A stretch of 35,345 nt of DNA from a virus: positions 1 through 35,345 of the IMG/VR virus record IMGVR_UViG_3300005663_001968; one strand, 5' to 3'. Below the pieces are notes generated by a model. It was given only the letters and a program-made list of their open reading frames with translations. It made no database searches and was not told where the DNA came from. The translations under genes were made by a program, and so were the position numbers. Within the stretch, counting starts at the first letter, position 1; the number at the start of each line of letters is the position of its first letter. Below, in pieces: positions 1-35,345 of this stretch.

Positions 1-1056
1 TGCGTCGATATCCGACTGGCTCAGATGGAACCTGGTGATCTCACCGGAATCCCAGTCGACGCCAGCAGCGGAGAGGCGTACAACAATCAGTGGCAGGCTT
101 ATCTGGAACAGCATCGGATTGAGCGCCCAGATGTCAATGTCCACGAGCTGGCCAAACAGTTCCAGAAAGAACAGGATCGAGTGATGACCTGGACCAGGCC
201 CGAGTGGTTCCCCACCGAAGGCTACGGAATCCTGTTCGTGGACGAGTTCAACCGCCAGGACCGTCTCACCTACAACGCATCTTTCGAGCTGGTACTGGAC
301 GGCGGAATCGGTCGGCACCGGCTTCCCGATGGCTGGATGGTAGTAGCAGCAGGCAACCCAATCTCCGATGATGAAGACTACAATGTCTACAGCCTCGATG
401 ACGCCATGATATCTCGATTCTGTCACATCACCGTGATTCCCGATCCCAGCGAATGGTTGCAATGGGCATCTGCCAACGCCCTCGACCCTGATGTGATCAA
501 CTTCATTGCGATGAACAACAGACACCTTGGGATTGAGAAACCGAAGTTCGAGCTGAACATCAAGCCGGATCCTCGAGTATGGCACAGGGTGTCCGATCTC
601 AAACCATTCCTGCCACTGCACCTCCGCTCCGAGGTTATCGCCGGATTGGTGGGCCGCGATCTGGCCACATCGTTCCTGAAAACCATCGCCACAAAGGACA
701 AGCCAATCGACCCACGGAAAATCCTCGCTTCTTTTGAAGAGGTCTACGAACAAGTGGTCGAATATGTCGGCGTCCCCGGTAACAACAGGACTGATATTTT
801 GTCGGCTTCTAACGACTTGCTTGTCGGCATACTGGAAAAGCGTGAGAAGGACCAGCACCCACTGACACCGAACGAAGGCATGAATCTTCGCGGTTACCTG
901 CTCACCATCCCCGACGACATGGCAATGGTGGTACTGCGCAAGGCACTACTGTGGCGAACCTGCAACCAGGAACTGATGAAGGATCCGGACCTCAGAGCAA
1001 AAATGGAGACCCACCGCCAAACACTGGTCGATGTTGGAGCCATCCCGGCCAAATAA
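1..1056 (+). CDS. MoxR-family AAA+ ATPase, 5'-truncated by the window edge
   Basis: The reading frame is open from base 1, and the residues before the first ATG (position 25), RLAQMEPGDLTGIP, already look like MoxR sequence, so the true start and the Walker A loop lie upstream. Counting from that ATG, a Walker B motif (GILFVDEFNRQ, about residues 68-78), a sensor-1 strand (MVVAAGNP, about 104-111) and an arginine-finger segment (DDAMISRF) are visible. MoxR ATPases usually act as chaperone-like remodellers with a VWA-domain partner. The next gene, which overlaps this stop codon as TAATG, encodes such a partner. The family call is strong. The substrate is unknown. Confidence 0.85.
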   Translation, partial: CVDIRLAQMEPGDLTGIPVDASSGEAYNNQWQAYLEQHRIERPDVNVHELAKQFQKEQDRVMTWTRPEWFPTEGYGILFVDEFNRQDRLTYNASFELVLDGGIGRHRLPDGWMVVAAGNPISDDEDYNVYSLDDAMISRFCHITVIPDPSEWLQWASANALDPDVINFIAMNNRHLGIEKPKFELNIKPDPRVWHRVSDLKPFLPLHLRSEVIAGLVGRDLATSFLKTIATKDKPIDPRKILASFEEVYEQVVEYVGVPGNNRTDILSASNDLLVGILEKREKDQHPLTPNEGMNLRGYLLTIPDDMAMVVLRKALLWRTCNQELMKDPDLRAKMETHRQTLVDVGAIPAK

Positions 1057-2369
1057 TGTCAACCACCGACATCCCTCAGAAACTACGGCGAGATCCCGGT
1101 GAAGAACTCCCAGCCTGCGATATCGGCCCTGCCATTGTGGCGCTACTCCACACAGACCCGTTCTACGGCTACACCATCCAGGGCCTCCGCCGTGACATCA
1201 CCGACAAGATCGAGACCCTAGCAGTCGAGGCCATTGGTAACTTCATCTATCTACGGATCAACCCCTACTTCTGGAACTGGGCCAGCGATATCCAGACCCA
1301 GATGGATCTACTGAGACACGAAGTCGGTCATCTAATCCGCGAACATCTGTTCCGGCGTGGAAACCGCGTCTCTGAGCTGTGGAACATCGCCGCTGACGCC
1401 ACTATCAACCAGTGGCTCGTCAACCTACCCAAGGGTTGCATCTATCCCGAAACACTCAACCTTCCCCGAGACCAGACCGCAGAATGGTACTACGACCAAC
1501 TTCTCGAGAAGCAGCAACAGCAACAACAGCAGCAGGGTTCGGGTCGGGGTGATCACGGTAAGTCTGCCGACGATCAGCAAGGAGGCGGTGGCCAGCAAGG
1601 CGAAGGAGATCCGGACGACGAGCAAGACGGCGACGGTGAAGGAGACGGCGAACAGGAGAGCGACGGACAGGGCCAAGGCGGCCTACCCGATCTCTCCGAC
1701 CACTGGCATTGCGACGGCCATAACTGGGGCACCCAGAACATCGAGGACAGCGACCCCTATTATGTTCAGGAAGAAGTCAAGCGACTGATCGAACACTCCC
1801 TGGAACGAGCAATCCACGAGGCCCCGGGGACCGTCCCTGGCAATCTCATCACACAGATCGAAGAAGCACTACACCGACCCAAACCATGGAAACGTATCCT
1901 ACGCCAATTCATCGACAACGCTACCAATCAGTTCAAGGTGCCAACCCGGAGCAGGCCCAACCGTCGCACCGGGCTGATCAATCCTGGCCGCCGGCGTGAG
2001 TTCGAATTGAAAATTCTCTGCGGTTATGATACCTCTGCATCCGTTGTGGATGAACAATTGAACCAATTCATGGCAGAGATGGATAAGATCGCCGAGCACT
2101 CTGAGCTCTATGGTTGCGAGTTTGATACGGTCTGTCACGATGTTTTCAAGTGGGAAAGGGGAAAACGAGTAGAAGTGAAAGGCCGCGGCGGAACGGATCT
2201 CACCGTTCCATTTGCTGTAGCCGAAGACATCAAACCCGACTGCCTCATCATCTTTACAGATGGTGATGGCCCGATTCCCGAGAAAAAACCCCGCTATCCC
2301 GTCCTGTGGGTTTACACTCAGATACACAGTGATGCCCCATGGGGTAAAAAAGTCATTCTTGAGATATAA
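1056..2369 (+). CDS. Putative metallopeptidase with C-terminal VWA-like domain (DUF2201-type)
   Basis: This is a 437-residue protein starting at the ATG that overlaps the MoxR stop codon. An N-terminal zinc-peptidase-like domain contains HEVGH (H88, E89, H92), followed by NIAADATINQWL, where a third ligand would be expected. A low-complexity linker follows: a glutamine run at about residues 153-160, then Gly/Asp/Glu/Gln-rich sequence. The C-terminal part has a VWA-like MIDAS sequence (GYDTSAS) and a late Asp-rich strand (IIFTDGDG). The order peptidase domain, linker, VWA matches the DUF2201 family that usually travels with MoxR ATPases. Whether it cleaves proteins or only binds metal is unknown. 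It is probably translationally coupled to the ATPase. Confidence 0.82.
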   Translation: MSTTDIPQKLRRDPGEELPACDIGPAIVALLHTDPFYGYTIQGLRRDITDKIETLAVEAIGNFIYLRINPYFWNWASDIQTQMDLLRHEVGHLIREHLFRRGNRVSELWNIAADATINQWLVNLPKGCIYPETLNLPRDQTAEWYYDQLLEKQQQQQQQQGSGRGDHGKSADDQQGGGGQQGEGDPDDEQDGDGEGDGEQESDGQGQGGLPDLSDHWHCDGHNWGTQNIEDSDPYYVQEEVKRLIEHSLERAIHEAPGTVPGNLITQIEEALHRPKPWKRILRQFIDNATNQFKVPTRSRPNRRTGLINPGRRREFELKILCGYDTSASVVDEQLNQFMAEMDKIAEHSELYGCEFDTVCHDVFKWERGKRVEVKGRGGTDLTVPFAVAEDIKPDCLIIFTDGDGPIPEKKPRYPVLWVYTQIHSDAPWGKKVILEI

Positions 2370-2400
2370 TCTTACAACTCAATAACAAATAGGTGAAAGC

Positions 2401-2691
2401 ATGTTAAAAGAAACAGAAGAAACAAAAGTAGAAAGGCTGACTCGGCTCCGCAGGGAGGAGCGCAGAGATCGGCGCAAAGCACTCAAGCACGAAACAAACC
2501 AGTACAGCCGTACTGGCCGACGCCAAGGAAAGAAACACAAGGCCGAGAAAGAGGACAACAGAAAAGCCGGCTTGAAGATGGAATACGGCTCCATGACCCG
2601 GGACGAACTCCGCGAGGTCGCCAAGGAGCAAGAGATCCCCCGCTACTCCAGACTGAAGAAGTCCGAGTTGATCGAGGTCCTTGTGAGGTGA
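2401..2691 (+). CDS. Small basic protein with Rho-N/SAP-like C-terminus
   Basis: This is a 96-residue protein preceded by a clear site (AGGTGAAAGC then ATG). The first about 60 residues are highly charged (Arg, Lys, Glu), probably helical or disordered. The last about 32 residues (MTRDELREVAKEQEIPRYSRLKKSELIEVL) have the two-helix pattern of Rho N-terminal/SAP-type nucleic-acid-binding modules. The stop codon lies inside the ribosome binding site of the next gene. A DNA- or RNA-binding role is inferred from that pattern only. Confidence 0.7.
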   Translation: MLKETEETKVERLTRLRREERRDRRKALKHETNQYSRTGRRQGKKHKAEKEDNRKAGLKMEYGSMTRDELREVAKEQEIPRYSRLKKSELIEVLVR

Positions 2692-2696
2692 AAACC

Positions 2697-3653
2697 ATGG
2701 AACAGACAACCAACTCAGCTCGCTACGAAATCGTAATGCTCGATGACTATGGATATTGGACAAATGATCTCGGAGACAACACTCCTCTCACGAAAGAGGA
2801 GGCCTCTGAGACAATTGAGGGCCTGCGGGATGTAGGTTATGCTACCAGCATATTTTCCATCCGCCCGATTGATTTTGAATGTACCGGGCACTCTGGAGAC
2901 TGTGCTCCGTCGTGTTGGGATGGCGAGGTGTATAATCCCACTTGTGAGTGTAACTGTGGTTGTGATGATGATGACAGTGATAACTACTCCGATGACTGCG
3001 GGACGGTGGTATGCGACACCTGCACCACTTACTTCGATGACGATGGAGAGATGGTCTGCTCTCGCATGACCGATGATTTCACCAAATGCCACGTCTGCGA
3101 TGCCAAGATAGAGTGGTCCGGGATCCTGACTGGCCAGCCAGGAACCGCAAACCACCGCATCGGGGGTTGCAAATGTGGAGATAAGGCATGGGGCGAGAGA
3201 GAGCTTGGCAACTGGGGCAACTACGGTTACGAGGCAGACGAGGATGAGATCGAGATGAGAAAGATCGTAGACGACATCATCGCCGAATCCCAAGAGCCGG
3301 GGGCGTTCCATGGGTCTCTATCCATCTACGAGGATCAGTCCGAGGCAATCGCCAGGCTATTGGATCTCAGAGATGAGGTTTGCGACAACTGGACCGGCTA
3401 CGCAAAGGACAAACTACAATTCTACTGGCAGACATGGCTCAGCCTCCGGCCAATGGATAAGGAGGATCCCGACGACATGGCCGAGTGGAATTGGGACTTA
3501 CATGGCCACAATCCCGCCGACTTGTACATCGTTGTCGACGAGGGCGGACAGAACAGATACATCGCCAGCAAAACCGAGGTGGACGCGGCCTGGGAGGAAG
3601 CTCTCACCTACGAGCAATTCCACGAACTACACTCAGCAGTAGATGTGTGCTAA
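2697..3653 (+). CDS. Cysteine-rich protein of unknown function
   Basis: I chose the ATG at 2697 over the in-frame GTG at 2688 because GAGGTGA sits just before it, inside the end of the previous gene. The 318-residue product has an N-terminal alpha/beta segment, then a dense cysteine and aspartate region (CECNCGCDDDDSDN, CDTC, CHVCD, CKCG) that probably binds several metal ions, then an acidic helical C-terminus. I recognise no family. The Cys pairs suggest zinc clusters. Confidence 0.7.
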   Translation: MEQTTNSARYEIVMLDDYGYWTNDLGDNTPLTKEEASETIEGLRDVGYATSIFSIRPIDFECTGHSGDCAPSCWDGEVYNPTCECNCGCDDDDSDNYSDDCGTVVCDTCTTYFDDDGEMVCSRMTDDFTKCHVCDAKIEWSGILTGQPGTANHRIGGCKCGDKAWGERELGNWGNYGYEADEDEIEMRKIVDDIIAESQEPGAFHGSLSIYEDQSEAIARLLDLRDEVCDNWTGYAKDKLQFYWQTWLSLRPMDKEDPDDMAEWNWDLHGHNPADLYIVVDEGGQNRYIASKTEVDAAWEEALTYEQFHELHSAVDVC

Positions 3654-3757
3654 TGGGTAAACCCGACAGACTCGGCCACGACTGGAGAATGACTTGGCTT
3701 TGCCGGAATTGTGGATTAGAATATCCACACTCCGAGAAATGTTCGGAGGAGGTTTAG
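3653..3757 (+). CDS. Very small zinc-finger-like protein (34 aa)
   Basis: The ATG overlaps the preceding stop as TAATG. The product carries CRNCG and a later HSEKC, enough for one small zinc site. The tight overlap supports it as real, but it is short. Confidence 0.5.
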   Translation: MGKPDRLGHDWRMTWLCRNCGLEYPHSEKCSEEV

Positions 3758-3784
3758 GTCTGGGACGGGGTCGGATATTCCACA

Positions 3785-3901
3785 ATGCCTCGTAGTGTCC
3801 CAGTTGTCTGCCCCCACTGCAACACCAAGGTCCATACCACAGCACGCGCTGGTTTGAAAACCTGTGTCCATTGTAAGGGGCAGTTTAAATTGGTCTCCTA
3901 G
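3785..3901 (+). CDS. Small zinc-ribbon protein (38 aa)
   Basis: The product has a classic two-knuckle ribbon: CPHC near residue 9 and CVHC near residue 27, on a basic background with an FKLV end. A purine-rich stretch (GGAGGAGG at 3745-3752) is too far upstream to be an obvious ribosome binding site. The frame fits exactly between its neighbours. Confidence 0.55.
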   Translation: MPRSVPVVCPHCNTKVHTTARAGLKTCVHCKGQFKLVS

Positions 3902-3913
3902 ATAGGTGAAATC

Positions 3914-4267
3914 ATGACCGAGAAGGATCACAGCAGCAAATACCACTACTGCGCCGAGTGTCTGCTCGACAAGGCCCCGGGAATGAAGACCTGGGTCGAG
4001 ACCCACGGCGGCAAGGAAGACGAGGGCTTACCTCATGTGTACAACGATGATAATGCCAGTCCAAAGGCAGGACATTGCCAGAATTACCTGGGCTGCGGTT
4101 GGGGCCTCAGCAAAGAAGGCGCGATGTTCCCACTCTGTCCTGACGGCCTCTGCTGGCTCTGCTGCGCCAGGGATCTACGCCAAATGTCCGGGTACGAAGA
4201 CATCCACGTGCCACCCTGTATTGAGTACGCGCTACTGATGCAAGAGGTGAAAGGAGTGTCTAGTTGA
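3914..4267 (+). CDS. Cysteine-rich hypothetical protein
   Basis: This is a 117-residue protein with a strong site (AGGTGAAATC then ATG). Cysteine pairs at the N-terminus (CAEC) and a central cluster (GHCQNYLGCGWG, LCPDGLCWLCC) suggest a zinc-binding fold. I recognise no family. The stop overlaps the next ATG. Confidence 0.6.
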   Translation: MTEKDHSSKYHYCAECLLDKAPGMKTWVETHGGKEDEGLPHVYNDDNASPKAGHCQNYLGCGWGLSKEGAMFPLCPDGLCWLCCARDLRQMSGYEDIHVPPCIEYALLMQEVKGVSS

Positions 4268-4401
4268 TGCCATTTATTGCTGATGAGGACAGCCGGTGCC
4301 GGGACTGTGGCCAGTCACAGGCAGGTTGCTGTGTGATGTTCGACTGCCACAAGAATTGTAACAAGGAACGCGTAGAACTCAGATCCGTCAGGGGACACTA
4401 G
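4267..4401 (+). CDS. Small cysteine-rich protein (44 aa)
   Basis: The ATG overlaps the upstream TGA. The sequence contains CRDCG, GCC and DCHKNC, enough ligands for one or two zinc ions. The coupling and Cys spacing support a real gene of unknown role. Confidence 0.5.
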   Translation: MPFIADEDSRCRDCGQSQAGCCVMFDCHKNCNKERVELRSVRGH

Positions 4402-4423
4402 AGATACAACAAAAGGTGAAAGT

Positions 4424-4750
4424 ATGACCAAAGAGGATTTTTTCATGCGAGAAATGAAAGAGACCGAGGTAGAAAAGCGATTCAAGAGCGCAGAAGGAGA
4501 GTTCGCCCCATACGCTCCAGAGAAAGAGTGTATCGAGGCCCAGACCGCGACGAATCTCTGGGGCCAGGCTGGAAAGTGTGGTGTCATGGTGGCTGCACTC
4601 ATATTCGGTGCCATGCGATGCGACGACCCCTGCTCCGGAACTCATAGCGACAACGGACCCACCAAATCCACCTGTCGTTGTGAGTATCACAAAGATCCGG
4701 AAAACATTGAGAAAGAGAATCGAAGACTCAACCAGAAGTTCGGCAGGTAG
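4424..4750 (+). CDS. Hypothetical protein
   Basis: This is a 108-residue protein with a good site (AAAGGTGAAAGT then ATG). It has a charged N-terminal helix, a hydrophobic stretch (CGVMVAALIFGAM) and a Cys/His patch (CDDPCSGTHSD, CRCEYH). The hydrophobic stretch is short for a membrane helix. I recognise no family. Confidence 0.55.
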   Translation: MTKEDFFMREMKETEVEKRFKSAEGEFAPYAPEKECIEAQTATNLWGQAGKCGVMVAALIFGAMRCDDPCSGTHSDNGPTKSTCRCEYHKDPENIEKENRRLNQKFGR

Positions 4751-4882
4751 ATGGCCAAATTCCCATCATTCCCGATAGGCGAAATCGAAAAACAACCATG
4801 CAAAGACTGTGGTAAGCCGGCCCTTCGAAAAATATGCGACAGTTGTTGTCTAAAGAGAATCAAAGCCAGCCGGAGTCAGTGA
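4751..4882 (+). CDS. Small zinc-finger-like protein (43 aa)
   Basis: It starts directly after the previous stop codon (TAGATG). It has CKDCGK and CDSCC, a compact ribbon with a basic tail (LKRIKASRS). One base separates its stop from the next ATG. It is probably part of the same transcript. Confidence 0.5.
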   Translation: MAKFPSFPIGEIEKQPCKDCGKPALRKICDSCCLKRIKASRSQ

Positions 4883-4883
4883 T

Positions 4884-5303
4884 ATGACCCGAGTCTGCAC
4901 TTTCCAGGGTAAAGATTGCACTCAGCGGGCCCCGTGGATCTACGGACCACACGCATGGGTCTGCGGAGGCTGTCACCCCAAAGGCGGGAAGACCAAATGC
5001 TACCACAAGTGGGAAAAGAAGAACGATTATGACGAGTTTCATGTCTGTTCCGTCTGCAATGGCAAGGTTCCTACTCTCAGCCTGAGAACCCAGATGGAGC
5101 AAATCATGGAGATCCGAAAGATCTCGACCTGGGACGATCTATACAGCAGCCTCCAACACGAGTTTCAAGAGGCAGACATTCACGACACGGTCGTTGAACT
5201 ACTGGATGACGAGTTCCTCACTGAGCCCGAAGAGAACGAATTTCACTGGGCATACAAAGGAATCGAGTTTGATTTTTCGGATCCCGAAGCAACAAAGGAG
5301 TAA
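4884..5303 (+). CDS. Zinc-ribbon hypothetical protein
   Basis: This is a 139-residue protein. The N-terminal half has Cys/His ligands (CTFQGKDC, CGGCH, CYHKW, CSVCNGK), consistent with one or two zinc sites. The C-terminal half is acidic and helical. I recognise no family. Confidence 0.6.
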   Translation: MTRVCTFQGKDCTQRAPWIYGPHAWVCGGCHPKGGKTKCYHKWEKKNDYDEFHVCSVCNGKVPTLSLRTQMEQIMEIRKISTWDDLYSSLQHEFQEADIHDTVVELLDDEFLTEPEENEFHWAYKGIEFDFSDPEATKE

Positions 5304-5306
5304 AGC

Positions 5307-5933
5307 ATGAACATCGAAACGATGACAAGGAAAGAACTAACAGCTCTGAAAAAGCAAGTTGATCAGCGCATCAAACAGATCGACCTGGAAAGCAAAGCCG
5401 CCGAAGGAGTGACCACACTAGAGTTTCTCGGCACAGACACCGAAATGCACGAACTGAAGATCAAGTCGGTAGATCGCAAGCCGGAGAAGGTTGTGGAAAT
5501 GTTCCAGAACTGGCAAAAAGCCGAAAAATGGCTTGAGCCCGAGATGAAACCCCAGATCTATATGGGCATCAACGGACCACCAAGTACTCCGAGAAAAGAA
5601 ACTATCGATCTCAACCCCGGACACTACATAGGACTCGCTTCTTCAATAGAGGATATCGTTCATGCCGACGAGATCGACCTCTGGAAACAGGTTGTTCCGG
5701 AAGTCGGGATTCAAAACGGCAGCATGGTCTCTCTCATCTACCGCATAAAAGAAAGAAAGCTCGAGTGGAACTTTGACTACAACGAGTTCCGGACCATAAT
5801 GCAGAAATGGCTCCCCCGTTACGTGAAGATCTTCTTCTTCACCGGTGGGAAGAACGATCCTGGAAATTACCCGGTCATCTTCAACCCGGTAGGAACCGAG
5901 ATGTTCGTGGTCATGGCACCCAGGATTGAGTAG
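5307..5933 (+). CDS. Hypothetical protein with N-terminal coiled helix
   Basis: This is a 208-residue protein. The first 30 residues (MTRKELTALKKQVDQRIKQID) form a charged amphipathic helix of the kind seen in small phage and nucleoid-associated proteins. The rest is mixed alpha/beta with no motif I recognise. A GGAG-containing site precedes the ATG. Confidence 0.6.
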   Translation: MNIETMTRKELTALKKQVDQRIKQIDLESKAAEGVTTLEFLGTDTEMHELKIKSVDRKPEKVVEMFQNWQKAEKWLEPEMKPQIYMGINGPPSTPRKETIDLNPGHYIGLASSIEDIVHADEIDLWKQVVPEVGIQNGSMVSLIYRIKERKLEWNFDYNEFRTIMQKWLPRYVKIFFFTGGKNDPGNYPVIFNPVGTEMFVVMAPRIE

Positions 5934-5941
5934 GTAATCAC

Positions 5942-6196
5942 ATGGGACAACTCACACTAGTTCACTGTCTGATCTGCGGAGAGGCCCAACCCTACCCGTG
6001 GAAGAAAGAGGATCGAGCAACCCATCTCGCCACCCACCTCATAGATTCCTTCATGAAGGCGTTGTGGGAACGAAACCCTGGCGATAGCATAGAAGAGGTG
6101 ACCCAGATCGGCAAGGACTGTGTTCCGGGATCCATTTCTGACGAGTGGAAAAAGACACGAGAAGATTGGGATGTCGACTACTACGAGGAAGTCTGA
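5942..6196 (+). CDS. Small C2H2-like zinc-finger protein
   Basis: This is an 84-residue protein. The N-terminus reads LVHCLICGEAQPYPWKKEDRATH, with two Cys followed by two His at classical C2H2-like spacing. The remainder is acidic. It is the last gene before a short non-coding gap with an inverted repeat. Confidence 0.6.
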   Translation: MGQLTLVHCLICGEAQPYPWKKEDRATHLATHLIDSFMKALWERNPGDSIEEVTQIGKDCVPGSISDEWKKTREDWDVDYYEEV

Positions 6197-6223
6197 GCCC
6201 TACAGAAAATGCTATCGAGACCA

Positions 6224-6251
6224 AGCTAGCTCACACAGCGTCGCGCTAGCT
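6224..6251. other. Intergenic hairpin
   Basis: A perfect 7-bp inverted repeat (AGCTAGC at 6224-6230, GCTAGCT at 6245-6251) with a 14-base loop lies in the 102-base gap between genes. No T-run follows, so it is not a standard intrinsic terminator. It could be a processing or regulatory structure. Confidence 0.45.
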
Positions 6252-6298
6252 GAACCGACCCAACTACCCAACTCAATCTAATAACATAGGTAAGAACC

Positions 6299-6961
6299 AT
6301 GACAACAAGTATAGAAGAACTGAAAGCGCTGAAAAGGGTCGTCAATCTGACCTTCGACGCGAGAAAGAAATTCGGTGGACCGATCACCGAAAAAGAAGCC
6401 AATCTGGTAGACGCGCTCTACCATCGCCTCAAGAAAGGCAATGGAGAGTTAACCTTCGGCCAGTTACAGAACGAACAAGCCGCATGGGCCGACCACAACT
6501 TCGACAACCAGACCTCTGACCAATACCTCAAGGGTTTGATGGAGGAGCTCGGTGAACTTGCACACGCAGATCTCAAACAGTCTCAGGGAATCCGCGGCAC
6601 AACAGAAGAGCACGAGGCCGAGGCCCAGGACGCCATCGGCGACCTATTGATCTACCTCGCCGGCTACACCACACAGAGAGGCTGGAGTCTCCAGGAAATC
6701 ATCGAAGAGGTATGGCCACAGGTCAAGACCCGGGACTGGAGACGGTGGCCCAACACTGGATTTCCAGAGCAAACCTGTCCCGAATGCCAGGGTAACGGCC
6801 ACCTGTCCCCAGACGAACTGGGCTTTGGCCCGGATGATTACGAGCCTGAAGAGCTCCAGTGTCGCAACTGTAAGGGCAAGGGCTGGGTCAAGATCGAGAA
6901 AAGCAATGCTCCCGATTTCGACGAATGGCGAGAAAAGAAACGAGCGGAAGAAGAAACGTAA
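6299..6961 (+). CDS. MazG-like NTP pyrophosphohydrolase with DnaJ-type zinc module
   Basis: This is a 220-residue protein. The central domain has the all-alpha NTP pyrophosphatase signature: EELGE at 82-86 and DAIGD at 111-115, followed by the usual amphipathic helix. MazG-like enzymes hydrolyse (d)NTPs to monophosphates. Viruses use them to adjust nucleotide or alarmone pools. The C-terminus adds an unusual pair of knuckles, CPECQGNG (160-167) and CRNCKGKGW (188-196), like DnaJ cysteine-rich repeats. The ATG is preceded by a weak GGTAAG site. Confidence 0.8.
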   Translation: MTTSIEELKALKRVVNLTFDARKKFGGPITEKEANLVDALYHRLKKGNGELTFGQLQNEQAAWADHNFDNQTSDQYLKGLMEELGELAHADLKQSQGIRGTTEEHEAEAQDAIGDLLIYLAGYTTQRGWSLQEIIEEVWPQVKTRDWRRWPNTGFPEQTCPECQGNGHLSPDELGFGPDDYEPEELQCRNCKGKGWVKIEKSNAPDFDEWREKKRAEEET

Positions 6962-6973
6962 GGAGGCGATCCC

Positions 6974-7612
6974 ATGCCTATTCGAGACACGTCCAAACCA
7001 GAAGAGGTAGAACGATTCGGGTACACGGCCATGGCCGTTGGTGCCAATGAGACGGTGCTAGCCCAGGAGCAGCAAGGTCAAATCGAGCTGGTCAGCAGCA
7101 TCATGCTGCCTACCAAGGGCGCCGAACAGCTAGAGAAAATTGGCTGCGTACTCGGTCCCATCAATGAAAAGGATCCTCTCTTTCGGGAGGTCACACTCCC
7201 CGAGGGTTGGAAGAAAGAGCGCACCGATCACTCACTGTATTCTAAGATCGTAGACGCACAAGGCAACGAAAGAGCCACTGTATTCTACAAGGCCGCCCAC
7301 TATGACCGAGACGCTTTCTGCTTCGCACAACGCCGGTTCCATCACAACACTCTCTACCCGGCTCGAGAAGACCGACCAGAAGGCGGCGTCAAACTAGGTA
7401 TTGGTACTAGCGACAGTGATGAACCACTGGTCATCATAGTCACCAAGCCATGGAACCGCTCGTTTGAATTTGACAAAGAGGGCGAGGAAGTCATCGAAGC
7501 CTACATGCAGGAACACGCTCCTGATTGGCAGGACTACAACGCCTACTGGGACGAACTTCCCGATCTGCCACAACCAGAGATCGTCCATCTCGGCCAAGAG
7601 GAAGAAGAGTAG
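6974..7612 (+). CDS. Conserved phage-type hypothetical protein
   Basis: This is a 212-residue protein with a full AAGGAGG site 7 bases before the ATG. The central sequence (LPEGWKKERTDHSLYSKIVDAQG, then ATVFYKAAHYDRDAF) resembles a hypothetical protein family I associate with phages, whose function I do not know. The C-terminus is strongly acidic (GQEEEE). Confidence 0.65.
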   Translation: MPIRDTSKPEEVERFGYTAMAVGANETVLAQEQQGQIELVSSIMLPTKGAEQLEKIGCVLGPINEKDPLFREVTLPEGWKKERTDHSLYSKIVDAQGNERATVFYKAAHYDRDAFCFAQRRFHHNTLYPAREDRPEGGVKLGIGTSDSDEPLVIIVTKPWNRSFEFDKEGEEVIEAYMQEHAPDWQDYNAYWDELPDLPQPEIVHLGQEEEE

Positions 7613-7622
7613 GAGTATTACA

Positions 7623-8402
7623 ATGCATCCAAGTGAATTAGAACCGAAGATCACAGATATGATGGGGGATTGTTCCGTCGAGATCTGCAAAACAAAGGGA
7701 CTGAAAAGGGTGGAGAACGGAGGCGAGACATACCCACTCTGTTTGACATGCACTGAAGGCTACAAACTCGGATGGATAGACGCGATGGACGCCTACACAT
7801 TTACAGGAGAGCCGAACGACCACAAAATCCTGAAAGAAGAGAAGGAAAAGATCTTCCGGCACCTCCAGTCAACTGCAGCCGCTCATCCCAACATGGCCTG
7901 GGTAGCGGGAGCAACGCTCACCGAAGTCATCGAAGCTTTGGTCCGCAACCATCTCAACAGCGCAGATGTTATCGCATCTCTTCAGGCGCAGATCATGGCT
8001 GATCGTGAGGAGCCTGCTTTAGATCTCAAGTTTCCCGAGCCCGAACAGCTCAAGAGATATTTCGAGCGGATCGTGCTCGAAATCGACGCGGTGGCATTGG
8101 CCCAGAATCAGCCTGAATGGAAAGATGTAGACGCCGTTGTCATTCTCCGAACACTGAGTGATCTCGTGCTACAAGGGCAAGATGAAATCGATACACTGAC
8201 CAAAGAACGAGAAGAGATCATGAAGACCGTCAACCATGAAGCTAACCGTCTCGATCGACAGATGGCCCCATGGGCTGTAGGTGAGTCTATTCCAAACATT
8301 ATCCACAAGATGTCAGAGACCATTATCGGATACAGCAGACGGATCGTCAAAATGGAGGAGGATGCCATTCAACTGGCCAGACAGGTTGACGGCGGAATCT
8401 GA
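7623..8402 (+). CDS. Helical hypothetical protein
   Basis: I start this 259-residue protein at the ATG at 7623, where AGGAG precedes by a normal distance. The frame is open further upstream only by overlapping the previous gene. An N-terminal Cys pattern (CSVEICKTKG, CLTC) may bind zinc. The rest is almost entirely helical, with a coiled stretch (DEIDTLTKEREEIMKTVNHEANRL). I recognise no family. Confidence 0.6.
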   Translation: MHPSELEPKITDMMGDCSVEICKTKGLKRVENGGETYPLCLTCTEGYKLGWIDAMDAYTFTGEPNDHKILKEEKEKIFRHLQSTAAAHPNMAWVAGATLTEVIEALVRNHLNSADVIASLQAQIMADREEPALDLKFPEPEQLKRYFERIVLEIDAVALAQNQPEWKDVDAVVILRTLSDLVLQGQDEIDTLTKEREEIMKTVNHEANRLDRQMAPWAVGESIPNIIHKMSETIIGYSRRIVKMEEDAIQLARQVDGGI

Positions 8403-8407
8403 TTTAC

Positions 8408-8686
8408 ATGAGCGTCCAAGAAGGCATCGTCGAGATAAAGTATCTCTCCACCACCGTAACCAGGGTGGTCTACGAGGCCATCGGCACCCGTTACGATGTC
8501 ATATTTACATGGCTGCCAGACGGTTTCGCCAGCGCCAAATGGATTGTCAACATCTATGGGTTCGGAGCACTGTGGCTCGGTAATGTGGTAAGCCTAGAAG
8601 CAGGATACCTACGAGAAAAGATGCCACTGCTCAACCATGCCGACGCCAAAGAGATGGTCCGACTGATCAGGCACGTGCTACAATGA
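8408..8686 (+). CDS. Small hypothetical protein
   Basis: This is a 92-residue protein with a beta-rich N-terminal half (IVEIKYLSTTVTRVVYEAIG) and a helical C-terminus. It overlaps the next ATG by 4 bases, which supports coupled translation. I recognise no family. Confidence 0.55.
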   Translation: MSVQEGIVEIKYLSTTVTRVVYEAIGTRYDVIFTWLPDGFASAKWIVNIYGFGALWLGNVVSLEAGYLREKMPLLNHADAKEMVRLIRHVLQ

Positions 8687-9231
8687 GTTCGACGAAAGAA
8701 ACAAAGAACACCGTGAACGAAGACTGGTCGTGGGTAGACCCCGATCTCGTCAACCTCGAGCCGTACGAATGCGGCCATTGCGGATTCCATATCGGGATCG
8801 ACAGCAACTACCTCGACCGGGATTCAAGGGTCGTCGTATGTCCGAATTGCGAAACCGAGGGCAAAGTGACTGACGAGGTCCGCGCCAAGAACACCGAGTC
8901 GATTGGTAAAGTCGATATGATGGTGTGGTGCGAGGCATGCGGTCCCGGGATTGAGATCACACCCCACCTGATCAAGCCCGACACCAGCATCAAGACCGCC
9001 AGGCTGTTACTGGACCAGACCATCCGGACAACCGTTGGCGATCCCCCTCAAATCATGGAAGTACCCGATCTGGCCGAAACCTTCTGTAACAAGTGTGGAA
9101 TCCGCCGAACCGTAACCGATAAGGTGGCTGTCGACATCGTCAGAGAAATGATCGGGGCCAAACACACTTCGGACATGTTCCGAAAGCTCCAGCAGTTAGT
9201 AACTGCTTCGGCCACCAACAACCAAGTTTGA
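8683..9231 (+). CDS. Protein with four CxxC knuckles (multi zinc ribbon)
   Basis: This is a 182-residue protein. Four knuckles are visible in order: CGHC, CPNC, CEAC and CNKC. They can pair into two zinc ribbons separated by helical segments. The last third is helical. Such proteins often bind nucleic acid or act as adaptors, but no specific family is evident. Confidence 0.65.
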   Translation: MSSTKETKNTVNEDWSWVDPDLVNLEPYECGHCGFHIGIDSNYLDRDSRVVVCPNCETEGKVTDEVRAKNTESIGKVDMMVWCEACGPGIEITPHLIKPDTSIKTARLLLDQTIRTTVGDPPQIMEVPDLAETFCNKCGIRRTVTDKVAVDIVREMIGAKHTSDMFRKLQQLVTASATNNQV

Positions 9232-9247
9232 AAGGAAGTGAACAAAG

Positions 9248-9577
9248 ATGAACCAAGAAAACCAAGAACCAAAGACGAAATTAAACGTGCACGTGAAGCG
9301 GACCCTCAACCACTTCTACAAGCCACCGCCCACGGCCCGACTGAATCCCGGTCAACTCGCCACTCCAATATGGAACCACGCAACGGCATATGCGCCTGGA
9401 CACCCTCCCTCAGTCAGGTGGTGGCCAGAAGGACGGAGACAGATACGAGCACTCATCACGGTGATGAATGATCGCAGCAACATCCTAGCACAGATTGAGG
9501 AACTCAAGTACGCTGCCGAGTGTCTCGAAGATCTCATCAACAACTGGGAAAAGAAGACCATCGCGCTGGGTGATTAA
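9248..9577 (+). CDS. Hypothetical protein
   Basis: This is a 109-residue protein. The N-terminus is Pro/Asn/His-rich and basic (KRTLNHFYKPPPTARLNPGQ). The C-terminus is a helix (ILAQIEELKYAAECLEDLINNWEKK). GGAAGTG precedes the start. The GTG-initiated ORF in another frame across the same bases lacks such structure and is taken as a shadow. Confidence 0.5.
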   Translation: MNQENQEPKTKLNVHVKRTLNHFYKPPPTARLNPGQLATPIWNHATAYAPGHPPSVRWWPEGRRQIRALITVMNDRSNILAQIEELKYAAECLEDLINNWEKKTIALGD

Positions 9578-9578
9578 C

Positions 9579-9923
9579 ATGGGACCACTAGTCTCCACCA
9601 TACCGGATCTCCATAGCCTGGTCGGCAGGAGGATCCGCGCCACGCGGGAATTCTCCAGGGTCCCCACTAGCACCCATGGCGTGATCGTCGGCTACCGGCC
9701 CACAGACCACCAGCTCATAGACTACGATGGCCATGAAGCGATCGTCATTGCATGGATGCGAACCCAGGATCATCTCGGCGACTGCCCGATATGGAACGAT
9801 GGCCAGTGCCCGGCCAACACGGACTACAGCATAGTCCCAGGAAAATGCCATCCTCTACGGGACGATTTCAGCCGAACTGACAAACACGACGAGACCCAGT
9901 GGCTCGAACTTCTGGAGAAGTAG
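9579..9923 (+). CDS. SH3-like small beta-barrel protein (putative)
   Basis: The ATG at 9579 follows the previous stop by one base. The 114-residue product has an N-terminal beta pattern (LVGRRIRATREFSRVPTSTHGVIVGYR) like small SH3/KOW-type barrels common in phages, and then a Cys-containing tail (DCPIWNDGQC). The fold assignment is an inference from strand pattern only. Confidence 0.5.
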   Translation: MGPLVSTIPDLHSLVGRRIRATREFSRVPTSTHGVIVGYRPTDHQLIDYDGHEAIVIAWMRTQDHLGDCPIWNDGQCPANTDYSIVPGKCHPLRDDFSRTDKHDETQWLELLEK

Positions 9924-9926
9924 ACT

Positions 9927-10298
9927 ATGAACGCCGACGAGATCGCGATGAAGTTAGCCGAGGCTATGGGTTGGAAGAAGTGGGATGCCTTAAGCGAGGA
10001 TAAAGGCTGGATTGAGGGCGACAGTGTCTTCGTCTATCATCCCAGTGGTATCGCCGATTCCCCTCGATTTCATCCCGACACCCGTGGTGACCACATATGG
10101 ATCTGCCTGGAGTGGGCGCAGAAGAAATTCGGGCCGTTCCGAACAACTCTCAATGAAGATCAATTGAATCCTAATTTGGAATGGAGAGAATCGTGGTTCG
10201 GAGAGAACACTCCGGCTACCTATCAGGACGAGAGAGACAATTTCCTTGAGATTGATCCATTGCACATTGCGCTGGCGATCCTGAAGGCATTAGGATGA
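9927..10298 (+). CDS. Hypothetical phage-type protein
   Basis: This is a 123-residue protein. The opening (AMKLAEAMGWKKWD) and the close (IDPLHIALAILKALG) resemble small phage ABA-sandwich proteins, which carry an early AxxLGW-like motif. The similarity is weak. It overlaps the next gene by four bases. Confidence 0.55.
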   Translation: MNADEIAMKLAEAMGWKKWDALSEDKGWIEGDSVFVYHPSGIADSPRFHPDTRGDHIWICLEWAQKKFGPFRTTLNEDQLNPNLEWRESWFGENTPATYQDERDNFLEIDPLHIALAILKALG

Positions 10299-10486
10299 GC
10301 CAAATGATCGGGTGGAATCCAGACAAAGCAGCCAATAAGATGATCGCCGACCTCATTGAAGTCGTAGATCTCTACGAAGCTCGATACGAGATCGAACGCT
10401 GTCCCGGTTGCCATAGTGGCGCCCAGTGTGAAAATGATTGCTGGATCCGGGCTCTCATGAAGAAAGCCAAAGCCAAGGTGGCCTAA
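10295..10486 (+). CDS. Small Cys-containing protein (63 aa)
   Basis: The start overlaps the previous stop. The helical N-terminus is followed by RCPGCHSGAQCENDCW, a possible zinc site, and a Lys/Ala-rich tail. Its stop overlaps the next ATG (TAATG). Confidence 0.5.
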   Translation: MSQMIGWNPDKAANKMIADLIEVVDLYEARYEIERCPGCHSGAQCENDCWIRALMKKAKAKVA

Positions 10487-10791
10487 TGTCGATCACAATC
10501 AGCTCAATGACCAGCGAAGCCCGAGACGAAATGGACAAGGTTCTCAAGGAATGGGCCGATATCCAACCGAACGCGGACGAGTACGATCCCGGCAACGACA
10601 TGGATTGGCTCCACTTCGCTGACCAGATTGTCCCCGAAGATTTACTGGACGAAGCCATTGAAGGGTTTCAAGATCTACTCCGCCCAGCAGAAGGCCACAA
10701 TGTCTACCAGTTCGCCTACTGGTTCTACAGATATTCAGGACTGCTCGAGATCCTTGGAACCTACTCTTCAGTGATACCCACTACTAAGTAA
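10486..10791 (+). CDS. Acidic helical hypothetical protein
   Basis: This is a 101-residue protein starting at the TAATG overlap. It is mainly helical and acidic with several Trp and Tyr residues (WFYRYSGLLEILG). I recognise no family. Confidence 0.5.
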   Translation: MSITISSMTSEARDEMDKVLKEWADIQPNADEYDPGNDMDWLHFADQIVPEDLLDEAIEGFQDLLRPAEGHNVYQFAYWFYRYSGLLEILGTYSSVIPTTK

Positions 10792-10795
10792 GATC

Positions 10796-11032
10796 GTGAC
10801 AAAGAAACACTGGCGGATCCGGGAGTTCGTCCTCAAACAGCTCGAAGATGGTCCCCTGGACACCGCCACGCTCTACCACAGGATCGAGGAAAAAACCCGA
10901 TACTCGACGATCTCGATGGCGGAACTCGGCTGCACCCTTCGCTGCGACCTCCGTGTCGCTGCGGTGGGAACTATGATGGTCCGTGATCTCTGGGGACACC
11001 ACCCCGTCACGATATGGGACCGCCGATCATGA
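10796..11032 (+). CDS. Small winged-helix-like protein
   Basis: This is a 78-residue protein with a GTG start. The pattern RIREFVLKQLEDGPLDTATLYHRIEEKTRYSTISMAELGCTL fits a compact winged helix: two helices, a turn, then a strand with VAAVG. It aligns by eye with the product of 20896-21162 (RIR, GP, a helix with I, TR, LG, VG in the same order), so the two are probable paralogues. Putative DNA binder. Confidence 0.6.
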   Translation: MTKKHWRIREFVLKQLEDGPLDTATLYHRIEEKTRYSTISMAELGCTLRCDLRVAAVGTMMVRDLWGHHPVTIWDRRS

Positions 11033-11196
11033 GTCTGTTACGGCGGATCCGGCGGCTCTTCTCCCGCAATATGGAGTGCGCCTTCGAAGATTTCGGAGCA
11101 GGCTTCTACTGCCGCACCCACCACCAGACATGGCCCCAGTGCCGAGAACAGGGTCACTACCCCAATATCAAAGAAGACGGCCAATGGCGGCTATAA
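11029..11196 (+). CDS. Small basic Cys/His protein (55 aa)
   Basis: The ATG overlaps the upstream TGA. An in-frame ATG at 11014 is possible but lies inside the upstream gene. It has an Arg-rich N-terminal helix followed by CAFEDFGAGFYCRTHHQTWPQCREQGH, a plausible zinc site. Confidence 0.5.
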   Translation: MSLLRRIRRLFSRNMECAFEDFGAGFYCRTHHQTWPQCREQGHYPNIKEDGQWRL

Positions 11197-11219
11197 GAAT
11201 AGAAACAAAGGTGATTAAG

Positions 11220-11405
11220 ATGGATATGAAAGAATACGCAAAGACGCAAGAAAGCATACTCTACCGAGACGGAACCCACGAGACCCACTCCATGTTCATG
11301 GATATGGACGACCTCGAGCTGTGGTGTACTACCTGTGGAGCACAACAAAGCAGCTACAAACCCAGCGAAAAACTCAAGGAGCCCTGCCCTGGTAAACGAG
11401 CATGA
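11220..11405 (+). CDS. Small Cys-pair protein (61 aa)
   Basis: A clear AAGGTGATTAAG site precedes the ATG at 11220. One knuckle (CTTCG) and a further Cys (CPGK) near the C-terminus are visible. The stop overlaps the dNMP kinase start. Confidence 0.55.
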   Translation: MDMKEYAKTQESILYRDGTHETHSMFMDMDDLELWCTTCGAQQSSYKPSEKLKEPCPGKRA

Positions 11406-12115
11406 GCAATCTTCCCTGTCCGGACCAGTTGGGCTGCTTCTACTGTGGAGCAGGCTTCGACAAAGAGCTGCACAACTGCCCCCTCTGTGGCGAAAGTCCT
11501 GACCCGAAAGAATCCTGCCCAGGATGTCCCGCATGTGGAGGACGCGGCTATACTGGAAAGATACCACTGGACGTTGTCATCCTCGGGATCGCCGGACCCG
11601 CTGGATCCGGTAAGAACTATATCGCCAAGGAGTTTTTACGCCCCCACGGCTTTCATGAGGTTGCCTTCGCCGAGGGCTTCAAACACAAAGTAGTCGGGAT
11701 GGGATTCCAGTACGATGAAGTGTTCGACAGCAAGCCACCCACTGTCCGCAGACTACTGCAGGAAGAGGGAACAGCCAACGGCCGGGATCGCTACGGCCGC
11801 CAACTATGGCTCCGCACCCTCGAGAGCTTCATCATCCGAACCCACGAGTTGTGGGGAATCAAACGCTTCGTGGTAACAGATGTCAGGTTCAAGAACGAAC
11901 TGGCATGGGTCCACTCCCTGGAAGGCGAGGTTGGATTCATCAACTCCGATCGAGGCCACATACTAGAGGCCGATACCGCCACTCACGTATCAGAAACCGA
12001 GATGCAGACTATCGACAACTGGGACTTTCGGTTCACCAACAACCTGGACACGACGGACGGCGACCTTTATGAGCAGGTGAAGGACTTTCTCCAAATAGCC
12101 GGGATAGTTGAATGA
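11402..12115 (+). CDS. Deoxynucleoside monophosphate kinase with N-terminal zinc ribbons
   Basis: This is a 237-residue protein. Residues 1-50 carry CFYC, CPLC and CPACGGRG knuckles, unusual for this family. The kinase domain follows, with a P-loop (GPAGSGK, 65-71), an AFAEGFKHK segment matching the family's FADxLK, RRLLQEEGT...GRQLWLRTLE, and VVTDVRFKNELAW matching the DxRFxNE substrate-site motif. The family, which includes T4 gene 1, phosphorylates dNMPs to dNDPs. Together with ThyX and the MazG-like and HD enzymes it makes a nucleotide-supply module. It is coupled to its neighbours by start/stop overlaps. Confidence 0.82.
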   Translation: MSNLPCPDQLGCFYCGAGFDKELHNCPLCGESPDPKESCPGCPACGGRGYTGKIPLDVVILGIAGPAGSGKNYIAKEFLRPHGFHEVAFAEGFKHKVVGMGFQYDEVFDSKPPTVRRLLQEEGTANGRDRYGRQLWLRTLESFIIRTHELWGIKRFVVTDVRFKNELAWVHSLEGEVGFINSDRGHILEADTATHVSETEMQTIDNWDFRFTNNLDTTDGDLYEQVKDFLQIAGIVE

Positions 12116-12351
12116 TCCTGATTCCCACCGCTCTCACCATCGCAACCATCAGCATAATCTGGTACCATCTCACCGGAGACAAACGCTGGCTGAGATACCA
12201 ACGTCTTCGTATTGCGTTCAAGATGGTCATGAACGCCCAATACGGAATCGGGATCCTGAATAACGGTCCTCGATTTGATGCGCGGCTACTAGAACTGATA
12301 CAACGCGAATACAAGCTTCGTACCGATTATTTCGGCGGAATAGTTGAATGA
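12112..12351 (+). CDS. Small protein with N-terminal membrane segment
   Basis: This is a 79-residue protein. Residues 1-19 (MILIPTALTIATISIIWYH) are hydrophobic and could be a single membrane helix or uncleaved signal anchor. The remainder is basic and amphipathic. It overlaps both neighbouring genes by 4 bases. The function is unknown. Confidence 0.55.
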   Translation: MILIPTALTIATISIIWYHLTGDKRWLRYQRLRIAFKMVMNAQYGIGILNNGPRFDARLLELIQREYKLRTDYFGGIVE

Positions 12352-12614
12352 GCAGCGCACTTAAACAAGCCAGTCATTGGCGAGAGCGATATAGGCATAC
12401 CCAGACAACTTTCAGTAATACTGATGAAGCATACCAATGGGTAGATCGACTAATCGGAGAGCTTCGGCGACTGCAAGGATTATTGGACTGCAAACACAAT
12501 AAAACCACGAATGGATGGGACTCGATCCATCACAAAATAAAGACCTGTACAACCTGTTTTGTGGTTACAGAACGCAGTGATAGAGAAGATAGTTCCTATG
12601 GAGTATATTGGTGA
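12348..12614 (+). CDS. Hypothetical protein
   Basis: This is an 88-residue protein with a helical first half (WRERYRHTQTTFSNTDEAYQWVDRLIGELRRL) and a C-terminal CTTC knuckle with upstream Cys/His residues (DCKH, IHHK). I recognise no family. Confidence 0.55.
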   Translation: MSSALKQASHWRERYRHTQTTFSNTDEAYQWVDRLIGELRRLQGLLDCKHNKTTNGWDSIHHKIKTCTTCFVVTERSDREDSSYGVYW

Positions 12615-12620
12615 TCTGAA

Positions 12621-12986
12621 ATGCCACACGACCCCGAGATGGAAGATCCCATTGAGGATCTCGAAGAAAACCCGGCACGAGTGGACTTCATAAATGCCAC
12701 CACACCAACGAAGAAAAGAGATTGGACCACATACGAGGTTCCAGAGCATCTCAACGATATCCTCGAGGAAATTCCCAATTGCTGCCCAAACCCCCACGTG
12801 CACGTTGTATCCACTGCATACGGATGTTGTAGAATCATCGGCTGCAAAAACTGTAAGATCGTCTGGAAAAACGACTTTGCCGACGGTCATGACATGGATA
12901 ATCACCCACCCCCGGTCAAGTTGTCCCACAAAGAGATCAATCAAATCCGAGCCGTACGCCGTCGTCGTCGTAAGCGTCAGGAATGA
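12621..12986 (+). CDS. Cys/His-rich hypothetical protein with Arg-rich tail
   Basis: This is a 121-residue protein with an acidic N-terminus, then NCCPNPHVHVV...YGCCRIIGCKNCK, a probable zinc-binding core, then a very basic tail (AVRRRRRKRQE). The tail suggests nucleic-acid contact. Its stop overlaps the next ATG. Confidence 0.55.
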   Translation: MPHDPEMEDPIEDLEENPARVDFINATTPTKKRDWTTYEVPEHLNDILEEIPNCCPNPHVHVVSTAYGCCRIIGCKNCKIVWKNDFADGHDMDNHPPPVKLSHKEINQIRAVRRRRRKRQE

Positions 12987-13180
12987 GTAGGATGAGCAAG
13001 AAAGTCACAATCAAGGGCAGGGCCAGCTTCGATTTTACCTGCACCCTCGAAATCATCGGTGATGACAAGATCGATGTCGTCTACAATATGATGGATCATG
13101 AAATTGTTGAAGACCTCCAATACTCGTCCGGCTTCATCAAGACCAACGAGAAGATCACCGTAATCTCGATTGAAGAGTAG
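12983..13180 (+). CDS. Small beta-rich protein (65 aa)
   Basis: The ATG at 12983 overlaps the upstream TGA. A second in-frame ATG at 12992 is also possible. The product alternates strands (KKVTIKGRASFDFTCTLEIIGDDKIDVVY) and ends in KITVISIEE. I recognise no family. Confidence 0.5.
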   Translation: MSRMSKKVTIKGRASFDFTCTLEIIGDDKIDVVYNMMDHEIVEDLQYSSGFIKTNEKITVISIEE

Positions 13181-13183
13181 CCC

Positions 13184-13321
13184 ATGCTCGAATTCAAGCT
13201 GTCCGCAACCCCACTGGGAGATGACGCGGTTTACTGCCAAAAATGTTGTATTTTTGTGGGTACTGGCAACTTTCGGTACTTGATTTCTATCCATCTGGAA
13301 AAGGAGCACTCCTTCACCTAG
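13184..13321 (+). CDS. Small hypothetical protein (45 aa)
   Basis: The ATG is 3 bases after the previous stop. The product contains YCQKCCIF and ends SIHLEKEHSFT, a possible single C2H2-like zinc finger. It is supported by position and composition only. Confidence 0.45.
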   Translation: MLEFKLSATPLGDDAVYCQKCCIFVGTGNFRYLISIHLEKEHSFT

Positions 13322-13383
13322 AGCCCACTTTTTACAACAGTAACAGTAATAGTCCGACTGTATAATCCGAGCGGGTGAGCACC

Positions 13384-14664
13384 ATGCTGAAAGAACCCAA
13401 ATACGGAGTTACCTTCGTCTATGATGGAACTGAGGATCCCCTGATCCCACCGACCATGGGAGAACCACGGCGAGATCATGCCAAGAAGGGAGATCAGGCT
13501 GTCGGATCTCATAATGAGATCGTAACCGAACTGGCCGGAAGAGCCTGCTATGATTCATTGGGAAAGGGTAGGAGCTCCGAGGACTACCATCAACACATCC
13601 GAGATGTCAATCACAACAGTGTCTGGGGCCACAGTTACCACCACTTCGTGATCATCGGCGGACTCGGTAACGACTTTGTTCAACACCTGATCAACGAGCC
13701 AGGGATAGTGATTACCACCGACAAGGCCAACCTGGCTCACTTCATCACGCTCAACATCCGAGCACTAGTCCAACAGGTCGCGAGGTTGGAGTATCTGAAA
13801 AATAAGGATCGAGTCTCGATAATGACAACTACCATAATCAAGAACATGGCGAGACAAGCCGCAAGGGTTGATCCTCAGCTTATTGCTTGGATACCTGGAT
13901 GTAGCGAAGAATTCACAGAGAGCGATGGCGGTGGCTTCGTCAAACGCCTGGAACTAACAGCAATCCAGGCCGTCTGCTACGCAGCAAAAGTCCGGCTTGG
14001 AGGCACGTGGACCATTGGCAAGGTCATGGAGGACCCGGAACGTAAAGAATTCCTCGCCCACGGGTACACTGTATGGTATCTCGAGGGCTTTTCGCGCGGA
14101 TGGAGTCATGAACACGTACGTCATACCAAGGAGATCGGGATCTCCCAGCGATCTACCCGCTACGTGGACGAGTCCGATTCCGACTGGGCCTGGCACCCAC
14201 TGATCCGTCAGTTCCTCGAAGATCCCAACGCCAATGAAGAAGAACGTACCAAACTTCTCAACGATCTCAAAGACGCGGAAGAGATCTGTCGCGATGTCTA
14301 CGAAGAGGGCGTTCCACTACTGCAGAAATACGTGAAGAATCGCCAACCCGATATCGACAAGACCACGGCTCGCAAACAGGCTCGAGGAGCCATGCGCGGC
14401 GTGCTCGGCAACGCCCTCCCCACCTCTATGATGTGGAGTGTTTCACTCTCAGAACTGCTCTTTCACTACATGCCCCAGCGCCACAGCCGTTACGCCGATG
14501 CCGAGATCCGCGTCTTCGCCAACATGCTCGGCGAGCACCTACAGGAACGGTATCCGGCTATCTTCAGCCACCTGGAAAAACAAGAATCGCCCGACGGCCT
14601 GGCCGATGAGTGGACCGGCTGGAACGAACCTCTGAGCCACAACAACCCCTACCCCGAGTGGTGA
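13384..14664 (+). CDS. thyX: Flavin-dependent thymidylate synthase
   Basis: This is a 426-residue product starting at the ATG at 13384, with GGTGA just upstream (the in-frame GTG at 13375 overlaps that site). The ThyX signature appears as RHTKEIGISQRSTRY (246-260), a variant of RHRxxS(x)nSxRY. Upstream, AGRACYDSLGKGRSS...HNSVWGHSYHHFVI matches the N-terminal FAD/dUMP region. ThyX methylates dUMP to dTMP with methylenetetrahydrofolate and FAD. At 426 residues it is well above the usual 220-260. The extra sequence includes helices after residue 260 and a C-terminal region rich in Trp and Pro. It is the first gene after a short AT-rich gap. Confidence 0.88.
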   Translation: MLKEPKYGVTFVYDGTEDPLIPPTMGEPRRDHAKKGDQAVGSHNEIVTELAGRACYDSLGKGRSSEDYHQHIRDVNHNSVWGHSYHHFVIIGGLGNDFVQHLINEPGIVITTDKANLAHFITLNIRALVQQVARLEYLKNKDRVSIMTTTIIKNMARQAARVDPQLIAWIPGCSEEFTESDGGGFVKRLELTAIQAVCYAAKVRLGGTWTIGKVMEDPERKEFLAHGYTVWYLEGFSRGWSHEHVRHTKEIGISQRSTRYVDESDSDWAWHPLIRQFLEDPNANEEERTKLLNDLKDAEEICRDVYEEGVPLLQKYVKNRQPDIDKTTARKQARGAMRGVLGNALPTSMMWSVSLSELLFHYMPQRHSRYADAEIRVFANMLGEHLQERYPAIFSHLEKQESPDGLADEWTGWNEPLSHNNPYPEW

Positions 14665-15287
14665 AAAACAATATTCGGGATATGTACGGTTCTGACGAAG
14701 AAGGCACCATTGCCGGAATCAACCCCTCGATTTCCAAGTTGGTTCTCGTCATGCAGTACTGGGGCGTGAAAACAATATCCAGTCATGCTGGTTTTTTTCC
14801 AGGGGACGAGGAAGAACAAGAATACTTCTCCCAAAAATCCAGGGTAGGACACGGAGGTCCGGTTGCAGTTGTATGCGTGGTATGGGATCCCCCCTACGTC
14901 GTATTCTTGGCCACCAGTGAACAGGTATGGCGGCTTATTGATTTACTCGCTCCAGGTTGGAGAATTGATAAACCGGAATATGGACTGTATGATACTGCTG
15001 CTAACGAATATAGACTATATTTTACTGAATTCAAAGACTTCGAACAATTCATTAAGGAACAGCACAAGAAATTGCTGGCAACACTGCCTGATCGTGATGA
15101 TACCGATATGGACAAATCATCAGCAGACAGGTACAATTCAGACTTTGAGGCAGCCCCATTGACACCAGAACAATTCCTCGAGAAGAGAAATCGTGCTATC
15201 GAGCAAATATTCCAATCGATTCATGCCGACATTTTGAATCACGATGTTGATGAGTATAAACGAATTATTGACGAATTGATTTGGTAA
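14661..15287 (+). CDS. Hypothetical protein
   Basis: A GTG start overlaps the thyX stop as GTGA. The 208-residue product has a mixed alpha/beta N-terminal domain (VLVMQYWGVKTISSHAGFFPGD..., GGPVAVVCVVWDPPYVVFLATSEQVWRLIDLL) and a charged helical C-terminus. I recognise no family. It is lower in GC than its neighbours around 14.95-15.28 kb. Confidence 0.6.
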   Translation: MKNNIRDMYGSDEEGTIAGINPSISKLVLVMQYWGVKTISSHAGFFPGDEEEQEYFSQKSRVGHGGPVAVVCVVWDPPYVVFLATSEQVWRLIDLLAPGWRIDKPEYGLYDTAANEYRLYFTEFKDFEQFIKEQHKKLLATLPDRDDTDMDKSSADRYNSDFEAAPLTPEQFLEKRNRAIEQIFQSIHADILNHDVDEYKRIIDELIW

Positions 15288-15291
15288 TTAG

Positions 15292-15903
15292 ATGACCATC
15301 TTAGAAGGCACATTCTGGGAACAACCATCGGTCTTCCTCCAACAAACCCTAGACATCATCAGCGACAACGTCACGATCCTCATCGCACAGCTCGACGGAG
15401 CACCGATCTACCAGGCCTACATCGCTATCGGGATCCTCTCCAACAACCCCACGGCCCACCAAACCCTCCAGGGCGTAGAGGGCCTCCACGACCGCCTCAG
15501 AGAACGATTCGATCGCCTACCAGCAATGATCCGCAGTAAAGCATGGGAAATCATTCAACACGCCACAGGCACCAAGGAAATGATCGCACCTCCACAGGTG
15601 TCCCAGACCATCCCCCGGGAAAAGAACCTCGAGACAGGCCGAAAAACACTGGCTAAACTACGCGAACTACTCGCCGAGGAAATGCGAGCCTCGCCATCCG
15701 TGGCCGAGGCAGCCACACACCTTGAACGCACCCTCGAAACCAAGTACGCCCCACAGCTCGGATCCACAGTACCACCCAGGGCCTCGGAACCCCGAAAGAA
15801 ACCCGTCAAACCGAGCGACGAAGTAAAAAAGAAGGACGAAGTACACACTCCTATAGTTCCCAGTGTCAAGAGTGGTCAGACCAGTATGATCGACTATTCA
15901 TGA
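15292..15903 (+). CDS. Helical hypothetical protein with Pro/Lys-rich tail
   Basis: This is a 203-residue protein. The first about 90 residues are helical and hydrophobic, followed by charged helices and a disordered Pro/Lys-rich C-terminus (PPRASEPRKKPVKPSDEVKKKDE) that ends in QTSMIDYS. No motif is recognised. The orphan IS605-type right end begins 27 bases after its stop. Confidence 0.6.
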   Translation: MTILEGTFWEQPSVFLQQTLDIISDNVTILIAQLDGAPIYQAYIAIGILSNNPTAHQTLQGVEGLHDRLRERFDRLPAMIRSKAWEIIQHATGTKEMIAPPQVSQTIPREKNLETGRKTLAKLRELLAEEMRASPSVAEAATHLERTLETKYAPQLGSTVPPRASEPRKKPVKPSDEVKKKDEVHTPIVPSVKSGQTSMIDYS

Positions 15904-15915
15904 GGAATGAGTAAA

Positions 15916-16011
15916 ATGAAAGTCAAAAGCATGAAAAAAGCATTCCCGAATGCATTTGCTGACGGGATAGAGGGCATCGGGGTGTGCCCACGGAGGTTAA
16001 GCGTAGCATGA
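15916..16011 (+). CDS. Mini-ORF encoding the last 25 residues of TnpB
   Basis: This 31-codon ORF (MKVKSMKKAFPN...CPRRLSVA) matches the C-terminus of the TnpB at 30112-31314 from the residues AFPN to the stop. Within the shared coding part three of five base changes are synonymous. It opens with an ATG that TnpB lacks here and ends at a TGA overlapping the ATG at 16008. It is either a decayed tnpB tail or a leader that couples translation to the next gene. Confidence 0.45.
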   Translation: MKVKSMKKAFPNAFADGIEGIGVCPRRLSVA

Positions 16012-16072
16012 CTACAGATACCTCTGAGAGTTTTGAAGAACGGCCCGGTTCAACACCTAGTTTTTCGGAACG
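15931..16072 (+). mobile_element. Orphan IS605-type right end, tnpB-less remnant
   Basis: These 142 bases align without gaps to 31234-31375, the tnpB 3' end plus right end, with 131 identical positions by my count. Identity stops abruptly on both sides: before about 15931, and after TTTTTCGGAACG ending at 16072. No tnpB body or left end is nearby, so this is either a deletion remnant or a mobilised, retained right end. The terminal GTTC/GAAC pairing seen in the intact copy is kept. Confidence 0.85.
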
Positions 16073-16092
16073 CACCCTGGTACATAGCAACC
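15938..16092 (+). ncRNA. Predicted omega-type guide RNA (orphan copy)
   Basis: In IS605-family elements the guide RNA scaffold is transcribed from the tnpB 3' end through the right end, and the guide is the flanking sequence just beyond it. By that rule the scaffold here is about 15938-16072 and the guide starts at 16073 with CACCCTGGTACATAGC. The guide differs from the one at the intact element. Expression, processing and pairing with TnpB are inferred, not shown. Confidence 0.5.
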
Positions 16093-16451
16093 AAGAACGA
16101 AAGAAGAAACGACCAGGTGAATCTCGAATCATCTACGTGGATGGAGATCGAGAACGCTACCTATGGGGGATAATCATCGAAGAAAACGATCGTGGCATCA
16201 TCATCTCTCGGAACGATGGCAATCACGAGATCAAATGGGACAATATCCAACGCGTGGACCCCCCGCAGAATTCTCACGATCTATCCCTTGTTGTCTTTAC
16301 AGATGGAAATCGGGACCGGGGCCTATGGGGGACAATCATCTCTCGGAACGATTGGGGCATCGTGCTGAAACACAAAAACGGCACCTACCGTTTCGCGTGG
16401 TCAAAGATCAAGAGGATAGATGAGCCATCGACGCCAACCGTCCAATCCTAG
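16008..16451 (+). CDS. Two-repeat beta-barrel protein with transposon-derived N-terminus
   Basis: The first 22 residues of this 147-residue protein (MTTDTSESFEERPGSTPSFSER) are encoded by the orphan right end, which also supplies GGAGG 11 bases before the ATG. After a basic linker come two similar blocks of about 45 residues: IIYVDGDRERYLWGIIIEENDRGIII...IKWDNIQRVDPP and LVVFTDGNRDRGLWGTIISRNDWGIVL...FAWSKIKRIDEP. Each resembles a small Sm/SH3-like barrel, so this is an internal duplication. The function is unknown. The native start before the insertion cannot be seen. Confidence 0.65.
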   Translation: MTTDTSESFEERPGSTPSFSERTLVHSNQERKKKRPGESRIIYVDGDRERYLWGIIIEENDRGIIISRNDGNHEIKWDNIQRVDPPQNSHDLSLVVFTDGNRDRGLWGTIISRNDWGIVLKHKNGTYRFAWSKIKRIDEPSTPTVQS

Positions 16452-16845
16452 AGGCGGCCACTACCAGTGCGGCGAGTGTCCGTTTGCCACTGCCGATCCT
16501 TCTCACATCGAATGGCATTACACCACCGAAAATCATAGAGCGCCCGCCGGCACTCCCGTCGGACATATCGGTAATCCAGGAATGTCCAAACTTCACCGCT
16601 TTAAGGGAAAGGACGGCGAAGAGCTCAGATACGCCTATTTTGGCCTGCCCGAATACGACGTAACAGTCAATAGAAAAAAACAGACGACAGTTCAGCAACC
16701 CCAACCCCATCAGAGAGAAAGGCAGGTGATAACCAGTGAGCAGGAAGAACAAATTACAGCGCAGATCACTCCGAGGGGTTCTTCAAGAGCCCATAGAAGA
16801 CACCGTCGAATCCAGAATCAGACGGAATCACGCGGCAACCACTAA
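16420..16845 (+). CDS. C2H2-type zinc-finger protein
   Basis: This 141-residue ORF overlaps the previous gene by 32 bases. Residues about 17-39 read CGECPFATADPSHIEWHYTTENH, a good C2H2-like finger. The middle (LHRFKGKDGEELRYAYFGLPEYDVTVNRKK) looks protein-like. The last 40 residues are Gln/Arg/His-rich and overlap another possible GTG-initiated frame, so the true C-terminus is less certain. Confidence 0.6.
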   Translation: MSHRRQPSNPRGGHYQCGECPFATADPSHIEWHYTTENHRAPAGTPVGHIGNPGMSKLHRFKGKDGEELRYAYFGLPEYDVTVNRKKQTTVQQPQPHQRERQVITSEQEEQITAQITPRGSSRAHRRHRRIQNQTESRGNH

Positions 16846-16948
16846 GAATCATCATCCCAATGGCGTACAGAAAGCCGGTAACGCTTGGCAAAATAGTTCG
16901 CAGGTGTCCCAACTGCGGCGAGGATCTCATCCAAACAGGAAGAGATAA
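16736..16948 (+). CDS. Possible overlapping basic ORF
   Basis: A GTG with AGGTGATAACCA upstream opens a 70-residue basic frame (MSRKNKLQRRSLRGVLQEPIEDTVESRIRR). The first 30 residues look helical and natural. The rest overlaps the well-supported zinc-finger gene at 16860. Real or not is unresolved. Confidence 0.25.
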   Translation: MSRKNKLQRRSLRGVLQEPIEDTVESRIRRNHAATTKNHHPNGVQKAGNAWQNSSQVSQLRRGSHPNRKR

Positions 16949-17057
16949 AGAGGCCAAAACAGTCGAGAAACAATGTATCATGTGCAGCCTGGTTTTTCAG
17001 AAGAAGGGAAACCGGCGATGGGTGATGAAAGACCTGTGGGACCCATATCTAATCTGA
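16860..17057 (+). CDS. Small zinc-ribbon protein (65 aa)
   Basis: Two knuckles (CPNCGEDL and CIMCSLVF) are separated by 20 residues, the classic zinc-ribbon spacing, followed by a basic/aromatic tail (RRWVMKDLWDPYLI). There is no strong ribosome binding site, so it may rely on upstream translation. Confidence 0.6.
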   Translation: MAYRKPVTLGKIVRRCPNCGEDLIQTGRDKEAKTVEKQCIMCSLVFQKKGNRRWVMKDLWDPYLI

Positions 17058-17067
17058 GGTAACAACC

Positions 17068-17598
17068 ATGAAGCAAAGAACCGAAGTGCAAAAAGTGATC
17101 GACGAGAAGTCGACAAAATTTGGAAAACAGGTCTCGAACCTGGTAGATATAGCGCAACCTGATCCAAAGCAAGAGATACAGTGTCCAGCTTGTGCCTACG
17201 AATTCCTCCTTAGTGAGGCCGATATCGAACCGATGGATCTGGACAAGATCGAGACCGAGATCGCAACAACACTCCGGACCCACATACAACACATTGTCGA
17301 CATGACAATAATAGAGAAGTCCAACGGCACAGAATTGAACAATTTACAATTAATCGCATCTCTGGAAAAACAGCGAGACGCGTTCGACCATACCGCCCAG
17401 AATCTCGCCAGCCAGATCGACAACATCAATCCAATGATAGGGGCATTGACCTTCATCTTCAACGAGATCTCCAAGACAAAGCAGCGAACAGCCGTCTCCG
17501 TAGAGAACAGGCTCCCAATGGAAGAGATCGCTCTGGCTCAAGGAAAGACTCTTGACCTCATCCTCGCGAAAATCCAGGCCGTCGCGCCCAAGTCCTAA
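17068..17598 (+). CDS. Coiled-coil protein with one zinc knuckle
   Basis: This is a 176-residue protein with a GAGGTAACAACC site before the ATG. It has a charged N-terminal helix, a CPACAYEF knuckle at about residues 39-46, then long helices with heptad-like hydrophobics (IASLEKQRDAFDHTAQNLASQIDNI). No family is recognised. Confidence 0.6.
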   Translation: MKQRTEVQKVIDEKSTKFGKQVSNLVDIAQPDPKQEIQCPACAYEFLLSEADIEPMDLDKIETEIATTLRTHIQHIVDMTIIEKSNGTELNNLQLIASLEKQRDAFDHTAQNLASQIDNINPMIGALTFIFNEISKTKQRTAVSVENRLPMEEIALAQGKTLDLILAKIQAVAPKS

Positions 17599-17650
17599 AT
17601 CTACTACAACAACAGTAATAGTTAAATCAACGAGCCCTTTTTCGCAGTCT

Positions 17651-17836
17651 ATGAAGTCGGGTAAAACTCTCTCCCTCGACAGTCAACTGCTAGTTGATAT
17701 GGAAGCAATGGGCACAGATTACGATCTCTCCGTTCATCGAATGTTCGAAGCCGGAGGCGTAGCCCTACGAGAGAAGATTCGGACCGGAAGGTGGCCATCT
17801 CTGGACACACTCATCCAGTCCGTCAAGGAGCCGTGA
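17651..17836 (+). CDS. Small ribbon-helix-helix-like protein (61 aa)
   Basis: I place the start at the ATG at 17651. The open frame further upstream overlaps the previous gene and reads as low-complexity Ser/Thr. A strand (KTLSLDSQLLVDMEAMG) followed by two helices (SVHRMFEAGGVALREKI) is compatible with a ribbon-helix-helix DNA binder. This is an inference from pattern only. Confidence 0.5.
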   Translation: MKSGKTLSLDSQLLVDMEAMGTDYDLSVHRMFEAGGVALREKIRTGRWPSLDTLIQSVKEP

Positions 17837-17838
17837 AC

Positions 17839-18690
17839 ATGACAGAAACCAAGTGGGAAAGCTGGGAGGATCTCAACAACCTCCCCGATGACAAGAAAAA
17901 AGATCTGATCCTGTGGATGCTCACCACTCAAGACGAGCTCGTCAATGAAGTGGAGCAGGAACATCAACAGGAAATTCAGATGAAGAAACTGATGAATGAA
18001 AACGAGGAATTACGAAAGACCTTGAAGAACGAGCGTTCCAAGGCCACCCGCGCTCAGAATAAACTCACCAAGCAGATCGAGGAAATGAGCGGAAATCCCG
18101 CGACCGAGGCGGTGGATCCGAGCAACGACTCGACACCGGCACCAATCGCCGAAGCAGCTCCTCAGACTCCGGCACCAGAACGGAAAAAGCGCAAGGCCAG
18201 GACGGTCAAAACCACTTCCGCAGATCTGCCAGCAGCAGCTCCGACCGAGGAAGACGTGGACTTCCGCACACTCGATCAGGTACCTGTCAATGAACAGCAA
18301 CCGGTCAGAGCAGGCGCCGCCAAGATGACGATAATAAAACTGCAGAACGCCATCAACTCCACCGATCTCACACCATGGCATCGTCAGATCGCCGAACAGG
18401 AAATTCAGCGGCGGGAAAAACCCGAAGAGATCGAAGAGACCCCCGGCACCACAGCCCCGGCACCAGCACCAACACCTGCTCCCACCAATGGAACGGCTCC
18501 GCTAGTAGGTATCAAGGAGCGAGTTCTATCCATGATGACACCAGGGGCCAGACACGGCTTCAATGATCTGATGGCCATGGCCAACCAGAACGGCATCGCC
18601 GAGAACGACTTCATCGGTGCTATCACAGAACTACAAACCGAGGGAACGGTCGACTTTCCCGAAGCGGAGATGGTAACCCGACTCCAGTGA
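17839..18690 (+). CDS. Coiled-coil / Pro-Ala linker / winged-helix-like protein
   Basis: This is a 283-residue protein with a start at 17839 and AAGGAG upstream. The order is: N-terminal helix and coiled coil (about 28-85), a Pro/Ala/Thr-rich linker with a basic patch (RKKRKART), a short helical domain (about 155-190), another Pro/Ala-rich linker, and a C-terminal winged-helix-like domain (IKERVLSMMTPGARHGFNDLMAMANQNGI...). The layout suggests a flexible DNA-binding adaptor. No family is assigned. Confidence 0.6.
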   Translation: MTETKWESWEDLNNLPDDKKKDLILWMLTTQDELVNEVEQEHQQEIQMKKLMNENEELRKTLKNERSKATRAQNKLTKQIEEMSGNPATEAVDPSNDSTPAPIAEAAPQTPAPERKKRKARTVKTTSADLPAAAPTEEDVDFRTLDQVPVNEQQPVRAGAAKMTIIKLQNAINSTDLTPWHRQIAEQEIQRREKPEEIEETPGTTAPAPAPTPAPTNGTAPLVGIKERVLSMMTPGARHGFNDLMAMANQNGIAENDFIGAITELQTEGTVDFPEAEMVTRLQ

Positions 18691-18699
18691 GGTGATCAC

Positions 18700-19377
18700 A
18701 TGGCAGAAACAGTAATTTTTGAACCCGAAGAAGAGTACGAGTGCCCGGCCTGCAACACAATCGTAAAAGAGAGCGATCCCAAATGTCCCCAATGTGGGAC
18801 AGTCTTCGAAGAGGAGGAGGAGGAAGAGCAAGATCTTGAGACACCGAGCGATCCCGTGGCCACCCGGGTAGCCCCGGCCCGACCTGAGGAAATCACCCAG
18901 TCCGTCATCTACGACGCTATCATCGCCACCCGTTCCGATCTCGAAGAGATCCAGGAACGCCTCGACGGCCTCGTCAAAGCTCAAGAAGCAATTGAGCATG
19001 ACATCAGCGACATCAAGAACCGGGCCGCCATCGGAAAGGCAAGGACCGGGAGCACTTCGACGGTGTTCGCCGACGACCTGGAACGGGGAGAGGACGAGGA
19101 ACCGCCCGAAGTGAAGTCTGTAATGGACCCGGTAGAGGTAGAGTACGAGGAAGGTCCCGAGAAAGATACATCTCAGATGATCAAGGAGCTTTCACAACTC
19201 AAAGGTATCGGTGGCTCTAGAGCCGAAGGACTAGTCGATCTCGGTATCGAGTCCATCGACGACGTGATCGAGGTACGGCTGACCAGTGCAGTGAAGAAAG
19301 CCTTTGGTGGAGAACTGAGAGCCAAAGAAGCTCAAAAACATGCCAAGCGCATCCTCAAAGACAGAGGCCAAGCGTAA
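18700..19377 (+). CDS. Zinc-ribbon and helix-hairpin-helix protein
   Basis: This is a 225-residue protein with AGGTGATCAC before the ATG. The N-terminal ribbon (CPAC and CPQC) is followed by an acidic tract (EEEEEEE), a coiled-coil segment (about 75-105), a disordered acidic linker and a C-terminal HhH motif (LSQLKGIGGSRAEGLVDLGIESIDDVIEV). HhH modules bind DNA without sequence preference, so a replication or repair accessory role is likely. The partner is unknown. Confidence 0.7.
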   Translation: MAETVIFEPEEEYECPACNTIVKESDPKCPQCGTVFEEEEEEEQDLETPSDPVATRVAPARPEEITQSVIYDAIIATRSDLEEIQERLDGLVKAQEAIEHDISDIKNRAAIGKARTGSTSTVFADDLERGEDEEPPEVKSVMDPVEVEYEEGPEKDTSQMIKELSQLKGIGGSRAEGLVDLGIESIDDVIEVRLTSAVKKAFGGELRAKEAQKHAKRILKDRGQA

Positions 19378-19822
19378 GGCCGACGCCAAGCGGATACTGG
19401 ACAAACTCGACGAACTGGACGACGAAACGCTAGGCCGGATATGGATCCGAGCTCGAAATACCCTGTTCCAACGGAACAGAGAAAAATCCAAAGCGTTTCG
19501 CCGAGCCCGAACAGAAGGCGTACCCCTTCCAGTCACGAAACAATCCATCGTAACCGTCCTCCGCCTGGACCTCATCGGCCTGACCAGGATCAAACAGTGG
19601 TGGACTGGACGCCGTCGACCCGGAATCCTCGAGCTCGACACCATCGGCTGCTCAGGCCAGTGTCACCGTTGCGTTTTCGGCGTACAGGATCTCGACAAGG
19701 GCTGGAGATGCATTCCCGCAGAACACGGCATCGAAGTGGTTCATCTCAACGATCCCAATCGCCTCATTTCGATTCGCCAACGCAAACAAAAGAAGAAAAC
19801 CTCAAAGGAGAGAGTTGATTGA
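19340..19822 (+). CDS. Basic Cys-containing hypothetical protein
   Basis: This is a 160-residue protein that overlaps the previous gene by 38 bases. The N-terminus is Lys/Arg-rich and helical. The middle has LELDTIGCSGQCHRCVFGVQ, a three-Cys cluster that could bind metal. The C-terminus is again strongly basic. I recognise no family. Confidence 0.5.
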   Translation: MPSASSKTEAKRKADAKRILDKLDELDDETLGRIWIRARNTLFQRNREKSKAFRRARTEGVPLPVTKQSIVTVLRLDLIGLTRIKQWWTGRRRPGILELDTIGCSGQCHRCVFGVQDLDKGWRCIPAEHGIEVVHLNDPNRLISIRQRKQKKKTSKERVD

Positions 19823-20265
19823 CAGAAATCTCGCCCAAGGACCTGGTCTACATTGAGATGGCCGGCAACGGCGGCCATCTAGGCAATGTCCCAGATAGAA
19901 AAGAAGGCGCCCTACTAGTCAACCAAGATAGCCGGATTAAAGGCATTGGTTATTTCAAAACGAATCTTCCAGAGGACGACTGGTACCTAGACGAATGGTA
20001 CCTGGACCCAATCGAGATCCTTCTACTACATACAACCCCGACGGACCGAGTTGGTGCCACCATCTACACCAACGGCCCCGTCCAAAGAAACCAAGCCCAA
20101 TTACTACACGAAGCTGGTGTGCATCGCGTAGTGCTACAAGACCCTCAACAAGATCGAGAGGGCGTGCCATTCATGGTCGCCAGAGAAATCCAAGTGGATG
20201 AAGTTACCGGTGACCTCAATTCCAAGCAAGGAGAGAACGAAGATGAAAGACAGGAAAACCCCTGA
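19819..20265 (+). CDS. Hypothetical protein, possibly a degenerate deaminase fold
   Basis: A TTG start with AAGGAG 8 bases upstream gives 148 residues. The segment DRVGATIYTNGPVQRNQAQLLHEAGVHRVVLQDP has the strand-turn-helix-strand order of dCMP/cytidine deaminases (GATLYtxxxPCxxCaxxxxxaGixrVvy). The catalytic PCxxC is replaced by PVQRN and no clear HAE motif is visible. If homologous it would lack the zinc site. This is a weak structural inference. Confidence 0.5.
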   Translation: MTEISPKDLVYIEMAGNGGHLGNVPDRKEGALLVNQDSRIKGIGYFKTNLPEDDWYLDEWYLDPIEILLLHTTPTDRVGATIYTNGPVQRNQAQLLHEAGVHRVVLQDPQQDREGVPFMVAREIQVDEVTGDLNSKQGENEDERQENP

Positions 20266-20875
20266 ATCCTACAACTCCTACAACTGGGACGAACTAGTTT
20301 CCAACTGCATCGCTGATGAAACAAAAGTAACCTTTCGAGGCGCCCCCTACTATCTCCGCCAGAAGGACCGATACTACATCGGTGCGCTGCCGCCACCCCA
20401 ATTACTCCTTCACCGAGCAATTTGGACATTCTGTAATGGGCCCATCCCACCAAGACACCACATACATCATATCGACCACAATCGACAGAATAATCACCCA
20501 TCCAATTTGAAGTGTATGAGCATATCCGAGCACTCCAAACATCACGTTCCATATAGAGAGTCAAAGTCAACCCGTTCAGAAAAAGAAGACCACGTGATTA
20601 TTGACCTCTACGCACAACTCAAAAGTGTTATTCGAGTTGGGATGGCAGTAGGCCGATCACAACGATTCGTCTGGGTAGTCCTGAATGAACACAGAATCAC
20701 CATGGACGGATTTGGCGGGGGTAGTAGTCCGAAGCTAACAGTCCAACAAGTTTCGGAAATCAAAGTCCTGCTCCGGAAAGGGAGCTTAATGCAACAAGAG
20801 ATCGCTCGTGAGTTCAATGTGAGCCCATCAGTGATCTCTCGCATCAAAACCGGCAACTATACCGGGCAGAGATAA
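20243..20875 (+). CDS. HNH endonuclease with C-terminal helix-turn-helix
   Basis: I chose the ATG at 20243 because AAGGAGA precedes it. This gives 210 residues and a 23-base overlap with the upstream gene. The HNH core lies at about residues 57-100: LLHRAIWTFCNGPIPPRHHIHHIDHNRQNNHPSNLKCMSISEHSKHH, with the HH, N and H positions expected. A C-terminal segment (KLTVQQVSEIKVLLRKGSLMQQEIAREFNVSPSVISRIKTGNYTG) is a clear helix-turn-helix. The layout matches free-standing homing endonucleases of viral genomes. Confidence 0.82.
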   Translation: MKDRKTPESYNSYNWDELVSNCIADETKVTFRGAPYYLRQKDRYYIGALPPPQLLLHRAIWTFCNGPIPPRHHIHHIDHNRQNNHPSNLKCMSISEHSKHHVPYRESKSTRSEKEDHVIIDLYAQLKSVIRVGMAVGRSQRFVWVVLNEHRITMDGFGGGSSPKLTVQQVSEIKVLLRKGSLMQQEIAREFNVSPSVISRIKTGNYTGQR

Positions 20876-20895
20876 TAGAACAAGGAGATGATTGT

Positions 20896-21162
20896 ATCAA
20901 AACAACCCGCATCCGAGCAAAAATAAAGCAGTACCTGAGTGAAGGCCCCAAGAGCACCACAGAGATCCTGGAACACATCAACAAGACCACCAGACATGGG
21001 ACCACCAGCCAACAACTAGGCAATGTTCTGAGCAAGGATCGGGACATCGCCAAGGTAGGCTATGTCAACCGCGCCGGTGTCCGCTATGGCTCCTACAAGG
21101 TGTGCCAATGGGATCTCGCCGACGGCTATGAGGAACCCTTCGAAGAAGTTCCCATCCAGTAA
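20896..21162 (+). CDS. Winged-helix-like protein with non-canonical or disrupted start
   Basis: The frame reads IKTTRIRAKIKQYLSEGPKSTTEILEHINKTTRHGTTSQQLGNVL...IAKVGYVNRAGVRYGSYKVCQWDL and aligns by eye to the protein at 10796-11032. No ATG, GTG or TTG lies at the expected place in this frame. An ATC at 20896 sits 8 bases after AAGGAG. The ATG at 20888 is in a different frame and soon meets a stop. So either ATC initiates, or one base has been lost or gained near the start. About 88 residues. Putative DNA-binding regulator. Confidence 0.5.
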   Translation: MKTTRIRAKIKQYLSEGPKSTTEILEHINKTTRHGTTSQQLGNVLSKDRDIAKVGYVNRAGVRYGSYKVCQWDLADGYEEPFEEVPIQ

Positions 21163-21182
21163 GGCACCACAACGAATAGACT

Positions 21183-21212
21183 GAGGCGACCGGGGATTTC
21201 CCCGGTCACCTC
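21183..21212 (+). other. Strong intergenic hairpin
   Basis: GACCGGGG (21188-21195) pairs perfectly with CCCCGGTC (21200-21207) around an ATTT loop. The stem extends by GAGG/CCTC after one C-A mismatch. No T-run follows. It lies in the 78-base gap before the gene at 21241 and could attenuate or stabilise the transcript. Confidence 0.6.
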
Positions 21213-21240
21213 CCCAACCCGGTAAAGGAGGAAAGAAGCA

Positions 21241-21606
21241 ATGGACAAAGAACTAGAAGAATCGCTGAAAGAGTGTGGCATGAAATCGGCCAAGGCCCGG
21301 TGTATTGCCGCACTGGCCGACCACGACGAACTGGTCGGCAAAGAAATTCAAGCCGCCACAGGCCTGCCCCAACCAACTGTCTCTCTGATCATGCGCAATA
21401 TGGCAGAACAAGACTGGGCCGAATCTCAAAAAGCGAAAAATCGAGGGCGCACGGGAGCCAGCGCAAAAGCATGGAAGCTGAAAGGTGGCCCGGCTCGAGT
21501 GATTCACGAGGCCTCACTCCAATTTCTTGCGGACCTGAATAAACACGAAGTGGCTGTCGAACGCTTGCTACGGATCCAGCGCCGCTACGAGGAACTGGTG
21601 CAATAG
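21241..21606 (+). CDS. MarR/TrmB-like helix-turn-helix regulator
   Basis: This is a 121-residue protein with an AAAGGAGG site. The segment ARCIAALADHDELVGKEIQAATGLPQPTVSLIMRNMAEQDWAE is a textbook winged helix-turn-helix, followed by a wing (KAKNRGRTGASAKAWKLKG) typical of archaeal and bacterial MarR/TrmB-like regulators. The C-terminus is a helix suited to dimerisation. It follows a strong hairpin and may control the replication block downstream. Confidence 0.7.
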   Translation: MDKELEESLKECGMKSAKARCIAALADHDELVGKEIQAATGLPQPTVSLIMRNMAEQDWAESQKAKNRGRTGASAKAWKLKGGPARVIHEASLQFLADLNKHEVAVERLLRIQRRYEELVQ

Positions 21607-21607
21607 G

Positions 21608-22291
21608 ATGGAACCAACACCAAACGCGGATCCCGACCGCGGTGGTTGGATCGAGACATACTCAGGCAACCGATTCTACATGTTCGACCCAACGCCGGAA
21701 GAAGTGAACCTCGAGGATATCGCCCACTCGCTGTCACTCATTAACCGCTACAATGGACACACAAGATTCCCCGTATCAGTAGGTCAGCACGTTCTCTTCG
21801 TGGCCGACATGGCCCGTAAATATGCTCCGGAGGACAAGGCAGACCGCTACGAAACCCTGGGCCTGGTCCACGATTTCGAAGAAGCATACATCGGAGATCT
21901 CACCACCCCACTGAAAAGAGGTCTATGGATGGTGCCAGGGTTCAAGGTTTGGTGGGACGACATGCTCGACCGACTCAACAAAGCCATCTACCAGGCCGCC
22001 GGAGTGGCCCCTCCCAACGCCTATGAGGAGACCATCATCAAATTCTTCGATCTGAAAGCATTCGTGATAGAATCGTTCTTCGCACTTCCCGGTAGAGGCC
22101 ATACCTTCGACAATTCCGCACCGTTGATGTTGAAAGAAATGGCCGCTGCCCACATTCGACTTCCAGACCCCAAGCCTATAAGCGAAGATTCTGATCCAGA
22201 TTTTTACCTCGAACGCCAGGATTACACTCCAATTGTAATCGAAACCGAAATACTAAGTCGTCTGGCCCGTCTCACCCCTGAGGGCGAATAA
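21608..22291 (+). CDS. HD-domain phosphohydrolase (YfbR-like 5'-nucleotidase type)
   Basis: This is a 227-residue protein. Metal ligands of the HD superfamily are visible: H61 (SVGQHVLFVADM), H88-D89 (GLVHDFEEAYIGDL) and a later Asp (about D97 and beyond). The opening (GNRFYMFDPTPEEVNLEDIAHSLSLINRYNGHT) matches YfbR-like enzymes, which dephosphorylate dNMPs. A role in nucleotide turnover is likely. The stop abuts the GTG start of the primase gene with no gap. Confidence 0.78.
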   Translation: MEPTPNADPDRGGWIETYSGNRFYMFDPTPEEVNLEDIAHSLSLINRYNGHTRFPVSVGQHVLFVADMARKYAPEDKADRYETLGLVHDFEEAYIGDLTTPLKRGLWMVPGFKVWWDDMLDRLNKAIYQAAGVAPPNAYEETIIKFFDLKAFVIESFFALPGRGHTFDNSAPLMLKEMAAAHIRLPDPKPISEDSDPDFYLERQDYTPIVIETEILSRLARLTPEGE

Positions 22292-25200
22292 GTGGGATGG
22301 ATAATTGCCAGTGATGCACTCGAAGCGACCGCTCGCTTGATGGGGCTCCCCAGGGCATGGGGATCCACCATCCAACACCGCGGCACAGACGAAGGTGTTT
22401 TCAAGCGGCGCAAAGCGGGCGGAGAGCGCCACGGCATCCTTACTGCTGAAGCGTATGGAGTACTCGTCAACAAAGGCTGGCCGATCCAGATCAGTATCAC
22501 CAACTACGATGGCAACAACTACACCGATTTCCAACGGTTTGCTATCTACGACTTCGATTCGGACCAGCCCGATCTCTGCAAGATCCCACTGGCCATGGTC
22601 TGCGAGTTTCAAGACTCATCTAATGTCCATTACCTCAACACCGACAGCGGCGTCAAAGGATATCATAACTGGGTCCCGTTCGACGCCTCGATCCATCAAG
22701 ATGACGTCAGGAAGTACCAGAACTGGGTTTTCGCCTCACTAGCCAAACAATACACCACAGAGGAAAATGGTGTCATCACCGGCTTTATCCAGCTCGACGA
22801 GAATAGTTGGTACTGGATCCCACCAGAACACCCATGGAACCCTCAGACCAACATCAAAGAACACCCCCATGTCCATATCGAAACCCTGATCACCCGCGGC
22901 TTTGGATCGATGATCAAGGGCATCTTCTCACCACACCAGAAGGATCGAACCCGCATGTCCCTGCCAATGACGCTGGCACAGATTCAGAAGCATGATCGAT
23001 CCCAGCCTATCACCGATGCCGATATCAAACGTGGTGAGAACCTCGTTCGTAGATCAAAACGAAACCACTACAAACACATCCTTGAACTGATCGGCTCCCG
23101 GGAAAGAGACGAGCCAAAATCAAAGGAACCACGCATATTCCAATGGGCTCGAGAAGGACGAACTAAGTTCACGATCCCAGCGCCAGAAGAAGACATCACC
23201 AAACTCGAGCTCCTCACCAACCGGTCTCCAGAACAGGAACAGGAACTACAAACAGCCATTCAACTCCACAACACCCTGCAATATACCCTCAGTGAAATGG
23301 TAGGCAGAATCCTCAATGTCCCATGCCTGACCCAATGCTTCGAGATCTCCCTCTCCAGACCGGGGGTCTACTGGGAACGAGTCAATCTGGTTATCGCATT
23401 GGCCAATATGGGCTACAGCCGCGAACAGATCGCCTACTTATTCCGGCACGAAGTCAATGACGCCGTCGACAATGCCAATAGGGGCATTACCGAATACCAG
23501 GTAGATTACTGGTTCCGCCGAAAATACAGAGGCCGATGTGAATACTTCCAGGAACTCAAATCCAAACACCACTGTTGTGATCTTCCGTGTGGTAGGCGAT
23601 CCCCGGATCAACTGGACCCAGATCCAGACTTTCCGCAACTAACCCGGGCCGCCGACTTCTCCCTCGCATACGACAGATCTGAAGAAATCCTGGACATGGA
23701 CGCCAAATTCATTCTGGCAGAAAAGGGCACGCGCTCGGGTTTTACAACGGCTCTTCCCATCACGGCGAAGGGTAAGGGCCTCTCGATATTGTTCTCCGTA
23801 CCCAGGACATCCATCAGTGAGCGGACTTTTCCAGAAGCAATGCGGGTAGGCCGCCGCTACAAGGGCCAAACCATGAAGGGCTTTGTTTGGTCCAGTAATA
23901 TGAAAACATGTTTGATTCGGGCTCAACAGGCCGCCGACCATGAGAAACGCACCGGCCTCCCCCTGGTTCCATCCATCCCCGTCCCCCGGGAAGACTGCGA
24001 CAAATGCCACTACGCACTGAAACACGGCGGCCGTAAATGCCTGCCAATAGTGGACCAACCCCTGTTTCAATCAGATCTGGATCCCTCGGCTTGCATGCAA
24101 GAAACTTTCAGAGATGAGAAAGACGACTTTGATGTTGGATTCATCACCTACTCCAAACTCTACTCGCTGATGAATACCCCCACCGACGACGCCCTCGAGA
24201 TGAGGGAATACATCTCATCGTTTGATGTCATCGTACTGGACGAGATCAGCCAGTTTATTGACGTCTCCCCGCTCGAACTGATCCTACGGACCGTACCGAA
24301 AGAAGACCAACCAACTTACAATTTCTTCGACGCCCTGGACAGGGAGATGCGCCAACTACTCCACCAATTCCCATCTAACTACATGGTAGAGGAAATAGTA
24401 GAGTACATCGACGACTTCACCGTCACCTTCCAGGACCTCAAATGGTACGACCACGGTGATCCAGTAGACAACTACCTCAACGACTCCGAACGGGAAAAAC
24501 TGCGCCAGAAAACCAACCCCTACCTCATGCTGTTATACGGCTACGAGCTAGATACTGGACATAAGGTCAGCCGTATCTACAACGTGCTGGCACTGCTCAC
24601 CGAGGAACGATGGCGAGTCTCCAAGATCGAGAGCGGCAACTATGAAGAACAGATTAGTTTCATCCTACCAACCAAGCACATGGAGATGATGGCATGGCTA
24701 CAAAGTCTGCCCGGGAAAATCATCGTCACAGACGCAACGCTTCCATACACCAATATGGAAAAGATCCTCCCCGGCATCGTCAGATACCACTTTGGAGATC
24801 CGAACAATACCGCGGCAACACAGATTGTCATTGCCGACAGCCGCCACATCAGTCAAAGCAGGATCTTCAAGGACATGGACCGACTCCGCAATTATGTCGA
24901 GGATGTTCTCAGATTCCACGGCAACAACAACGTCATGTTCGTTCTGCCCAATACTCTATCTTGGAAACGATTCAAGCAGGAATTTCCCCACATCCCACCC
25001 GAGAATGTCACCTACCAGAGATCCAACGAAACCATTGGCGTGGCCAACAACCTACGAGCAATGGTCGTCGTCGGCGGCACCTACTCCCCACAAGAAGCAT
25101 TCGACTGGGTAGCCCTGGACATGGTGGATGCCAACCCAGTAGATTACTTTCCCAACAATCCAAACCCAACCGATGCAGAAAAGCACGATTACGCCATCAA

Positions 25201-25654
25201 AGTTCTCTCACCAAAGATATGGGAGATCAACGCCCGCAATACCTTCGTCCAGACCATTGGCCGAGTCAAGGATCCAATCGCCAAGACACCCAGTGTGGTC
25301 TACTGCTACGGTATCCGGCAGGCCAGGATCAATCAACTGATGAAAGACTGTGTCGGCATACCAAAAGTGATCGAGATCCCAGATCAACCAGGTGAAATGA
25401 TGCATGTTACCGTTGGGGAATACTGGTGGAACGAACACAATGTCAACTTCAATCGCCACGAGATTCAGATCATCCACCTCCATCGCAAAGGGACTACCAA
25501 GGCCATGATCAAGAGAATTGTAGAAAACCGACTTCCAGCCGCTTTCGTTGACAATGTGTTCGACAAACTCAGATTGGACGATATGACATTCCAAAGTTAC
25601 GAAGAAAAAGCGGATGAGCGGGATAATTCAGATCCTTCAACCGCTACGGCCTAG
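22292..25654 (+). CDS. Archaeo-eukaryotic primase fused to helicase-like domain
   Basis: This is a 1120-residue product with a GTG start directly after the upstream stop. Residues 1-220 carry AEP primase motifs: YDFDSD (86-91) for the catalytic acidic pair, TDSGVKGYHNWVPF (117-130) matching sGxxGxH, and GFGSMIKGIFSPHQKD (203-218) where a final conserved basic and H-containing motif is expected. The second half resembles an SF2-type helicase: a nucleotide-loop-like AEKGTRSGFTT at about 475 (no Lys), VIVLDEISQF at about 645 (Walker B), IIVTDATLP at about 809, and FVQTIGRVKD at about 983 (motif VI). A Cys-containing insert (CDKCHYALKHGGRKC) lies between. It probably primes and unwinds DNA during genome replication. 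Confidence 0.8.
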   Translation: MGWIIASDALEATARLMGLPRAWGSTIQHRGTDEGVFKRRKAGGERHGILTAEAYGVLVNKGWPIQISITNYDGNNYTDFQRFAIYDFDSDQPDLCKIPLAMVCEFQDSSNVHYLNTDSGVKGYHNWVPFDASIHQDDVRKYQNWVFASLAKQYTTEENGVITGFIQLDENSWYWIPPEHPWNPQTNIKEHPHVHIETLITRGFGSMIKGIFSPHQKDRTRMSLPMTLAQIQKHDRSQPITDADIKRGENLVRRSKRNHYKHILELIGSRERDEPKSKEPRIFQWAREGRTKFTIPAPEEDITKLELLTNRSPEQEQELQTAIQLHNTLQYTLSEMVGRILNVPCLTQCFEISLSRPGVYWERVNLVIALANMGYSREQIAYLFRHEVNDAVDNANRGITEYQVDYWFRRKYRGRCEYFQELKSKHHCCDLPCGRRSPDQLDPDPDFPQLTRAADFSLAYDRSEEILDMDAKFILAEKGTRSGFTTALPITAKGKGLSILFSVPRTSISERTFPEAMRVGRRYKGQTMKGFVWSSNMKTCLIRAQQAADHEKRTGLPLVPSIPVPREDCDKCHYALKHGGRKCLPIVDQPLFQSDLDPSACMQETFRDEKDDFDVGFITYSKLYSLMNTPTDDALEMREYISSFDVIVLDEISQFIDVSPLELILRTVPKEDQPTYNFFDALDREMRQLLHQFPSNYMVEEIVEYIDDFTVTFQDLKWYDHGDPVDNYLNDSEREKLRQKTNPYLMLLYGYELDTGHKVSRIYNVLALLTEERWRVSKIESGNYEEQISFILPTKHMEMMAWLQSLPGKIIVTDATLPYTNMEKILPGIVRYHFGDPNNTAATQIVIADSRHISQSRIFKDMDRLRNYVEDVLRFHGNNNVMFVLPNTLSWKRFKQEFPHIPPENVTYQRSNETIGVANNLRAMVVVGGTYSPQEAFDWVALDMVDANPVDYFPNNPNPTDAEKHDYAIKVLSPKIWEINARNTFVQTIGRVKDPIAKTPSVVYCYGIRQARINQLMKDCVGIPKVIEIPDQPGEMMHVTVGEYWWNEHNVNFNRHEIQIIHLHRKGTTKAMIKRIVENRLPAAFVDNVFDKLRLDDMTFQSYEEKADERDNSDPSTATA

Positions 25655-25677
25655 AGGCCGAAAAGGAAAGTGAGAAA

Positions 25678-26214
25678 GTGATCCAGGAAACCCTGACCAA
25701 AGAAGTAACCCTGGCCGTTGTCGGATCCCGACGATGGAAGGACAAAGCACTGTTGTTCGACGTACTGGACGACTGGATGAAAGTTATCGGCAAACCTGAT
25801 CTCGTCGTATCAGGCGGCGCTGATGGTGCCGACATATTGGGAGAAACGTGGGCCAAGTCTCGAGGAATCAAGACCGATATCAAATACCCTGAGTGGAGAA
25901 AAGAAGGATTCATGGCCGGCATCAATCGCAATGCCGACATTGTCAGTCCCGCCACCCATATGGTTGCCTTCTTTCTACCCTTCAGCGGCGGCACAATGAA
26001 CTCCCTCAAACGCGCCATGGGACAACATCTCCACATCACCATAGTCGACCATGCTCCATGGGAAGAAATCCACGATGACCACTGCTGTGCCTGTTGGGCC
26101 ATGATCCAGGCCGGCGACGCGCGGATTCAGATGAATCGGCACATCTTCACTCCCAATTGCTTCGAACGACACACCAACGAAGGCTGTATGATGGGAGCGC
26201 GAGGCGAACCATGA
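25678..26214 (+). CDS. SLOG-superfamily protein (DUF2493/YspA type)
   Basis: A GTG start with GGAAAGTGAG upstream gives 178 residues. The first 110 residues have the Rossmann-like SLOG pattern: LAVVGSRRWKDKALLFDVLD, then LVVSGGADGADILGETWA, then a strand and MVAFFLPFSGGTMNSLKRA. Members bind nucleotide-type ligands and several are linked to anti-phage or signalling systems. The C-terminus adds a Cys/His segment (CCACWAM, NCFERHTNEGC). The ligand is unknown. Confidence 0.72.
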   Translation: MIQETLTKEVTLAVVGSRRWKDKALLFDVLDDWMKVIGKPDLVVSGGADGADILGETWAKSRGIKTDIKYPEWRKEGFMAGINRNADIVSPATHMVAFFLPFSGGTMNSLKRAMGQHLHITIVDHAPWEEIHDDHCCACWAMIQAGDARIQMNRHIFTPNCFERHTNEGCMMGARGEP

Positions 26215-26594
26215 CTTGGCCTTTTCATTCGCCCCAAGAAGCTACAATTTGGCCAGGGCCCGTAAGAAGATTCTACAAGTCCAAAGCCAATATTGATCAC
26301 CGTTATGATTGCTCTAGCGTTCCATGGAGGTTCTGGGACCAAACTGTAGATGATATGACGGGGAAGCGACCCTGCAAAGTCTGTAAGCCATCAGAAGAGG
26401 ATGAAGGTCCTTTCTGCGAGTTTTGCAACGCATATCCGGCCTATGGAGTAGGTGACCCAATAAGTGATTTCAGAATAAGGGATGGTCGATGGGTTTGCAA
26501 AATCTGCTTGACGCCTGAGCTAAAATTGTTATTGAGCCTTCCTCAGCAGATTCGGGAGATCTGGGAAATGGTTAGTTATATCCTAGACCGGTGA
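26211..26594 (+). CDS. Zinc-ribbon hypothetical protein
   Basis: The ATG at 26211 overlaps the upstream TGA. The 127-residue product has three knuckles (CKVC, CEFC, CKIC) and a helical C-terminus (LLLSLPQQIREIWEMVSYIL). No family is recognised. Base composition is slightly more AT-rich than its neighbours. Confidence 0.6.
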   Translation: MTWPFHSPQEATIWPGPVRRFYKSKANIDHRYDCSSVPWRFWDQTVDDMTGKRPCKVCKPSEEDEGPFCEFCNAYPAYGVGDPISDFRIRDGRWVCKICLTPELKLLLSLPQQIREIWEMVSYILDR

Positions 26595-26598
26595 TCTC

Positions 26599-27492
26599 AT
26601 GAAAGCGATCGATCTCTTCTCTGGTTGGGGTGGCTTCACCCTCGGCGCCGAACAAGCCGGAGTCGAAGTTGTATGGGCCGGCAATCATTCTAAAATCGCC
26701 GTGGAAGCACACCAGATGAACCATCCAAACACCCTCCACGTCTGCCAGGATCTACGCCAGGCCGACTGGTCCCTACTCCCCGACTACGATCTCCTGCTAG
26801 CGTCTCCGGCGTGCCAGGGCCACAGCCCAGCCTCACAACCACAGAGACATGCCTACCACGACGCTCTCAGAGCCACTGCATGGGCTGTGGTGGACTGCGC
26901 TGACGCCACCGAGCCATCCACGATCGTCGTAGAAAACGTGCCGTCATTTCGCCGCTGGAGGCTCTATCCGGCCTGGAAACACGCCCTAGAAATTATGGGC
27001 TATCGTCTCGAGGAACGGTTCCTGACCGCGTCTCACTACGGCACCCCACAACGACGCAAGCGATTATTCCTGTTCGCCACCAAAGAGACCCTGGATCTGG
27101 ATCTGGTACCTGGCCTCGAGCCCGCGATAGGCGAGCATATCGAATGGGGAGCCGATGTCCCATGGAGGAAGATCACCAATAGCAGCCACAATGTCCAGGC
27201 ACGGATCGCCAAGGGTCGTCGCAACCACGGCAACAGTTTCATCACACAGCACGTCACTGGCCACCCCGGAATCGGTCTCGACGAGCCAATCCGTACCATC
27301 ACCACCAAGGACCAATACGCTCTCGTGTACGAAGATCACTACCGGCCTCTGACTGTGAGAGAGACGGCCCGTGCCATGGGCTTTCCCGACTCGTATCGCT
27401 GGCCGACGCATGCGACACGGAAGGAACAGATCCGGGGCCTAGGTAATGCTGTATGCCCCCCTCTGGCACGAAGAATCGTGGCCGAGCTGTGA
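26599..27492 (+). CDS. C5-cytosine DNA methyltransferase
   Basis: This is a 297-residue protein with GGTGATCTC before the ATG. The motifs appear in order: I (DLFSGWGGFTLG, 5-16), IV (ASPACQGHSPAS, nucleophile C72; the family usually has PPCQ, here SPACQ), VI (VENVP, 111-115), VIII (QRRKRLFLFA, 151-160), IX (RPLTVRETARAMGFPDSY) and X (GLGNAVCPPLARRI). It transfers a methyl group from S-adenosylmethionine to cytosine C5. No restriction endonuclease is adjacent, so self-protection or regulation is likelier than a full restriction-modification pair, though an HNH gene follows. Confidence 0.9.
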   Translation: MKAIDLFSGWGGFTLGAEQAGVEVVWAGNHSKIAVEAHQMNHPNTLHVCQDLRQADWSLLPDYDLLLASPACQGHSPASQPQRHAYHDALRATAWAVVDCADATEPSTIVVENVPSFRRWRLYPAWKHALEIMGYRLEERFLTASHYGTPQRRKRLFLFATKETLDLDLVPGLEPAIGEHIEWGADVPWRKITNSSHNVQARIAKGRRNHGNSFITQHVTGHPGIGLDEPIRTITTKDQYALVYEDHYRPLTVRETARAMGFPDSYRWPTHATRKEQIRGLGNAVCPPLARRIVAEL

Positions 27493-27508
27493 AATGGTGG
27501 GAATAGTT

Positions 27509-28045
27509 ATGACAACTGAAATAGATATAGAAACACTACGAACCCACTACTCTGAATTGTTTTGGTCCAACGTCCTTAGACCAGATCCTGGTGCTTGTTG
27601 GGAATGGCAATCTGGTTGCAACGCATATGGATATGGCCAGTTCATGATATGGAAAGTGAAGAAGGCCCCGGAAATATCTCACAGAATGGCATGGATGCTA
27701 ACATATGGACCTATACCACCGGGAAAGTGTGTATTGCATCGCTGTGATAACCGCCGCTGCTGCAACCCCTCTCACCTTTTCTTGGGAACGAGACCGGACA
27801 ACACAGCCGATATGGTCCACAAAGAGAGACATGCCAGAGGAGAACGCGCAGGCAACGTGAAGCTCGCCAAAAAACAAGTTATTGAAATCGAGCAACTGGC
27901 CATAGAAGATACCAACCAACGAGAGATTGCCATTTGGTACAGTATAACACAGCCAAGAGTTTCACGGATCAAACACCACCGCATATGGGTACACCTATGG
28001 CCCTGTAAAGGAAACAGAGATCGGCACCAATCACTATGTCTCTAA
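27509..28045 (+). CDS. HNH endonuclease (HNH_3 type) with C-terminal helix-turn-helix
   Basis: The ATG at 27509 with GGTGG upstream gives 178 residues. The ATG at 27494 is possible. The core SHRMAWMLTYGPIPPGKCVLHRCDNRRCCNPSHLFLGTRPDNTADM (about 58-102) is the HNH_3 pattern with HRCD, CCNPxHL and LGTxxDN. Residues about 119-160 form a helix-turn-helix (KKQVIEIEQLAIEDTNQREIAIWYSITQPRVSRI). It is probably a homing or free-standing endonuclease. The region is more AT-rich than the methyltransferase gene before it, consistent with acquisition. Confidence 0.83.
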   Translation: MTTEIDIETLRTHYSELFWSNVLRPDPGACWEWQSGCNAYGYGQFMIWKVKKAPEISHRMAWMLTYGPIPPGKCVLHRCDNRRCCNPSHLFLGTRPDNTADMVHKERHARGERAGNVKLAKKQVIEIEQLAIEDTNQREIAIWYSITQPRVSRIKHHRIWVHLWPCKGNRDRHQSLCL

Positions 28046-28064
28046 TCGTGGCCGAGGTGTCTTG

Positions 28065-28262
28065 ATGTGCGATATCTGCACCGCAGGAGACTCCAGGATA
28101 GACGAACTGATGAAGGAGTACAGATTCTGGATTGTCGAGAAGAAACATCCCGCACTCACCTCCCATGACTTCCGCACCTGGCTCTTCCTGCGCCTGAGAG
28201 GAATCCAGGTCACCCCCAAAGAGCTACACTCAAATCTAATCCGATCGGAGGCAGCATCATGA
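28065..28262 (+). CDS. Small Cys-containing protein (65 aa)
   Basis: GAGGTG precedes the ATG at 28065. A TTG at 28062 is also in frame. An N-terminal MCDIC knuckle is followed by a helical, basic body (LMKEYRFWIVEKKHPALTSHDFRTWLFLRLRG). Its stop overlaps the next ATG. Confidence 0.55.
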   Translation: MCDICTAGDSRIDELMKEYRFWIVEKKHPALTSHDFRTWLFLRLRGIQVTPKELHSNLIRSEAAS

Positions 28263-28456
28263 AAGTCAATGTGTTTTCAACTAAAAATAAGGTCCATTTG
28301 TTCAGCCTCACCTTCGGCAATGGCCGTCCGATCCCTCGCAAAGGTGAGAAGATCATACGAGACGGGAAGGTCTACAAAGTAAAGGGGATCTCGCACAAAT
28401 TCAGCGAGACCGGTAATTCAGGCAGCATCGTCATCTCAATCTACGTCAAGGAGTAG
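28259..28456 (+). CDS. Small beta-barrel-like protein (65 aa)
   Basis: The sequence alternates strands and turns (KVHLFSLTFGNGRPIPRKGEKIIRDGKVYKVKGISHKF, SIVISIYVKE), like a small SH3 or OB-like barrel. It is coupled to the upstream gene by ATGA. The role is unknown. Confidence 0.55.
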   Translation: MKVNVFSTKNKVHLFSLTFGNGRPIPRKGEKIIRDGKVYKVKGISHKFSETGNSGSIVISIYVKE

Positions 28457-28462
28457 ATTCTC

Positions 28463-29368
28463 ATGTCTCTAATCCGGTACGAATCCCACAACTTCAAACC
28501 AGCCACGCTGGCCACGATCAATCAGGCCAATGAGATCCTCGAGGATTACGCATCCAGAGGATTCGATCTCACATTGAGGCAGCTCTACTACCAGTTTGTA
28601 GCCAGAGCCCTGATACCAAACACCCAGCGCAGCTACAAGAACCTGGGAACCGCTGTTAGTAATGGCCGGTTGGCAGGTCTGATCGACTGGGATTACATCA
28701 TCGATCGAACCAGGAAAATTCGTAGCCTGAATACCTGGGAGAACGCCTATGGAATCATGGTTTCCACCCACAACTCCTTCCGGATTGACAAATGGGCCGA
28801 ACAACCCTACCATATCGAGGTCTGGATTGAGAAAGACGCACTTATCGGCGTGATCCAAAGGATCTGCAACGAACTCCGTATCAACTATTTCAGTTGTAGG
28901 GGCTACACATCTCTCTCGGCGATGTGGAGAGCAGCCCGGCGATTGCGGGGCCACGAGAACGATTGGAAAGAGACCGTGATCCTCCACCTCGGAGACCACG
29001 ATCCCTCGGGCCTGGACATGACCAGAGACATCCAGGATCGTCTCAAGACCTTTGGATCCGAAGTTGACGTCCGGCGCATCGCCTTGAACATGGACCAGAT
29101 TGATGAGTACAATCCGCCTCCCAACCCGGCTAAACTGAGTGATTCCAGGGCCGGAGAGTATGTTCCCAAGTACGGCTACGACTCATGGGAATTGGACGCC
29201 CTCGAGCCCGAAGCCATGGAGGACCTGATCGAGAGCGCCGTCCTGGAGCTCCGCAACGGAAAACTGTGGGATGAGGCCACCTATATAGAGGACGAACACA
29301 AGGAGGATCTGAAGTTGGCTGTAGATAACTGGGATGATGTGGTTCAGTTCTTGAGAAGTTCGGCATGA
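28463..29368 (+). CDS. Spo11/Topo VI A-like protein (Topo mini-A type)
   Basis: This is a 301-residue protein. An N-terminal winged-helix-like region has FDLTLRQLYYQFVARALIP, where Y42 or Y43 sits like the catalytic Tyr of Topo VI A and Spo11. A TOPRIM domain follows, with IEVWIEKDAL (E123) and VILHLGDHDPSGLDM (D178, D180), then a C-terminal extension. This matches short Topo VI A homologues described from plasmids and phages that lack a B subunit, and no B-type ATPase is seen here. It probably cleaves or nicks DNA, with a role in replication or recombination. It overlaps the next gene by 4 bases. Confidence 0.8.
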   Translation: MSLIRYESHNFKPATLATINQANEILEDYASRGFDLTLRQLYYQFVARALIPNTQRSYKNLGTAVSNGRLAGLIDWDYIIDRTRKIRSLNTWENAYGIMVSTHNSFRIDKWAEQPYHIEVWIEKDALIGVIQRICNELRINYFSCRGYTSLSAMWRAARRLRGHENDWKETVILHLGDHDPSGLDMTRDIQDRLKTFGSEVDVRRIALNMDQIDEYNPPPNPAKLSDSRAGEYVPKYGYDSWELDALEPEAMEDLIESAVLELRNGKLWDEATYIEDEHKEDLKLAVDNWDDVVQFLRSSA

Positions 29369-29652
29369 GACAATCCATTATGTACGCCCTCGAGGAAGAG
29401 ACCGGCTACCGCCACTTCTACAAGTACAAGCACCAGGTCAGACTCACCGGGATCCCAGGACGAACAGTCGAGCTACTATTGACAGAAGATATCGAAGGAG
29501 ATTACTGGGCATGGTGGGACAACAAGACCGAAGCGTTCGTCCACTGCTGGCCGAGTGAAGTCCAACTCAATATGTGCTTTCCCTATGGCCCCAAGGCTGA
29601 AGAGGATCGAGACCGGGGCAATAAACTTAGAGTCAGCGTAAAACCAACTTAG
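29365..29652 (+). CDS. Small hypothetical protein (95 aa)
   Basis: The start overlaps the stop of the mini-A gene. The product is beta-rich with many aromatic residues (YKYKHQVRLTGIPGRTVELLLTEDIEGDYWAWWDNKTEAFVHCW). No family is recognised. Confidence 0.55.
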   Translation: MRQSIMYALEEETGYRHFYKYKHQVRLTGIPGRTVELLLTEDIEGDYWAWWDNKTEAFVHCWPSEVQLNMCFPYGPKAEEDRDRGNKLRVSVKPT

Positions 29653-29666
29653 GAAGGTAATGAAAG

Positions 29667-30074
29667 ATGAAAACAGAAACAAAGTATGGCGTCGAACAAT
29701 TCGACGGATGGAAAGCGATCGCCCAGGTAATTCACACATTCAGTGTCAACGGCGATCTCGAGACCAAGATAGAAGGAGTAGCCTACGAGTATGAAGAAGA
29801 GAAATTTTCGACAGAACTGGCAGAGATCGAAGAGAAAAGAGACCAACCCCTATACGACAGAGCTCTCGGAGCCCTGATCGGAAAAGTAGACGGGAGCCCC
29901 GATCTCAATAGGTGGAAGTTCGACGTCAAGATCGATGGGGACAATATCTCCAACTGGAACGGCAGCGCTCCCACCGCCGCGCTGGCCGTCCAGATGTCCA
30001 ACATTGTCATCGAGTGGATCAAAGAAAAACAAGAGGGCCAGACAGAGGACACTGAAGAAAACACCGAAGCATAA
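29667..30074 (+). CDS. Hypothetical acidic protein
   Basis: This is a 135-residue protein with a GGAAGGTAATGAAAG site. It is mixed alpha/beta, with a helix AALAVQMSNIVIEWIKEKQ near the end and a very acidic tail (EGQTEDTEENTEA). No family is recognised. It ends 37 bases before the TnpB start, so the left end of the IS-type element must be in or just after its 3' end. Confidence 0.55.
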   Translation: MKTETKYGVEQFDGWKAIAQVIHTFSVNGDLETKIEGVAYEYEEEKFSTELAEIEEKRDQPLYDRALGALIGKVDGSPDLNRWKFDVKIDGDNISNWNGSAPTAALAVQMSNIVIEWIKEKQEGQTEDTEENTEA

Positions 30075-31375
30075 TCCTACGGGCGTACTAGGTATTTGTA
30101 AGAGTGATATTGTGGTAACCACGTTGAACCGGATCGAATCGTTCTACATTAAGCCGGACCCGGACCTGTCCCATTGGTGCCACCTGGCGAAGAATCTCTA
30201 CAATGAAGCCAACTACATCGTCAGGCAGGAGCTCTTCCATAACGGCGTATGGCTCCGGTATTACGATGTATGGTTGGCACTGAAAGAGACGAGCGATAAT
30301 TACGACGAGTTGCCGACTGGTACAGCTCAGCAGATTCTTCGCTTGATCGACAGTGCATGGAAATCCTTCTTTGCTTCTATCAAGGAGTGGAAAAAGCATC
30401 CAGAGAAGTTCTTAGGAAGACCCAAACTACCAAAATACAAGCCGAAGGATGGCGAGTTCGTCCTCCCGTTTACCAATCAACAGGTTCGTCATAAAGACGG
30501 ACTAATCAAACTACCGAGAAAGTTCGACGTTGAAGTGAAAACCAGACTGAATGAAGGAACGAACATTAGAGGAGCGCGTATCGTACCCCAGGGAGTAGGC
30601 TATCGTCTGGAAGTGATCTATGATAAGGAAGTACCAGAGCCACCACTAGAATCAACCCGAATAGCGGGCCTGGACCTTGGTGTAAACAACCTTGTAACTA
30701 TCGGGACCAACATCGGTATTGAGCCGATTGTGGTCAATGGTGGGGTTGTCAAATCATGGAACCAGTTCTATAACAAGAAGAGGGCACAACTGAGATCCGT
30801 ACTGGACCGGCAAGGAGGAAAGAGCAGTAGACGGCTCAACCGCCTCTATCTGAAGCGGAAGCGGAAGATGCAAGACTATTTCCACAAAACCAGTCGGAGA
30901 ATCATCGACTGGTGCGTCCAGCATAACATCGACACAATTGTCATCGGCCACAACGACGGTTGGAAACAGAACGTTCGACTTGGCAGACGGAACAACCAAA
31001 ACTTTGTCGGTATCCCGTTTGGGATGCTGATCAGCCAACTGGAATACAAGGCGGAAGACGTCGGTATCCGGATAGTGCTCCAGAACGAAGCGCATACCAG
31101 TAAGTGTTCGTTTCTCGACAACGAACCGGTCTGTCACCAGAAGCAGTATGCTGGCCAACGGGTCAAGCGTGGGCTGTTCCGTGCCAGTGATGGTCGTCTA
31201 ATCAACGCTGACCTACAAGCCGCCTACAATATCGTGAAGAAAGCATTCCCGAACGCATTTACTGACGGGATAGAGGGCATTGGGGTGTGCCCACGGAGGT
31301 TAAGCGTAGCATGACTACAGATACCTCTGAGAGTTCTGAAGAACAATCCGGTTCAACACCCGGTTTTTCGGAACG
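30075..31375 (+). mobile_element. IS605/IS1341-type element carrying only tnpB
   Basis: The element comprises tnpB and a right end that is repeated in the orphan copy at 15931-16072. That repeat fixes the right boundary at about 31375 (TTTTTCGGAACG). The left boundary is not defined, because only one full copy is present; I set it after the previous stop. No TnpA transposase is in the window, so mobility would need TnpA in trans. Confidence 0.7.
30112..31314 (+). CDS. tnpB: TnpB, RNA-guided nuclease family, with rearranged RuvC site
   Basis: This is a 400-residue protein from the GTG at 30112 (a TTG at 30124 is possible). The frame is open further upstream only because it overlaps the previous gene. 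RuvC I is AGLDLGVNNLVTIG (D188). RuvC III is INADLQAAYNI (D367). The usual RuvC II Glu position (IVIED) reads TIVIGHNDGW with Gly279. A candidate substitute Glu, E326, lies in QNEAHTSKCSF, before RuvC III. The usual CxxC...CxxC zinc finger is reduced to two isolated Cys. Such rearranged catalytic sites are reported in some TnpB branches. By homology it cuts DNA using an RNA from the element's right end. The last codons overlap the next ATG. Confidence 0.85.
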   Translation: MVTTLNRIESFYIKPDPDLSHWCHLAKNLYNEANYIVRQELFHNGVWLRYYDVWLALKETSDNYDELPTGTAQQILRLIDSAWKSFFASIKEWKKHPEKFLGRPKLPKYKPKDGEFVLPFTNQQVRHKDGLIKLPRKFDVEVKTRLNEGTNIRGARIVPQGVGYRLEVIYDKEVPEPPLESTRIAGLDLGVNNLVTIGTNIGIEPIVVNGGVVKSWNQFYNKKRAQLRSVLDRQGGKSSRRLNRLYLKRKRKMQDYFHKTSRRIIDWCVQHNIDTIVIGHNDGWKQNVRLGRRNNQNFVGIPFGMLISQLEYKAEDVGIRIVLQNEAHTSKCSFLDNEPVCHQKQYAGQRVKRGLFRASDGRLINADLQAAYNIVKKAFPNAFTDGIEGIGVCPRRLSVA

Positions 31376-31395
31376 ATCCGGGGCCCGGCTTGAGA
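31241..31395 (+). ncRNA. Predicted omega-type guide RNA of the TnpB element
   Basis: By the IS605 rule the scaffold covers the last tnpB codons and the right end (to about 31375), and the guide begins at 31376 with ATCCGGGGCCCGGCTT. GAAC (31341-31344) can pair with GTTC (31351-31354), or that GTTC with the terminal GAAC (31371-31374). Both options are conserved in the orphan copy. The 5' boundary is approximate, and expression is inferred. Confidence 0.55.
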
Positions 31396-31595
31396 GCGAG
31401 TCGGACGCCGACCAGTTCATCAAGTGGTTTCTGCAGATCCACCCCACTGCTCCAAACGATCTTCAACGACACATACTGGACTTCTTGGAATCCATGAATT
31501 TCTACGAATGGGAGACAGCCTGGATCCGGGACTTCTACCATCTCGACAGAAAGGACCAATTGGAGTTCCTCCAACAAATCAAGGTCTACCTATGA
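31311..31595 (+). CDS. Hypothetical protein with transposon-derived N-terminus
   Basis: The ATG overlaps the tnpB stop (ATGA), with GGAGG 11 bases upstream, both inside the IS right end. The first 22 of 94 residues (MTTDTSESSEEQSGSTPGFSER) come from the element. The rest (ADQFIKWFLQIHPTAPNDLQRHILDFLESMNFYEWETAWIRDFYHL) is helical and comes from flanking DNA in the same frame. It is probably a host gene whose 5' end was replaced by the insertion. The function is unknown. Confidence 0.6.
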   Translation: MTTDTSESSEEQSGSTPGFSERSGARLESESDADQFIKWFLQIHPTAPNDLQRHILDFLESMNFYEWETAWIRDFYHLDRKDQLEFLQQIKVYL

Positions 31596-31771
31596 CTTTT
31601 GGATGGAAACGGGTTCGGATCAGTGTGAAGTCGAAGGGCCGGATCCACGACATCATGAGCGACGGAGGACGCCTGGCCTGTGGCCGCTATTTCAACCCCG
31701 CCAAGGTTCGCGACGCTAAACACGGTGGGAAAAGATGCGGTACCTGCAAGGCAGCGCTTAGCAACCAATGA
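31592..31771 (+). CDS. Small basic protein with Cys pair (59 aa)
   Basis: The ATG overlaps the preceding TGA. It is a beta/basic protein (FGWKRVRISVKSKGRIHDI) with LACGRYF and a C-terminal CGTC knuckle. Its stop overlaps the next ATG. Confidence 0.55.
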   Translation: MTFGWKRVRISVKSKGRIHDIMSDGGRLACGRYFNPAKVRDAKHGGKRCGTCKAALSNQ

Positions 31772-32088
31772 CACCCGAAGAGGCCGCTGCGGCCGCTCTA
31801 CGAGGCTTGAAAAACCGGTTTAAGTGCCCGGAGTGCGAAGAGATCCAGGAGCTGGGTGAACGCAGCGACTACGAAGGCTGGTGTTACGATTGCCAGTTCA
31901 GGATGCTCAACAAGGGCCTGGCAACCGGCCTCGCCTTCGAGAAGTTCGAGAAGGACCATGGGCCAGAACCGCCTCGATGGCGATGGCTGAAGTTCCGGCG
32001 CTATATACGAGACGAGATGTATTTCGTACTGGGTTATGCAGCACACTACGATTGGATCGAAGAACGAGAACGGGAGAGAGGACTATGA
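31768..32088 (+). CDS. Zinc-ribbon protein (106 aa)
   Basis: KCPEC and CYDCQ knuckles about 21 residues apart make a zinc ribbon, preceded by an Ala-rich helix and followed by a basic/aromatic helical tail ending in Glu/Arg repeats (EERERERGL). No specific family. Confidence 0.65.
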   Translation: MTPEEAAAAALRGLKNRFKCPECEEIQELGERSDYEGWCYDCQFRMLNKGLATGLAFEKFEKDHGPEPPRWRWLKFRRYIRDEMYFVLGYAAHYDWIEERERERGL

Positions 32089-32117
32089 GCAATCATGTAT
32101 AGGAAAGCACAGTCGTA

Positions 32118-32402
32118 ATGGAGATAGGACCATGTCCCCGCTGCGGGCGAAAGATTCGAGAACAAGGTGTTCATCCCCGGGTTTGTAAACACTGCCGATC
32201 CGAAATGGAGGATGTGCGGATCCTGAAGAGGATGACTTTCCAAAAGAAGGAAACTAATATGCCTAGGAAACCAGTCAAGAAACCAGTCAAGAACTACGTC
32301 TGCTCGAAGATCTTCGGTGGATGCGGTGCTAAGTTCCAGAACTCGCCAGATCGGTGTCCCAAGTGTGATCGCCGGATGCCTCTCTTCAAGGGGATAGAAT
32401 GA
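32118..32402 (+). CDS. Double zinc-ribbon protein (94 aa)
   Basis: The two ribbons are CPRC/CKHC (about residues 6-27) and CSKIFGGC/CPKC (about 62-80), joined by a Lys/Pro-rich linker with the tandem KKPVKKPVKN. It is probably nucleic-acid binding. The stop overlaps the next start. Confidence 0.65.
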   Translation: MEIGPCPRCGRKIREQGVHPRVCKHCRSEMEDVRILKRMTFQKKETNMPRKPVKKPVKNYVCSKIFGGCGAKFQNSPDRCPKCDRRMPLFKGIE

Positions 32403-32602
32403 GCATGAATAGAGTCGCTACGGGACGTCTTGTCGGTAAATGGACTTGTGGTGTGTGTAAACACGACTTTGTCACAAGGGAAGGCGATCTTTTCAAATGT
32501 CCTAACTGTGGAACGGAAGCTGGTCCTGGTAGATTGATAAATTTGGACGACTATCCATTTGACCTGCCTCCGTTTATATTGGAACGAGTTCCGTCGAAAT
32601 GA
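32399..32602 (+). CDS. Small zinc-ribbon protein (67 aa)
   Basis: TCGVCKHDF and KCPNCG form one ribbon with typical spacing, followed by an acidic/Pro tail. It overlaps both neighbouring genes by four bases. Confidence 0.65.
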   Translation: MSMNRVATGRLVGKWTCGVCKHDFVTREGDLFKCPNCGTEAGPGRLINLDDYPFDLPPFILERVPSK

Positions 32603-33171
32603 TCTACGATTGCATTGCAACAGACCCACCTTGGCCGGTCGAAACAAGACGAGGAACAAAATCAGGCAAGCCAGGGGAGTCCTATCCGACTATGGATATT
32701 GCGTCGATAGTATTGGTTCTCGAGGATCTGGCCACCCAGGTTCGGCCTCACGGACTGCTCATAGTGATCGGACCTGATCTGTTCAGAACTCCGTTAGACC
32801 GCGATTTTGGTAATCTTCGTCGACGCAGACCTGGAATATGGTGGAAGTGTAATGGTGGAATGGGATATGGTCTGAAGCGCGATTTCGAAGACATTCATTA
32901 TTGGACGGGCAAAGACTGGAAACCAAGATCTTCAATTCCTGGTGTGGTACCCGCCCCGCGGGGTCACGATCGATACACGACGAGTAAACCAATCACTCTA
33001 TGGACCCATCTACTGGAAGCATTCTGTCATGAAGGATGGACAATCTATGACCCGTTTGCTGGAGGTGGATCGGTTGGAGATGCCGCGAGAATTCTAGGAA
33101 TGGAACCAGTAATGGGCCGGGAAGAGATCGCACCTCCTGGACCTCCACAAAAATCCCTATGGGAATTTTGA
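32599..33171 (+). CDS. DNA adenine (N6)-type methyltransferase
   Basis: This is a 190-residue protein. DPPW at 9-12 is motif IV, and YDPFAGGGSVGDAAR near residue 152 is motif I, so the order IV then I indicates a beta-class (circularly permuted) amino-methyltransferase. LLIVIGPDLF is the strand expected after the active site. It methylates the exocyclic amino group of adenine, or possibly cytosine N4. The enzyme is short for the class, so the target-recognition region is minimal. No partner endonuclease is adjacent. Confidence 0.78.
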   Translation: MIYDCIATDPPWPVETRRGTKSGKPGESYPTMDIASIVLVLEDLATQVRPHGLLIVIGPDLFRTPLDRDFGNLRRRRPGIWWKCNGGMGYGLKRDFEDIHYWTGKDWKPRSSIPGVVPAPRGHDRYTTSKPITLWTHLLEAFCHEGWTIYDPFAGGGSVGDAARILGMEPVMGREEIAPPGPPQKSLWEF

Positions 33172-33177
33172 AGCGCG

Positions 33178-33375
33178 ATGGAGACACTAATGATCCAATA
33201 TTGTAAGTGTGGACATACTCGTGGTGCACATCATCGACTCAAACCACATTCATGTTGGATGGGTCTCAACGGCGACAAGTTCAACAAATGTCCATGCCAG
33301 GCATTCGACCTCGCGCCTCCTGGACCCCCATGGCCAGGAGCACCCGGTCCGAACCTCATAAATATTTCACCTTGA
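33178..33375 (+). CDS. Small Cys/His zinc-binding protein (65 aa)
   Basis: The pattern CKCGHTRGAHHRLKPHSC...KCPCQAF is a recognisable small zinc-binding layout (CxCGHxxxxH, then CxCxxF). The tail is Pro/Gly-rich (APPGPPWPGAPGP). A second in-frame ATG at 33190 is possible. It is the last gene before the long non-coding region. Confidence 0.6.
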   Translation: METLMIQYCKCGHTRGAHHRLKPHSCWMGLNGDKFNKCPCQAFDLAPPGPPWPGAPGPNLINISP

Positions 33376-33979
33376 TATGATAAAATGTACACATTTAGTT
33401 GAAAATGCACCCATCCTCCAAGTTGGATTTCCCCGTTTTAATTATGAGGATATGTAATGATTACATCCATGGGAACATTTCCCGGAAATGAGCTCCGGTT
33501 CCAGTCGAACCCCGAAAACGTACGCTAAACCGCGTACGGCTACACGGTTCGTACTACTATGTGTGAGGCATGCGTAATATTACCACTGAACTATTCCTCA
33601 AAATGGCCACTTTATCTCCCGATAGCAAGCCTTGATATTACCATATCCTCAAGGGTACCAAGGGCCTGTACGTACTCCTTGCGACCGGGAGATTTGGTAT
33701 AAGTACGCGGTGAATTTTCAGTGAATACCTATCCACGACTTACATTCAACAAGAGCAAACCATCGCTCTTGTTTTTTATCCATTGTTTGTCCATTCCCAT
33801 CGCGGACAACAAGGTGGATCATTCAAAATGATGATGTGCACATTATTAAGGCGTGAGATGACACGTGAAAAGTCCATATCACGTTCCAGTGGAAGAAGAG
33901 GTGTTGTAGGGGTGGTAGCAAGTGAGTTTTAAGGTGGGCAAGTCGAACGGGTTAAATAGTCTCGAAAGGAGTGTTTACT
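33376..33979. other. 600-base non-coding region rich in inverted repeats; candidate replication origin or control region
   Basis: No plausible gene is present and the composition is more AT-rich than the flanks. Inverted repeats seen: CATTTCC-C-GGAAATG (33476-33490), CGTACGC/GCGTACG (33519-33538), CCTTGATAT/ATATC..AAGG (33630-33654), a terminator (33748-33777), TTGT.TGTCC/GGACAACAA (33783-33812), ATCATT-CAA-AATGAT (33818-33832), the palindrome ATGTGCACAT (33834-33843) and ACGTGA/TCACGT (33863-33884). The sequence GTACG recurs five times. Strand composition changes across this region. Confidence 0.5.
33748..33777 (+). terminator. Intrinsic-type transcription terminator
   Basis: AACAAGAGC (33748-33756) pairs perfectly with GCTCTTGTT (33765-33773) around an 8-base loop, and the stem runs into six T residues (33772-33777). 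It would end the long + strand transcript. It is about 370 bases after the last gene. Confidence 0.75.
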
Positions 33980-34372
33980 ATGACCTTTAAGTGTCTCAAT
34001 TGTGGTGAACCAATTGAGAGCTTGGAGGCTAACTTTTGTAAGGTGTTGTGTATCCTGGCGTGGAAGGATGCTGGACGACCGATCCCTCGACCACGAGGTT
34101 TCATTATCTGTTGGCTCTGTGCCAAAGAGATCAGTCCCGAAGATGGGCTGTTTTGCGAAGGAGGGTGTTCTCACCTGGCGAAGAAGTCGGGTGATTACCA
34201 GAGAAAGCTTCTGAGGGGAGAACCCATTCCTTCAGAATTGGAGCATGAGTATGCGTTGTACTGTAAAGCGAGAAAGAAGTTCAAAGAGATCTATGGCAAG
34301 CCGCGGCGGCCGAAGATCGGCAAGACGTTGGAAGAGCTTAGAGCCGAAGAGAGGCTTGTCGAAGCGATCTAA
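33980..34372 (+). CDS. Double zinc-finger hypothetical protein
   Basis: The ATG at 33980 has AAAGGAG upstream, so it is preferred over the GTG at 33971. The 130-residue product has CLNCG...FC..LC and CWLCAKE...FCEGGC, two probable zinc sites, and then a basic helical tail. Wobble positions are rich in G and T, unlike genes left of 33.3 kb. It is the first gene after the terminator. Confidence 0.6.
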   Translation: MTFKCLNCGEPIESLEANFCKVLCILAWKDAGRPIPRPRGFIICWLCAKEISPEDGLFCEGGCSHLAKKSGDYQRKLLRGEPIPSELEHEYALYCKARKKFKEIYGKPRRPKIGKTLEELRAEERLVEAI

Positions 34373-34460
34373 AGGTCCCCTTATAGATGACTTGATGTTA
34401 ACTCGGGTCCAATTTCCAATACAGTCATACTTGGTAGACTATCTACCGCGCCTATTCTGA

Positions 34461-35132
34461 ATGCTGCGTGCTCTAGACACCGGTCTCCAGATTGTTCCTC
34501 CCGGGGTAGGGTCTGGACCCCATTTTTGCCAGGGATGTGGGGATCCGCTCCGGGTCGCCATGGCTGGTCGTTACCATTATTTTGAGCACACCGGACGGAG
34601 CTGCCTGGGCTTTCCGATCACAGAGAGTTATCTGGCTCTCAAGGGGCATTTTGTGGCACGCTGGCCGGGGCGGGATTCACCAGTGATAGACACGGTAATT
34701 GGAGACCGGTTGACCAGCATGGCTGTTGAGCAGCAGCACGTGGTTGTCGAGGCTCTGACGCAGCCGGAGAGTCCCCAGGAGATCCGCCGGCGCACCCAGG
34801 CCTGGAATGCCCTGGGCTGGCGTCCGCTCTGGATATGGTGCCAGCCGTTCTATGGTAGTGTTCACCGTGTGGAGGAAGATCGTTTCCGTCTCAAGGCACG
34901 AAAGAGTGAGGCCATGGTGATCGAGGGCTTGATGGGTACGGATTATCGTTACCTGGTCTGGGACGGCAAAGCCCTGGTCAATCTCAATGTCGATGCGGCT
35001 AAGAAGAGATACTATTACGGGGAGATGGAGGCGGTAGATCTCGGTCGTTCGACTCCTCTCGAGGTTTCTACTCCCTGGGGTTCTATCACAGGCCTGCGGA
35101 AGAAGAGAGTTGTACAGAGTGAGTTACAGTGA
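34461..35132 (+). CDS. CoiA-like nuclease-family protein
   Basis: This is a 223-residue protein. An N-terminal CQGCGDPLRV...RYHYFEHTG zinc-like segment leads into PITESYLALKGHFVARW, then IGDRLTSMAVEQQHVVVEALTQPESPQEIRRRTQAWNALGWRPLWIW. This follows the CoiA order of an N-terminal Cys/His part, an E/K helix, an (R/D)...E.Q-type restriction-fold core and a WRPLWIW strand. CoiA-like proteins are linked to DNA processing, and the restriction-like fold suggests nuclease activity. A catalytic D/E-x-K is not clear to me. The next gene overlaps it by GTGA. Confidence 0.6.
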   Translation: MLRALDTGLQIVPPGVGSGPHFCQGCGDPLRVAMAGRYHYFEHTGRSCLGFPITESYLALKGHFVARWPGRDSPVIDTVIGDRLTSMAVEQQHVVVEALTQPESPQEIRRRTQAWNALGWRPLWIWCQPFYGSVHRVEEDRFRLKARKSEAMVIEGLMGTDYRYLVWDGKALVNLNVDAAKKRYYYGEMEAVDLGRSTPLEVSTPWGSITGLRKKRVVQSELQ

Positions 35133-35317
35133 AATACTCACCAGAGCGGTTCAGAAAACAATCCGAATATCGCTACCAACGGAAGAGGCTCTACAAGACG
35201 CAATGCAAAGGATGTCTCGAGGCATTGGCGATGGCGAAGCGAGAGGGCCCCGGTATGCAATTCCGGTGTTTTCGCTGCAACATCATGATAGGACTGGGTG
35301 ATCCTGATGAGATTTAG
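35129..35317 (+). CDS. Small basic zinc-ribbon protein (62 aa)
   Basis: The GTG start overlaps the upstream stop. CKGC and CFRC knuckles with a strongly basic N-terminus (RFRKQSEYRYQRKRLYK) suggest a nucleic-acid-binding ribbon. Confidence 0.55.
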   Translation: MKYSPERFRKQSEYRYQRKRLYKTQCKGCLEALAMAKREGPGMQFRCFRCNIMIGLGDPDEI

Positions 35318-35319
35318 TT

Positions 35320-35345
35320 ATGATCAATTGGTACAGACCGGTCAG
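35320..35345 (+). CDS. Possible gene start truncated by the window end
   Basis: An ATG two bases after the previous stop opens MINWYRPV and runs off the end. Only 8 codons are visible, so this is a placeholder. Confidence 0.25.

What the first reader, a model, noticed from the sequence alone, without database searches (positions are those of the whole stretch)
15931..16092. Second, tnpB-less copy of the TnpB right end, predicted to encode an extra guide RNA with a different guide
The 142 bases at 15931-16072 match 31234-31375 at 131 positions with no gap, and the match ends sharply on both sides. In IS605 elements this segment is the guide RNA scaffold, and the flank beyond it is the guide. 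The two flanks differ (CACCCTGGTACATAGC versus ATCCGGGGCCCGGCTT). So one TnpB could be served by two guides, one of them detached from its nuclease gene. In a virus this could be a minimal RNA-guided system aimed at a rival element or a host locus, or simply a deletion scar.
Basis: partly seen in the sequence, partly recalled or inferred. Interest (0 to 1): 0.82.

Follow-up and report, generated by a model that had tools for sequence, protein, structure and literature searches.

The report
Second, nuclease-less TnpB guide-RNA scaffold
A virus genome whose nearest TnpB relatives are archaeal carries one RNA-guided nuclease gene (tnpB) and, 15 kb away, a second intact copy of just its guide-RNA scaffold next to a different sequence, so one nuclease could be served by two guides; similar nuclease-less copies turn out to be common in archaeal genomes, and no target or RNA evidence is known yet.

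Summary
The repeat is real: 15931-16072 equals 31234-31375 at 131/142 positions, and all 11 differences are transitions. 31234-31375 is the 3' end of a TnpB gene (30139-31314) plus its right end. A covariance model built only from Thermoplasmatota relatives finds exactly these two places in the window (41.4 and 41.1 bits; next best 9.4), so both are guide-RNA (omegaRNA) scaffolds. Predicted guides are then GGTACATAGCAACCAA and GGGGCCCGGCTTGAGA, which differ. A weaker alternative boundary would give both copies the same guide seed. tnpB-less copies of this scaffold are not unique: in one complete host genome 5 of 8 copies lack tnpB, keep about 30 nt of tnpB plus the scaffold, and carry different guides. 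In another, stem 1 is rewritten by compensatory changes. The viral copy keeps the same minimal unit (33 nt plus scaffold) and breaks no shared helix. Best reading: a stand-alone omegaRNA able to load the virus's TnpB in trans. A passive remnant remains possible. No target, TAM, left end or transcript could be shown.

The parts
15931..16078 (+). tnpB-less scaffold copy (W1): last 27 tnpB codons incl. stop (15931-16011) plus right end to the predicted scaffold end
   Evidence: 131/142 identity with 31234-31375; model R1 match 15964-16078, 41.1 bits, E 4.6e-10
15972..15989 (+). stem 1 (15972-15977 with 15984-15989) whose loop GGGGUG pairs with the 3' tip as a pseudoknot
   Evidence: model R1 alignment; covariation of helices 1 and 2
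15992..16025 (+). stem 3 (GGAGGU 15992-15997 with ACCUCU 16020-16025)
   Evidence: fold and model R1
16030..16071 (+). 12-bp terminal stem (16030-16041 with 16060-16071); its 18-nt loop holds 5 of the 11 differences
   Evidence: fold
16079..16098 (+). predicted guide of W1 (GGTACATAGCAACCAAGAAC), start uncertain by about 2 nt
   Evidence: end of R1 match at 16078; inference
15916..16011 (+). small open frame MKVKSMKKAFPNAFADGIEGIGVCPRRLSVA = tail of TnpB behind a GAGG motif
   Evidence: sequence
16008..16451 (+). downstream gene whose upstream in-frame starts (ATG 16008, GTG 15984) both lie inside the scaffold; W1 guide lies inside its coding frame
30139..31314 (+). TnpB (OrfB_IS605, Cas12f1-like_TNB); RuvC D179, E317, D358 present
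31234..31379 (+). scaffold linked to tnpB (W2), tnpB tail plus right end
   Evidence: model R1 match from 31267, 41.4 bits, E 3.8e-10; 3' end by pairing of AUCC with the stem-1 loop (inference)
31380..31399 (+). predicted guide of W2 (GGGGCCCGGCTTGAGAGCGA), start uncertain by about 2 nt
   Evidence: inference from W1 boundary
31311..31595 (+). second downstream gene whose start (ATGA overlap with the tnpB stop) lies inside the scaffold

Best explanation
W1 (15931-16078) is a stand-alone omegaRNA: the minimal guide-RNA unit of the virus's own TnpB, copied away from the gene and now followed by a different guide. Shown: both copies are scaffolds of one covarying family, and W1 breaks no shared helix. 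Inferred: W1 is transcribed as part of the + strand gene array; TnpB (30139-31314) binds the scaffold within that transcript and trims its 5' side, as TnpB is known to do with its own mRNA; the RNP is then guided by about 16-20 nt from 16079, so one nuclease has two addresses. The target is unknown. By the known TnpB logic the guide names the sequence beside the scaffold, so the most likely target is the allele of this site that lacks the insert, in related virus genomes (retention or homing).
For: Model R1, built from 19 Thermoplasmatota right ends and no window sequence, finds W1 and W2 with nearly equal scores and nothing else above 9.4 bits. The structure covaries: 18 of 27 pairs have changes on both sides, 0/500 shuffles, and helix slides destroy it. 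Of the 11 W1/W2 differences, 1 lies in 66 commonly paired positions (P 0.009, with the caveat that the fold came from the same sequences) and none breaks a pair (9-10% of random sets of 11 transitions do as well). Infernal places the W1 tip at 16078, and its pseudoknot pair 20-136 is G-C where relatives have U-A. The W1/W2 similarity starts 33 nt before the scaffold core; tnpB-less host elements keep the same unit, starting at -28 to -39. In G132, 5 tnpB-less copies end at the scaffold tip and carry five different guides. Catalytic residues of TnpB are present. [quoted passage not shown]
Against: No transcript data. No target for the W1 guide in the window, phages, plasmids or 77 Thermoplasmatota genomes beyond chance. 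No related virus with or without the insert was found. The depletion of differences in helices is only suggestive. The W2 pseudoknot under this boundary is weaker (AUCC, one G-U). The exact scaffold/guide border is predicted, not measured.
Confidence: 0.5

Rival explanations
1. Passive remnant: W1 is the leftover of a full tnpB insertion, or of a partial recombination between virus relatives, with no guide function; structure survives because it is still young.
For: Truncated tnpB copies of many lengths with good scaffolds occur in host genomes (L124 105, L126 about 115, L135 65, L138 about 52 residues), so decay of tnpB before the right end is ordinary. 27% of random sets of 6 transitions would also leave all common pairs intact. 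No left end upstream of W1.
Against: The 5' edge at -33 coincides with that of the multi-copy tnpB-less elements (-28 to -39) rather than a random point of 1.2 kb; no helix broken; W1 has the better pseudoknot of the two copies.
Confidence: 0.33
2. Same-seed reading: the scaffold ends earlier, at CACC (16057/31360), so 16060-16072 and 31363-31375 (GTTTTTCGGAACG, identical) are the start of both guides. W1 would then be a second source of nearly the same guide, made by a segmental copy that carried the guide along.
For: CACC is complementary to the GGUG of the stem-1 loop in both copies; GTTCAA just before it matches the ISDra2 scaffold's 3' end (-6G to -1A, PMC10097598) and the Asgard right ends.
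Against: The would-be guide pairs over 12 bp with the scaffold: only 30/2000 (fold) or 4/2000 (duplex) random 14-mers of the window do as well for W2 (248 and 100 of 2000 for W1), and guides of relatives do not. The model places the W1 tip at 16078. Methanohalobium L005 has the same long terminal stem followed by its tip.
Confidence: 0.25
3. Translation-start cassette: the block was copied or kept because it supplies the start (ATGA overlap with the tnpB stop) and N-terminus of the following gene, not as RNA.
For: Both following genes have their upstream starts only inside the block (ATG 16008, ATG 31311), in the same frame.
Against: In that frame 4 of 5 codon changes alter the protein (F/S, R/Q, P/S, S/G), whereas RNA helices are intact; the retained unit extends well upstream of the start and matches the RNA unit of tnpB-less elements.
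Confidence: 0.1

Closest known systems
ISDra2-type TnpB with its reRNA/omegaRNA (Karvelis 2021; structures 8bf8, 8ex9, 8h1j)
   Same: TnpB homologous over residues 56-369 (E 1.1e-11); scaffold overlaps the 3' end of tnpB; stems plus pseudoknot next to the guide
   Different: W1 has no tnpB; RuvC-II glutamate of ISDra2 replaced by N in the IGHN motif, with a conserved E at EAHTSK instead, as in all relatives checked
IS607-like TnpB elements of Thermoplasmatota (this work, L053, L068, L074 and others)
   Same: TnpB 46-55% identical; scaffold core GGGATAGAGGG...CCCACG(A/G)AG(T/G)TTAAGC
   Different: The host elements carry a recombinase-like gene upstream (read from sequence) and a left end; the viral copies have neither
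Stand-alone omegaRNAs acting with IscB (Altae-Tran 2021, cited in PMC9581776)
   Same: guide-RNA scaffold detached from its effector gene
   Different: IscB not TnpB; function shown there, only predicted here
RAGATH-18 reRNAs of IS607 TnpB (PMC11061315)
   Same: TnpB guide RNA; 36% of 16,029 RAGATH-18 RNAs are not next to a TnpB gene
   Different: No Rfam family, RAGATH-18 included, matches W1 or W2
TldR systems of prophages (PMC13418256)
   Same: virus-borne TnpB relative with guide RNA
   Different: TldR is nuclease-dead and has one linked guide; here catalytic residues are present and the second scaffold is unlinked

Membership tests
TnpB (OrfB_IS605 / Cas12f1-like TNB) RNA-guided nuclease, 30139-31314 | OrfB_IS605 and TNB domains above gathering score | tested here: met
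   83.4 bits (cutoff 30.5) and 40 bits (cutoff 26.3)
TnpB (OrfB_IS605 / Cas12f1-like TNB) RNA-guided nuclease, 30139-31314 | RuvC D-E-D active site | tested here: inconclusive
   D179 and D358 present; canonical RuvC-II E is N (IGHND); conserved E317 (QNEAHTSK) is a candidate substitute shared by all relatives checked
TnpB omegaRNA scaffold (W1) | match to a covariance model of TnpB right ends built without the window | tested here: met
   41.1 bits, E 4.6e-10; next best non-copy 9.4 bits
TnpB omegaRNA scaffold (W1) | pseudoknot between stem-1 loop and the 3' tip beside the guide | tested here: met
   GGGGUG with CACCCU in register, U-A to G-C change against relatives; for W2 only 4 pairs with one G-U
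TnpB omegaRNA scaffold (W1) | expressed RNA bound by TnpB | not testable with these tools
   no RNA data
Stand-alone (trans-acting) omegaRNA | scaffold without adjacent effector gene | tested here: met
   only 27 tnpB codons before W1; tnpB 14 kb away
Stand-alone (trans-acting) omegaRNA | guides an effector supplied in trans | not testable with these tools
   needs experiment
Mobile IS200/IS605 or IS607 element (W1 or W2) | tnpA or recombinase and left end, or left end for a non-autonomous copy | tested here: not met
   no tnpA among the ORFs upstream; no left-end similarity upstream of W1 or W2

The most novel reading that the evidence does not exclude
A virus runs a two-address RNA-guided nuclease: its TnpB is loaded both by its own linked guide RNA and by a detached, immobile omegaRNA (W1) with a different guide, embedded in a coding operon. 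The detached copy is kept by selection to attack a second site, such as W1-lacking relatives of the virus or a rival element.
Probability: 0.25. Interest if true: 0.75.

Novelty: new variant of a known kind. Interest (0 to 1): 0.52.

Why it matters
TnpB is normally viewed as one nuclease with one guide fixed by its insertion site. A detached scaffold beside a different sequence, in the same virus genome as the nuclease, would be a minimal step from transposon nuclease towards a multi-guide system like CRISPR. The relatives found here (multi-copy tnpB-less scaffolds with differing guides and compensatory rewriting in Thermoplasmatota) make the idea testable: one TnpB with many natural trans guides.

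Tried and rejected
Exact-pattern scans of IMG/VR for the scaffold and for the flanks read as same-seed guides: none. Virus relatives through neighbouring genes: one topoisomerase-like gene shared, no syntenic genome, so the empty site could not be seen. Rfam: nothing. I first favoured the same-seed boundary (scaffold ending at GTTCAA or CACC). The random-flank folding test, the model's placement of the W1 tip and the long terminal stem of L005 turned me to the later boundary, and the earlier one is kept as a rival. A near-match of GTTTTTCGGAACG at 10135-10147 (1 mismatch) fits chance. A 19-base match in Vibrio phage PVA1 to the W1 flank has E 0.6 and starts at guide base 6: chance. Two 1-mismatch guide hits in 77 genomes: about 3 expected by my estimate. 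Closer W-like right ends in 80 and 77 further genomes: none.

Full report
Observation. The window is the whole of an IMG/VR virus record. Positions 15931-16072 and 31234-31375 agree at 131 of 142 bases without gaps; all 11 differences are transitions. It is the only long direct repeat, and BLAST finds no third copy.

The nuclease. 30139-31314 is a TnpB (OrfB_IS605 and Cas12f1-like TNB above gathering score), a homologue of ISDra2 TnpB. D179, E317 and D358 are present; the ISDra2-type RuvC-II glutamate is N here and in all relatives checked, which share a conserved E at E(A/E/S/D)(H/Y)TSKCS. The nearest TnpBs are from Thermoplasmatota (up to 55%), an Altiarchaeum virus (54%) and a Methanohalobium plasmid (53.5%). 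Where upstream DNA of the Thermoplasmatota copies was read, several are preceded by a recombinase-like frame, as in IS607 elements (my reading of the sequence).

The scaffold. I aligned 19 Thermoplasmatota right ends found through TnpB matches (A2; a few of them are truncated tnpB copies), with their common end ...AACCT, built covariance model R1 with no window sequence, and scanned the window with filters off. Exactly two places stand out: 31267 (41.4 bits, E 3.8e-10) and 15964 (41.1 bits, E 4.6e-10); the next is 9.4 bits. On 35 sequences the structure including a loop-to-tip pseudoknot has 95% of cells paired, 18 of 27 pairs with changes on both sides, 0 of 500 shuffles as high on any measure, and collapses when partners are slid. 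So both window copies are TnpB guide-RNA scaffolds. No Rfam family matches.

Where the guide starts. In ISDra2 the pseudoknot strand is at -6 to -2 and the guide follows (PMC10097598). For W1 the model puts the 3' tip at CGCACCCU, ending at 16078. There the stem-1 loop GGGGU(G) pairs in register with (C)ACCCU, including a U-A to G-C change against the relatives. It also uses the 12-bp terminal stem GUUUUGAAGAAC / GUUUUUCGGAAC. In W2 the matching strand is AUCC (31376-31379; four pairs, one G-U), and the model's own alignment of W2 stops early, so the W2 border rests on W1. With one gap the W1/W2 similarity ends at the pseudoknot strand (ACCC/AUCC), so homology and predicted scaffold end together. 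Predicted guides: GGTACATAGCAACCAA... (from 16079) and GGGGCCCGGCTTGAGA... (from 31380). A rival border at CACC (16057/31360) would make GTTTTTCGGAACG the start of both guides. Against it, that stretch is unusually complementary to the scaffold (fold: 30/2000 random 14-mers of the window do as well for W2, 248/2000 for W1; duplex: 4/2000 and 100/2000), while true guides of relatives are not. I give the later border about 0.75.

Is W1 more than a scar? The 11 differences avoid helices (1 in 66 paired positions of 142, P 0.009; the fold came from the same sequences, so this is only suggestive), and none breaks a shared pair (9-10% of random sets of 11 transitions do as well; 27% of sets of 6). 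Five of the 11 fall in the 18-nt terminal loop (Fisher P 0.005). In the frame of the following gene 4 of 5 codon changes are non-synonymous, so that protein is not what is conserved.

The relatives give the strongest context. Model R1 finds the scaffold in 40 of 77 genomes of one Thermoplasmatota family, often in many copies. In the 1.96-Mb single-contig genome G132, 8 copies are listed; 3 follow a full tnpB and 5 do not (L119-L123). Those five are about 430-bp elements, 91-97% alike, running from -333 to the scaffold tip. Their left end resembles the left end of the full elements (62 bp, 69-75%), they keep only 30 nt of tnpB before the scaffold core, and each is followed by a different sequence. 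In G138 another tnpB-less family (L127-L132, L134) has stem 1 rewritten from GGGUAU/AUACCC to UGCCUU/AAGGCA, and L137 to GGCUCC/GGAGCC: pairing kept, sequence changed. That is selection on the RNA in copies without a nuclease. The W1/W2 similarity starts at -33, the same edge as in these families (-28 to -39). Ordinary truncated copies of other lengths also exist, which keeps the scar reading alive.

Mechanism. Shown by computation: two scaffolds, one nuclease gene, differing flanks under the better border, W1 structurally intact. Inferred: transcription with the surrounding + strand genes; recognition and 5' trimming by TnpB, which can process its own mRNA (PMC10278001); guide of about 16-20 nt; target equal to the site without the insert. 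W1 and W2 both lack a left end and tnpA, so within this virus they look immobile. Targets: the W1 guide has no second match in the window, no significant match in phages or plasmids, and two 1-mismatch hits in 77 Thermoplasmatota genomes, about what chance gives by my estimate. The W2 guide was tested in the window only. Host, TAM and empty site are unknown.

Comparison with known systems. Stand-alone omegaRNAs that work with the related effector IscB are known (PMC9581776). Of the RAGATH-18 guide RNAs of IS607 TnpBs, 64% lie next to TnpB and so 36% do not (PMC11061315). Prophages use nuclease-dead TnpB relatives with one linked guide (PMC13418256). A virus with an apparently intact TnpB plus a detached, structurally intact second scaffold did not turn up in the papers I could search; Meers 2023 and Altae-Tran 2023 were not held. 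I therefore call it a new variant of a known kind, with function unproven.

Noticed in passing
L119-L123 (G132), L127-L132, L134 (G138), L137 (G413): Thermoplasmatota genomes hold multi-copy tnpB-less elements that keep the omegaRNA scaffold; in G138 and L137 stem 1 is rewritten by compensatory changes, and the G132 copies carry five different guides. Possibly natural trans guides for the TnpBs of the same genome.
   Followed up: partly
15984-16451 and 31287-31595: Both genes after the scaffolds have their upstream start codons only inside the scaffold block, in the same frame, giving two unrelated proteins a similar N-terminus (MTTDTSES.EE..GSTP.FSER).
   Followed up: partly
16110-16440: The protein after W1 contains two similar units of about 45 residues (VDGDRERYLWG..., TDGNRDRGLWG...) that resemble a small all-beta fold; only weak Pfam hits (DUF2982, YcxB).
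   Followed up: no
15931-16072 versus 31234-31375: All 11 differences between the two copies are transitions, an extreme ratio that wobble pairing, coding constraint or a mutational bias could explain.
   Followed up: partly
20198-20875 and 27446-28045: Two HNH_3 endonuclease genes plus a C5 cytosine methylase (26599-27492) and an N6/N4 methylase-like gene (32599-33171): several selfish or modification genes besides tnpB.
   Followed up: no
22292-25654: 1120-residue protein with no Pfam or PHROG match; possibly a primase-helicase by its motifs, not tested.
   Followed up: no
L047, L063, L066: Further C-terminal tnpB fragments with intact right ends in Thermoplasmatota, consistent with frequent 5' loss of tnpB.
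   Followed up: partly

What the first reader, a model, noticed from the sequence alone, without database searches (positions are those of the whole stretch)
15992..16451. The orphan right end fuses in the same way to a different gene
The same GGAGG-11 bases-ATG unit and the same reading frame feed a different 147-residue protein at 16008. Two unrelated downstream genes joined in the same frame is suggestive, although the chance of agreement at a second site is about one in three. Retention of the right end alone may reflect its use as a translation start cassette.
Basis: inference. Interest (0 to 1): 0.6.

Follow-up and report, generated by a model that had tools for sequence, protein, structure and literature searches.

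The report
Orphan transposon end before a gene
A leftover end of a jumping gene sits in a virus genome and reads straight into the next gene; its apparent ribosome-binding site is really part of a folded guide RNA, though such ends do sometimes seem to take over as the start of a neighbouring gene.

Summary
Window 15924-16072 is a 91% copy of the last 149 nt of the tnpB element at 30112-31375. GGAGG (15992-15996), 11 bases and ATG (16008) open a 147-residue frame, and the full copy does the same at 31311. The unit is the 3' coding tail of an RNA-guided nuclease (TnpB) plus its predicted guide-RNA (omegaRNA) scaffold. GGAGG is the Arg-Arg codons of TnpB and one arm of an RNA stem that relatives keep with other letters (GAAGT). 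The ATG overlaps the TnpB stop (ATGA).

Most frames close soon (76 of 118 within 20 codons), so this is not a general start cassette. Yet long open frames favour the right end's ATG frame (15 versus 2 for its fair competitor, p=0.002). In six copies a gene of 138-503 codons has no other nearby start; in one (HemL) the junction falls at the native start codon. So right ends occasionally become start sites, probably through insertion at start codons and survival of the in-frame cases. In the window this is plausible but unproven: two copies, no close relatives, no empty site.

The parts
15924..16072 (+). orphan tnpB right end (solo copy of TnpB 3' coding tail, omegaRNA scaffold and element end)
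   Evidence: 91% direct repeat of 31227-31375; fold like the full copy
15916..16011 (+). 31-codon remnant ORF MKVKSM-KKAFPNAFADGIEGIGVCPRRLSVA; stop TGA overlaps ATG 16008; the first codons resemble the tnpB start of relatives (ATGAAAGTNAARAG), so possibly an internally deleted tnpB
   Evidence: sequence; pattern matched once in the window, chance 0.14; relatives' start. The pattern was chosen after the fact, so this is weak.
15991..15997 (+). 5' arm of predicted omegaRNA stem 3 (CGGAGGT), contains the GGAGG; pairs with 16020-16026 (ACCTCTG)
16030..16071 (+). terminal hairpin of the right end; putative element end at 16071 or 16072
   Evidence: last base shared by both copies is 16072
16008..16451 (+). 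147-residue ORF: 21 codons from the right end, then an unrelated gene body with a tandem repeat of about 54 codons
   Evidence: (D3)
30112..31314 (+). tnpB gene (RNA-guided nuclease family), without a tnpA partner
   Evidence: Pfam OrfB_IS605 and Cas12f1-like_TNB; NCBIfam guided_TnpB; no Y1 or IS607 transposase in the record
31227..31375 (+). right end of the full copy
31311..31595 (+). 94-residue ORF opened by the ATG that overlaps the tnpB stop in the full copy

Best explanation
The feature is a solo right end of a TnpB transposable element. Its sequence is set by TnpB's C-terminal codons and by an omegaRNA scaffold; the GGAGG is one arm of a scaffold stem. The ATG overlaps the TnpB stop codon. 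The element (or its remnant) landed at or near the 5' end of a viral gene, and that gene is now most likely translated from the right end's ATG, by stop-start coupling from the short remnant ORF (orphan) or from tnpB (full copy). Use as a start is a by-product kept by selection on the downstream gene. It is not the function of the right end. Shown: homology, predicted fold and pairing, frames, codon bias, and frame bias in relatives. Inferred: translation from this ATG, coupling, and the order of events.
For: TnpB identity. Both copies fold alike with z -2.6 and -2.1. Stem-3 pairing is kept in 235 of 273 cells, once the 37 relatives are put in a register one column off the window rows, with GC/AT and GC/TA exchanges at two pairs; GGAGG itself occurs in 2 of 39 rows. 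TnpB stop TGA 31312-31314 and 16009-16011 overlap the ATG. Gene bodies are coding-like in that frame, the prefix is not. Among 118 right ends of Thermoplasmatota relatives: ATG frame open for 60 or more codons 15, other frames 5 and 2. Start-less ORFs of 100 or more codons: 7 in the ATG frame (6 with the ATG intact: L107, L111, L127, L150, L183, L201), 0 and 1 in the others. L111 is HemL-like, and its four close orthologues (L330-L333) start exactly at the junction. Pfam places L107, L111, L127 and L150 in known enzymes with the domain starting near the junction.
Against: No close relative of the window or empty allele was found, so the native 5' ends are unknown. The exact element end (16071 or 16072) is uncertain, and with it the phase. 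The ATG is no commoner among frame-A-open copies (9 of 13) than among the rest (56 of 86). At the 30-codon threshold the A versus C difference is not significant (29 versus 16, p=0.07). The aligner's own register gave only 57.9% of cells paired for stem 3. L200 is in frame and start-less but lacks the ATG.
Confidence: 0.55

Rival explanations
1. Plain remnant: the orphan is transposon debris, the downstream gene is 5'-truncated and dead or uses an unrecognised start, and frame agreement in two copies is chance.
For: Chance of agreement is 1/3. In 76 of 118 relatives the ATG frame closes within 20 codons. The prefix shows no coding signal and 5 of 6 differences are non-synonymous.
Against: 125 and 72 codons of coding-like open frame directly follow the junctions; relatives show start-less genes in the ATG frame.
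Confidence: 0.27
2. Solo guide RNA: the orphan is kept because it still makes an omegaRNA that the intact TnpB at 30112-31314 can load, with the guide read from about 16072 onward.
For: The 149 nt retained are about the scaffold length; reRNA of ISDra2 is about 150 nt, from the 3' end of tnpB plus the right end, with about 16 nt of flank as guide (PMC8612924, passages). Folds are alike. The difference at 16033 keeps a pair (C-G to U-G).
Against: Differences at 16058 and 16059 weaken the small apical stem. The 16-nt guide matches nothing else in the window. No expression data.
Confidence: 0.2
3. Dedicated start cassette: the right end is selected to carry a ribosome site and ATG.
For: Frame bias in relatives. 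L021 has an ATG 23 nt before the same AACCT end as the Thermoplasmatota copies (read).
Against: GGAGG not conserved. The loop ATG of relatives is less conserved (92/82/74%) than the GTTAAC stem columns on either side (79-100%, mostly 89 or more). 1 of 72 viral loci opens 40 or more codons.
Confidence: 0.08

Closest known systems
TnpB reRNA / omegaRNA of IS200/IS605 and IS607 elements (ISDra2; PMC8612924)
   Same: RNA scaffold overlapping the 3' end of tnpB and the right end, guide from the flank; stem-loops predicted here
   Different: No RNA measured here; no tnpA in the record; a second, tnpB-less copy
Archaeal sense-overlapping RNAs of tnpB genes (sotRNAs, Rfam RF02656/RF02657; PMC12558985, passages)
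   Same: Position within the tnpB 3' end in archaea
   Different: No Rfam family reached its gathering score in the window
IS607-family elements of Thermoplasmatota (L106-L223, L224-L243)
   Same: TnpB about 48-54% identical for the best copies; same scaffold core; tnpB stop next to an ATG; solo right ends common
   Different: They end in AACCT, carry an IS607 TnpA in intact copies (NF033518, one copy tested), and mostly have GAAGT instead of GGAGG
IStrons (IS plus group I intron; PMC4227781, abstract in search listing)
   Same: A transposon that can be harmless to the gene it enters
   Different: IStrons splice out of RNA; here the gene would be restarted

Membership tests
TnpB (OrfB, RNA-guided nuclease) | TnpB/OrfB profile match | tested here: met
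   PF01385 E 1.9e-23, PF07282 4.6e-10; NF040570 219.8 bits, cut-off 100
TnpB (OrfB, RNA-guided nuclease) | RuvC catalytic acids intact | tested here: inconclusive
   D188, E326 and D367 invariant in 10 TnpBs; the recalled usual Glu position reads GHN, so which Glu acts is inferred
TnpB omegaRNA / reRNA | structured RNA spanning the tnpB 3' end and right end | tested here: met
   Predicted fold; helix 2 paired in 95.3% of cells with changes on both sides at 4 pairs; helix 3 in 235/273 cells after re-registering the relatives
TnpB omegaRNA / reRNA | binds TnpB and guides cleavage | not testable with these tools
   none
IS607 family | serine-recombinase TnpA | tested here: not met
   No NF033518 match in the window record; the record may be a fragment
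IS200/IS605 family | Y1 TnpA | tested here: not met
   No PF01797 match in the window record; stand-alone tnpB elements exist (PMC8612924, passage), so the gene is filed only as TnpB
Translation start cassette | conserved ribosome site and ATG with open frame into flanks | tested here: not met
   GGAGG in 2 of 39 rows; ATG frame closed within 20 codons in 76 of 118

The most novel reading that the evidence does not exclude
IS607-like TnpB elements of Thermoplasmatota prefer a target (T before the left end, then not-C and a purine after the right end) that includes the AT|G of start codons, and their right end carries an ATG exactly 23 nt (2 mod 3) before the end, so an insertion that splits a start codon re-supplies a start in the correct frame: a start-codon-restoring transposon end that makes insertions survivable.
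Probability: 0.25. Interest if true: 0.65.

Novelty: new member of a known kind. Interest (0 to 1): 0.4.

Why it matters
It shows that an apparent Shine-Dalgarno plus start unit can be an omegaRNA stem and TnpB codons, a caution for gene calling next to TnpB elements. In relatives it gives testable cases (HemL-like, HerA-like, peptidase M24) in which a transposon end has apparently become the start site of a host gene, a way, besides splicing and excision, for an insertion to be tolerated.

Tried and rejected
A scan for relatives of the 16110-16451 protein found none, and phage protein searches gave no or chance matches. Four viral contigs share the topoisomerase-like gene but no synteny or tnpB. 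Rfam: nothing. A structure prediction of the 147-residue protein had pLDDT 40 and was not used. Guide searches in the window gave, besides the guides themselves, only 3-mismatch matches at 23594 and 27429 for the full copy, which I regard as chance although no shuffle gave three matches. I considered that the window phase equals the AT|G phase of relatives: this holds only if the element ends at 16072/31375; the hairpin ends one base earlier, and then the phase differs, so I do not use it. Literature searches for a transposon end acting as a start found nothing relevant (titles and abstract starts only).

Rows dropped: of 122 BLAST matches, 2 that stopped short of the right-end terminus and 2 duplicates were dropped, leaving 118. 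One search uses the 99 of 118 ending AACCT. The structure alignment uses 37 of the 62 relatives with a readable scaffold plus the 2 window copies. The phylum searches covered 389 genomes drawn from a larger group and the full right-end search 20 genomes; 4 of the 122 places, which do not reach the right-end terminus, were not fetched.

Full report
WHAT IS THERE. The window is a 35,345-bp linear virus record. A single long direct repeat, 149 nt and 91% identical, lies at 15924-16072 and 31227-31375. The second copy is the 3' end of a tnpB gene (30112-31314). The repeat begins in TnpB's last codons, passes the stop codon and ends with a hairpin. GGAGG (15992-15996) is followed by 11 nt and ATG at 16008; the same unit is at 31295-31313. 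The ATG overlaps the tnpB stop as ATGA. ORF 16008-16451 is 147 codons, as reported. The two gene bodies behind the repeats are unrelated.

WHAT THE UNIT IS. GGAGG is codons CGG-AGG of TnpB (...CPRRLSVA). Both copies fold into the same predicted structure: three main stems and a terminal hairpin (-45.8 and -44.7 kcal/mol; z -2.6 and -2.1). GGAGG forms part of stem 3 (15991-15997 with 16020-16026). I aligned the scaffold with 37 Thermoplasmatota copies. Stem 2 is paired in 95.3% of cells, with both-side changes at four pairs. For stem 3 the automatic alignment gave 57.9%; shifting the relatives' 3' arm by one column gives 235 of 273 cells, with GC in the window opposed to AT or TA in relatives at two pairs, against 58-158 of 273 for the four other registers tried. 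That register was chosen by fit, so it leans towards the structure. The letters GGAGG occur only in the two window rows of 39. This is what is expected of a TnpB reRNA, which overlaps the tnpB 3' end and right end and takes its guide from the flank (PMC8612924, passages; PMC10278001, passages).

IS IT A TRANSLATION UNIT IN THE WINDOW? Codon bias says that the bodies after the repeats are coding-like in the ATG frame, and that the prefix is not (one control gene, 16420, scores low, so the measure is rough). Five of six differences in the prefix are non-synonymous. One of them (16033) keeps an RNA pair; two (16058, 16059) weaken a small apical stem. The spacing of 11 is longer than the 7, 9 and 7 of the exact GGAGG sites among the 35 gene starts examined. 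A short ORF, 15916-16011, ends on the ATG and could give stop-start coupling; its first codons resemble the tnpB start of relatives, weakly suggesting an internally deleted tnpB.

Close relatives of the window were not found. TnpBs at about 48-54% identity occur in Thermoplasmatota, where one intact copy tested has an IS607 TnpA. I collected 118 distinct right ends from 20 genomes. They end in AACCT in 99 of 118 and usually have an ATG 23 nt before the end (78 of 118). Open 60 or more codons beyond the end: A (ATG frame) 15, B 5, C 2; 100 or more: 11, 2, 2. B is not a fair comparison, since it is closed at its first codon in 59 of 118 by the target bases. A versus C: p=0.0023 at 60, 0.0225 at 100, 0.07 at 30. 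Frame A closes within 20 codons in 76 of 118. Copies are related and several thresholds were looked at, so these p-values are guides.

GENES RESTARTED. Long ORFs (100 or more codons) with no start codon in the first 15 codons after the junction: A 7, B 0, C 1. Six of the seven have the ATG. Pfam: L107 Pyr_redox_2, L111 Aminotran_3, L127 HAS-barrel and HerA, L150 Peptidase_M24, L183 a match below the curated cut-off, L201 none; the C case L142 none. For the HemL-like gene (L111; the name HemL is recalled), four orthologues (L330-L333) have ATG two codons before the aligned SEKL-like segment, exactly where the junction base G would complete AT|G. For the M24 peptidase, orthologue starts vary by a few codons; for the oxidoreductase only one distant homologue was seen. 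In 18 elements with both ends read, the base before the left end is T in 18 of 18, and the last two are AT in 11 of 18; the two bases after the right end are mostly GA, TA, AG and AA. In L234 the joined flanks read CAG-AT|G-AAC, so an ATG can be split without loss. ATG is not enriched in frame-A-open copies (9 of 13 versus 56 of 86), and the loop is less conserved than the stems. I therefore read the bias as insertion at or near starts plus survival of in-frame cases. In 72 distinct viral tnpB loci, 30 have an ATG near the stop and one opens 41 codons. L258 reads in frame into a gene whose name (NlpC/P60) I recall only.

VERDICT. The right end is a TnpB omegaRNA and element end; the ribosome site is not conserved. 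Its use as a start for the 16008 gene is plausible and has apparent precedents in relatives, but is not shown to explain its retention.

Noticed in passing
L106-L223 (Thermoplasmatota): Solo and internally deleted right ends of the IS607-like element are common (16 right-end matches in each of two genomes), including short left-end-to-right-end derivatives of about 295-700 nt.
   Followed up: partly
window 16140-16199 and 16302-16361: Tandem repeat with a 162-nt period inside the 147-residue protein (75% DNA identity); short Pfam match to DUF2982.
   Followed up: no
window 30112-31314: The viral TnpB lacks Glu at the recalled usual RuvC-II place (reads VIGHN) but keeps an invariant Glu 326, as its archaeal relatives do.
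   Followed up: partly
L258 (viral contig), after tnpB: Right end ending ATGGATAACCT reads in frame into a downstream gene, another candidate start capture.
   Followed up: no
window 30070-30112: ATAATCC just upstream of tnpB resembles the left end of some relatives (ATAATCCG) and supplies the stop of the upstream gene 29667; the element's left end may lie here.
   Followed up: no
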